Positions 1-45,752 of a stretch of DNA of 45,752 bases are shown here, piece after piece; positions within the stretch are counted from its first letter, which is position 1; each line of letters opens with the position of its first letter. The position numbers were made by a program, and so were the translations under genes. Location of the stretch: contig JAQGIF010000012.1 in NCBI GenBank assembly GCA_028291345.1, forward strand, positions 1 to 45,752. The letters run 5' to 3'. Below the pieces are notes generated by a model. That model made no database searches. It saw only the letters and a list, made by a program, of their open reading frames with translations, and was not told where the DNA came from. Origin of the DNA: Rhodospirillales bacterium. GTDB taxonomy: Bacteria > Pseudomonadota > Alphaproteobacteria > BOG-932 > Roseiterribacteraceae.

Positions 1-28
1 GATACCGGAAGGTGGTCGCTTAAGTAGC

Positions 29-175
29 CTATCTCGCAAACAGAATCACGACGATGATGATGATCAACAGGCTCAACCCACCTGTCGGATAATAGCCCCA
101 GCCCGCGCTGTAGGGCCAAACCGGAAACGAGCCGACGAGCAAAAGAACCAGTATAATGATGAGGATTAGCCGCAT
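29..175 (-). CDS. DUF3309-type small membrane peptide, 48 aa
   Basis: This is a complete 48-residue reading frame on the minus strand, from ATG at 175-173 to TAG at 31-29. Residues 3-15 are almost all Leu/Ile/Val, then comes a short conserved-looking turn (FPVWPYSAGWGYYPTGG, about 17-33), then a second hydrophobic run to the C-terminus. This two-helix hairpin around a Trp/Tyr/Pro/Gly loop is typical of DUF3309 proteins, which are tiny inner-membrane peptides common in alphaproteobacteria and often linked to stress. No biochemical function is established. It stands alone at the window edge, separated from gmk by an inverted repeat, so it is not part of the fab/gmk cluster. The family match is from memory of the pattern, but the frame itself is clear. 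Confidence 0.8.
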   Translation of the reverse strand: MRLILIIILVLLLVGSFPVWPYSAGWGYYPTGGLSLLIIIIVVILFAR

Positions 176-217
176 CTTTTAATGCTCCCAATAAACCAAC
201 GCTGCTTTTACTCACTC

Positions 218-244
218 AACAGTGGCAGCCAAGAGTTTTGTTCC
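218..244 (-). promoter_or_regulatory. weak candidate stress (EcfG-type) promoter for the DUF3309 gene
   Basis: Reading leftward, a perfect GGAAC (244-240) is followed 18 bases later by TGTT (221-218). The alphaproteobacterial general-stress sigma factor EcfG prefers GGAAC, 16-17 bases, then CGTT, so the second half and the spacing are both slightly off. It lies about 43 bases upstream of the DUF3309 start, which is a sensible position. This is a suggestion only. Confidence 0.2.
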
Positions 245-288
245 GCATACTGGTTATTGTTGAAATATAAGGATGATTTATCAGACTG

Positions 289-372
289 TAGGAGGGGGAG
301 AGCGTAGCGAAGCCCATCGGTCACCGGCGAACGACCACGATTGATGGGTTTCGCTGTGCTCTGCCCCTCCTA
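289..372. repeat. long imperfect inverted repeat after gmk
   Basis: Two 30-base arms (289-318 and 343-372) are inverted copies of each other with 26 of 30 positions matching, separated by 24 bases. Each arm runs from TAGGAGGGG through AGCGAA to CCCATC. The element ends six bases before the gmk stop codon, so its transcript would form a strong hairpin just after gmk. There is no T-run, so it is not a textbook intrinsic terminator. Arms with this kind of sequence (GATGGGTTTCGCT...) resemble dispersed intergenic palindromes found in many proteobacterial genomes; that comparison is from memory. Confidence 0.7.
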
Positions 373-378
373 GCCAAC

Positions 379-1038
379 TTAGAGCTCCGTGCCGCCTACT
401 CCTCCTGCAAGCCACCGCACGAACTCCACCAGCCCGGTGATCCGCTCCCGGCGTTGGCGCTCGGCGGTCAGGACAGCGCGGACCTTGGCGATGCTGGCGC
501 CCAGGTCATCATTGACGACAACGTAGTCGTATTCGCGGTAGTGACTCATTTCCGCCGCCGCCTTTTCCATCCGTCCAGCGATCACCTCGGGGGTGTCGGC
601 AGCGCGCTGGATCAGGCGGCGCTTCAGTTCGTCGTCCGAGGGCGGCAGAACGAAGACGGTGACGAGGTCTGTGCGCAATTTATCCTTAAGCGCCTGCGTA
701 CCTTGCCAGTCGATGTCGAATAGCACATCGCGTCCGGCGGCAAGCGCGGCGTCGACAGGCACCTGCGGCGTTCCGTACGAATTGCCGAATACCGTCGCGT
801 GCTCGAGCAGCGCGCCGGTCGCCACCAGCCGCCCAAATTCGGTATTGTCGATGAAATAGTAATCCTTGCCCTCGACCTCGCCCGGGCGCATCGGCCGGGT
901 CGTGACCGAAACGGACATTTCGAGTTCGGGTTCGGTCGCCAGCAGACCGCGCGCGATGCTGGTTTTGCCGGCGCCCGACGGCGACGACAGAACCAGGGCC
1001 AGCCCGCGCCGACCCAATACAGGCTCCACGGCCGTCAC
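379..1038 (-). CDS. gmk: guanylate kinase
   Basis: Phosphorylates GMP to GDP with ATP in the cytoplasm, the step that links purine synthesis and salvage to GTP and dGTP. The 219-residue product has the P-loop SSPSGAGKT at 18-26 and, shortly after, the guanylate-kinase signature VTTRPMRPGE followed by GKDYYF, which binds GMP. The length is normal for the family. The start overlaps the end of mltG by four bases (1035-1038), so the two are translationally coupled at the end of the leftward fab-mltG-gmk cluster. A large inverted repeat follows the stop codon. Identification is secure. Confidence 0.97.
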   Translation of the reverse strand: MTAVEPVLGRRGLALVLSSPSGAGKTSIARGLLATEPELEMSVSVTTRPMRPGEVEGKDYYFIDNTEFGRLVATGALLEHATVFGNSYGTPQVPVDAALAAGRDVLFDIDWQGTQALKDKLRTDLVTVFVLPPSDDELKRRLIQRAADTPEVIAGRMEKAAAEMSHYREYDYVVVNDDLGASIAKVRAVLTAERQRRERITGLVEFVRWLAGGVGGTEL

Positions 1039-2039
1039 TTCGCCTCCGCCGGTGCCGCCGTTTGTTCAAGTTGACGCAGCTTGGTGACGTTGCGGTTATG
1101 CTCGTCGAGCGATTCGGCGAAAGCATGCCGGCCGCTGCCGTCGGCGACGAAATAGAGTGCGCCAGTCGAATCGGGATGCAGGACGGCATTGATCGAACCG
1201 CGCCCCGGGCAAGCGATCGGCGTGGGCGGCAGCCCGTCATATCGATAGGAATTATAGGGCGAATCGATCGCAAGATCGGCGTGGCCCAACGGCCGGCCGA
1301 GAGGCGCCTTGCCGTGGGTCAGGCCATAGATCACGGTCGGATCGGCCTGGAGCTTCATGCCACGCGCGAGCCGGTTGAGGAAAACCGCCGCCACCTTGGG
1401 TCTTTCATCGGGAATCGCGCTCTCCTTTTCGACGATCGACGCGAGTGTCAGCACCGCCTCGGGCGACGGCAGGGCCGTCCCCGGAGATCGCTTGGCCCAG
1501 GCCTCGCCCAAGGCTTTATCCATGGCGCGGCGCATTCGCGCAATCATGTCGGAGCGCGAATCGCCGAGCGAGAAATTATAAGTGTCCGGCATCAGACTGC
1601 CCTCGGGCGGGACGGCGGTAACCGTGCCGGACAAAGCCGGTTCCGCTATCACCAGCGCTAGGATTTCCGCGATGCTCAATCCTTCGGGCGCGGTCAGGCG
1701 ATGGACGACGGTCCGCCCTTCGCGGATCTGGCGCAGCACGTCGTGCAGGGTTTGGCTTGGCGCAAAGGCATATTCCCCGGCATCCAGCGGCCCGCCAGTA
1801 TCCAGCAGTTGGACGGCCGCTTCGAATATCCACCAGTGGGAAACGACGCCCGCATCCTGAAGCTGTCGCCCGATCGTCTCGGTGCGGCTGCCCTTGGCGA
1901 TGACTACCGTGGCCGGCGCGGTTGCCGGCCCCGGTCCCCAGATCGACCGAGACGCGTAATAGCGCACGCCGACACCGGCAATACCGATGACGACAACCAG
2001 GATGATAAGGATACGAAGGCCCTGCCCGATCGCTCTCAT
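1035..2039 (-). CDS. mltG: endolytic murein transglycosylase MltG (YceG-like)
   Basis: Cuts nascent glycan strands inside the chain and is thought to release or terminate growing peptidoglycan at the inner membrane. The 334-residue product starts with a short basic stretch and a membrane segment at about 9-25 (LRILIILVVVIGIAGVGV), leaving the rest in the periplasm. A LysM-like region follows at about 43-110. The YceG catalytic domain contains SIVEKES with Glu204 and Glu206 (one is the expected catalytic acid), and VFLNRL and LQADPTVIYG follow. It lies 32 bases after fabF and overlaps gmk by four bases. The fabF-mltG neighbourhood, joining lipid and wall synthesis, is widely conserved. Confidence 0.95.
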   Translation of the reverse strand: MRAIGQGLRILIILVVVIGIAGVGVRYYASRSIWGPGPATAPATVVIAKGSRTETIGRQLQDAGVVSHWWIFEAAVQLLDTGGPLDAGEYAFAPSQTLHDVLRQIREGRTVVHRLTAPEGLSIAEILALVIAEPALSGTVTAVPPEGSLMPDTYNFSLGDSRSDMIARMRRAMDKALGEAWAKRSPGTALPSPEAVLTLASIVEKESAIPDERPKVAAVFLNRLARGMKLQADPTVIYGLTHGKAPLGRPLGHADLAIDSPYNSYRYDGLPPTPIACPGRGSINAVLHPDSTGALYFVADGSGRHAFAESLDEHNRNVTKLRQLEQTAAPAEAK

Positions 2040-2071
2040 GGCCTAAGGCGCCCGGGCCGGAGGTCTGGCAG

Positions 2072-3337
2072 TTACCGCAGCTCTTTGAAGATCAAAGAAG
2101 CGTTGGTGCCGCCGAAGCCGAAGGAGTTCGACAACGCCGCGTGAATCGGCCGTTCCCGGGCCTTCAGCGGCACGAGATCGACACCGAGGCAGCTCTCGGA
2201 TGGGTCGTTCAGGTTCAATGTCGGCGGGGCGACATTGTCGCGCATCGCCAGGATCGAGAAGATTGACTCGACCGCGCCGGCCGCGCCCAGCAGATGGCCG
2301 ATCGCCGACTTGGTCGACGACATCGCCACAGTCTCGGCCGCCGATCCGAACAGCCGCTTCACCGCGCCGACTTCGATCTCGTCTCCTAGAGGCGTCGAGG
2401 TGCCATGGGCATTCACATAGCCGATGTCGGCCGGCGAAAGCTGCGCCCGCTTAAAGGCATTGCGCATCGCACGGAAGGCGCCGTCGCCGGTCTCGGATGG
2501 CGCCGTCATATGATAGGCGTCGCCCGACATGCCATAACCGACCACTTCGGCGTAGATCTTGGCGCCGCGCGCCTTGGCGTGCTCGAGTTCCTCAAGCACG
2601 ACGATGCCTGCGCCCTCGCCCATCACGAAGCCGTCACGGCCTTTGTCGAAGGGACGCGATGCCGCTTGAGGCGTGTCGTTGAAGCCGGTCGAAAGCGCCC
2701 GGCAGGCGGCGAACCCGGCCATACCGAGTCGGCCGATCGCAGCCTCAGTTCCACCGGCGATCATCACGTCGGCATCGTCGAGCGCGATCAGACGCGACGC
2801 ATCGCCGATCGCATGCGCACCGGTCGAGCAGGCGGTGACTACCGAATGGTTGGGTCCACGGAAGCCGTAATTGATGGAAATATGCCCCGATGCCTCATTG
2901 ATCAGCGAGGCCGGGATGAAGAATGGCGAAATGCGCCGGGGCCCACGCTCATGCAGCGTGACGGAAGCGTCATAGATATAGTTGAGACCACCGATGCCCG
3001 ACCCCACCATGACGCCGGTGCGCTCGCGCGCCTCGTCATCCGGCGGAACCCAACCGCTATCGGCCACCGCCTCTTGGGCGGCGGCGATCGCGTAGACGAT
3101 GAACGTATCCATCTTCTTCTGTTCCTTGGGAGGAACATAGTCATCGGCATTGAACAGCCCGGAAGCGGTATCGCCCCTGGGCACCTGCCCGGCGATCTTT
3201 GCCGGCAAGTCGCTGACGTCGAACGTTTGAATCCCGCTGATGCCGGACCGGCCCGCAAGGATTTGACGCCAAACATTCTCGACGCCAACCCCCAAGGGGC
3301 TGACGATGCCAAGACCGGTAACGACGACACGTCTCAT
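2072..3337 (-). CDS. fabF: beta-ketoacyl-ACP synthase II
   Basis: Condenses malonyl-ACP with a growing acyl-ACP, the chain-lengthening step of type II fatty-acid synthesis in the cytoplasm. The 421-residue protein has the thiolase-fold catalytic triad: Cys170 in VVTACSTGAH, His311 in NAHGTSTPLGD and His348 in KSAIGHLLGAAG. The glycine-rich C-terminus SFGFGGTNASLIF is also typical. Length is normal for FabF and the first residues MRRVVVTGLG match the family start. It follows acpP by 44 bases, so its acyl carrier is made from the same transcript. Nothing is unusual. Confidence 0.97.
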   Translation of the reverse strand: MRRVVVTGLGIVSPLGVGVENVWRQILAGRSGISGIQTFDVSDLPAKIAGQVPRGDTASGLFNADDYVPPKEQKKMDTFIVYAIAAAQEAVADSGWVPPDDEARERTGVMVGSGIGGLNYIYDASVTLHERGPRRISPFFIPASLINEASGHISINYGFRGPNHSVVTACSTGAHAIGDASRLIALDDADVMIAGGTEAAIGRLGMAGFAACRALSTGFNDTPQAASRPFDKGRDGFVMGEGAGIVVLEELEHAKARGAKIYAEVVGYGMSGDAYHMTAPSETGDGAFRAMRNAFKRAQLSPADIGYVNAHGTSTPLGDEIEVGAVKRLFGSAAETVAMSSTKSAIGHLLGAAGAVESIFSILAMRDNVAPPTLNLNDPSESCLGVDLVPLKARERPIHAALSNSFGFGGTNASLIFKELR

Positions 3338-3381
3338 GATACAAACCGTAGTTGCACGAACCAGCGGCGGAGCGAAAGCGC

Positions 3382-3627
3382 TTATGCGCCGGTGCTGTGT
3401 TCCTTGAGGTAATCGATCGCGTCCTTGACGGTCAGGATCTTCTCGGCCGCATCATCAGGGATCTCGACGCCGAATTCTTCTTCGAACGCCATGACGAGTT
3501 CGACCGTATCGAGGCTGTCGGCGCCAAGATCGTCGATAAAGCTCGCACTTTCGGACACTTTGGCTTCATCGACGCCCAAATGCTCGACGACGATCTTCTT
3601 CACGCGCTCGGCAATATTGTCGCTCAT
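3382..3627 (-). CDS. acpP: acyl carrier protein
   Basis: Carries the growing acyl chain on a phosphopantetheine arm for fatty-acid and lipid A synthesis. The 81-residue acidic product has the attachment site [12 protein letters not shown] with Ser38. A purine-rich site (TGAGGA) lies directly before the ATG. It sits between fabG and fabF; the 148-base gap on the fabG side carries a candidate promoter, so acpP-fabF may also be transcribed independently of fabD-fabG, fitting the high demand for this protein. Confidence 0.97.
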
Positions 3628-3654
3628 TCCTCAAACTCTCCCGTCTACTAACTA

Positions 3655-3682
3655 ATGATAATCCGATAAGGATTCGTCTCAA
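3655..3682 (-). promoter_or_regulatory. candidate sigma-70 promoter for acpP
   Basis: On the minus strand TTGAGA (3682-3677) is followed after 16 bases by TATCAT (3660-3655). The acpP start lies 28 bases further on, giving a short leader with a TGAGGA ribosome site. The gap between fabG and acpP is otherwise empty. Confidence 0.4.
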
Positions 3683-3775
3683 ACCGTCAATGCAATTCAG
3701 CGACAGTCAGCTATCACGTCTTTCCGAAACCCGCCAGCATCCCCAGCAATTTCGCGAGGGTTGCTGGGCGAAGCT

Positions 3776-4516
3776 TCAAAGCATCGCCAAGCCGCCATTC
3801 ACATGCAGCGTGGCTCCGGTTGTATAGGCTGCTTCCTCGCTTGCGAAATACACGACGGCGGCTGCGATCTCCGCGGAGACCCCCTGCCGCCCTGCTGGAA
3901 CGATGCCCGCGATACGCTGGTTCTGTTCCTCCGTCAACACGGCGGTCATCGCCGTGTTGACGAATCCAGGCGCGACGCAATTGACTGTAATGCCCCGCGA
4001 CGCGACCTCGGCGGCCAGCGCCTTGCTCATCCCGATCATGCCCGCCTTGGACGCGGCATAGTTGGCCTGACCAGGATTTCCGGTTGCGCCAACAACTGAC
4101 GTGATGCCGATGATCCGCCCCCAGCGCCGTTTCATCATGCCTCGCATAGCGGCACGGGACAGGCGGAAAGCGGCGGTCAGATTGACCTCGAGAACGCGGT
4201 CCCAGTCGTCGTCCTTCATCCGTAGCGCGAGTTGGTCGCGGGTGATGCCGGCGTTATTGACCAGGATATCGATCTTGCCGCCCAAGGCCTTCTCAGCCTC
4301 GGAGAATGCGGCGTCGGTCGCAGCGCGGTCACCGATATCAGCGATCACGACATGCCCCTTTCCGTCCAGCTCCGCGGCCAGAGCCTGAAGCGGTTCGGCG
4401 CGGGTACCGCCCAGCGCGACCGTCGCCCCGTGCTCCGTGAGCGCGCGCGCAATGGCTGCGCCGATTCCGCCGGATGCGCCGGTAACGAATGCCGTACGGC
4501 CTGAAAGATCGAACAT
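3776..4516 (-). CDS. fabG: 3-oxoacyl-ACP reductase
   Basis: NADPH-dependent reduction of 3-ketoacyl-ACP, the first reductive step of fatty-acid elongation. From the ATG at 4516 the protein is 246 residues: cofactor motif TGASGGIG at 12-19, NNAG at 87-90, catalytic Ser140, Tyr153 and Lys157 (YAASK). The frame stays open upstream to 4684, but that part lies inside fabD and has no family similarity; the MFDLSGRTAFVTG start is the usual FabG N-terminus. Its start codon lies two bases beyond the fabD stop codon, so the two are almost certainly co-translated. The PGQANYAASK segment supports FabG rather than another SDR. Confidence 0.96.
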   Translation of the reverse strand: MFDLSGRTAFVTGASGGIGAAIARALTEHGATVALGGTRAEPLQALAAELDGKGHVVIADIGDRAATDAAFSEAEKALGGKIDILVNNAGITRDQLALRMKDDDWDRVLEVNLTAAFRLSRAAMRGMMKRRWGRIIGITSVVGATGNPGQANYAASKAGMIGMSKALAAEVASRGITVNCVAPGFVNTAMTAVLTEEQNQRIAGIVPAGRQGVSAEIAAAVVYFASEEAAYTTGATLHVNGGLAML

Positions 4517-4518
4517 GG

Positions 4519-5475
4519 TCACAATGTCTTCAGTAAGGTTTCGATATCGGTTGGGCTTCCGACCGATGAACCGGCAATCTCCGAGTCGATGCGCTTCACC
4601 AGCCCAGCCAGCACCTTGCCCGAGCCCAGCTCGACGATCCGGTCGATTCCCGCAGCCTTCATGGCCAGCACGCTTTCGCGCCAACGCACCATGCCGGTGA
4701 CCTGTTCAACCAGCAGGCGGCGAATCTCCGCCGGTGTCGTGGTCGGCGCGGCGCTGATGTTGGAAATGAGTGGCACCGCCAGCGGCGAGATCGTCGCAGC
4801 GCCTAGCGCTTCGGCCATCGCATCGGCGGCCGGCTGCATCAGTCGGCAATGGAACGGCGCGCTCACAGGTAGCAGAATAGCGCGGCGGAAGCCTTTTTCC
4901 GCAGCCAGCTTGATCGCCCGATCGACCGCGCCTTTGTGACCGGATAGAACAACCTGCCCGGGCGCGTTGTCGTTCGCAGTCTGGCAAACCTCTGGCGTGC
5001 CCTCGGGATTGGCCTGCGCCTCCTCGGCGATCGCGACGGCGGCATCCAGGTCCGCGCCCAGGATCGCGGCCATGGCGCCGACACCGACCGGAACGGCCTC
5101 CTGCATCGCCCGTCCGCGGCGCTTGAGCAGGCGCGCGGTATCCGCCACGCTGAACGCACCGGCCGCCGCCAACGCCGAATATTCGCCGAGGGAATGGCCA
5201 GCCACATATTGCGCAACCTGCGGCAGCGGCTTCATGCCGAGATCGCCAAGCACCCGAAATACCGCGAGGCTGACCGCCATCAAGGCAGGCTGTGTGTTCG
5301 CCGTTAGGTTCAGCTCGTCCGCTGGCCCCTCGAACATCAGCCGTGATAGGCGCTGGGACAGCGCGTCATCGACCTCCTCGAATGTCTGGCGGGCAACCGG
5401 AAAGGCGTCCACAAGGTCGCGGCCCATACCGACTGCCTGGCTGCCCTGCCCAGGGAAAACGAATGCGAGCGACAT
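4519..5475 (-). CDS. fabD: malonyl-CoA:ACP transacylase
   Basis: Moves malonyl from CoA to ACP, supplying the extender unit for FabF. The 318-residue protein opens with FVFPGQGSQ and has the nucleophile motif GHSLGE with Ser95 and the partner His209 in VSAPFHC. It is the first gene of the leftward cluster and has a well-formed promoter upstream. Stop and fabG start are two bases apart. Length and motifs are those of ordinary bacterial FabD. Confidence 0.96.
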   Translation of the reverse strand: MSLAFVFPGQGSQAVGMGRDLVDAFPVARQTFEEVDDALSQRLSRLMFEGPADELNLTANTQPALMAVSLAVFRVLGDLGMKPLPQVAQYVAGHSLGEYSALAAAGAFSVADTARLLKRRGRAMQEAVPVGVGAMAAILGADLDAAVAIAEEAQANPEGTPEVCQTANDNAPGQVVLSGHKGAVDRAIKLAAEKGFRRAILLPVSAPFHCRLMQPAADAMAEALGAATISPLAVPLISNISAAPTTTPAEIRRLLVEQVTGMVRWRESVLAMKAAGIDRIVELGSGKVLAGLVKRIDSEIAGSSVGSPTDIETLLKTL

Positions 5476-5505
5476 GGTTCTTCTGTATTACTGCGGAGGC
5501 GGTTA

Positions 5506-5533
5506 CTGATAGCGGGTGACATCGGGCTGTCAA
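5506..5533 (-). promoter_or_regulatory. sigma-70-type promoter for the fabD cluster
   Basis: On the minus strand a perfect TTGACA (5533-5528) is followed after 16 bases by TATCAG (5511-5506). The fabD ATG is 30 bases downstream of the -10 box. The exact -35 hexamer and position make this one of the better promoter candidates in the window, although the -10 box is imperfect. Confidence 0.5.
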
Positions 5534-5785
5534 GCGCACTGGCGGAGAGTGTCTCGATTTGCAATTCCAGCGCCGCCGCATTCGGTTGGGCGATCCTCGC
5601 CGCCATTTTCCCATAAGGAAAATATCAGCCGTCTGTAAATGCCCTCTGACCCCGCGTCCTCTGGCGCTCCTTTACGCCCTCCGTGGTAAACCTCGCCTTA
5701 ACTGGCTCTCAAGCAGCCCGAAAACCGTGAGACGCGTAATATTTCAAGCCATAAGACACTCCCGCCGGCGCGTCTTGCGGGATGC
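5534..5785. other. gene-free divergent region between fabD and rpsF
   Basis: Between the fabD promoter and the rpsF promoter I see no convincing reading frame on either strand: the frames that cross it lack ribosome sites and family similarity. It contains a short GC-rich hairpin just before the rpsF promoter (CCCGC at 5761-5765 with GCGGG at 5777-5781). No other structure was recognised. Confidence 0.5.
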
Positions 5786-5814
5786 CTTGCCCTCCCCGTC
5801 AAAATGTGCTCTAT
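5786..5814 (+). promoter_or_regulatory. candidate sigma-70 promoter for rpsF
   Basis: CTTGCC (5786-5791) and CTCTAT (5809-5814) are separated by 17 bases. Alphaproteobacterial vegetative promoters favour CTTG in the -35 box and a less AT-rich -10 box than E. coli, so this pair fits. It would give a leader of about 95 bases before rpsF. Confidence 0.4.
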
Positions 5815-5831
5815 GCGCCGCTCACTCCTTG

Positions 5832-5897
5832 CCAGCGCACGCCAAGCGCTGGTTAGGTCCGGGCGGCTGATCCATCGGGACACAGCGCCGGGCCACC
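5832..5897 (+). promoter_or_regulatory. structured 5' leader of rpsF (possible S6:S18 autoregulatory element)
   Basis: Two stem-loops are stacked just before rpsF. The first is perfect: CCAGCGC (5832-5838) pairs with GCGCTGG (5846-5852). The second pairs 5856-5870 with 5883-5897 through a bulged GC-rich stem with unpaired C/G bases on the 3' side. In many bacteria the S6-S18 protein pair binds an rRNA-like bulged stem in the rpsF leader and shuts down its own translation; the position and shape here fit. The match to that motif is my inference; the hairpins are directly visible. Confidence 0.4.
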
Positions 5898-5917
5898 AAC
5901 AGCCGAAGGGAGTTTAC

Positions 5918-6385
5918 ATGGCGCTTTATGAAACCGTGTTCATAGCACGGCAGGATATCTCGTCTGCCCAAGCGGAAACGCTGGCAGAAACATATTCCCA
6001 GATGATCGCCGAAAATGGCGGCCAGGTTACCAAGACCGAACATTGGGGCCTGAAGACCCTCGCCTTCCGCATGAACAAGAACCGAAAGGGACATTACGTC
6101 CTCTTCAATATCGACGCGCCCTCGGCCGCAGTGTTGGAGATGGAGCGCAACATGCGCATCAACGAAGACGTGCTGCGTTATATGTCCATCCGTGTCGACG
6201 CGCTCGAAGAAGGCCCGTCGGCGATGATGCAGAATCGTGGCGGCGATCGTAGTGACCGCGGTGGCGAGCGCGGCGACCGTGGCGGTGATCGCGGCGGCAT
6301 GGGACGCGGCCCGCGCCCGCCGCGCCGTGACGATCGCGACGACCGCACTGATGCAGCCCCAATTGGCCTGGGAGATTCCGAATGA
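5918..6385 (+). CDS. rpsF: 30S ribosomal protein bS6
   Basis: Small-subunit protein that pairs with bS18 on the central domain of 16S rRNA. Start ATG at 5918 follows GAAGGGA, giving 155 residues; the longer open frame from 5804 is rejected because it would add residues unlike any S6. Residues 1-90 form the S6 fold ([15 protein letters not shown], then [13 protein letters not shown]). From about 107 the protein changes to a low-complexity tail of Arg, Gly and Asp ([20 protein letters not shown]), an extension common in alphaproteobacterial S6 and presumably disordered. The stop overlaps the rpsR start (ATGA), so the two partners are translationally coupled. Confidence 0.96.
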
Positions 6386-6642
6386 CAATGGATATGGGAG
6401 ACGGCGGCCGCCAGCAGACTCGGCGTCCCTTTTTCCGCCGGCGCAAGACGTGCCCGTTCTCCAGCCCGCACGCGCCCAAGATCGACTATAAAGATGTCAA
6501 GCTGTTGCAGCGCTTCATTTCCGAGCGCGGCAAGATCGTGCCGAGCCGAATCACCGCCGTTTCCGCCAAAAAGCAGCGGGAATTGTCGCAGGCGATCAAG
6601 CGCGCGCGATTCCTCGGCCTGTTGCCTTACGTCCTGAAGTAA
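6382..6642 (+). CDS. rpsR: 30S ribosomal protein bS18
   Basis: Partner of bS6 on the ribosome platform. The 86-residue product contains the family core [33 protein letters not shown] and [16 protein letters not shown], ending LGLLPYVLK. It is about ten residues longer at the N-terminus than usual S18; ATG codons at 6388 and 6394 are alternatives, but the first ATG overlaps the rpsF stop in the classic ATGA arrangement, so I keep it. It is the second gene of rpsF-rpsR-DUF2232-rplI. Confidence 0.95.
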
Positions 6643-6664
6643 GAAGGGCCGGCGGGCTCCGCCG

Positions 6665-7615
6665 ATGCCTTCCGACCGCCTGGGCGCCCAGCGCTATGCG
6701 GCTGCCGCTTTGATAGCCGGATTGGTCAGCGGTGCGCTGGCGCTGTCGGTTGAGACGGCCTCGTTGTGGAGGCTGGTGTTCTTGGGGCTGGCGCCGCTGC
6801 CGCTCTTCGCGAGCGGATTGTCGGCCGGCCCCTTGAGCAGTCTGGCCGCCGGTCTGGCGGGAGCCGTACTGGTGACGGCGGTGGTGGGATCGGTCGGGGG
6901 CGGCGTTTATCTCGCCGCCATCGTGATCCCCAGCGCGATTTTGGTCTGGCAGGCGTTGCGCTCAGTCCAGGCCGGTGAGGCACGTAAGGTCTGGTATAGT
7001 GGCGGCAACCTGTTGCTGTGGCTTGCCGGGTTGGGGATTGCCGGCGTTCTGGCGCTGATCGGCTACTTTGCCGTCTCGCACGGTGGATTGGCTTCGGCGA
7101 TCGGTGAACGGTTCGAGTTGACGCCGTTTGTCTCGGCAATGCTGGCGCGGATCGCGCCGGGGCTGGCGGTGGCGGCGTGGATGGTGGTGATTGCCGCCGA
7201 CAGTGTGGTCGCCGAGTGGCTGGTCGCGCAGTTCGGGCTGGCGGTTCGGCCTCCGATCGATATCAGACGGCTCAGCCTGCCGGTATGGATCGGTCCGATT
7301 TTGATGGTGGCGGGTCTGGCGGGTGCGATCCTTCGTGAAGGCACGATTGGGATGGTCTGTCTCAACTCAGCGATCGTGTTGGTGGTGCCGTTCGTATTCC
7401 TGGGTCTGGCGCTCGTTCATGCGCTGGTCGGGCGAGTCTCGTACGGGCCGGCATTGATAGCCGCCATGTATGTCGTGTTGCTGGGTTCGCCGGCTTTGTT
7501 AGGCTGGCGCGCCCTTCTGATTTTTACGTTGATGCTGGCCGGTTTGGGATCGGCCGATCAATTGATCGATTTCCGCGATCTTCGCGGGTTGCGGACTGGA
7601 ATGAGAAGGAAGTGA
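6665..7615 (+). CDS. DUF2232 polytopic membrane protein
   Basis: A 316-residue, very hydrophobic protein with about eight predicted membrane segments (for example near 9-27, 33-50, 56-72, 76-95, 118-138 and several after 210). It sits between rpsR and rplI, the place where a DUF2232 protein is found in many alphaproteobacteria. The molecular function is unknown to me; a transporter-like or envelope role is only a guess. The start ATG at 6665 lies 22 bases after rpsR, and rplI follows seven bases after its stop, so it is clearly in the operon. Codon use is slightly richer in TTG and GTG than its ribosomal neighbours. Confidence 0.8.
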   Translation: MPSDRLGAQRYAAAALIAGLVSGALALSVETASLWRLVFLGLAPLPLFASGLSAGPLSSLAAGLAGAVLVTAVVGSVGGGVYLAAIVIPSAILVWQALRSVQAGEARKVWYSGGNLLLWLAGLGIAGVLALIGYFAVSHGGLASAIGERFELTPFVSAMLARIAPGLAVAAWMVVIAADSVVAEWLVAQFGLAVRPPIDIRRLSLPVWIGPILMVAGLAGAILREGTIGMVCLNSAIVLVVPFVFLGLALVHALVGRVSYGPALIAAMYVVLLGSPALLGWRALLIFTLMLAGLGSADQLIDFRDLRGLRTGMRRK

Positions 7616-7622
7616 GGGCGTT

Positions 7623-8177
7623 ATGGAAGTGATCCTCTTGGAGCGCGTACCCAATCTCGGCCAATTGGGCCAGATTGTGAAAGTAAAACCGGGCTATGCC
7701 CGCAATTTCTTATTGCCAACGAAGAAGGCGCTGCGGGCCACGAAGGAAAACCTGGCCTATTTCGAACGGCAGAAGTCCGTGATTGAGCAGACCAACGCCG
7801 ATCGCCGCCAGGGCGCCACGGTGCAGGGCACCAAGGTCGATGGCGCCTCGGTCGTCATCGTTCGTCAGGCCGCTGAATCCGGCCAGCTCTATGGCTCGGT
7901 CACGGCCCGCGACATCGCCGACGCCATTTCGGCTCAAGGCACGCTGGTCGATCGCAACCATATCGTCCTGAACCAGGCGATCAAGACGCTCGGCCTATTC
8001 AGCATCACTGTCGCGCTTCATCCCGAAGTTTCGGTTAAGGTGACCGTCAATATCGCCCGCTCCGAAGAAGAGGCGAAGACCCAGGCCGCGCGCGGCGAAG
8101 CCCTGATCGGCCGGGCCGATGACGAGGATGAAGGCGAAGCGCCGGCGGCAGCGCCCGAGGCGACCGAAGAAAGCTGA
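7623..8177 (+). CDS. rplI: 50S ribosomal protein bL9
   Basis: Elongated two-domain protein at the base of the L1 stalk. The N-terminal signature MEVILLERVPNLGQLGQIV and KPGYARNFLLPTKKA (about 23-37) are unmistakable, followed by the long connecting helix and the C-terminal domain (LYGSVTARDIADAI). The 184 residues exceed the roughly 150 of E. coli L9 because of an acidic Ala/Glu tail (DDEDEGEAPAAAPEATEES), a common alphaproteobacterial extension. It ends the ribosomal operon; a DnaA-box cluster and dnaB follow. Confidence 0.97.
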   Translation: MEVILLERVPNLGQLGQIVKVKPGYARNFLLPTKKALRATKENLAYFERQKSVIEQTNADRRQGATVQGTKVDGASVVIVRQAAESGQLYGSVTARDIADAISAQGTLVDRNHIVLNQAIKTLGLFSITVALHPEVSVKVTVNIARSEEEAKTQAARGEALIGRADDEDEGEAPAAAPEATEES

Positions 8178-8198
8178 TATTGCTGAATGACGGGCAAG

Positions 8199-8253
8199 TT
8201 ATCCCCGGCATTACCGGCGTGTGGATAGATTCTATCCACCAAATTTATCCACG
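8199..8253. promoter_or_regulatory. cluster of four DnaA-box-like sites upstream of dnaB
   Basis: In the 127-base rplI-dnaB gap four 9-mers resemble the DnaA box TTATCCACA: TTATCCCCG (8199-8207), CTATCCACA on the minus strand (8228-8220), CTATCCACC (8232-8240) and TTATCCACG (8245-8253). Three differ from consensus at one or two positions, and the middle two form an inverted pair three bases apart. The block lies 52 bases before the dnaB start. It would let DnaA regulate dnaB transcription. The boxes are seen; binding is inferred. Confidence 0.6.
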
Positions 8254-8304
8254 CGCCGCTGAAGTCGGATATCGCGTCGTGCCTGATTTTGGTATGGTGC
8301 CCGG

Positions 8305-9783
8305 ATGCTCGAGCGCGACACTGTTTTCACCCTTGCTTCCATCGGAACGCCCGCGCGTGGCCGAGCGGAGGCCCGACAGATGCCGCACAATGCGGATGCC
8401 GAGCAGGGCCTCCTCGGCGCGCTGCTGATCGATAATCGCGCTTACGAACGCGTCTCCGACTTTCTCAAGGCAGAGCATTTTTATGCACCGGTACATGGTC
8501 GCATCTATAGCGTCATCGCCAAGCTGATCGAACGTGGCCAAATTGCGACCGCAGTCACACTGAAAGCGTTATTTCAGGAGGACGAAGACCTGACCCATCT
8601 GGGCGGTGCGGCCTATCTTGCGGACCTCGCGGCAAGCGTCGTGACGATCCTCAGCGTCGAGGATTACGGCCGCACCATCTTCGAACTGCATCTCCGCCGC
8701 GAACTGATCGCGATGGGCGAGGAGATGGTTAACGAAGCGCACAAGCACGATATCGACCAGCCGCCGACCGAACAGATCGAAGCCGTTGAGCGAAAGCTGT
8801 ATGAACTGGCGACCGTCGGCGACACCGGCAGCGGCTTCGTTCCGTTTTCGACCTCTCTGACCAATGCCATCGGCATGGCGGAGGCCGCCTACCGACGGTC
8901 CAGCCACATATCCGGGGTGACAACGGGGTTGCGCGATCTCAATCGCAAGCTTGGCGGTCTCCAGCCATCGGATCTGCTGATCCTCGCCGGACGCCCGTCG
9001 ATGGGCAAAACCGCGCTCGCAACCAATATCGCCTTCAACGCCGCCCAGGCTTACGCCAAAAGCAACGGTAAGGAAGGCGCGATGGTCGCGTTCTTCTCAC
9101 TGGAAATGTCGTCCGAACAGTTGGCCACTCGTATTCTGGCCGAAGTGTCGGAAGTGGCATCGGAAAAGATCCGCAAGGGCGAGGTCCGAGATGTCGAGTT
9201 CCGGCGTTTCGTCGAAGCCAGCCAGATGCTGGCGAGCATCCCGTTCTATATCGACGACACCCCCGCCCTTTCGATCGCGCAGGTACGCACCCGCGCGCGG
9301 CGCCTCAAGCGGCAGTTCGGCCTCGGTCTGATCGTCATCGATTATCTGCAGCTGCTACGCGGTACCGGTACCAGCGCCGCGCAGAGCCGGGTTCTGGAGA
9401 TTTCCGAGATCACGCGCGGCCTAAAGGCGCTTGCCAAGGAACTATCGGTCCCGGTGCTGGCCCTGTCGCAGCTAAGCCGTGCGGTCGAACAGCGGGATGA
9501 CAAACGCCCCCAACTGTCGGACCTGCGCGAATCGGGCACAATCGAACAGGACTCGGACGTTGTCATGTTCGTGTTCCGCGAGGAATATTACATCGAACGA
9601 CGGCAGCCCGCCGAAGGGACACCGGAGCATATGACCTGGCAGGCCGATATGGAAAAGGCGCATAATGTGGCCGAGGTGATCATCGGCAAGCAGCGCCACG
9701 GCCCAGTCGGAACCGTAAAACTGCATTTCGAGGGTCAGTTCACGCGCTTCAGCGACCTCGCCAATCCATATGAGGACCATTGA
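8305..9783 (+). CDS. dnaB: replicative DNA helicase DnaB
   Basis: Hexameric 5'-3' helicase that opens the replication fork and recruits primase. The 492-residue protein has an N-terminal domain (about 27-130, beginning PHNADAEQGLLGALL), a linker, and the RecA-like motor: Walker A GRPSMGKT at 229-236, LIVIDYLQLL at 342-351 (Walker B), and DLRESGTIEQDSDVV. No intein is present. I keep the ATG at 8305, because relatives carry a short extension before the PHN motif; a second ATG at 8380 has the better ribosome site (GGAGG) and would give 467 residues. The gene lies after a DnaA-box cluster. Confidence 0.95.
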   Translation: MLERDTVFTLASIGTPARGRAEARQMPHNADAEQGLLGALLIDNRAYERVSDFLKAEHFYAPVHGRIYSVIAKLIERGQIATAVTLKALFQEDEDLTHLGGAAYLADLAASVVTILSVEDYGRTIFELHLRRELIAMGEEMVNEAHKHDIDQPPTEQIEAVERKLYELATVGDTGSGFVPFSTSLTNAIGMAEAAYRRSSHISGVTTGLRDLNRKLGGLQPSDLLILAGRPSMGKTALATNIAFNAAQAYAKSNGKEGAMVAFFSLEMSSEQLATRILAEVSEVASEKIRKGEVRDVEFRRFVEASQMLASIPFYIDDTPALSIAQVRTRARRLKRQFGLGLIVIDYLQLLRGTGTSAAQSRVLEISEITRGLKALAKELSVPVLALSQLSRAVEQRDDKRPQLSDLRESGTIEQDSDVVMFVFREEYYIERRQPAEGTPEHMTWQADMEKAHNVAEVIIGKQRHGPVGTVKLHFEGQFTRFSDLANPYEDH

Positions 9784-9828
9784 TCCCGAAGATTCAAATC
9801 GATGCGCAGGGTCATGTCGCTATCGCCG

Positions 9829-9857
9829 TTGTCAATACGATCTCCGCCGGGCATTAA
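9829..9857 (+). promoter_or_regulatory. candidate promoter for mlaE-mlaF
   Basis: TTGTCA (9829-9834) and CATTAA (9852-9857) are 17 bases apart in the 147-base gap between dnaB and mlaE. No other feature was recognised in this gap. Confidence 0.3.
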
Positions 9858-9930
9858 GGCTCGCGCCGTTCTTCCTACGAAAATCCTGCCAAGCCCTGTA
9901 GACATGCCGGTACTATGATTGGCCGATACG

Positions 9931-10707
9931 ATGATTGATTTCCTCTCCACGATCGGTCGACGGGTCTTGGGCTTGTTCGCCATTGCCGGCCGCCTGGCGC
10001 TCTTCGTCGCCAGGGCCCTGTCGCATTGCTTCAGGCCGCCTTTCTACTTTCGCAATATCGTCCAGCAATTCTGGACGATCGGATACAATTCCTTGCCGGT
10101 CGTCGGGCTCACCGCCGTCTTCACCGGCGCCGTACTTGCGCTCCAGGCTTCGGTCGGATTCTCGAAGCTTACCGCGCCTTCCGCCATTCCAATGCTAGTT
10201 GTCGTGTCGGTCACCCGCGAACTCGGCCCGGTTCTGGCCAGCCTGATGGTCGCAGGCCGTGTCGGCGCGGCCATCGCGGCGGAACTGGGCACGATGCGGG
10301 TCACAGAACAGATCGATGCGCTCGAGACGCTGGCCACGAACCCGATGAAATATCTGGTGGTGCCGCGGGTATTGGCCGGCCTGCTGATGATGCCCCTTCT
10401 GGTGTTGATAGCAGACGTGATCGGCGTGATGGGCGGCTTCGTCGTCAGCTCGTTCATCCTGAACCTCAATGAATCAGCTTATCTGATCAACACGATCAAC
10501 TATCTTCACACGAGAGATGTCGTCTCGGGTTTGGTCAAAGCCGCCGTCTTCGGGCTGATCATCACCCTGCTGGGGTGCTTCAACGGCTATAATTCGCGCG
10601 GCGGTGCGCAGGGCGTCGGCGCCGCCACCACGAACGCAGTCGTTTACGCCTCGGTGCTGATCCTGTTCTTTGACTATTTCCTGACCGAACTGTTCCTGAC
10701 GCAATGA
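9931..10707 (+). CDS. mlaE: MlaE-type ABC transporter permease (phospholipid transport)
   Basis: Inner-membrane permease of the MlaFEDB-type complex that moves phospholipids between inner and outer membrane. From ATG 9931 the product is 258 residues; a TTG at 9919 in the same frame is an alternative and neither has a clear ribosome site. Family landmarks are FRNIVQQFWTIGYNSLPVV, the coupling region SVTRELGPVLASLMVAGRVG and the EQIDALETLATNPMKYLVVP stretch. About five membrane segments follow. The stop overlaps the mlaF start (ATGA). The MCE-domain partner gene mlaD, often next in line, is not found after mlaF here. Confidence 0.9.
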   Translation: MIDFLSTIGRRVLGLFAIAGRLALFVARALSHCFRPPFYFRNIVQQFWTIGYNSLPVVGLTAVFTGAVLALQASVGFSKLTAPSAIPMLVVVSVTRELGPVLASLMVAGRVGAAIAAELGTMRVTEQIDALETLATNPMKYLVVPRVLAGLLMMPLLVLIADVIGVMGGFVVSSFILNLNESAYLINTINYLHTRDVVSGLVKAAVFGLIITLLGCFNGYNSRGGAQGVGAATTNAVVYASVLILFFDYFLTELFLTQ

Positions 10708-11510
10708 CCAATTCCATGACTCAGGCGGCGACCGCACCGAAGATATCGGTCAAAGGGCTGAAGAAATCCTTCGGCCGCAAGATCGTTCTGGACGGCTTCG
10801 ACATCGAAATCGCGAAGGGCGAATCGCTGGTGATCATCGGTGGCTCCGGATCGGGAAAATCGGTTTTCCTGAAATGTCTGCTCGGATTGATCCACCCGGA
10901 TGCGGGCTCCATCCTTGTCGATGGTGCAGAGATGGCCAATGGTAACAAGGGCGCCCGCGAACGCCTGCGTCGCAAAATGGGCATGCTGTTCCAGGGCGGC
11001 GCCTTGTTCGACAGCTTGACCGTTTGGGAGAATGTCGCGTTTGCACTCAACGAAGGCGTCGGGCGGCGGCGGATTGCCCGGGCCCATTCGCGCGAGATCG
11101 CAGTTGAAAAGCTGAATTCCGTCGGGCTCCCCGAGGATGTCGCGGACCTTTCGCCGGCGGAATTGTCAGGCGGCATGCAGAAGCGCGTGGCGCTCGCCCG
11201 CGCGATCGCGCCTACGCCGGAAATATTGCTGTTCGATGAGCCGACCACCGGCCTGGATCCCATCATGGCAGACACGATCAACAATCTGATCGTGTCCAGC
11301 GTGCAGACGCTCGGCGCCACGGCGATATCGATCACTCATGACATGGCGAGCGCCCGCAAGATCGCGACGCGGATCGCTATGCTGTACCAGGGAAAGATCA
11401 TTTGGGAAGGCTCGGCCTCAGAGGTCGAAAATTCCGGCAATCCCTATGTCGATCAATTCGTGCATGGCAGGTCCGAAGGACCGATCCAGCTACAGGTTCG
11501 CGCACTTTAA
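10704..11510 (+). CDS. mlaF: MlaF-type ABC transporter ATP-binding protein
   Basis: ATPase that drives the MlaE permease on the cytoplasmic face. In the 268-residue protein Walker A is GGSGSGKS (46-53), the Q-loop region is GMLFQGGALFDSLTV (the GALFDSLTV stretch is typical of Mla/Ttg2A ATPases), the signature is LSGGMQKR (154-161), Walker B is ILLFDEP (174-180) and the switch His is in SITHDM. It overlaps mlaE by four bases. A GC-rich hairpin follows the stop, and the next gene is an unrelated quinoprotein, so the operon seems to be just mlaEF here. Confidence 0.92.
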   Translation: MTNSMTQAATAPKISVKGLKKSFGRKIVLDGFDIEIAKGESLVIIGGSGSGKSVFLKCLLGLIHPDAGSILVDGAEMANGNKGARERLRRKMGMLFQGGALFDSLTVWENVAFALNEGVGRRRIARAHSREIAVEKLNSVGLPEDVADLSPAELSGGMQKRVALARAIAPTPEILLFDEPTTGLDPIMADTINNLIVSSVQTLGATAISITHDMASARKIATRIAMLYQGKIIWEGSASEVENSGNPYVDQFVHGRSEGPIQLQVRAL

Positions 11511-11514
11511 ACGA

Positions 11515-11539
11515 CCCCGCCTTCCTTGATGAAGCGGGG
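11515..11539 (+). terminator. GC-rich hairpin after mlaF
   Basis: CCCCGC (11515-11520) pairs with GCGGGG (11534-11539), and TTC/GAA extends the stem inside after a one-base bulge, with a six-base loop. No T-run follows, so it may be a weak terminator or a transcript-stabilising hairpin. It starts four bases after the mlaF stop. Confidence 0.35.
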
Positions 11540-11580
11540 CCGGGAATCGGGACCAGAAGGTCCGTCAAAGGGAGGAAGTA

Positions 11581-13584
11581 ATGCGTCAGTTCATCGGGTG
11601 CGCCGTGCTGCTCGCGACGTTCTGGATCGCCAGGCCAGCGTCCGCGCAGGAGCATCCGACGGTAGTGGCGGCGGCAATCGAACCTCAGGCACCGATGACG
11701 ATCGCCCAGGTCCGCCGTGGCGCGGAGCTCTATGCCGGCAAATGTGCGAATTGCCATGGCGAAAAGCTGGAGGGCAAGACGTCCACCCCGCTCACGGGAC
11801 CGCAATTCGCCGGAAAATGGACGGAACAGAACGGCAAGGACCTGTTCGATCGCGTGCGGACCATGCCCTATGGCGCGGCTAATTCGCTCAGCGGCGGGCA
11901 GTATCTCGATCTCACCGCCTTTATCCTGTCGCGCAACGGCAGCGAGACCGGGCCCGGCGATCTGTCTGCCGACGCCGCTGCGCTGAAGCGCGTCAAGGTC
12001 GTTCCTCTTCCGGGAGCAGGAGCGCCGAGCCAGGCGGACGCCGGGCCGGCGAGCCGCACGACGACCGTCCGCGCTATCAGTGACATTATCGGCATCGGTC
12101 CGAGCCAGGACGAGTTGACCGGCGCCGGCGCGACAACCACCGACTGGCTGTTCACCAACCATGATTATCAGGGTCAGCGTTTCCTCGATCTGGACCAGAT
12201 CACGCCGGCCAATGTCGCCGGGCTGCATCCGGTCTGCATGTATCAGGTCGGCGACATGAACCCGTTCCCAACCAATCCCCTAATCTATAAGGGCCAGATG
12301 TTCATCACGAGCCGCGACGCCACGGTCTCGCTCGATGCCGCGACCTGCAAGGTCAATTGGCGCTACGACCGCAAATCCCGCGTGCCGGTCAGCTATGGTC
12401 TGAAGATGAATCGGGGCGCGGCGCTGAAGGACGGAAAGCTGATCTTCGGCACGCATGACGGCTTCCTGATCGCGCTCGACGCCGGCACCGGCAAGGAGAT
12501 CTGGGTCCGTGACATCTCGGGCGACCCGCAGAATGGCGGAGGCGGCATCACCATGGCGCCGTTGCTCTATGACGACCTGGTCATCGTGGGCCCGGCCGGC
12601 AGCGAACTAGACGTCAAAGGATGGATCGGCGCGTTCAAACTATCGACCGGTGAGCCGGTCTGGCGTTTCAACACGATCCCCGACGACAACGAACCCGGCG
12701 CGGACACCTGGCCCAGCCACGCGGCGCGCGCGCATGGCGGCGGATCGGTTTGGGGATCTCTAGCGCTTGACGTCGCCAAGGGCCAACTGTTCCTGCCGGT
12801 CTCCAACCCGACGCCGGATTTCGACGGCGACGCGCGGAAGGGCGACAATCTTTATACCTGTTCGATCATCGTGCTCGATATCCGAACCGGAAAATTGGTC
12901 TGGTATTATCAGGTGACGCCGCACGACACGCATGACTATGACCTGACCCAGGCCAACCCGCTATTCAGTGCCATCGTCGCGGGCAAAATGCGCAACCTGG
13001 TGGTCGCGGCTGGCAAGGAAGGCACCGTCCATGTGCTGGACCGCGACACGCACGAACATCTCTACGAAGTGCCGGTCACGACCCGCCAAAACACCGCAAA
13101 GCCCTGGATCGCGATCGATACGACCAAAGGCGGCGAGCGTGTTTGTCCTGGTGCGATCGGCGGCGTGCAGTGGAACGGCCCGGCCTATAACCCCGGGACC
13201 GGCATGCTCTATGTCAACGCAGCCGATTTCTGCGCGATCACCAAGGATCCGATCGAGAAATCCACCGGCTGGCTGACCGCGATCGACGCCGCGACCGGCA
13301 AGGTGACTTGGCGTTATGCCTCCCAGCGGCCGATGCTTTCGGCCGTCACCTCAACATCGGCGAAACTGGTCTTCGCCGGCGAACTGACCGGCAACCTTCT
13401 TGCCATCGGCGCCGAAGACGGCAAGGTCCTGTACAGCTTCAATGTCGGCGGCCCGATCACCGGCGGCGTCGCCACCTATCTGGTTGGACAAAAACAGTAC
13501 GTCGCCACCATGTCGGGCGCGGCGAATAGTTTCTGGCGGGCAAATCCTGGATCGTCGACGGTGATTGTATTTGCGCTACCTTAG
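11581..13584 (+). CDS. exported PQQ-type quinoprotein dehydrogenase with N-terminal cytochrome c domain
   Basis: A 667-residue periplasmic oxidoreductase. Residues 1-22 form a signal peptide ending PASA. A cytochrome c domain follows, with haem site CANCH (Cys55, Cys58, His59) and a likely Met ligand in RTMPYG. From about 120 to the end is an eight-bladed quinoprotein propeller with repeated blades such as LDAGTGKEIW and IDAATGKVTW. HDTHDYD near residue 449 matches the region of the catalytic Asp of PQQ alcohol dehydrogenases, with His where many have Trp. Classical quinohaemoproteins carry the cytochrome at the C-terminus, so this order is the reverse. The vicinal Cys-Cys of methanol dehydrogenase is absent. 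The substrate is unknown. A strong ribosome site (GGGAGGAAG) precedes the ATG. Confidence 0.85.
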   Translation: MRQFIGCAVLLATFWIARPASAQEHPTVVAAAIEPQAPMTIAQVRRGAELYAGKCANCHGEKLEGKTSTPLTGPQFAGKWTEQNGKDLFDRVRTMPYGAANSLSGGQYLDLTAFILSRNGSETGPGDLSADAAALKRVKVVPLPGAGAPSQADAGPASRTTTVRAISDIIGIGPSQDELTGAGATTTDWLFTNHDYQGQRFLDLDQITPANVAGLHPVCMYQVGDMNPFPTNPLIYKGQMFITSRDATVSLDAATCKVNWRYDRKSRVPVSYGLKMNRGAALKDGKLIFGTHDGFLIALDAGTGKEIWVRDISGDPQNGGGGITMAPLLYDDLVIVGPAGSELDVKGWIGAFKLSTGEPVWRFNTIPDDNEPGADTWPSHAARAHGGGSVWGSLALDVAKGQLFLPVSNPTPDFDGDARKGDNLYTCSIIVLDIRTGKLVWYYQVTPHDTHDYDLTQANPLFSAIVAGKMRNLVVAAGKEGTVHVLDRDTHEHLYEVPVTTRQNTAKPWIAIDTTKGGERVCPGAIGGVQWNGPAYNPGTGMLYVNAADFCAITKDPIEKSTGWLTAIDAATGKVTWRYASQRPMLSAVTSTSAKLVFAGELTGNLLAIGAEDGKVLYSFNVGGPITGGVATYLVGQKQYVATMSGAANSFWRANPGSSTVIVFALP

Positions 13585-13689
13585 GGGCGGAGGTTTGGAA
13601 AGCTTGGGATAGGAGTTCGACGCGCTCATCGCGACCGGCGATTCCAACAGGATCCACAGGCACGTGTCTGCCGAAGCTAAAACCGTAGC

Positions 13690-13785
13690 TCAGGCAAAGG
13701 AATTTGTCGTAGCCCAGCGAGTTCCCACCACCGCCTCCGCCGCCTCGACCATATGAAGGATACGATTGCGGTCATCAGGCCGCAT
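13690..13785 (-). pseudogene. remnant of HEPN-domain (DUF86/HepT-like) toxin gene
   Basis: On the minus strand an ATG at 13785, overlapping the end of the MNT remnant by 11 bases, opens a frame of 31 residues that begins MRPDDRNRILHMVEAAEAVV and then stops at TGA 13692-13690. That opening is the usual start of HEPN-domain RNase-like toxins paired with MNT antitoxins, whose full length is about 110-120 residues. The rest, including the expected catalytic R-x4-6-H motif, is not found in any frame downstream to 13585. The gene is therefore truncated and non-functional. Overlap with the upstream MNT gene is the normal operon layout for this pair. Confidence 0.65.
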
Positions 13786-14073
13786 AGTGCACTTCGGCGG
13801 TGCTGAAAACCTCGGTACGGAAATTAGGGCTCAAATCTCCTGCGGTTCTTAGGTCGAGGCGGCGACCATCGAGCAGAGCAGAAAGTTCGGCCTCGATGCC
13901 GGCACGTTTGAAGAGACCTGGCTCGCGGGGCGGCTCGAACTCGACGAGTAGATAGAGACCGCTATCTTGACGGCCCCCCTTCAAGACCGAGCCAAACAGC
14001 GAGAGCCCGACGAATGCCATGCCGCAGACAGTGCCGCGAGTGTGGCGCGGTCCGCAAATAGACGATGCAGCAT
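13775..14073 (-). pseudogene. frameshifted MNT-domain nucleotidyltransferase (antitoxin) remnant
   Basis: Read leftward from ATG 14073, three frames together rebuild a minimal nucleotidyltransferase: MLHRLFADRATLAAL in the first, RHGIRR in the second (shift near 14022-14030), and LSLFGSVLKGG onward in the third (one extra base near 14005-14009). The third frame runs on through YLLVEFEPPREPGLF, ALLDGRRLDLRT and SPNFRTEVFSTAEVHYAA to the stop at 13775. Working relatives have GS-x-DxD metal-binding residues before LLVEFEP; here that place reads DSGLYLLVEF, so both Asp residues are lost. Two frameshifts plus a dead active site make this a clear pseudogene, paired with the broken HEPN gene next to it. 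Confidence 0.75.
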
Positions 14074-14327
14074 TCGAGCGATCCTTTCTAACCAATCGGA
14101 CCTTTAATTTATCATATTCGACCCACCCGCCCCGAGCGGCCGAGAAAGTTCCTGGCTGGAAGCGGGATTGGCCTCGATTTCGCCGCATCGTAAACTGTGG
14201 CCCAAAGGCCACGCCTCCGCTGCAACACAGGCATCTTTTTCGACGCGCAGTAGCATTGCACTATATGCGATACTAAACCTCCGAAGTTGACGCGGCCGGA
14301 GTCGCGTCGCGAGCGCGAGGATTACGG
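14074..14327. other. gene-free stretch between the toxin-antitoxin remnant and radA
   Basis: No frame here has a ribosome site with recognisable similarity on either strand. The AT content of 14090-14120 is a little higher than the surroundings and could hold promoters for the leftward remnant or the rightward radA, but I see no good -35/-10 pair. The radA ribosome site (GCGAGG) lies at the right end. The 105 bases after the PQQ gene (13585-13689) are equally featureless. Confidence 0.4.
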
Positions 14328-15743
14328 GTGGCGCGACCCCAACACCATTATGTCTGTCAGGCTTGCGGTACGTCCGCTCCTAAATGGAGCGGCCGCTGCG
14401 AGTCATGCGGCGAGTGGAACACGATGGTCGAGGAAGCCGCCACGGCTTCGGTCCCCACAAGCGCGGGCGGGCTTGGGCGGGGTAAGAGCCGTGCGCTGGA
14501 ATTCGTCGCGCTGTCCGGATCGGCCGAAGGCCTGCCGCGCCGCCTGTCTGGTATCTCGGAATTCGACCGCACCACCGGCGGCGGATTGGTGCCGGGCGGC
14601 TGCACATTGATCGGCGGCGACCCAGGCATCGGCAAGTCGACATTGGTTCTGCAACTTGTGGGTCGCCTGTCGGCGACGTTCAGGACGGCCTATGTGTCCG
14701 GCGAAGAATCCGTCGATCAGGTTCGATTGCGAGCGCACCGACTGGGCCTTGCCAATGCCGCCGTCGAGCTGGCGGCGGCCACCGAGGTCCGCGACATCGC
14801 CGCCGCCATGGACGCGCCGAACGGGCCGCAGGTCGTCGTGATCGACTCCATCCAGACAATGTTCGTCGACACGCTAGACAGCGCGCCCGGAACCGTCGCC
14901 CAGGTTCGCGCCTCGGCCCAGGTACTGATCAAGATCGCCAAGAGGCGGGGAATCAGTCTGCTGCTGGTCGGTCATGTCACCAAGGAGGGCTTGATTGCCG
15001 GCCCCCGCGTTCTCGAGCACATGGTCGATACGGTGCTCTATTTCGAAGGCGAGCGCGGGCATCAGTTCCGGATCCTGCGCTCGGTCAAGAACCGCTTTGG
15101 CCCCACCGATGAAATCGGCGTGTTCGACATGACCGGCGAAGGTCTGGCCGAGGTGTCGAACCCGTCCGAACTGTTCCTGGCCGAACGACGCGGCGACGTC
15201 TCCGGCACGGCGGTCTTCGCCGGTATCGAAGGGACGCGCCCGGTTCTCGTCGAAATCCAGGCGCTGGTCGGCCCGGCGGCATTGGGGACGGCGCGGCGCG
15301 CCGTCGTCGGCTGGGATTCGGCGCGGTTGGCGATGGTGCTGGCGGTCCTGGAGGCGCGCTGCGGCGTGTCGATCGGCAGCCACGACGTCTATCTGAATAT
15401 CGCCGGCGGCCTGCGCATCAACGAGCCCGCGGCCGACCTTGCCGTCGCTGCCGCCTTGATCAGCGCTCTGTCCGGCGAGGCAGTGCCGCCCGAAGCAGTT
15501 ATCTTTGGCGAAATCGGTCTCGCGGGCGAAGTCCGCAGCGTCGGGCAAAGCGAATCGCGCCTCAAGGAAGCCGCAAAGCTGGGCTTTACTCGGGCGATCA
15601 TACCGAGCGGCCGCCAAGGGGCGGGTCGCAGAAACGTGCAGGGCGTGGCGATCACCGAAATCGACCATTTGAGCAAGCTGGTGCCGCTTTTCGGCAGCGA
15701 CAAAAGCGTGCAGCCATTGCGGGCAGCAAAGCGGAACGTATGA
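14328..15743 (+). CDS. radA: DNA repair protein RadA
   Basis: RecA-related ATPase that helps branch migration during recombination repair. Starting at GTG 14328 (no ATG nearby; GCGAGG upstream), the 471-residue protein has the zinc finger with Cys10, Cys13, Cys24 and Cys27, the P-loop GDPGIGKST at 107-115, the RadA-specific KNRFG motif, and a C-terminal Lon-protease-like domain (from about 290). Those are the standard RadA domains in order. It is followed 43 bases later by cvpA, a common arrangement. Confidence 0.95.
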   Translation: MARPQHHYVCQACGTSAPKWSGRCESCGEWNTMVEEAATASVPTSAGGLGRGKSRALEFVALSGSAEGLPRRLSGISEFDRTTGGGLVPGGCTLIGGDPGIGKSTLVLQLVGRLSATFRTAYVSGEESVDQVRLRAHRLGLANAAVELAAATEVRDIAAAMDAPNGPQVVVIDSIQTMFVDTLDSAPGTVAQVRASAQVLIKIAKRRGISLLLVGHVTKEGLIAGPRVLEHMVDTVLYFEGERGHQFRILRSVKNRFGPTDEIGVFDMTGEGLAEVSNPSELFLAERRGDVSGTAVFAGIEGTRPVLVEIQALVGPAALGTARRAVVGWDSARLAMVLAVLEARCGVSIGSHDVYLNIAGGLRINEPAADLAVAAALISALSGEAVPPEAVIFGEIGLAGEVRSVGQSESRLKEAAKLGFTRAIIPSGRQGAGRRNVQGVAITEIDHLSKLVPLFGSDKSVQPLRAAKRNV

Positions 15744-15786
15744 CACCGGCCTATCCTATAATATCAGCCCACCCAGAGTGTTTGCG

Positions 15787-16395
15787 ATGAATACGGTCGA
15801 TATCATCGTCATTGCGGTTGTGGGGATTTCAGCTGTCATCGCGTTTCTGCGCGGCTTCGTCCGGGAGATACTGACCATCGGATCGTGGCTCGGCGCGGGC
15901 CTGGTTACGCTTTATGCCTTTCCCGTGCTGCAGCCCAAATTCGAGCAATGGATCTCCAGCAAGCTGGCGGCCGACATCACCGGCGGCATAGGCCTTTTCC
16001 TGGTAAGCCTGATTATCTTTTCGATCCTGAGCCATATGGTAGCGCGATTCGTGCGCGGATCGGCCTTAACCGCGGTGGATCGCTCATTAGGGCTACTTTT
16101 CGGGCTCGTGAGAGGTGCCATTTTGGTGTCTCTCGCCTATATGCTGATCTTCGCCATGGATCCGAGCCTCCTACGCGGCGCGCGCACCACCCCGATGATG
16201 GCGCGCGGCGCTGAGATACTCCGGAACCTGGCGCCGAAAGAGTTGGCCAACGATCTGCCATCAGAGCTGCAGCTACCGCCGCCACCGGCGGATTCCGACA
16301 GCGACCCGAAACACGACTCCGCGGCAAAGCCGATCTATAACCAGCATCAGAACGATGCTCTGCAACGGCTGATCGACGCGACATCAAGAAAGTGA
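15787..16395 (+). CDS. cvpA: CvpA family membrane protein
   Basis: Inner-membrane protein originally linked to colicin V production; in many bacteria its gene sits directly before purF, as here. From ATG 15787 it has 202 residues (a GTG at 15778 is possible) with four membrane segments at roughly 2-20, 28-46, 63-82 and 97-118, followed by a hydrophilic, Pro/Asp/Ser-rich cytoplasmic tail. Its stop lies just before the purF start, so the two are probably co-transcribed. A TATAAT (15757-15762) upstream could be a -10 box but has no good -35 partner. The exact biochemical role is not established. Confidence 0.92.
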   Translation: MNTVDIIVIAVVGISAVIAFLRGFVREILTIGSWLGAGLVTLYAFPVLQPKFEQWISSKLAADITGGIGLFLVSLIIFSILSHMVARFVRGSALTAVDRSLGLLFGLVRGAILVSLAYMLIFAMDPSLLRGARTTPMMARGAEILRNLAPKELANDLPSELQLPPPPADSDSDPKHDSAAKPIYNQHQNDALQRLIDATSRK

Positions 16396-16406
16396 AGGCC
16401 CCAGCG

Positions 16407-17870
16407 ATGCTCACGACGCTGCCGTTCGATACGGACGACGATCACCTGAAGGAAGAATGTGCCCTATTCGGCATATTCAACCATCCCGACGCCGCTGCCC
16501 TGACCGTGCTGGGGCTGCATGCTCTGCAGCATCGTGGGCAGGAGGCAAGCGGGATCGTCAGCTGTAACGGACAGCATTTTCATGCTCACCGTGCGCTGGG
16601 CCATGTCGGCGACACCTTCGCCGATCCTGCTCTGATGCGCACGCTTAAGGGCAGCGCGGCAATCGGCCACAACCGCTATTCCACCACGGGCGACACGGTT
16701 CTTCGCAACGTCCAGCCACTCTATTTCGAATTCGATTTCGGCGGCTTTGCGCTCGGTCACAACGGCAACCTGACCAATGCGCTCCAATTGCGGCGGCAGC
16801 TGATCCGGCGCGGATCTCTCTTCCAGTCGACTACTGATACCGAAACAGTCTTCCATTTGATGGCAGTCGCGCGCGGCGGCAGCATACTCGACCGGATCGT
16901 CGAAGCGCTGCGCCAGGTCGAGGGTGCCTATTCCTTCGTCTGTCTCACCGAGGGCATGCTGATCGGTGTTCGCGACCCCAACGGCGTACGCCCCCTCGTC
17001 CTGGGCAAGCTGGGCGAAAGCTTCGTGCTGGCATCAGAGACCTGCGCGCTGGATATCATCGGTGCGACTTATGTGCGCGACATAGAAGCCGGCGAACTCG
17101 TGGTCATCGACAGCTCCGGCGTTCATTCCATCCGCCCCTTCGCCAGTGCCGAGCGGCGGTTTTGCATTTTCGAATATATCTACTTCGCCCGGCCCGACAG
17201 CCGGATCGAGAACCGGTCTGTCTATCAGGCGCGCGAGCAGATCGGCGCGGAACTGGCGCGTGAAGCCGGCGTCGAGGCCGATATCGTCGTTCCGGTGCCC
17301 GATTCGGGCGTGCCTGCCGCAATCGGCTATGCTGCGCAATCGGGCATACCGTTCGGGCTGGGCATCATCCGCAACCACTATGTCGGCCGCACTTTCATCG
17401 AGCCCACCGACCATATTCGCAACCTGGGCGTGAAGCTGAAGCACAATGCCAACGCTTCGATCCTGGCCGGCAAACGGGTGATCCTCGTCGACGACTCGAT
17501 CGTGCGCGGCACTACATCGACCAAGATCGTCGAGATGGTCCGACAGGCCGGAGCCACCGAAGTGCATATGCGTATCTCAAGCCCGCCGACAAGCCATAGC
17601 TGCTTTTACGGTATCGACACGCCAGAACAGGAAAAGCTGCTGGCACATCGCTATTCCGTCGAAGAAATGGCGAAGTTCATTGGCGCCGACAGCCTGGCAT
17701 TCATCTCGATCGATGGGCTTTACCGCGCCATGGGCGAGAAGGCCCGTAATCCTGCTCATCCGCAATTCTGCGACGCCTGCTTCACCGGCGATTATCCAAT
17801 CGCACTGACTGATCGCGACCAGCGTTCGACGCAGCCCGAACTGACCTTGATGTTCGAAAGCCGAGCATGA
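16407..17870 (+). CDS. purF: amidophosphoribosyltransferase
   Basis: First committed enzyme of purine synthesis: PRPP plus glutamine to phosphoribosylamine. From ATG 16407, preceded by GAAGG, it has 487 residues; a GTG at 16392 would add five. Cys18 in EECALFGIF is the predicted glutaminase nucleophile, exposed after removal of a 17-residue propeptide. The PRPP loop is VILVDDSIVRGTTS. Four cysteines in FCIFEYIYFARPDS, SHSCFYGIDT and CDACF match the [4Fe-4S] ligands of the Bacillus-type enzyme, so this is the oxygen-sensitive iron-sulfur form. It overlaps the next gene by four bases. Confidence 0.96.
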   Translation: MLTTLPFDTDDDHLKEECALFGIFNHPDAAALTVLGLHALQHRGQEASGIVSCNGQHFHAHRALGHVGDTFADPALMRTLKGSAAIGHNRYSTTGDTVLRNVQPLYFEFDFGGFALGHNGNLTNALQLRRQLIRRGSLFQSTTDTETVFHLMAVARGGSILDRIVEALRQVEGAYSFVCLTEGMLIGVRDPNGVRPLVLGKLGESFVLASETCALDIIGATYVRDIEAGELVVIDSSGVHSIRPFASAERRFCIFEYIYFARPDSRIENRSVYQAREQIGAELAREAGVEADIVVPVPDSGVPAAIGYAAQSGIPFGLGIIRNHYVGRTFIEPTDHIRNLGVKLKHNANASILAGKRVILVDDSIVRGTTSTKIVEMVRQAGATEVHMRISSPPTSHSCFYGIDTPEQEKLLAHRYSVEEMAKFIGADSLAFISIDGLYRAMGEKARNPAHPQFCDACFTGDYPIALTDRDQRSTQPELTLMFESRA

Positions 17871-18538
17871 CCAAACTGCTTTCGGGGCGAGTGGCCCTCA
17901 TTACCGGCGCCTCGCGCGGACTTGGCGCGGCAACCGCCGTTGCGCTTGCCGAACAGGGAGCCCATGTCGTGCTGATCGCGCGGACGGTCGGTGGGCTGGA
18001 AGAGACCGACGATAAGGTGCGCGCCGTCGGCGGCGAATCCACATTGATGCCGCTGGATCTGATCGAAACCGAAAAGCTGGTATCGCTGGGGCCGGTACTG
18101 TTTCAGCGCTTCGGCCGGCTGGACATCTGGGTAGCGAATGCCGCCGATGTCGGACAGCTGTCCACTCTGCCTCACGCCGACCCGAAAGCCTGGGATCGGG
18201 TACTCGCGGTGAACCTGACGGCCAATCAGCGTTTGGCCGCAACCTTGGACCCGCTGCTGCGCAACGCCCCTGCCGGCCGCGCCATTTTCATCACTGATCG
18301 CACCGCGCTTGCCGCCCACGCCTACTGGTCCGCCTATGGCGCAACCAAGGCCGCGATCGAGCAGATGGCCACTGCCTGGGCAATCGAGGCGGCGATATCG
18401 CCGCTCAAAGTCAGCATCTTCGACCCCGGTCCGATGGCTACGCGCATCCGCGCCAAGGCTTTTCCGGGCGAAAAGCCGGGTACCCGACCCAGCCCGGAAG
18501 GCGCTGCGAAGCGGCTGGTCGAGCTGATTTCAGGTTAG
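17867..18538 (+). CDS. SDR-family oxidoreductase with altered active site
   Basis: A 223-residue short-chain dehydrogenase coupled to purF by an ATGA overlap. The cofactor motif TGASRGLG is at 13-20, NAAD replaces NNAG at 91-94, and YGATK supplies Tyr157 and Lys161. The position 13 residues before Tyr157, where the catalytic Ser normally sits, is Asp144 (FITDRT), with Thr143 next to it, so catalysis may be altered or lost. The protein is also shorter than usual FabG-like SDRs. A purF-SDR pair recurs in sphingomonads as far as I recall, but the substrate is unknown. The 3' end overlaps the convergent ogt gene by nine bases. Confidence 0.85.
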   Translation: MTKLLSGRVALITGASRGLGAATAVALAEQGAHVVLIARTVGGLEETDDKVRAVGGESTLMPLDLIETEKLVSLGPVLFQRFGRLDIWVANAADVGQLSTLPHADPKAWDRVLAVNLTANQRLAATLDPLLRNAPAGRAIFITDRTALAAHAYWSAYGATKAAIEQMATAWAIEAAISPLKVSIFDPGPMATRIRAKAFPGEKPGTRPSPEGAAKRLVELISG

Positions 18539-19078
18539 GGTCAGCGCCGCGTCATAACGCAACGATTGGACTTCTATCCGCGTCCGCCGATCGGCATTCA
18601 TCGCCAGATGGGGCGAAATTAGGCCCTCATGCGCCAGCAGCGCTGCCTTGATCGGAATCCCACCGCCGAAGCCGGTCAGGCTGCGATCACGGCCGATGAC
18701 GCGGTGGCAAGGAATGATGAGCGCGATCGGATTGGCGCCGTTTGCTGCGCCGACCGCACGAAACGCGCCGGTTCGACCGACCCGCGCGGCTAGCTCGCCA
18801 TAGCTCAATGTCTGACCGAACGAGATTGTCAGCAGACCATCCCAGACCTGACGCTGAAACGCAGTGCCATCGGGCGCCAGCGGCAGGTCGAAATCTCGGC
18901 GGTCCCCAGCGAAATAGGCCTCGACCTGTTCCTGCACCGGGGCGATGGCCGCGCCATCGGGGCAAAGGCCGGGCTCGTCCAGGCGGCCGAAATGGAAGCG
19001 CTTCACCGCCCCGTCTCGATTGACGACGACGCTGACAACCCCGATCGGGGTGATGAATGATCCAGAATAGCGGCTCAT
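18530..19078 (-). CDS. ogt: methylated-DNA-protein-cysteine methyltransferase
   Basis: Suicide repair enzyme that takes methyl or alkyl groups from O6-alkylguanine. From ATG 19078 it has 182 residues; the frame is open up to 19207 but the MSRYSGSFITPIG start fits the family. The N-terminal ribonuclease-like domain is followed by the DNA-binding helix-turn-helix (FGQTLSYGELAARVG, AVGAANGANP) and the acceptor motif IIPCHRVIG with Cys124. There is no Ada regulatory domain. An extra 20 residues or so follow the usual GGG-x-K-x-x-LL-x-x-E end. It is convergent with, and overlaps, the SDR gene. Confidence 0.93.
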   Translation of the reverse strand: MSRYSGSFITPIGVVSVVVNRDGAVKRFHFGRLDEPGLCPDGAAIAPVQEQVEAYFAGDRRDFDLPLAPDGTAFQRQVWDGLLTISFGQTLSYGELAARVGRTGAFRAVGAANGANPIALIIPCHRVIGRDRSLTGFGGGIPIKAALLAHEGLISPHLAMNADRRTRIEVQSLRYDAALTLT

Positions 19079-19231
19079 GCCAAAGAGGCTTTCGAAAAGG
19101 TCTCTATAGTCTTCACGGTGGATATTGCCTGCCGGATGATCGCGCGCCAAGCTAAATTCCCGTGACAGTCGCACGCGGCATCGTTGAGACGGCTGCATGG
19201 CCCGCACAGGCGGAACTTGATAGCATCAGCA

Positions 19232-20143
19232 ATGATCGTTCGTCCGCGCCCCACCCCCTTCGGCCTGTTGTTCATCCTGCGTGGCTCTATCCTGCCGACG
19301 ATCACGCCCCGCCTGATGGTCGTACTGGCAGTATCTGCCGGTGTGACATGGCTGCACGAGGTCGCGCCGGAGCAATTTCGCGATGTCTCCCCCGCACCCT
19401 TCACGCTCCTCGGGCTGGCCCTGTCGATCTTTCTCGGGTTCCGCAACAACGCTTGTTACGAACGATGGTGGGAGGGCCGCAAGCAATGGGGCCAACTCAT
19501 CGCCGAAATACGCGGTCTTGTGCGCGAAATCATGACATTGCTGCCGGACGAGCCGGCGCTGCGGCAACGGTGCGCGCATCGGCTCGTCGCCTTCGCTCAC
19601 GCTCTTCGGAGTCAGCTCCGCGATGCCAACGATGCTCGGGCGCGCGACTGGCTACCGGCCGGCGAATGGGATCGGGTCGTCCAGTCCCGCGACCGTCCGG
19701 GTGCGATCCTGCTTGCTCAGGCGCACGAGCTGCGGATCCTCCTGCGGAGAGGCGAGCTGTCGGACCAGTTATACCGGCTGTTTTCCGGCCGGCTTCTGGC
19801 GATGACGGCAATCCAGGCGGCGTGCGAGCGCCTTGAATCTACGCCGACACCGTTCACTTACTCGTTGCTGCTGCATCGCAGCGCCTGGCTGTTTTGCCTG
19901 CTGTTGCCGTTCGGAATTGTCGACTCTCTGGGTTTAGCTACGCCAATCCTGACAACGATTCTGGGCTATGGATTCTTCGGTCTGGACGCCCTCGGTGAGG
20001 AGCTGGAGGAGCCCTTCGGCCGATCGCAGAACGCCCTGCCGTTGGATGCGCTCGTGCGCGCTATCGAAATTGCCACGGGCGAGGCGCTGGGCGACGCAAA
20101 CCTGCCAGACGCGCTCCTGCCCGAAAACTGCGTGCTGCTTTAG
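19232..20143 (+). CDS. bestrophin-family (UPF0187) channel protein
   Basis: A 303-residue membrane protein. Landmarks are the early SILPTITPRLMVVLAVSAGV membrane helix, the conserved FTLLGLALSIFLGFRNNACYERWWEGRKQWG region (the FRNNA-YERWWE part is diagnostic of the bacterial bestrophin-like family), and the late LLPFGIVDSLG and PFG motifs near the C-terminus. Bacterial homologues form pentameric ion channels, some passing cations and others anions; selectivity cannot be read here. The ATG at 19232 is chosen over the longer frame from 19184 because homologues begin just before RPRPTPFGLLF. It stands alone, divergent from ogt. Confidence 0.88.
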   Translation: MIVRPRPTPFGLLFILRGSILPTITPRLMVVLAVSAGVTWLHEVAPEQFRDVSPAPFTLLGLALSIFLGFRNNACYERWWEGRKQWGQLIAEIRGLVREIMTLLPDEPALRQRCAHRLVAFAHALRSQLRDANDARARDWLPAGEWDRVVQSRDRPGAILLAQAHELRILLRRGELSDQLYRLFSGRLLAMTAIQAACERLESTPTPFTYSLLLHRSAWLFCLLLPFGIVDSLGLATPILTTILGYGFFGLDALGEELEEPFGRSQNALPLDALVRAIEIATGEALGDANLPDALLPENCVLL

Positions 20144-20209
20144 CCAAGAGGCGCGACCGCGTGCTTTGGTCTGAACTGCCGGTCCCACCCTCAGTCATTT
20201 TCCCGCGCG

Positions 20210-21622
20210 TCAGTCATTTTCAGCGTAGGGATTCTTGGTGCCGCGCAGCAGTAAGCGGATCGGCACGCCGATCAGGCCGAACGGCTCACGCAGCCCGTTG
20301 ACCAGATAGCGTTGATAGCTGTCGGGCAAGTCGCCAGGCTGGGACAGGAACAGGGCGAAGGTCGGCGGCCTGGCTTTGACCTGGGTCATATAGCGCAGCT
20401 TATTCGTGCGGCCATGCGCCAATGGCGGCGAGTGGGCAGAACGCATCGCCTCCAGCCAACGATTGAGCTGCCCGGTCGAGACGCGCCGATTCCAGACATC
20501 GTATATTTTCAGGACGTCGTCGAGTAGCGCATCCAGCCGCTGACCGCGCAATGCCGAGATCGTGACAGTTGGGATGCCAAGCACCTGGGGAAGCGACGTC
20601 TGCAGGCGATCCGACAAGCGCTGCTGCGACGCTTTGCGGTCCGCCACCGCGTCCCATTTATTGACCGCGATGACCAGCGCCCTGCCCTCTTCCAGCACCC
20701 AGCGGGCGATAGTTAGGTCCTGCTTGTCCAATACCTGCTCGGCGTCCATGACGAGGATCACGACATGAGCCAACCGGATCGCACGCAGCGCATCGTCGAC
20801 CGCCATCTGCTCGACACGTTCGGAGACACGCGCGCGGCGGCGCATCCCCGCAGTGTCGATCAGGCGCAGCGCCCGGCCGGCATGTTCGAAATCAACGGCA
20901 ATGGAATCGCGTGTGGTGCCGGCCTCCGGCGCGGTCAGGACCCGCTCTTCACCCAGCAACGCGTTCATCAAAGTCGACTTGCCGGCGTTGGGACGGCCGA
21001 CAATGGCGACATGGATGCGGCCGGAGCCCTCCTCATCTTCTTCAGGATCGAGGTACCGTGGAACGTCGATATAGGGGGCCAGCGCATCGAACAGGTCACC
21101 CATACCTTCGCCATGCTCCGCCGAGATCGAAATCGGTGCACCAAAGCCTAGGCTGTAGGCCTCGCCGGTTCCCGAAATGCCGGCGCGGCCTTCGGCCTTG
21201 TTGGCCACGACGATAACCGGCGTTTTCTGTTTGCGCAGATCCTGCGCGACGAGTGTGTCAAGCGCCGAGATGCCTTCGCGCGAATCGATGACGAACAGCA
21301 CGACATCAGCGTCGCGCACGGCCTGTTCGGTCTGGGCACGCATCCGCGCCTCAAGACTGGAATCGTGCACGTCTTCGAGACCGGCGGTGTCGATAACCCG
21401 GAACGGAGCGCCGGCGAGAGTCGCATCGGCCTCACGCCGGTCACGGGTCACGCCCGGCATATTATCGACCAGCGCCAGTCTTTTGCCGCTCAGCCGGTTG
21501 AAGAGAGTCGATTTCCCGACATTGGGGCGGCCGATGATCGCCACGACTGCGAGGTCGCGCACTGCCCCCTGCCCCTCACCCTCATGATTTGCGCCCTGGT
21601 CAGGGCTTTCGGGGCCGGTCAC
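20210..21622 (-). CDS. der: ribosome-assembly GTPase Der (EngA)
   Basis: Double GTPase needed for 50S subunit maturation. The 470-residue protein has two G domains, with P-loops GRPNVGKST (31-39) and GRPNAGKST (209-217), DTAG motifs after each, NKAE in the first and NKWD in the second, then the C-terminal KH-like domain. The start is GTG 21622, overlapping the bamB stop; the first 22 residues (Gly/Glu-rich) are unusual, and another GTG nearer to [11 protein letters not shown] may be the true start. It is the third gene of yfgM-like-bamB-der, the same order as in gamma-proteobacteria. Confidence 0.95.
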
Positions 21623-22956
21623 CGATAGGCTGACAGAACGCCGTCGTTCGTCAGAATGTACAGCGTTCCATCGGCCACGATCGGCGGAACTTCGATAACA
21701 TCCGAAGCAGCCGTGGTGGAGAGAACGCGGCCATCCTGAGGCGACGCTTCGACGATCTGTCCCAGCGTATTCGTCAGGATCAAGCGCCCCCCGGCCAGGA
21801 TCGGACCTTGCCAGTAAACCGGACGCTTGCGCTTTTCCATGTCCTCGTGTGTCTGCAGTTGCGAAATCCAGCGTATGCCGCCTTTGTCGCGGGAGACGCA
21901 GACCAGTTCGTTATTGTTGTCGAGCAGGTAGACGTAATCGCCGGCGACCCACGGCATGTTGCTCGAGCCGACTTCGTGCTGCCACAGCCGGGCGCCGCTG
22001 CGCTGATCGATGGCGACGAAACGGCCGCCCTGCGACACCGAGTAGACGGCGCCATGCGAGATCACAGGCGGGGTGCTGATATCGGTCAGGCTCCACAGCG
22101 CACTGGTGTGGCGGATGGAAACCAGATTGTCCTGCCAGGCGATCCGGCCGGTTTCGATGCGAAGTGCGAATATCTCGCCCGATGAATAGGGAATGACCGT
22201 GATGGTCGGGTCGACCGCTGGGGTCGCCTGTCCCAGCACGCCTTCTGACTGCGGTAAGCCGGCATGGCTCCACACGGTCGTGCCGTCGCTGGCGTTCAAA
22301 ACCTGCGTCTGGTTATCCAACGTCGTGACGTAGAGCCGGTCGGCGGCATAAGTAACCGCCGAGCGCGGTGGCGCTGTCAGCTGCCGACGCCAGACGAGCC
22401 CGCCGTTGCTGGGATCGAGGGCCTGGACCTCGGGATAACCGCCGGTGACATAAACACGACCGCCGCCATAGGCGATGCCGCCGCCGAGCGTATCGGTGCG
22501 CGCGTCCTCGGGTGAGATACGCACGCGCCAAAGTTTCTCGCCCGTTTTGACATCCAAGGCGGTGACTTCGGCCTGAGTATCCAAGACAAAAATCTTTCCG
22601 TCGGCGATGATCGGTGTGCCGGTATAAAGAAGATGGGACTGCGGACCCTCACCGGCATCGACCGACCACACCGCATGCAGGTCGGCCGGCAAAGCGACAT
22701 GTCCCAGATCGTGGGAGGAGTTGCCGCCGATCTGGCTCCAGTTTTGATTTGTCACCGGGTCAGGCAGCGTAACCGCCACGTTGGCCAGCGTTTTGTCGAC
22801 TTTCAGTTTTTGTTCGACTGTCAGGACCGACACGCGCTTTCCCGGCAGTTTCGGCGTGTCGGTACTGTCGAATATGCCATCGAGGGAGCTGCAACCGGCA
22901 ACGGCCAGAAACGCGCAACCTAAGAAGGCCAAGCCGGCATAGCGAGAGCTGTGCAT
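21619..22956 (-). CDS. bamB: outer-membrane assembly lipoprotein BamB
   Basis: Beta-propeller lipoprotein of the BAM complex that folds outer-membrane proteins. Starting from ATG 22956, which has GGGAAG at good distance, it has 445 residues with a lipobox LAVAGC (Cys22). The rest is an eight-bladed PQQ-like propeller with repeats such as [12 protein letters not shown] and [13 protein letters not shown]; there is no PQQ catalytic site. A GTG at 22965 overlapping the previous stop is a less likely start. Its gene lies between a YfgM-like protein and der, the classic context for BamB. Confidence 0.94.
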
Positions 22957-22961
22957 GAGAA

Positions 22962-23615
22962 TCACTTCCCGCGGTAGAGTTCAGCCAGCGCACGAGCGCG
23001 ACCGGCAAGGTCGATGGGCGTAGCAGGGTCCTGCGCCAGGTCCGAAAACATTTTAGCGGCGGACTCACGCTGTCCAGCGCGTGCGGTCAAGAGCGCTATC
23101 GCCTCGCGCGCGCTGAAGCGCCAAGGGCTTCCGGCGTCAGCGATCCCCTGAAGCCGCGGAATAAGCGGTTCGGGTGTTGCGGCATCGGCGGCAAGATAGC
23201 CGAGGCGAACCACTGCAAGGTCGCGCAAATCGGCGCTCGCCTGGTTTCCGTCGGCAATCTGGTGATAGACCTGCGCGGCGGCCGTACTGTTGCCGGAACG
23301 TTGCCGGAGCGATGCCTCCGTGAACATCGCCAGGGTGGCCTCGGCAGGTTTGGCTCTCGTGGCATAGTCCGCCAGCGCGGCGATTGATTGCTGTTCGTTT
23401 CCGGGCTGGATGCCGGCCAACAAGGCTTCGAACTCGGCGGTATCCGCCTCTTTCTGCGCCTGCGCCCGGACGCTTAGATAATTTATCCCCGACGCAGCAG
23501 CCATCACGAACACGGCCGCCACCAACAACGCGGTTCCATAGCGCCGCCAGAAGGCGATCATACGATCGCGACGATAATCCTCGTCAACTTCGCGAAAGAC
23601 TTCCGAATCCGACAT
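22962..23615 (-). CDS. YfgM-like membrane-anchored TPR protein
   Basis: A 217-residue protein (220 if translation starts at the ATG at 23624). After a charged cytoplasmic start (EVFREVDEDYRRDRMIAFWRRYG) comes one membrane helix (TALLVAAVFVMAAASGINYL) and a periplasmic domain of TPR-like helices rich in Ala (IAALADYATRAKPAEATLAMF and similar). E. coli YfgM, encoded next to bamB, works with the periplasmic chaperone network at the Sec translocon; a similar role is inferred from this arrangement. The stop overlaps the start region of bamB. Confidence 0.85.
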   Translation of the reverse strand: MSDSEVFREVDEDYRRDRMIAFWRRYGTALLVAAVFVMAAASGINYLSVRAQAQKEADTAEFEALLAGIQPGNEQQSIAALADYATRAKPAEATLAMFTEASLRQRSGNSTAAAQVYHQIADGNQASADLRDLAVVRLGYLAADAATPEPLIPRLQGIADAGSPWRFSAREAIALLTARAGQRESAAKMFSDLAQDPATPIDLAGRARALAELYRGK

Positions 23616-23704
23616 CAGAAACATTACACGGCCGCGATTGGCGGCAGCCCTTTGCGCGTTAAGAGTATAGATGAAGCGCCGATATCAGAGCGCCCAAGAC
23701 GGGT

Positions 23705-23738
23705 CAAGCGGAGGCTGCCTCTGACAGCCTCCAGCTTG
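23705..23738. repeat. 13-bp stem-loop in the divergent yfgM-like/NRDE promoter region
   Basis: CAAGC (23705-23709) plus GGAGGCTG (23710-23717) pair with CAGCCTCC (23725-23732) and GCTTG (23734-23738), leaving one bulged A and a seven-base loop. It lies between two genes that point away from each other, so it cannot terminate either of them. It could be an operator palindrome or a leader hairpin. The remaining 220 bases of this gap show nothing else. Confidence 0.5.
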
Positions 23739-23838
23739 CGCCACTTTACACGAACCTGCGCATATGCACGAGCTTATCCGGACAGACTGAAATTTCCCAC
23801 AATCTTCCCCGATCGACAGAGCCACCCTGATCAAACCC

Positions 23839-24615
23839 ATGTGCACAATCGTCATATTGAGCCGGCCGGACCATGCCTGGCCGATCCTGATAGCAGCCAA
23901 TCGCGATGAACGGCTCGACCGTCCCTGGCTTCCGCCGGCGGCGCACTGGCCGGACCGGCCGGATATTGTGGCCGGGATCGATGAACTTGCCGGCGGCAGT
24001 TGGCTGGGCATGAATGCCAGCGGCGTGGTGGCCGGCGTACTGAACCGCGAAGGTACGCTGGGGCCGGAGGCGGGAAAGCGCAGCCGCGGCGAATTGGTGC
24101 TGGATGCGCTCGATTATGTCGATGCCCTGGATGCTGCCGAAGCTTTGGTTGGGCTGGATGCCCGCGCTTATCGGCCATTCAACCTGGTCGTGGCCGATAA
24201 TCGCGATGCCTTTCTGTTCATACATCGCGGTGGCCCCGGCGACACGCCAGTCGTCGTTGAACCGCTGCCCGAAGGGCTGACCATGGTGACGGCCATGGAA
24301 CGCGATGATCCCGGCTCGCCGCGCATTCGTCTCTATCGCCCCCGCTTCCTGACGGCGACACCACCGGACCCGGACAGCGGCGACTGGCGGACGTGGGAGA
24401 CTCTGCTTAGTTCCCGCGATCGGCAGCCGGACACCGGCCCAGGCGGCGCGATGTTCATCGAGCCTGCGCCGGGCATCGAAAACGGCATATTTGGTACGGT
24501 TTCGTCCAGCCTGATCGCCTTGTCCGCCATCGACCATGCCCACAAGCGGCCGATCTGGCGCTTTGCAAGCGGGGCGCCCGACCAGTGGGATTGGGAAGAG
24601 ATCACCATATTCTGA
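23839..24615 (+). CDS. NRDE (TANGO2) family protein
   Basis: A 258-residue cytoplasmic protein beginning MCTIVILSRPDHAWPILIAANRDE, where the NRDE motif (21-24) and Cys2 define the TANGO2/NRDE family. Further marks are GGSWLGMNASGVVAGVLNR and YRPFNLVVADN. Eukaryotic TANGO2 affects haem and lipid handling, but bacterial members have no settled function; the N-terminal Cys suggests an Ntn-hydrolase-like fold. No partner gene is obvious: the upstream gene is divergent and purC downstream is 178 bases away. Confidence 0.9.
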   Translation: MCTIVILSRPDHAWPILIAANRDERLDRPWLPPAAHWPDRPDIVAGIDELAGGSWLGMNASGVVAGVLNREGTLGPEAGKRSRGELVLDALDYVDALDAAEALVGLDARAYRPFNLVVADNRDAFLFIHRGGPGDTPVVVEPLPEGLTMVTAMERDDPGSPRIRLYRPRFLTATPPDPDSGDWRTWETLLSSRDRQPDTGPGGAMFIEPAPGIENGIFGTVSSSLIALSAIDHAHKRPIWRFASGAPDQWDWEEITIF

Positions 24616-24617
24616 TG

Positions 24618-24681
24618 TACGATAGGCGGATACGCAGAATTGAACCCTCCGCCGGGAGGGTCTACGATAGATGGATACGCA
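24618..24681. repeat. near-identical 19-base direct repeats flanking a hairpin, upstream of purC
   Basis: TACGATAGGCGGATACGCA (24618-24636) and TACGATAGATGGATACGCA (24663-24681) match at 17 of 19 positions with a 45-base period. Between them CCCTCC (24645-24650) pairs with GGAGGG (24655-24660) around a GCCG loop, a possible terminator for the NRDE gene. The repeats lie about 115-175 bases before the purC start. They could be paired protein-binding sites or the scar of a small duplication. Confidence 0.6.
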
Positions 24682-24793
24682 TGCGGGATCGTGCGGGTTG
24701 AAGAGCGGACGATCATCGGTGCGGCGCCTCGTTCTCATACTGCTGCCTGCAAGGCCGCCCCCTGCATGCTGCCGTTGAAAGGAATTTTGAGAG

Positions 24794-25570
24794 ATGTCGA
24801 GACGCCGAAGGATTTACGATGGCAAGGCCAAGACAATGTTCGAGGGTCCGGAGCCAGGGACGCTGATCCAATATTTCAAAGACGACGCCACCGCCTTCAA
24901 TGCACAGAAGCGCGAAATTCTTTCTGGCAAGGGCGTGCTCAATAACCGGATTTCCGCCTATTTGATGACCAAGCTCGCCGATATCGGCGTGCCCACCGCC
25001 TTCATCCGGCGCCTCAATATGCGCGAGCAGTTGGTGCGTGAGGTCGAGATCATTCCGATCGAGGTGGTGATTCGCAATATCGCCGCCGGCTCCTTCACAA
25101 AGCGCTTCGCCGTTCCCGAAGGCACGCCGCTCGAACGCTCGGTCATTGAGTATTTCTATAAGAAGGACGAGCTGAACGATCCGATGGTCTCGGAAGAGCA
25201 CATCACCGCATTCAAATGGGCGACTCCGCACGAGCTAGACGAGATGGTGGCGTTGACTGTCCGGGTGAATGACTTCTTGACCGGCCTGTTCCTCGGCATC
25301 GGCATCAAGCTGGTCGACTTCAAGCTCGAATTCGGCCGCATCTGGATCGACGACGACATGCATATCGTGCTGGCCGATGAGATCAGCCCTGACAATTGCC
25401 GGCTGTGGGACCTGAAGACCAACGAAAAGCTCGACAAGGACCGCTTCCGCCAGGATCTGGGGAATGTCGTCGAATCCTATTCCGAGGTCGCCCGGCGGCT
25501 GGGCATCATGCCCGAAGAAGGCCTGTCGGAAGGACCGACCCTGGTTTCCTCAACGGACTCTACATCGTGA
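24794..25570 (+). CDS. purC: SAICAR synthetase
   Basis: Joins aspartate to CAIR in purine synthesis using ATP. The 258-residue protein starts [16 protein letters not shown] and contains [24 protein letters not shown] and [14 protein letters not shown], all standard PurC segments; length is normal for the single-domain bacterial enzyme. GAGAG precedes the ATG. purS follows after 49 bases of small tandem repeats. The next purine genes, purQ and purL, are about 17 kb further on. Confidence 0.96.
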
Positions 25571-25582
25571 AGGCCCCAGGAG

Positions 25583-25625
25583 ATCGTGAAGACGGGGACA
25601 TCGTTAAGACGGGGACATCGTGAAG
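25583..25625 (+). repeat. 17-base tandem repeat containing the purS start site
   Basis: ATCGTGAAGACGGGGAC (25583-25599) is repeated as ATCGTTAAGACGGGGAC (25600-25616), and ATCGTGAAG begins a third copy (25617-25625) that holds the real GTG start of purS. The same nonamer also covers the purC stop (25564-25572). Each unit carries a GGGG-type ribosome site and a GTG or GTT, so the translation start of purS seems to have been duplicated. The 17-base period puts the copies in different frames. Confidence 0.7.
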
Positions 25626-25865
25626 GCACGCATTGAAATCCGCCTGAAGACGGGCATTCTCGACCCACAGGGCAAAGCCATCGGCGGTGCTCTGGCCGGC
25701 CTGGGGCATGCGGGGTTGGGCGAAGTCCGGCAAGGCAAGCTGATCGAGATCGACCTGCCCGGCATCACTGACAAGGCGGCGGCGGAACAGGAAGTCGCAG
25801 CCATGTGCAGGACGCTGCTCGCCAACCCGGTGACGGAAGACTTCAGGGTCGAGCTTACGGACTGA
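25620..25865 (+). CDS. purS: phosphoribosylformylglycinamidine synthase subunit PurS
   Basis: Small subunit that bridges PurQ and PurL so that ammonia can pass between them. The 81-residue product starts at GTG 25620 (MKARIEIRLKTGILDPQG) and continues with the family pattern GGALAGLGH, VRQGKLIEIDL and ANPVTEDFRVEL. GACGGGGAC just upstream is its ribosome site, part of a tandem repeat. A separate purS implies that PurL is the small form (about 740 aa), and that is what lies at 43192. The glycosylase gene follows 15 bases later. Confidence 0.94.
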   Translation: MKARIEIRLKTGILDPQGKAIGGALAGLGHAGLGEVRQGKLIEIDLPGITDKAAAEQEVAAMCRTLLANPVTEDFRVELTD

Positions 25866-25880
25866 AATCCGTCGACCGCT

Positions 25881-26558
25881 ATGCTTTTGCATGAAACGCC
25901 GCGGATAGCGGCCGGGCTCGATCATCTGATGGCGACGGAGCCGCTGTTCGCCGGCACCGATCTCAGCCGTTTCGAATGGCGCCGGCGCGACCCGGATTTT
26001 GGCGGGCTGATCCGCATGATCCTGGGGCAGCAGGTTTCGGTCCAGGCCGCTGCTGCGATGTGGGCCAAATTGGCGGTGCTGATGCCCCAATCGGACCCGG
26101 CCCTGTTCCTGACGCTGGGCGACCCGCAGCTGGCATCGGCGGGATTCAGCCGGCAGAAGATGCGCTATGGCCGCGCATTGGCTGAGACGTTGACGACCGA
26201 TCCGCCGTTTCTTGCGCGGTTGGGCGACTCCGACGACGAGACCGCCATCAGCACACTGATCCAATTGCCGGGAATAGGCCGTTGGTCCGCGGAGGTCTAT
26301 CTGATGTTTTGCCTCGGACGGCCGGATGTGTGGCCGGTGGGCGATTTAGGGATCGTGCTCGGCGCCCAGTATCTGCTCGGATTACCTGAAAAACCCAAGC
26401 CGGCCGAACTGATTGCGATTGCCGAGCCGTGGAAGCCTCATCGCAGCGCCGCTGCGCTACTGACATGGCATCACTATTCCAGCGTGGCAGCCCAGCATCG
26501 GCGAGAACAGAGGGGCCGGCGGGAACAGAGGGAAGCGTCCAAGGGTTCGGCTCGATAG
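25881..26558 (+). CDS. DNA-3-methyladenine glycosylase II-like (HhH-GPD)
   Basis: Base-excision repair enzyme that removes alkylated purines. The 225-residue protein has the helix-hairpin-helix LIQLPGIGRWSAEVYLMF and the catalytic Asp in WPVGDLGI, as in AlkA-type enzymes; FGGLIRMILGQQVSVQAA is the family N-terminal helix. There is no Fe-S cluster motif and no Ada domain. It starts 15 bases after purS and may be read from the purC-purS transcript, though its function is unrelated. The C-terminal Arg/Glu-rich end is not conserved in my memory. Confidence 0.9.
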   Translation: MLLHETPRIAAGLDHLMATEPLFAGTDLSRFEWRRRDPDFGGLIRMILGQQVSVQAAAAMWAKLAVLMPQSDPALFLTLGDPQLASAGFSRQKMRYGRALAETLTTDPPFLARLGDSDDETAISTLIQLPGIGRWSAEVYLMFCLGRPDVWPVGDLGIVLGAQYLLGLPEKPKPAELIAIAEPWKPHRSAAALLTWHHYSSVAAQHRREQRGRREQREASKGSAR

Positions 26559-26577
26559 ACACTCAGGAGTACGCGCA

Positions 26578-26883
26578 ATGCCCGACGACAGGAGACCTTT
26601 TGACCACAACAGCACGTCCGAATCCCTGAAGGAAATCGTTCCGCCGGTACTGATGGCATTGGGCGCGATCAGCCTATTGCGCACATCGCGGTTTCTCAGC
26701 CTGGTCGCTTTAGGGGCATTCCTGTACGACGTCGCGGTCGCATCAGATGCGAGCCGTAAGGCGCGCGGCCGCGACCTCGCGAGCAGGCAAAGGACAGGCA
26801 AGCTGCTGGACAATGAGATCGAAGATTCCTTTCCCGCCAGCGATCCGCCGTCATTCTCAGGTAGTACCGCCGGCGCGCCGTAA
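26578..26883 (+). CDS. hypothetical small membrane protein with C-terminal SFPASDPPS motif
   Basis: The 101-residue product has a short polar start, one hydrophobic stretch at about 20-55 (VPPVLMALGAISLL ... FLSLVALGAFLYDVAV), a basic middle, and ends with LDNEIEDSFPASDPPSFSG. That acidic-SFPASDPPS tail recurs at the C-terminus of many small proteobacterial proteins, and its role is unknown. AGGAG lies at a good distance before the ATG, so it is likely translated. It sits between the glycosylase and the convergent nadK. I do not recognise a function. Confidence 0.65.
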   Translation: MPDDRRPFDHNSTSESLKEIVPPVLMALGAISLLRTSRFLSLVALGAFLYDVAVASDASRKARGRDLASRQRTGKLLDNEIEDSFPASDPPSFSGSTAGAP

Positions 26884-26907
26884 CCATCGCACACGAAGTG
26901 GGCGAGC

Positions 26908-27696
26908 CTACGGCTGAAACTGTTCCTTCAGCACGCGTTCTTCCAGCGCATGCTGGGGGTCGAACAGCAGGGTCAGCGCAATCGAGCGGTCTTCGATAAT
27001 CTCGACCTCGCGCACATCCCGGACCTCGCTTGAATCCGCGACGGCTGAGACCGGCCGCTTTTCCGCCTCCAGAATTTCAATCTTCACGCGCGCCGTGTGT
27101 TGAAGCAGCGCGCCGCGCCACCGGCGGGGCCGGAACGCGGCAATAGGTGTAATTGCCAGCAGGTTTGCCGCCAGCGGGATGATCGGGCCGCCGATCGACA
27201 GATTATAGGCGGTGCTGCCGGCGGGCGTTGAGACGAGCGCTCCATCGCAGATGAGTTCCTCGAGCCTGACCACGCCGTCGATCGATATCTTGAGCTTGGC
27301 GGTTTGCCGCGTCTGGCGCAGCAGCGATACGTCGTTGATCGCAAGGGCTTCGACCGTTTTGCCGTCCACCCCGCGCGCCGCCATGCGGAGGGGATGGAGC
27401 ACCACGGCGCGGCTACGCGCCACACGCCGGAGAAGCCCATCCTCACGATAGTTATTCATCAAAAAGCCGACTGTGCCGCGATTCATCCCAAAGATCGGCA
27501 CGCGCCGATCCATGTGACGATGCAGCATTTCCAGCATGAATCCATCGCCGCCCAAGGCGACGATGACATCGGCCTTCTCCGGAGGGCAGCCGCCATATCG
27601 ATCCGTCAACTTCAGGCGGGCAGCCTGAGCCTCGGCCGTGTCGGCCGCAACGAAAGCGATCAGCGAACGGTCGGTCTTCTGTGTGTCGCTTTCCAT
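26908..27696 (-). CDS. nadK: NAD kinase
   Basis: Makes NADP from NAD and ATP. From ATG 27696 the protein has 262 residues, the usual size; the open frame extends to 27807 but the extra part is not family-like. Key motifs are [10 protein letters not shown] (nucleotide phosphate loop), NDVSLLR, and [19 protein letters not shown] replaces the common NEVS/NEIA with a conservative change. The gene is divergent from msrB; NADPH supply and methionine sulfoxide repair would make sense together, but the link is only by position. Confidence 0.94.
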
Positions 27697-27857
27697 AAAC
27701 GTGTTTGTATCGGGGCGCCCGGTGGGTAGCAATGCGAAGCTATGGCGCGGACGTAACCACGGGCGCAGGTCCGTCGAACTAGAAGGCGACGATGGAAATT
27801 TATACATCCTCGCTGTTCGATCCGCCGTATTGTTGGATGAATGAAGGAGATTTCGGG

Positions 27858-28430
27858 ATGATCGATAGAATGAGCCAGCCGGTGTGCCGCCGGGACTTCC
27901 TTCGCGGCGCGACCGTCCTTGCGATCGCCACGGCCGCGTGGCCGATAAGGGGAGTCTTCGCCGACACCGCCGCGGGAATGGTCACTATCGTCCCCTACTC
28001 GGATACGGGCGAGCGCCAGGCGCCTGTCAAGCTTGCGAAGATTGTGATGACCGACGCCGAGTGGAAGGCGAAGTTACCGCGGGCATCCTATGAGGTGGCG
28101 CGCCATGCGGATACCGAGAGGCCGTTCAGCGGTGCGCTGCTGAACGAACACGGCAAAGGCATATTCCGCTGCATCTGCTGCGACACCGCCTTGTTCGATT
28201 CCGCGACGAAGTTCGACTCCCACACGGGCTGGCCGAGCTTCTGGCAACCGATCGCCAAGGAAAATGTCGCCTCGCTGGATGATCGTACGCTGGGCATGGA
28301 CCGCACCGAGGTCAAATGTGCCCGATGCGATGGTCACCTGGGTCATGTCTTCGATGACGGCCCGAAGCCGACCGGTCTGCGCTACTGCATGAACTCCGTG
28401 TCACTCCGCTTCACCCCTATTATAGCCTGA
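27858..28430 (+). CDS. msrB: exported methionine-R-sulfoxide reductase (Tat signal)
   Basis: Repairs R-sulfoxides of methionine. From ATG 27858, after AAGGAGA, it has 190 residues. A twin-arginine signal (CRRDFLRG at 10-17, then a hydrophobic run to VFA near 35) sends it to the periplasm already folded. The MsrB domain has zinc cysteines C105/C108 and C154/C157, [17 protein letters not shown] and the catalytic Cys177 in [11 protein letters not shown]. The place of the usual resolving Cys, before GWPSF, is Thr. msrA follows 14 bases later, so the two stereospecific enzymes form an operon. Confidence 0.93.
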
Positions 28431-28444
28431 GGAAGGATTCTCTG

Positions 28445-29109
28445 ATGTCGAGCCAATTCACGTTGCGCGCCCTCCTGGCCGGTGCCGCCCTGTTGATCGC
28501 GCCGCTAGCCACAGCCTCCACCCTGCCTAACCCGGCTGCAGATGCGCCCCTGGCAACCAATCACGGCAGCAGCAAGGCTGTCCTCGCCGGCGGATGCTTC
28601 TGGGGCCTGCAGGCCGTCTTTCAGCATGTGAAAGGCGTCACCCATGTCACCGCCGGCTATTCGGGCGGTTCTGCGGACACGGCCAGCTATGAGACGGTCA
28701 GCGAAGGCAATACCGGCCACGCCGAATCGGTGGAGGTTACCTATGACCCCGCTCAGGTTACTTTCGGCACGTTGCTGAAAGTCTACTTCGAGATCGCCCA
28801 TGACCCGACCGAATTGAACCGTCAGGGACCGGACACCGGCACGCAGTACCGCTCAGCGATCTTCTTCGCCGCCCCCGAGCAGCAGAAAGTCGCACAGGAC
28901 TATATCGCCCAGCTGGACGCGGCCAAGGCCTTTCCCAAGCCGATCGTCACGCGCGTTGTGCCCCTGAAGGCGTTCTATGCGGCCGAGGCGTATCACCAGG
29001 ATTATGCCACGCTTCATCCCAACCAGCCCTACATCGCCTACTACGATCTGCCGAAGGTCGCGAACCTGCAGAAGGAAATGCCGGAACTCTACGTCGCGCC
29101 GGTGACCAA

Positions 29110-29113
<4 letters not shown>
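28445..29113 (+). CDS. msrA: exported methionine-S-sulfoxide reductase
   Basis: Repairs S-sulfoxides of methionine, complementing MsrB. The 222-residue product begins with a Sec-type signal peptide (hydrophobic 8-23, probable cleavage after ATAS), so it should act in the periplasm. The catalytic site is GGCFWG with Cys51, followed by [17 protein letters not shown] and the conserved QYRSAIFF. Cys51 is the only cysteine in the protein, so it lacks the resolving cysteines usual in MsrA. AAGGAT precedes the start. The 3' end overlaps the convergent reductase gene by four bases. Confidence 0.93.
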
Positions 29114-30093
<980 letters not shown>

Positions 30094-30238
30094 GAAATAC
30101 CTGTCTTGTTGGAGATAGTCAGGCGGATCCGATCATCAGATAGTGCGTCGATCGCGACGCGGCTAGGCACGACGTGCTATGAACCTGTCACGGCAGCAGC
30201 ACGTTGCGGGCCGGCATGATAATCCAAGGACAATTTCG

Positions 30239-30769
30239 ATGACTGAAGAGAAGCGCGGTGGCCCACCCTCACGTGGCGGCCCCGGTGGCGGCAATCGGGA
30301 TAACCGCCCGGGGGGCGGCGGCCGCGGTGGCCCACGCAAAGGCGGCGGTTTCGGGAAAGGCCCGGTCAAGCAGGCGCGGGCGGAAACCTATGAGAGCCTG
30401 AAGGAACTGACCCGCGGTGAGGGCTTCCGGATCGACAAATATGTCGTCGCCGAAAAAGGGACGCACAGGCTGGTGAAAACAGAGTATCGCCTGACCCGCG
30501 AGGGCCTGAAGAGCGTTCAAATGTTCCAGCGGCTGGTCGATGCCCAGGCCGCGGCGATCGCCCCCCTGCCCGAACCGGAACCAGAGCCCGAACCCGTCGA
30601 GGAGATTGCTGCAGACGTGACCGACCCCGTCGAGACCGCGGGCGAAACCACGGATGTCGAGGCAGTCCATGGCGAAGCGCCGGCCGAGCGCGAGTCCGTG
30701 GAGAGCGTGCCCGCCGAAAGTGGTAGCGACTCCGTCGAACATCTTGCGACGGAACGGCCGGCGGACTGA
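30239..30769 (+). CDS. unknown protein with Gly/Arg-rich head and acidic tail
   Basis: The 176-residue product begins at ATG 30239 with AAGGA upstream. Residues 1-42 are RGG-like low complexity (GGPPSRGGPGGGNRDNRPGG), a kind of sequence that often binds RNA. Residues about 45-110 look folded and helical (ETYESLKELTRGEGFRIDKY, THRLVKTEYRLTREGLKSVQ). From about 115 to the end the chain is rich in Glu, Pro, Val and Ala (PEPEPEPEPVEEI) with net negative charge. I do not recognise a family. A second unknown gene begins three bases after its stop. Confidence 0.65.
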   Translation: MTEEKRGGPPSRGGPGGGNRDNRPGGGGRGGPRKGGGFGKGPVKQARAETYESLKELTRGEGFRIDKYVVAEKGTHRLVKTEYRLTREGLKSVQMFQRLVDAQAAAIAPLPEPEPEPEPVEEIAADVTDPVETAGETTDVEAVHGEAPAERESVESVPAESGSDSVEHLATERPAD

Positions 30770-30772
30770 CCT

Positions 30773-31342
30773 GTGCCAAATCGGTTTCCCCCCGGCGCGG
30801 CCGCCTACACCAAGGATGGGCGCCGCTATATCGTAGACGAGGTCGCGGACGGCCTAGTCTATTGTACCGCGTCGGGTGGGGCCGAAACCGAGTTTCCCGA
30901 AGCGCAGCTGATGACAGAGGCCGAGTGGTCCGCGCGCACCGGCGGACGCCGGGATATGCTTTATAGCCGGCTGAAACAGGCAAGGACTTATGTGCCCTAT
31001 AAAGGCGCGCTGGACCGCGGGGGCGCACAACGTCTGTTAACGAAGGCCGAGCAGCTCTTTCCCGGCATCCTGGATTTCGCGGCCTTCACGGTCGCCAGCC
31101 GGGTGCTCAGCGAAAATGGCGACCAGTCCTTCATTCCCGAATTGTCGATCATCAAATGCCGCGAAATCTTCGATGGTGCGCCGGTGGAAACCAGGGCAGC
31201 TCTGCTCGCCGGGTTGCTCGGTACCGCGCCCGACAAGATGGTCAGCGCCGCAGGGATGGGCGACAACATGACCCGCGCCATGATCGATAAAGGCCTGGAT
31301 GTCGCCGCGTTCGATACTTTCGGTTCGCGCCGCCGCCGGTAA
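30773..31342 (+). CDS. conserved-looking hypothetical protein, 189 aa
   Basis: Starts at GTG 30773, three bases after the preceding gene, with only a weak ribosome site, so translation probably depends on coupling. The N-terminal 50 residues suggest a small beta domain (AAYTKDGRRYIVDEVADGLVYC, ETEFPEAQLMTEAEW), the rest is mainly helical (RLLTKAEQLFPGILDFAAFTVASR), and it ends in a basic GSRRRR tail. No signal peptide or membrane segment. I do not recognise a family. The tight pairing with the RGG-rich protein suggests a joint role, possibly with RNA, but that is inference. Confidence 0.6.
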   Translation: MPNRFPPGAAAYTKDGRRYIVDEVADGLVYCTASGGAETEFPEAQLMTEAEWSARTGGRRDMLYSRLKQARTYVPYKGALDRGGAQRLLTKAEQLFPGILDFAAFTVASRVLSENGDQSFIPELSIIKCREIFDGAPVETRAALLAGLLGTAPDKMVSAAGMGDNMTRAMIDKGLDVAAFDTFGSRRRR

Positions 31343-31361
31343 ACTTCGCCCAGTGCGGTGC

Positions 31362-31523
31362 ATGATCCGTCCGGAGTTTTGCGATACGATCAAACGATCA
31401 ATACCCCCGGCGATCCTTGGCATGAACCATCTCGCCAAGCTGCGGCTGTACTTCTCGTTCAAGGAGCAGATGCTGTATGTCACGCCCGCGAACGCCAATT
31501 GGGTCGGCGCGATCGCGGCATGA
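31362..31523 (+). pseudogene. C-terminal fragment of a retropepsin-like aspartic protease
   Basis: A short frame (53 codons from ATG 31362 to TGA 31523) encodes AILGMNHLAKLRLYFSFKEQ followed by MLYVTPANA. This matches the last strand-turn-strand of sphingomonad two-domain retropepsin-like proteins (pattern LGMDHLRKLRLYFAFKE...YVTPA). Nothing before it supplies the DTGA catalytic parts or a signal peptide, so only the tail remains. A longer, also broken, member of the same family lies at 36186-37223. Confidence 0.55.
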
Positions 31524-31611
31524 CGGACGCTCGGCCAAAGGCCGGATTTTTGCCGCTTTGTGTCAATAGGGTCGTCATCCCCCAATCGAAGCGTCACTTC
31601 GGAGCAGCTCC

Positions 31612-32061
31612 ATGAACCGCGCTTATTTGATCCTCCCTGTCAGTCTCTTTGCCCTCTGCGGCGCCGGAGCCCATGCGGGCGACCTGCGCACGATGATGCA
31701 GCAGCCGGGCGAATGGGAAGTGACCATGAGCGGCGGCATCATGCCGACGACGACGCAGAAAGGCTGCTATGCCGGCAACAAGTCGGTCACCGACCTGGTC
31801 AACCGAAACATGAAAGATTGCAGCCAGAAATCCGTGAATATCAGCGGAAACCTGGCAACCGTGGATGCCATCTGCAAGATGCAGAGCGTGCAGGTGACCG
31901 TCCATTCCACCATCCGGCCTACGGGCGAAGCCGCGTTTCACAGCGACAACCAAGTGCAGATCGAAGGCATGAGTGGTATTCCAGGACTGCCCGGCGACAT
32001 TACGATGAGCGTCGACGGCCACCGGACAGGCCCGTGCCAGCCCGGTGAGCGCCAGATGTGA
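31612..32061 (+). CDS. exported DUF3617 protein
   Basis: The 149-residue product has a Sec signal peptide (MNRAYLILPVSLFALCGAGA, probable cleavage after AHA at about 22). The mature part has the DUF3617 pattern: PGEWEVTMSG near the start, a pair of cysteines (GCYAGN and DCSQKS), VDAICKMQSVQVTVHSTI, and TGPCQPGERQM at the end. Such proteins are common in sphingomonads, usually as several copies per genome; they are periplasmic and of unknown function. GGAG lies just before the ATG. Confidence 0.85.
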   Translation: MNRAYLILPVSLFALCGAGAHAGDLRTMMQQPGEWEVTMSGGIMPTTTQKGCYAGNKSVTDLVNRNMKDCSQKSVNISGNLATVDAICKMQSVQVTVHSTIRPTGEAAFHSDNQVQIEGMSGIPGLPGDITMSVDGHRTGPCQPGERQM

Positions 32062-32071
32062 TCCTTTACGC

Positions 32072-33436
32072 CTAACGGCCGCGGATACCGATCAGCGATA
32101 TCAGCGCCGCCAACGCCAACAGCCCGCCGGAAATCGATACGGCGGCGTGAAGGCCGGGGACGATGGCCTCATGGGCCTTGCCGACCAGCGAACCGAACGC
32201 GGCGACACCCACCGCGCCACCGGCTTGGCGGGCGGTATTGAGAACGCCGGATGCGGTGCCGGAGAACTTGCGCTCGACGCTCGACAACAGCGCCGTGGTC
32301 ATGGCGGGAACGCCTGTACCCATGCCCAGCGGGATCAGCAGGAAGCCTGGCACCATCAACCAATAGGGCGTGGCCTCGTCCAATATGCGCAGCAACAGAT
32401 AGCCACCGGCGGCGAGAAGGAATCCGGCAGTCATCGGCAGGCGCGAGCCAAACCGCCCGACCAGCGCACCGGCTGCGACGTTGGATAGGATGAAAGTCGC
32501 TGTTAGCGGCAGGAACGCCAATCCGGCCGCTAACACGCCGTATCCCCGCGCCTGCTGCAGATAGAGGCTGAGCACGAAAATCGTGCCGTAATAGGACAGG
32601 TTGACCAGTATCCCGACCGCGACCGCGCTGCTGAAGGTTCGGTTGCGGAAGAAAGACAACGGCAGCATGGGGTTGCCGCTACGCGCCTCGACAAACATAA
32701 ACACGATCGCGGCTGCGGCGCCGACCGCAAAGCTGCCCTGCACCAATCCGTCGTTCCAGCCGCGCGGCCCCATCTCGATGGTCCCGCCGGTTAGGCCGAT
32801 CAGCGCGAGAATCGCCAGCGCCTGTCCTGGCAGGTCGAGATGCCGCCCCCGGCCGTTGCGCGGCGTCTCGGGCACGTAGCGCATGGTCAGCGCGATGCCG
32901 ATCGCCACCAGCGGCAGATTGACGAGGAAGATGCTGCGCCAGCCGAACCAGCCGATCAAGAAACCGCCGGTGACCGGACCGGCCGCGATCGAGATCCCAC
33001 CCGCCGCCGTCCACAAGCCGATGGCCCGAGCGCGTACCTTCGCATTGTCACCGCAGGCATGGGCCAGCAGTGCCAGGGAAGGCGGCACCAGCGCGGAAGC
33101 GCCGATGCCCTGCACCGCACGCGCTACGACCAGCGCCGCTGCGTTCGGCGCGACGCCGCAGGCGAGCGACGCCATTGCGAATAGCACGAACCCAGCAATA
33201 TAGACCCGCTTGGCGCCCAGCCGATCGCCAAGCGCGCCCGCCGAAAGCAGTAGCGAGGCGAACAACAGGGCATAGGCGTCGACCACCCATTGCAGCCCGG
33301 AAACCGATGCCGGTAGGGCCGTACCCATGCTAGCCAGAGCGACATTGACGATGGTGACATCGAGCTGGGAGACGACAAACCCGAAGCTGGTCGCGACGAT
33401 GATCCAATTGAGGGGGGCCGTGGGCGTTTTGCTCAT
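32072..33436 (-). CDS. MFS drug/solute exporter (DHA2 / EmrB-QacA type)
   Basis: A 454-residue inner-membrane transporter from ATG 33436 (frame open to 33523; an ATG at 33475 is possible). Landmarks are LDVTIVNVALASMG in helix 1, GDRLGAKRVYIAG between helices 2 and 3, and GGFLIGWFGWRSIFLVNLP around helix 5 (antiporter motif C region). About 13-14 membrane helices can be counted, as in the DHA2 group of proton-driven drug exporters. It is divergent from the truncated ArsR-type regulator at 33647, a typical regulator-pump pair, so expression may now be unregulated. Confidence 0.9.
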   Translation of the reverse strand: MSKTPTAPLNWIIVATSFGFVVSQLDVTIVNVALASMGTALPASVSGLQWVVDAYALLFASLLLSAGALGDRLGAKRVYIAGFVLFAMASLACGVAPNAAALVVARAVQGIGASALVPPSLALLAHACGDNAKVRARAIGLWTAAGGISIAAGPVTGGFLIGWFGWRSIFLVNLPLVAIGIALTMRYVPETPRNGRGRHLDLPGQALAILALIGLTGGTIEMGPRGWNDGLVQGSFAVGAAAAIVFMFVEARSGNPMLPLSFFRNRTFSSAVAVGILVNLSYYGTIFVLSLYLQQARGYGVLAAGLAFLPLTATFILSNVAAGALVGRFGSRLPMTAGFLLAAGGYLLLRILDEATPYWLMVPGFLLIPLGMGTGVPAMTTALLSSVERKFSGTASGVLNTARQAGGAVGVAAFGSLVGKAHEAIVPGLHAAVSISGGLLALAALISLIGIRGR

Positions 33437-33611
33437 AGCCGTATTTTTACGGGTTGAATCAAGATAATTATTCATCGGTGGGTGAACTGTTCTGGGCGTG
33501 CCGCGACGCGAGGAGGCGGCCACAATGGAGCCGCGACCGTGCCATGAAGTTCTCCCGCCGTCCTGTCGGATCGGGCAAAGCTGTCATGCGCAGCGACATC
33601 GTGACTGGCTA

Positions 33612-33639
33612 TTATTCACGATTGCCATTTATTCACGAT
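33612..33639. repeat. paired direct repeats in the MFS/regulator gap
   Basis: TTATTCACGAT occurs at 33612-33622 and again at 33629-33639, 17 bases apart, with a related TTATTCATCG at 33469-33478 next to the MFS start. They may be operator sites of the lost regulator or the edge of a small rearrangement. The rest of the 210-base gap holds no gene that I can identify. Confidence 0.5.
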
Positions 33640-33646
33640 CGGATGA

Positions 33647-34045
33647 ACCATCCCCGCGAACGCGCCGCCCGCGCGGTTTTACAATGTCACCGACGCAGGC
33701 CGGCACTGGTTCGCCGATTTCGGCATCGCGGCGCAAACGACCCGCGCAGGGCGTCGACCGCTCGCTCGGCGTTGCCTGGATTGGACTGAGCGCCGCCATC
33801 ATCTGGCAGGACCGCTGGGCGTCCAGCTGTTGTCCCGTCTAGAGGCCCTCGGCTGGGTCGACCGCAACGGGACAACCCGCGCCGTCACCATGACGCGGGC
33901 GGGAGCCGAGGGGCTTCGTCACCGCCTTTGCATCGATTGGGATGAGACCGGTATCATCCGAGCAGCCTGGCTTTCCCGTCAGGCAGCTGCGAAACGTTGT
34001 GGTCGCGGGGCCTTCATCATTTTGGCCGGCTTCGCACGTCTATAG
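33647..34045 (+). pseudogene. C-terminal half of an ArsR-family transcriptional regulator
   Basis: The frame 33647-34045 is open directly after a TGA and encodes FYNVTDAGRHWFADFGI, then RCLDWTERRHHLAGPLGVQL and LSRLEALGWVDR. These are the C-terminal hallmarks of a group of winged-helix ArsR-type regulators of about 230 residues (DWSERR-x-HLAG-x-LG-x-x-LL). The N-terminal helix-turn-helix half is not found in any frame between here and the divergent MFS gene, and there is no usable start or ribosome site. The last 30 residues (from WLSRQ) are also unlike the family. It is most likely a beheaded regulator of the adjacent MFS pump. Confidence 0.65.
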
Positions 34046-34189
34046 CCATGGGGAAAAGGCCCTTTACCTGTCTGCCGGCGACGCGAAGTGACGTTGACGG
34101 AGTGCAGACTCACTTGCGGCGTTAACGACCGGTCAAGCCCGACCATTAACAAAATAGCGTAATTCAGAGGCCTAGCGCCCTCTGGCGCC

Positions 34190-35950
34190 TCATGCCACCG
34201 CCGCAAACCCCTCCGATTGCAATCGCCACATCTGTCCGAAGGCGCCCTGTTTCATTTTGAGTTCGGCCGGATGGCCGTCTTCGACGATGCGGCCGTCCTT
34301 GACCACGACCACGCGATCGAAGCCGGAAAGCGTGGAGAGACGGTGCGCCACGGAGATCACGGTGCGGCCCTGCATCGCTTCGGCCAATGCCTGCTGGATC
34401 AACTGCTCTGATTCGCTGTCCAGCGCCGAGGTGGCTTCGTCGAAGATCACAACCGGCGCGTTGCATAGAATCGCACGGGCGATGCCGATACGCTGGCGCT
34501 GCCCGCCCGACAGCTTGGTGCCGCGCTCACCCACTATCGTGTCATAGCCCTGCGGCATCCGGCGTACGAACTCATCGCAGCGCGCGGCATGGGCCGCAGC
34601 CATGACCTCCTCGTCGGTCGCGTCGGGGCGGCCATATCGGATGTTTTCGATCAGGGTGCGGTGGAACAGTGAGACGTCCTGCGGCACGATGGCGATCATC
34701 TTACGCAGGGATTCCTGCGTAACCGTGCGGACATCCTGGCCGTCGACATAGACCGCGCCGTGGTCGACATCGTAGAGACGCTGGATCAGCGCCAAGATGG
34801 TCGACTTGCCCGAACCCGACGGGCCGACAATACCGACCATCTGCCCCGGCATGATGCGGAGCGAGAAATCCTCCAGAGCCGGCAAGCCGGTACCGTAGTC
34901 GAACCGGACATTGTCGAACTGCACCGCGCCGCCCAACGGGATGATCGGCCGCGCGCCCTGCTGGTCCTGGACATTCTCGGGCATAGTCAGTTCATTCAGC
35001 GCCTCACTGGCACGGGACAGATGATCGGTCAGCCCGATGACCGACAAAGCGAGGTCGCGCGAACCGTGCAGGATGTTGAAGGACAAGGTGCTGATGACCA
35101 CCACCTCGCCCGCCGTCGCCTTGCCGTGGGTCCAAAGCAAAATACCCCAGGCCAGCATGCCGCACGCCAGAACCCACAGAGCGACGTCGTGGATGACGCG
35201 CATCCGCTCGGTATACATCCAGCTCTTGATATGCGCCTTGGCCTCGACGCCCAGGCGCTGGGCGAGGCGGTCGCGCTCCCGCGCCGCGCCGGAAAAGGCG
35301 CGCACGATCGAGATATTGCTGACCACGTCGACCAATTGCCCATCGACCTCGGAGGTCTTACGGGCGAACTCCTGGTGGACCGGGCGGCCCTTGACGCCGA
35401 TGCGATAGAGCATGGCGGCGATGCCCAGCACGCAGGGCGCCAGAACCGCGGCCATTTCCCAATGTACCCCGGACAGGATGACGATCGCGCCGACGAAGGC
35501 AGTGCAGGGCGGCAGGATGTTCCAAATCAGGGTCGATTCGATGGCCTGCACCGCGCCGGCACAGTTCCCGATGCGGCTGCCCAGCGAACCGGAGAAACGT
35601 TCGCCAAAATAGGCGGCGCCCTGGCGGGTCAGCCGGGTGAACAGGTCAAGGCGCAACTGCACGCCGACTTTGATGATGGCGCGGCACGCGAGCAAGCCGG
35701 CCATGCGCCAAGTGCCGTTCTCGATGGCGATCAGCATGGCGAAGAACAGGAATGGCCACCATACCGCGTGGCCGGTGACGGTCGGGCCCGCCTGCATCGC
35801 ATCGACCAGCATCTTCATGCCGTACTGGGTCGCCACACCGCAACTTGCCCCGGCGATCACCGCGCCCACGGCGGCGGCGTTGGACCAGGGGTTGCGCCGT
35901 AAATATCCGAGCAGAAACACAATCAAGCCGGTCCCGCGAGTGGATGACAT
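34190..35950 (-). CDS. ABC exporter, fused permease and ATPase (MsbA-like half-transporter)
   Basis: Six membrane helices in about 1-310, then an ATPase domain with GPSGSGKST (Walker A), LSGGQRQR (signature) and VVIFDEATSALD (Walker B); SVAHRLSTL supplies the switch His. From ATG 35950 it has 586 residues; a TTG at 35971 is in frame but less likely. It should work as a homodimer exporting a lipid or drug-like molecule from the inner membrane. The substrate cannot be told. It is monocistronic, convergent with the ArsR remnant; its left end lies 144 bases beyond it with no gene between. Confidence 0.93.
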   Translation of the reverse strand: MSSTRGTGLIVFLLGYLRRNPWSNAAAVGAVIAGASCGVATQYGMKMLVDAMQAGPTVTGHAVWWPFLFFAMLIAIENGTWRMAGLLACRAIIKVGVQLRLDLFTRLTRQGAAYFGERFSGSLGSRIGNCAGAVQAIESTLIWNILPPCTAFVGAIVILSGVHWEMAAVLAPCVLGIAAMLYRIGVKGRPVHQEFARKTSEVDGQLVDVVSNISIVRAFSGAARERDRLAQRLGVEAKAHIKSWMYTERMRVIHDVALWVLACGMLAWGILLWTHGKATAGEVVVISTLSFNILHGSRDLALSVIGLTDHLSRASEALNELTMPENVQDQQGARPIIPLGGAVQFDNVRFDYGTGLPALEDFSLRIMPGQMVGIVGPSGSGKSTILALIQRLYDVDHGAVYVDGQDVRTVTQESLRKMIAIVPQDVSLFHRTLIENIRYGRPDATDEEVMAAAHAARCDEFVRRMPQGYDTIVGERGTKLSGGQRQRIGIARAILCNAPVVIFDEATSALDSESEQLIQQALAEAMQGRTVISVAHRLSTLSGFDRVVVVKDGRIVEDGHPAELKMKQGAFGQMWRLQSEGFAAVA

Positions 35951-36185
35951 TGGATCAGACCGTCCGTTCAACTTCCGCCAATTCGGCGTAACGCGGAATC
36001 TGGGGACCGATCATGTCCGACCTGAGGCGATGTTGGCCGGGTTTTCGCCATGTTGTGGCGGGTTTGCCTTGATTGGGAGTTAGCCGCGAGATTCCTGCTC
36101 GAATACAACAAATTCTTTGCGGCATTTATTGTGGGGACTGCCAACTTCGCGACGGCCAAGTCCAGATCGATTCGAGGCCGCAGGA

Positions 36186-37223
36186 ATGAAGATTTACTGC
36201 CTGTGCTTTGTACCTTCCTCCGCACCAGGTCCAGTGCTGGGCGCGCCGCCGACGGACCGGCCTGCGGGCTTAAACGTATTGCGGAGATGGAGACAAAGAT
36301 CGAAGACGAACATCTGCGCGTAAAGGTGCAAATCAATGACAGGAACGTTTGGTTTGACGTCACGCTGGCCGGTCCGATCAGCCTGATTCGCGGGCGGCTC
36401 GTCGATCAAATGAAGTTGCCGAAAAAGGATGTCACAGCAAATGTAATCGATGGCAACGGACGTCAGGTTCGTAAGTTCGCTATCACGAAAAAGCTCAGTT
36501 TTGCAGGGCGATCCACAACAGATGTGCTGATCGTAAATCCACGATCCGACGACCCCGACGATAGGGATTTCGAAGGCTCTCGGCGCTAATCTCTTCGCCG
36601 CGCAGACGTGGAGCTGGATGTGCCTCATGGGAAAATGACGCTTTTTTCCCAGGATCATTGCAAGGGGCAAGTCGTCCACTGGACCTCGACTTATGTCACG
36701 ATCCCGTTCGACATTGACAGCAACCTTCACGGTTCTTTTCCGGTCATGCTGATAGACACAAAGTACGTGCCTTGCTGAACACCGCATCTGATAGTTCGAG
36801 GCTAAGCACTGAGTTGGCGCGGAAAGAATTTGATTTCGATCGGCTTGGTACGGGCGCTAAGCCAGATGGGGTTCTCGGAGGGCAGAACCGAGGAAAGGCC
36901 GTATTTTCTTCACCGATTTGGCACACTCGACATCGGCGGCATCGCGTTTCGCAATACGGAATTCGAAGTCGCCGAAGATAAGATAAAACCAATAACACGT
37001 GGCTCTTTAGGTATCGTAAACACCCCGGTAGAAATCTACAGCCGACGCCAAATAGCGCGACAAATACGGTCCATCCCTTCAGGCTGACGATGACGCCCGG
37101 TGCTTTGAGGCAAGGGGATTGAAGGGACCATTGGCATGGCTTTGCGCGCCTTGTGATCACCCGCCGCGCCTACGCGCTTATATCGCCTATGGCGAATGGG
37201 TGATCTATTTCTCGGCCGGGGGG
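36186..37223 (+). pseudogene. decayed retropepsin-like aspartic protease gene
   Basis: Pieces of one two-domain protease appear in order but in several frames: a signal-like start (MKIYCLCFVP at 36186), LAGPISLIRGRLVDQMKLPK (about 36367-36426), ALGANLFAA (36576-36602), DVELDVPHGKMTLFSQDHC (from 36607), ALLNTASDSSRLSTELA after a shift near 36765, FGTLDIGGIAFRNTEFEVAED, and LRAYIAYGEWVIYFSAGG (37170-37223). Both catalytic DTGA sites are gone (TLAG and NTAS). At least five frame changes and a foreign-looking 130-base stretch (about 37030-37165) break it. This gene is clearly dead; the open stretches inside it should not be called as genes. Confidence 0.75.
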
Positions 37224-37277
37224 TGCAAGGTAGGCGCCTTCGCACCTTATTGTCTTAGTAGCAGTCACCACAACCCG

Positions 37278-38306
37278 TTAACCGATCGTCTCGCTGGCCT
37301 CCGCCAGAACCGCTGGCGGTATCTTCAATCCAAGCGCATTCGCGGTTTTCAGATTGATCACCAGTTCGAAGCTGTCCGGCTGAAGGACCGGCAGGTCGCC
37401 CGGCTGAGCACCGCTCAGGATGCGCCCGGCATAATTCCCAACCAGGCGATAGATTTCCTTGAACGCCGCGCCATAGCTTATCAGCCCGCCCGCATCGACG
37501 AAGGCGCGGTCATAGAACATGGTCGGCAGCGGATGGCGGGCCGCAAGACCGACCAACCGGCCGGGCCTGCCATAGGCGCCGCGGATCGGCCCGACGCAGA
37601 GGCCGCCGACATTGCTGCCGGCCATGTTGATGCGTGCGAAAGCCAAATCCAATTCATGATCCCGGGCGCCCTTCAGCACCAGCAGGCGCCGCTTCAGCCG
37701 GTCCGCCTCCTCCTGCGTCTGGCGCAGATTGCGGTCGAACGAACCCAGGTTCGGATCGCTGAGATAGGCGATCTTCGCAGTCGGCGGCACCATGCCGTCC
37801 AGTAGACGCAGACGCTTGGGCCCAAGCTCGTTGAAATTCGCCACGCCAGTCACATTGGCCTCAGGATGCGCCAGGTTTTCAACTTCCTTGTTTTCGACCG
37901 CGTCGGCCGCCTGGCCGAATACGATCGGAATCGTCGTGGTCAGCGCCTTGGCCGCGCGTGCGGCGTTGGGCGTGCTGACGACCAGGACAGCGACATTCAG
38001 ATCGACCAGATCCTTCGCCAATCCCGGCAGCCGTTCGATGTCGCCATCGGCGAAACGGAACTCCACCAGGCAATTCTCGCCCTCGACGAAGCCCTGTTCC
38101 GCCAACCCACTTCGGAAGGCGGCGACATTGATCGCATTGGTGAGGCTGTCGCCCGGGATCGGCTCGAGATATCCGATCACCGGCAATGGCGGCGGCGGAT
38201 CGCTGAACCACGCGCAGCCAGCCAGCGGCGCCAGTCCCAAAGCCCCGCCGCCCGCCAGCATTGTGCGGCGGGATACGAGTCTATGTCCGTATCGAATCGT
38301 TCTCAT
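37278..38306 (-). CDS. ABC transporter substrate-binding lipoprotein (PF04392-type)
   Basis: A 342-residue exported protein. The N-terminus has a twin-arginine-like SRRTMLAGG followed by a hydrophobic run and a lipobox LAGC (Cys31), so it is probably a lipoprotein. The body is the two-lobed TrpX/YtrF-like binding fold (VIGYLEPIPGD, GLAEQGFVEGENCLVEFR, PIVFGQAADAV, PEANVTGVANFNEL, SPxG-like GGLISYG). Such proteins are often encoded alone in large numbers in proteobacteria; no permease or ATPase gene for it is present in this window. The ligand is unknown. Confidence 0.88.
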   Translation of the reverse strand: MRTIRYGHRLVSRRTMLAGGGALGLAPLAGCAWFSDPPPPLPVIGYLEPIPGDSLTNAINVAAFRSGLAEQGFVEGENCLVEFRFADGDIERLPGLAKDLVDLNVAVLVVSTPNAARAAKALTTTIPIVFGQAADAVENKEVENLAHPEANVTGVANFNELGPKRLRLLDGMVPPTAKIAYLSDPNLGSFDRNLRQTQEEADRLKRRLLVLKGARDHELDLAFARINMAGSNVGGLCVGPIRGAYGRPGRLVGLAARHPLPTMFYDRAFVDAGGLISYGAAFKEIYRLVGNYAGRILSGAQPGDLPVLQPDSFELVINLKTANALGLKIPPAVLAEASETIG

Positions 38307-38510
38307 TTGGCGCAGGATATCCCGCCGATCGCCTTAGTGCCGGATAAAATCGTTCATGGCGGTTTCGGCGGGCTTCCGACAGGTTTTACCACACGATGCC
38401 GTGCCCTCCGCCGGTCGACGAAGCCGCCGCGGCCTGCGGCAATCTTGGCATTCACCCCGAGATCGAATACGAGCATTGTCGCCGCCCAGCCCGAGGCGGA
38501 GCCCAGCACG

Positions 38511-39824
38511 ATGCGCATAATCCCAGTTTTCATCGCCCTTTCGATCGCGACACCGGCCTTGGCCCCATTCGCACTGGCGAAAGACGTCGTCGTCCATGCC
38601 GGCACCCTGCTGGACGGTGTGTCGGCTGCTCCCCGGCATGAAATTTCGATCGTGATCAAGGACGATAAGATCGCCAACGTCGAGACCGGCTATGTCAGCC
38701 CGGCAGGCGCCGAGATCGTCGATCTGTCCCAGGCGACGGTCATGCCGGGCTTTATCGACTGCCATATCCATATTTCGCAGCGCAGCCCCGGCAGCGGGAA
38801 CGAAGTCGAATATTCCGTTACGCATAACGAGATCGATGTGGCGCTGAACGGCGCGAAATATGGCCGGGAAATGCTGCTGCAGGGCTTTACCAGCGCCCGC
38901 GACGTCGGCGGCGGCGATGCGACGGTGTCGCTGCGCAACGCCATCAACGGCGGCACAGTGCCCGGCCCGCGCCTGTTTGTGTCGCTGGAACCCATGGGAC
39001 CGACGGCGGGCCATGGCGATGAACGTAACGGCTTGGATGCCGGCCTCAGCCATCCGGGGTGGGAAAACGGGATCGTCGATACGCCGGAAATGGGGCGGCT
39101 GCGGGTGCGGGAGCATAAAAGGCGCGGTGCCGATCTGATCAAGATGATGCCGTCGGGCGGCATTGCCTCGGTCGGCGACGACCCGCACCGCATGCTGATG
39201 ACCGACGAAGAGATGAAATCCGTGGTTGACACCGCCCATGCGCTCGGCATGAAGGTAGCGGCTCATATCTACCCGGCAGACGCGATCAAGCATGCTGTCA
39301 TGGCGGGCATCGATTCGGTCGAGCATGGCTCGTTCGCCGATGCCGAGGCCTATGCATTGATGAAGCAGCATGGCACCTATCTGGTGCCGACGCTCACCGT
39401 CTATGACGTGTTCTACCGCGCGGCGTCGGAGCATCCCGACATGCTGGCACCGGGCACGGCAGCAAAAGAATTGGCGAACGACCTGAAGCCGATCCAGAAC
39501 TTTCCTAACGCGCTGAAGGCAGGCGTGAAGGTCGCCTATGGCACCGATATCGGTGAAGGCGACCATGCCCGCGAATTCGTCCTGCTGACCAACGCGACCA
39601 TGCCGCCGGCCGACGCCCTGTTCGCCGCCACCCGCAACGCCGCCGATTTGATCGGCGCATCGGATCGCATCGGCTCGATCCAGCCCGGCCGCTATGCGGA
39701 CATCGTCGCGGTCGCCGGCGACCCGATGAAGGACGTGACGGAGTTCGAAAAGGTAATCTTCGTGATGAAGGGCGGCACGGTGTATAAAAAGGACGGCGAT
39801 GCGACCAACGCGATGGCGCGTTAG
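38511..39824 (+). CDS. exported metal-dependent amidohydrolase (imidazolonepropionase-like)
   Basis: The frame is open from 37866, but the ATG at 38511 begins a clear signal peptide (MRIIPVFIALSIATPALAPF, cleavage near ALA at 23), giving 437 residues. The amidohydrolase core has the HxH metal pair His85/His87 in DCHIHIS, a likely bridging Lys in DLIKMMPSGG, later His residues in AAHIYPADAIKH and VEHGSF, and Asp in AYGTDIGEGDH. This is the group that includes prolidase-like peptidases that act on dipeptides or lactones in the periplasm; the substrate is not predictable. It is divergent from the binding lipoprotein. Confidence 0.92.
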   Translation: MRIIPVFIALSIATPALAPFALAKDVVVHAGTLLDGVSAAPRHEISIVIKDDKIANVETGYVSPAGAEIVDLSQATVMPGFIDCHIHISQRSPGSGNEVEYSVTHNEIDVALNGAKYGREMLLQGFTSARDVGGGDATVSLRNAINGGTVPGPRLFVSLEPMGPTAGHGDERNGLDAGLSHPGWENGIVDTPEMGRLRVREHKRRGADLIKMMPSGGIASVGDDPHRMLMTDEEMKSVVDTAHALGMKVAAHIYPADAIKHAVMAGIDSVEHGSFADAEAYALMKQHGTYLVPTLTVYDVFYRAASEHPDMLAPGTAAKELANDLKPIQNFPNALKAGVKVAYGTDIGEGDHAREFVLLTNATMPPADALFAATRNAADLIGASDRIGSIQPGRYADIVAVAGDPMKDVTEFEKVIFVMKGGTVYKKDGDATNAMAR

Positions 39825-39827
39825 TTC

Positions 39828-40949
39828 TTAGCTGATACTCACCCCGATCAACCGGCCGACGCCAAAGGTGATGGCCGCCGCGGCATAGCCGATGGCCAGT
39901 TGCCGGCCGGCGGAGAAGATGAAGTTGCGGCCTGTGAATAATGACGTCGCGCCACCGATCGCGATCAGCGCAAGGCCGCTGAGCGCGATGCTTATCCCGA
40001 CCGCGAGCGTACCGCGCGTAAACAGGAAGGCGATTACCGGGAAGATCGCGCCAATCGAAAACAGAAGGAACGAGGAGGCAGCGGCAGCCCAGGGCGCCCC
40101 GCCAAGCTCCTCCGGATCCAACCCGAGCTCTTCGCGGACCAGCGTGTCAAGCGCGGCGCCCCGGTTGGTGAATATCTTCTCGGCCAGCGACTTGGCTTGG
40201 CGCTCTTCCAACCCCTTGGCCTGATAGATCAGGACCAACTCTTCCTTTTCCAGCTCGGGCGCCTGCGAAAGCTCCGCTGATTCAGTAGCGATCTGCCTTT
40301 GCGCCAATTCCCGCGCGCTGTTGACCGACAGCCACTCGCCCATCGCCATCGAACAGGCGCCGGCGACAAGGCCCGCCAGTCCGGTCAGCAGGATCGTCCG
40401 GCTGTCGGCAGACGCGCCGGCGACACCCATTACCAGGCTGAGATTGGAGACCAGCCCGTCATTTGCGCCCAGCACGGCGGCACGCAATGCATTGCCACCG
40501 CCCCCGCCATGACGGCCTTCCAACTGCATCAGCGCGCTACCGGGCAATCCGCCTGCGCGCGATGCAACCGCCTGCACGATCCTCGCATGACCGCGTTCGT
40601 CCTTCGGCAAACCGGCGGCGACCGCTTCGGCCTGGTTGTCATATTTCGCGCTATCATGCGCCTCGTTGTGCGCCAGCAGCGGCAGCAGCAGGGACGGACC
40701 GAACAGGCGGGCGAACAGGGCCAATGACCGTGTGCGCAGACCTGGTGCGGCTCCGCCGGGATGCAGGCCACGGCGCTCCAGCTGCTTCGCCCAGAATTCG
40801 CTATGTGCCCGTTCGATCGCCGCAAGCCGGCGATAAACCTCCGCGAGCTTTTGATCGGTCTCGGCGTCGGCCAGCGCGTCGTACAGGATCGCCCCGTCGA
40901 CCTCGCCCTGGAAATTTTCCTTCAACCTGATGATGTCGTCTTCGGGCAT
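39828..40949 (-). CDS. MbfA-type iron exporter: ferritin-like domain fused to VIT1/CCC1 transporter
   Basis: The 373-residue protein has an N-terminal ferritin-like four-helix domain with iron ligands (Glu16, ExxH at 46-49 in IERAHSEFW, and a second EAHD...DERGH pair), then a C-terminal CCC1/VIT1 domain with about five membrane helices (GANDGLVSNLSLVMGVAGAS, GLAGLVAGACSMAMGEWLS). In Agrobacterium and Bradyrhizobium the MbfA protein of this layout exports iron and protects against peroxide. I therefore infer iron efflux at the inner membrane. It follows the Kir-type channel gene by 12 bases; no clear Irr box could be found by eye. Confidence 0.88.
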   Translation of the reverse strand: MPEDDIIRLKENFQGEVDGAILYDALADAETDQKLAEVYRRLAAIERAHSEFWAKQLERRGLHPGGAAPGLRTRSLALFARLFGPSLLLPLLAHNEAHDSAKYDNQAEAVAAGLPKDERGHARIVQAVASRAGGLPGSALMQLEGRHGGGGGNALRAAVLGANDGLVSNLSLVMGVAGASADSRTILLTGLAGLVAGACSMAMGEWLSVNSARELAQRQIATESAELSQAPELEKEELVLIYQAKGLEERQAKSLAEKIFTNRGAALDTLVREELGLDPEELGGAPWAAAASSFLLFSIGAIFPVIAFLFTRGTLAVGISIALSGLALIAIGGATSLFTGRNFIFSAGRQLAIGYAAAAITFGVGRLIGVSIS

Positions 40950-40961
40950 GGTGCTTCAGTC

Positions 40962-41867
40962 TCAGCGCCTCAGTGGGATGGTGCAGATTCCATCGGGCTC
41001 GACATGGCTGATCAGGGTGAGATCTGCAAGGGTCCGCCCTTCATCGTCGGTGCTGATCGTATCGGCATAGCGCATGCCGTACAGGATTTGCCCACCTGAA
41101 TAATCCTTCAGATCATGGACGGTCGAGGCGATAGCCGAATCGCGCGCCTCCACCGACAGAAATAGCCTGACATCCGCAGCCATCAGACTATCGGCATCAT
41201 GGCCCGCCAGCGGACTATGCTCATCGATCGGATGCATGACGGTGAGCGTCAGCGCGAACATCGGTATGTGGGACCGGTGCAATGCGAGGTCCTTGAGCCG
41301 CCTGAAATGCTGGCCTTCGCGCGTCTCCTCGCGCATCAGCGCGCTTAATCTGACAGTCACATCGGTCAGCATGTTCGTCCGGCCGTTGCCGAGGCGCAGC
41401 ATCAAGGTCGGCAGGCCGTTAAACGGTGTGACGACGAGCTTGTCGGCATAGAGGATTTTCGGTCGAGGCTTGGAAAAGCGAACGAAGATCAGGCCGGTCA
41501 CCAGAGCGGTGTAGGCCATGCCGGACATGATCTCGGTCGCCGATATCAGATGGCCATAGCGCGTCGCGGGATACATCTGCCCGTACCCGACGGTCGCCAG
41601 TGTCTCTATGCTGAAAAAGAAAGCGTCGGCGAGCGAGCCGGGATTGGCATTGCCGATCGATCCGGGGACAAGCGCATAGAGGAAAGCGAACAGGACGTTA
41701 ATGGCGATATAGAGAACGAATACGCCGGCGACGAAGCTGGGCCACCTGACCGTCAAAGCGAGATGGTAAGGATCGCGAATGTCGAAGCGCGAGACGCCGA
41801 TCTTGCCAAGGTCGAACTGCCCTACCCGCACGAAGCTGTGCCCAGATCGCGGCCTTTTTCCGGTCAT
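40962..41867 (-). CDS. inward-rectifier-type potassium channel (KirBac)
   Basis: The 301-residue protein has an amphipathic slide helix region near RDPYHLALTV, membrane helix 1 (PSFVAGVFVLYIAINVLFAF), the selectivity filter TVGYG (92-96), membrane helix 2 (SATEIMSGMAYTALVTGLIF), and a cytoplasmic beta-rich C-terminal domain (PTLMLRLGNGRTNML, VMHPIDEHSPL). Those are the features of prokaryotic Kir channels. It overlaps the cupin gene by four bases and precedes mbfA, forming a three-gene leftward operon that couples potassium and iron traffic. Confidence 0.94.
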   Translation of the reverse strand: MTGKRPRSGHSFVRVGQFDLGKIGVSRFDIRDPYHLALTVRWPSFVAGVFVLYIAINVLFAFLYALVPGSIGNANPGSLADAFFFSIETLATVGYGQMYPATRYGHLISATEIMSGMAYTALVTGLIFVRFSKPRPKILYADKLVVTPFNGLPTLMLRLGNGRTNMLTDVTVRLSALMREETREGQHFRRLKDLALHRSHIPMFALTLTVMHPIDEHSPLAGHDADSLMAADVRLFLSVEARDSAIASTVHDLKDYSGGQILYGMRYADTISTDDEGRTLADLTLISHVEPDGICTIPLRR

Positions 41868-42340
41868 GAGGCCGCTTTATGGATGGGATCGACCCAGGCG
41901 ACGGCCTCGGGCCGTTCGACCGGATCAATATCCAGATTGACCACTACCGCCTCATTGTCGCTGCGCACTAGCACGCAGTCGAGCGCCTCGTCCGTCGAGG
42001 CATTGATCTCCTGATGGGGCACGTAAGGCGGCACGAAGATAAAATCACCCGGCCCCGCCTCGGCGACATATTCCAGATGTTCGCCCCAGCGCATCCGCGC
42101 CCGGCCGCTGATGACATAGATCACGCTCTCCAGTGCGCCGTGATGATGGGCGCCGGTCTTGGCGTTGGCCTGGATCTTGACCGTTCCGGCCCAGAGCTTT
42201 TGAGCGCCGACCCGCGCGAAATTGATCGCCGTTGCCCGCTCCATGCCTAGTGTCTGCGCGGTGTTGGGATCGAGCTGATCGCCCGGTATCACCTTGACGC
42301 CGTGCGTTTTCCAATCGATCAGATGGTCATGATCAGTCAT
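41864..42340 (-). CDS. cupin-domain protein
   Basis: A 158-residue single-domain cupin. Motif 1 shows metal ligands in [17 protein letters not shown] (His, His, Glu) and motif 2 has [16 protein letters not shown] (His). The [10 protein letters not shown] end is also common. Such small cupins bind a metal and may act as isomerase, dioxygenase or sensor; no substrate can be assigned. It is the first gene of the cupin-Kir-mbfA operon, divergent from purQ with 189 bases between. Confidence 0.88.
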
Positions 42341-42529
42341 AGCAAGCTCGCCTGTTTCTGCCGGGCCAATGTTAGCATCGCGCGCGACATTATCACGATT
42401 TTGCCGCGCCTTGAGTGCACTCCTGCCTTCCGCCGCTGCCCTAGACTCTGCGCTCGTGCATCATTAGCTTCCCGGTGTGCGGGGAATCTCGCACGAATCC
42501 CGATTCCCGATGCCCGGAAACACCCGCCG

Positions 42530-43195
42530 ATGCAATCCGCGATCATCGTCTTCCCCGGTTCGAACCGCGAGCGTGACGCGGCCATCGCGTTGAAGCGCGC
42601 CACCGGCCGCGAGCCCCTCCACATTTGGCACCGTGAGACAGATTTTCCCGATGTCGATCTGATCCTGCTGCCCGGGGGATTTTCCTATGGCGATTATCTG
42701 CGCTGCGGCGCGATGGCCGCCCAATCGCCGATCATGCGCGAGGTCAAGGCGCGAGCGGCCAAGGGCGTGCCGATCTTGGGCATCTGCAACGGTTTCCAGA
42801 TATTGGTCGAGAGCGGGCTGCTGCCAGGTGCATTGCTGCGCAATTCCAGCTTGAAATTCATCTGCAAGCGGGTCGATCTGTCAGTCGAGCGGACCGACAC
42901 GATCTTCACCAGCAAGTACAGCAAAGGCGACATCATTACCGTGCCGGTCGCCCATGGCGACGGCAACTACGTCGCCGACGCCGAGACATTGAAACGCGTC
43001 GAGGGCGAGGGCCAGGTCGCCTTCCGCTATGTCGGCGACGTCAACGGATCGATGAACGATATCGCCGGGATCACCGACCTTAGCGGCCGGATATTGGGGC
43101 TGATGCCGCATCCAGAGGACGCGACCGACCCGGCCCATGGCGGCACCGACGGCACGAAGATGTTCGCCGGTCTGGCGGAGGTTTTGACGGCATGA
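42530..43195 (+). CDS. purQ: FGAM synthase glutaminase subunit PurQ
   Basis: Releases ammonia from glutamine for PurL. From ATG 42530 it has 221 residues; the open frame begins at 42302, but that part lies over the cupin promoter region. The class I glutaminase triad is Cys86 in GICNGFQIL with His and Glu in LMPHPEDA near the end; [12 protein letters not shown] is the family signature. It overlaps purL by four bases (ATGA). purS, its partner subunit, is about 17 kb to the left. Confidence 0.96.
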
Positions 43196-45411
43196 GCACC
43201 CCAGACGCAAAAATGCCCATCGAAAAAGCAGCCGCGCTGGCCAAGGAACATGGCCTGTCGCCATCGGAATATGAGCGGATGCTCGCCATCGTGGGTCGCC
43301 AGCCGACCCTGACCGAGATCGGCATATTCGGGGCGATGTGGTCTGAGCATTGTTCTTACAAGTCGTCGAAGAACTGGCTGAAGAAGCTACCGACCGAAGG
43401 TCCGCGCGTGATATGCGGCCCGGGCGAGAATGCCGGCGTGATCGATATCGGCCACGGCCAGGCTCTGGTTTTCAAGATGGAAAGCCATAACCACCCATCC
43501 TTTATTGAGCCCTATCAGGGCGCGGCGACCGGTGTCGGCGGCATCATGCGTGACGTGTTCACCATGGGCGCGCGACCGATCGCCAATATGAACGCGCTGC
43601 GCTTCGGCGACCCCAGCCATCCCAAGACCCGCCATCTCGTGGCCGGCGTCGTCGCCGGCATCGGCGATTACGGCAACTGCATGGGCGTGCCGACCGTCGG
43701 CGGCGAGACCAATTTCCACGCCGCCTATAACGGCAACATTCTGGTCAATGCGATGACGGTCGGGCTAGCCGATTCCAGCAAGATCTTCTATTCGGCCGCC
43801 GCCGGCATCGGCAATTCGGTCGTCTATGTCGGCTCCAAAACCGGCCGCGACGGCATCAAGGGCGCGGTGATGGCGTCGGACGTCTTCACCGAAGGCGGCG
43901 AGTCCCAGCGCCCGACCGTGCAGGTCGGCGACCCCTTCGCCGAAAAGCTGCTGCTCGAGGCCTGCCTGGAGCTGATGGCGACCGACGCCATCGTTGCCAT
44001 CCAGGATATGGGCGCGGCCGGCATGACCTCATCGGCGATCGAGATGGCGGCTAAGGGCAAGATGGGCATCGAGATCGATCTCGACCTGGTGCCGCAACGT
44101 GAAGAAGGTATGTCGGCCTATGAGATCATGCTGTCGGAAAGTCAGGAGCGGATGGTCATCATCCTGAAGCCCGGGCGCGAAGGCGACGCGGCGGCGATCT
44201 TCAAGAAATGGGAACTCGATTTTGCGGTGATCGGCCATCTGACCGATAGCCACCGGCTGGTCCTGACCCGCCATGGCAATGTCGAGGCCGACCTGCCGGT
44301 GCTGCCGCTGGTCGACGAGGCTCCGCTCTATGATCGGCCGACCGAGCCAACCCCTGCCCCGACGCCTATCTCGGCCGCCGATTATCCGCTGCCCGCGCCG
44401 GCCTTGGAGGTGCTGAAGAAACTCGTCGGCTGCCCCGATCTCGCCTCTCGTCGCTGGATCGCCGAGCAATATGACAGTCTCGTCCGCGGCGACACGCTGG
44501 CGGGCCCCGGCCAGGCCGATGCCGCCATCGTGCGGCTGCCCGACAATGACGGAAATGAAAGCGGGCGGGCGATTGCTATCACCACCGACTGTACGCCGCG
44601 CTATGTCTTCGCCGATCCCAAGATGGGCGGACGGCAGGCAGTCGCCGAAGCGTGGCGCAATCTGACAGCGAGCGGCGCCTTGCCCATCGCCGTGACCGAC
44701 AATATGAATTTCGGCAATCCCGAAAAGCCTAGGATCATGGGGCAGTTCGCCTATGCCATCGAGGGGATGGCCGAGGCCTGCTCGGCTTTGTCCTTCCCGG
44801 TCGTGTCGGGCAATGTCAGCCTTTATAATGCGACCGGCGCGGACCCGATCCTGCCAACACCGGCGATCGGCGCAGTCGGGCTGATCGAGGACGCGACCCG
44901 GACCGCCCGCATCGCCTTCCCAGCCGCCGGCCTGACCATTCTCCTGGTCGGCGAGAATAAAAGCGAACTCGGTCAGTCGATCTATCTGCGTGAGATTCAC
45001 GGCGCCGAAAAAGGCGCGCCGCCCGTAGTCGACCTCAAGGCCGAGCGGCACCATGGCGATTTCGTGCGCGGGCTCATTGCCGGCGGGGCGGTGTCGGCCT
45101 GCCATGACGTCTCCGATGGCGGGCTTCTGGTCGCGCTGGCTGAAATGGCGATGGCCGGCGGTATCGGCGCGACTTTAGAGCTGCCCGCCGACCCTGCCCT
45201 CCTGTTCGGCGAGGACCAGGCGCGCTATATAATCATTACCGCCACACCCGAGCCGGTTCTCAGCCGCGCCCGCGCGGCATCGGTGCCGATGAGCCGTTTG
45301 GGCGTGACGGGCGGCGATGCGCTGATCCTGGCGGGCGAGAGCATCGCGATCTCGGCGCTGAAGAACGCACACGAAAGCTGGCTGCCGAACTATATGGCCG
45401 GTCAGGATTAG
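43192..45411 (+). CDS. purL: FGAM synthase large subunit PurL
   Basis: ATP-dependent formation of formylglycinamidine ribonucleotide, with PurS and PurQ. The 739-residue size is the small, three-subunit form. Landmarks are [20 protein letters not shown], the ATP-binding [48 protein letters not shown] and in the second half [19 protein letters not shown] and [17 protein letters not shown]. All standard. Coupled to purQ and followed 38 bases later by bolA. Confidence 0.97.
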
Positions 45412-45449
45412 ACCCCTTAGGGATTTGAGACGGAAAGGCTGGACGCCAT

Positions 45450-45680
45450 ATGGCAATGGACCCGCAATCGATCGAACGTATGATCAAGGACGCGCTGCCG
45501 GATGCGACAGTACGTATCGACGACTTACGGGGTGACGGCGACCATTACGCTGCCTATGTAGTATCTTCGGCTTTCAAGGGATTGTCCCGCATCCAGCAGC
45601 ACCAGCTTGTCTATGCTGCGCTGAAGGGGCGGATGGGTAACGAGTTACACGCGCTGGCGCTGCAGACCGCGGCCGAATAG
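45450..45680 (+). CDS. BolA/IbaG family protein
   Basis: A 76-residue protein with the BolA fold: VRIDDLRGDGDHYAAYVVSS, FKGLSRIQQHQLVYAALKGRM, and HALALQTAAE. The His in GDGDHYAAYV and the later conserved His are likely [2Fe-2S] ligands shared with a monothiol glutaredoxin. The next gene, only 25 bases away, encodes just such a glutaredoxin, so the pair probably makes an iron-sulfur sensor or carrier. purL-bolA-grxD is a common alphaproteobacterial order. Confidence 0.92.
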   Translation: MAMDPQSIERMIKDALPDATVRIDDLRGDGDHYAAYVVSSAFKGLSRIQQHQLVYAALKGRMGNELHALALQTAAE

Positions 45681-45705
45681 CAGCGACAAGAAAAGGAGAT
45701 ATGCG

Positions 45706-45752
45706 ATGAGCGACAACCCGGTTTTCCAGCAGATCACGAATGAGATCAGCGC
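45706..45752 (+). CDS. grxD: monothiol glutaredoxin, 5' end only
   Basis: The last 47 bases of the window start a frame MSDNPVFQQITNEIS after a strong AAAAGGAGAT ribosome site. This opening resembles the N-terminus of Grx4-type monothiol glutaredoxins, whose CGFS active site would lie beyond the edge. The assignment leans on context after purL and bolA, because only 15 residues can be read. The ATG at 45701 stops after two codons and is not the start. Confidence 0.7.
   Translation, partial: MSDNPVFQQITNEIS

Follow-up and report, generated by a model that had tools for sequence, protein, structure and literature searches.

Among the closest described counterparts of the locus considered here is that of Caulobacter crescentus, where predicted DnaA boxes lie upstream of both dnaQ and dnaB, two genes of the regulon that Hottes et al. 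2005 assigned to DnaA, as summarized in PMC8203912. In the account of PMC3193534, Caulobacter DnaA activates hdaA, gcrA, ftsZ and mipZ from promoters carrying one to six boxes, with up to six at hdaA, and the promoter descriptions of PMC4287350 place DnaA motifs at -52 and -83 of mipZ P2 and at -82 of podJ P2. Closely spaced box pairs are described as preferred DnaA targets of E. coli in PMC11317965, and dnaB is absent from the list of 16 DnaA-bound E. coli regions given there. From Mycobacterium tuberculosis, on the other hand, binding of DnaA upstream of dnaB has been reported, together with a mutant that binds less at this position and also underexpresses dnaB (as presented in PMC7738170). 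The origins of Caulobacter and Rickettsia are flanked by hemE and COG1806, the latter being assigned the domain DUF299 in the same source (PMC1914354).

The box cluster between rplI and dnaB

The stretch of DNA analysed here, 45,752 nucleotides in its full length and referred to as the window, carries the genes for ribosomal protein L9 and the replicative helicase DnaB on the same strand, separated by a gap of 127 bp (Table 1). A scan of the window located four 9-mers with at most two mismatches to TTATCCACA within 8199-8253 of this gap, two of which (8220 and 8232) form an inverted pair with three bases between the boxes; both features had been pointed out in the original prediction, whose distance of 52 bases from the cluster to dnaB becomes 51 when counted between 8253 and the ATG at 8305. 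No perfect DnaA box occurs among the four sites or anywhere else in the window, and the position termed box 2 is degenerate. Over the window as a whole, TTATCCACA-like 9-mers are not in excess (65 versus a shuffle mean of 58.6). Their clustering is rare in shuffled sequence, with at least four sites per 55 bp in one out of 400 dinucleotide shuffles of the window and in none out of 5000 shuffles of the 127-bp gap, such that the dnaB gene of the window has upstream of it several TTATNCACA-like 9-mers beyond chance, the feature by which DnaA-regulated promoters are recognized. The start-to-start spacings of boxes 1, 3 and 4 (21 and 12 bp) recur in locus L009, and the 21-bp spacing is common to L031, L120, L127 and L222. 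Elsewhere in the window, at 33612-33637, two direct TTATTCACG words have starts 17 bases apart.

Table 1. Features of the rplI-dnaB region (window coordinates)
Feature	Position	Strand	Basis and remarks
rplI, ribosomal protein L9	7623..8177	+	ORF; Pfam PF03948 + PF01281
DnaA box 1, TTATCCCCG	8199..8207	+	2 mismatches; identical to the class majority word for this position
Imperfect inverted repeat, 27-nt, 78%	8205..8268		Arms 8205-8231 and 8242-8268
Box 2 position, degenerate in the window (GCATTACCG)	8208..8216	+	Alignment to the array; class majority word TTATTCACA
DnaA box 3, inverted, CTATCCACA on the minus strand	8220..8228	-	1 mismatch; class majority word, plus strand, TGTGGATAA
GATTC, a GANTC (CcrM-type) site with putative role	8228..8232		Sequence; centre of the inverted pair; weak class enrichment
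DnaA box 4, CTATCCACC	8232..8240	+	2 mismatches
DnaA box 5, TTATCCACG	8245..8253	+	1 mismatch; outside the class consensus
Putative -10 element TATGGT	8293..8298	+	6 bases ahead of the dnaB ATG; would imply a leaderless mRNA
dnaB, replicative helicase	8305..9783	+	ORF; Pfam PF00772 + PF03796

Boxes 3 and 4 together form a perfect dyad of 19 bp (8221-8239) around the GANTC site. Within the class, GANTC is found at +20 to +45 of the array in 11 of 91 arrays, whereas seven other palindromic pentamers occur there in 0-5 of 91 and GANTC itself occurs in 4 of 91 in an upstream stretch of equal length; as to a link with CcrM, this enrichment is suggestive only.

Conservation upstream of dnaB in the Alphaproteobacteria

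A set of 213 loci with a DnaB match was assembled and oriented by tblastn. Arrays were counted in 198 of these and boxes in 196; the omitted loci, which include L003 and L020, were identical copies or had upstream sequences that were too short. The loci are the best DnaB matches in genome collections and not a random draw, and the dnaB start, taken as the in-frame ATG nearest the conserved part, is a guess in each case. Exact TTATCCACA occurs at -260 to -80 of a fixed DnaB codon with 34 sites in 30 of the 196 upstreams, whereas 100 permuted 9-mers gave a mean of 0.24 and a maximum of 2; at -550 to -250 and at 0 to +250 of the same codon, the exact word is missing from all 196. When up to one mismatch is allowed, 124 sites are found at -260 to -80 in 91 of the 196 upstreams, as compared to a mean of 5.6 upstreams (maximum 17) and 5.8 sites for permuted words.

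A motif search seeded with box-like words returned an array of ≈ 46 bp, consisting of TTATCCCCG, an abutting TTATTCACA, the trinucleotide GGC and an inverted TGTGGATAA, with TTATTCACA and TGTGGATAA as the majority forms of boxes 2 and 3, and followed by a T-rich stretch which holds another box in some genomes. With the model fitted to the very upstreams in which it was counted, the array exceeds 15 bits in forward orientation in 91 of 198 cases and in reverse orientation in four, and it does so in none of 594 shuffles. The two-fold held-out test, which started from the plain TTATCCACA seed and used a threshold of 12 bits, is weaker than this count: 83 of 198 upstreams passed in forward orientation and 5 in reverse, as did 10 of 990 shuffles. 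Not every upstream has the array, since 107 of the 198 do not rise above 15 bits; among the 26 families of the first set, 12 were positive and 14 had no upstream beyond this threshold.

Conservation in close relatives, on which the original prediction had been staked, is indeed seen before the same gene: two genomes of the same family (G003 and G004) score 33.4 and 30.1 bits at the gap, in line with the class-wide count. The assemblies of the two same-genus genomes (G001 and G002) are without the rplI-dnaB gap, so that conservation is seen outside the genus. The distance to the gene is also held within limits, as the start of 82 of the 91 arrays falls 70-149 bases ahead of the closest in-frame ATG; it amounts to 106 bases in the window and to 108 and 107 in the same-family relatives. 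The array itself is a real, conserved feature, and very probably a binding site of DnaA.

The host of the window had been taken for a sphingomonad, which it does not look like, since its order holds only five genomes of the collection, in one family and two genera. A far larger number would be expected for the Sphingomonadales.

With regard to the promoter, a TA...T word stands 6-9 bases before the nearest in-frame ATG in 69 of 198 dnaB genes, as against 9 of 485 when ATGs inside dnaB are taken and an average of 12.5 of 198 at other upstream offsets, while Shine-Dalgarno-like words give no comparable peak before the dnaB ATG in this set. Because of these two results, and of TATGGT six bases before the ATG of the window, dnaB is probably leaderless, with its mRNA starting at the ATG, and it appears to be so in many Alphaproteobacteria. 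A simple scan for sigma-70-like promoters passed none at the window locus and missed TATGGT as well. Relative to the predicted start at the ATG, the boxes lie at about -106 to -52.

Preference for dnaB and resemblance to origin-type regions

The array strongly prefers dnaB. Upstream of recA, neither an array above 15 bits nor an exact box was found in 30 loci; four of the 30 hold a box with one mismatch, and single weak boxes therefore mean little. Among dnaG upstreams, the array stayed at or below 15 bits in two samples of 30 and 19 loci (0 of 49 in total, with G007 and G135 outside the sample and a further locus, L368, too short), with an exact box in a single locus of the 30. A composite pattern searched with up to three mismatches in 387 genomes gave 16 matches in 15 genomes, 14 of them before dnaB, one before dnaG (L238) and one elsewhere (L252), and the reversed pattern gave none; the window itself does not match within three mismatches. 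Perfect boxes are not in excess genome-wide, neither in the genome of the window (G000), with 18 versus 21 for the reversed word, nor in G003, with 4 versus 13, and throughout the 3486-bp dnaA locus (L001), considered for the dnaA promoter, no box with one mismatch or fewer occurs.

In two genomes of family f4, the same array precedes the gene for the primase, dnaG, identified by Pfam (L291, G007:C94:4672-4704; L238, G135:C162:4576-4602), in both cases adjoining a small ORF that resembles YqeY, a name given by eye; in the first of these genomes, G007, dnaB too is preceded by boxes with a spacing of 21 bp (L308). The idea that dnaG is a general target besides dnaB was rejected, these two cases standing against the 49 other dnaG upstreams.

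From 50 dnaB upstreams we constructed R1, a model of sequence only, with the window and its two same-family relatives (L002, L004 and L005) left out. Searched against 59 whole genomes, it found in the draft genome of the window a single match, at 8197-8239 of the window (18 bits, E 0.018); the dnaB site was likewise the top match in G003 (E 1.3e-4) and the sole match in G004 (E 3.1e-4). Among the 38 of 59 genomes with any match at E<=5, the best one lies before dnaB in 14, nine of which had supplied training rows and five of which had not (G000, G003, G004, G026 and G050). In the remaining 24 it lies elsewhere, for example before dnaG in G007, beside hemE, ppsR and maf in G016, near ppsR in G014, between maf and rho in G041, and before mnmE in G012.

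Along the same lines, a search of 299 Pseudomonadota genomes at E<=0.02 returned 21 rows in 19 genomes, five of them before dnaB (two from training genomes, one being the window), nine beside hemE with ppsR and/or maf, and seven at neither dnaB nor hemE. Eight of the nine hemE-type matches come from one family, f13 (L299, L369, L370, L372, L374, L375, L377 and L381), and two of the 19 genomes (G456 and G506) lie outside the Alphaproteobacteria, neither with its match at dnaB. The ppsR-type gene in L294 has a Pfam match to Kinase-PPPase, and by the link between this name and DUF299 we equate COG1806 with the ppsR family. On the upstream side of hemE, G003 has TTGTCCCCG and CTATTCACA abutting, the boxes being 9 bp apart from start to start, the same abutting pair as boxes 1 and 2 of the array. 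Since a model trained on dnaB upstreams finds regions of origin type, these matches are good evidence that the shared binding factor is DnaA, and R1, which finds the hemE-ppsR/maf region in the eight f13 genomes, might even work as an origin finder. The organism has one copy of DnaA as found in its genome, intact, with 496 aa and a GGRDHTTV segment which we presume to be the DNA-binding signature of the protein.

Probable function of the array and its place among known systems

It is likely, as judged from sequence, that the segment 8199-8253 serves as an array of DnaA-binding sites in the dnaB promoter region, and that it changes, and most probably raises, transcription of the gene. DnaA would bind the boxes cooperatively, in the kind of arrangement that origin regions of Alphaproteobacteria also display, at a position immediately before the dnaB promoter; its availability around initiation, and perhaps its ATP/ADP state, would then change dnaB transcription, most likely upwards, and new helicase would thereby be made for the forks. 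A DnaA-controlled dnaB promoter had been among the possibilities raised by the original prediction, and, with the boxes conserved before dnaB, it now appears to be the best reading. Activation seems likelier than repression by analogy with Caulobacter, because DnaA motifs occupy similar positions there and four promoters with one to six boxes are activated by DnaA.

The opposite sign is the alternative that survives best, although it is unlikely: DnaA would bind the same array and repress dnaB, or act as a roadblock to read-through from rplI. This overlaps with the favoured explanation in all but the direction of the effect. It could draw on the lack of an intrinsic terminator of the rplI operon (a G+C-rich hairpin followed by a T run) in 8100-8400, and on E. 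coli DnaA, which according to PMC11317965 represses several genes and can stand as a roadblock in the way of RNA polymerase. On the other hand, the array lies upstream of the predicted -10 element and does not overlap it, and the same-family loci L004 and L005 keep the array in spite of a terminator-like hairpin before it, as read by eye. The review cited above, moreover, places Caulobacter dnaB in the DnaA regulon on the basis of a study of genes that rise between G1 and S (PMC8203912).

Titration of DnaA, which had also been suggested for this cluster, was not supported as its main function. A titration or reactivation site comparable to datA or DARS, placed before dnaB by chance, is improbable, even though closely spaced clusters of DnaA boxes also mark datA and DARS of E. 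coli (PMC11317965, Table 1). Such a site needs neither a fixed orientation nor a fixed distance, and what disfavours it is that the array points nearly always toward dnaB and keeps its place before the ATG, as counted above; titration alone was rejected for this reason.

Still less probable is an RNA element, that is, a hairpin in the 3' end of rplI or in a dnaB leader, with no protein site on the DNA. The gap does fold better than shuffled sequence (-53.7 kcal/mol, z -4.5, none of 200 shuffles as good), and the reason for this is the 27-nt imperfect inverted repeat made up of boxes 3 and 5 together with the flanking bases. The helix between boxes 2 and 3, in contrast, lacks covariation beyond shuffles, with 63.6% of paired cells compared with 65.2% in column shuffles, and it exceeds slid versions as any dyad would; box 1, the most conserved part, lies outside this helix. 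Rfam gave no match in 7600-8700 at E<=1, dnaB seems to be leaderless, and the array model finds regions of origin type. Strong as the fold in the window is, an RNA hairpin was rejected on the covariation result for the helix between boxes 2 and 3 and the lack of an Rfam match.

A second or former replication origin at dnaB is hardly credible, and an origin was not supported as the main function of the cluster, whose box density had originally been remarked upon as typical of origins or DnaA-controlled promoters: the box order resembles that of origins, R1 also finds origin-type regions and the gap has 50-52% G+C against 60-63% in the surrounding 4-kb windows, yet the gap measures just 127 bp without a strongly A+T-rich stretch, the window (from a draft of 401 contigs) has no clear GC-skew switch, the hemE origin-type region of G003 lies 1.27 Mb from dnaB on a contig of 4.23 Mb, and the flanking genes are rplI and dnaB instead of hemE and ppsR, which rejects an origin of the hemE-COG1806 type.

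Returning to DnaA control of dnaB, a wider proposal can be made, albeit tentatively and with slightly less than even confidence. In the Alphaproteobacteria, the one-way, origin-like array before a leaderless dnaB promoter might represent an ancient module of regulation whose box order is common to oriC and the helicase gene; in one family, f4, the array also stands before dnaG. If this were true, DnaA would read its own availability both at oriC and at dnaB, and helicase synthesis and initiation would respond to the same DnaA state. How the supply of replicative helicase is matched to initiation in bacteria is, to our knowledge, little understood. A conserved DnaA array before dnaB would make this coupling directly testable in many species, the box order common to dnaB and origins would offer a short natural substrate on which the reading of abutting and inverted boxes by DnaA could be studied, and the array in combination with a -10 word just before the ATG would provide a simple rule for predicting DnaA control in uncultured Alphaproteobacteria.

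DnaA control of dnaB had been reported before for Caulobacter, and what is apparently new is the breadth across the class together with the fixed, origin-like, one-way geometry. The titles and abstract openings returned by searches of an open-access library yielded no description of a conserved array before dnaB, which is weak evidence of novelty, the subscription literature being mostly outside this scope. In the M. tuberculosis system a DnaA site likewise lies upstream of dnaB, with binding observed there and predicted here; the organism belongs to another phylum, and the data described in PMC7738170 attribute the peak to Rv0057, a gene located upstream of dnaB. The double boxes of E. coli share the close spacing of pairs, but as described they stand on one strand with 2-3 bp between them, whereas here boxes 1 and 2 abut and boxes 3 and 4 are inverted. 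The hemE-COG1806 origin (Cori type) shares the abutting boxes, as in the pair found before hemE in G003; the dnaB array differs from it in being short, located beside a promoter, without hemE or ppsR, and distant from the hemE region of G003. The DnaA-activated promoters of Caulobacter (hdaA, ftsZ, gcrA, mipZ and podJ), as far as their published descriptions cited above go, resemble the present case in the distances of DnaA motifs from the start, which are given for mipZ P2 and podJ P2; what sets the array apart is that it precedes the gene for the helicase and that its box order is repeated from family to family. Also close is the Caulobacter DnaA regulon itself, as outlined in PMC8203912, in which dnaB has predicted DnaA boxes upstream and is expressed in a DnaA-dependent manner: there the boxes were predicted in one species, whereas here a multi-box array of fixed order and fixed orientation precedes dnaB in 91 of 198 upstreams.
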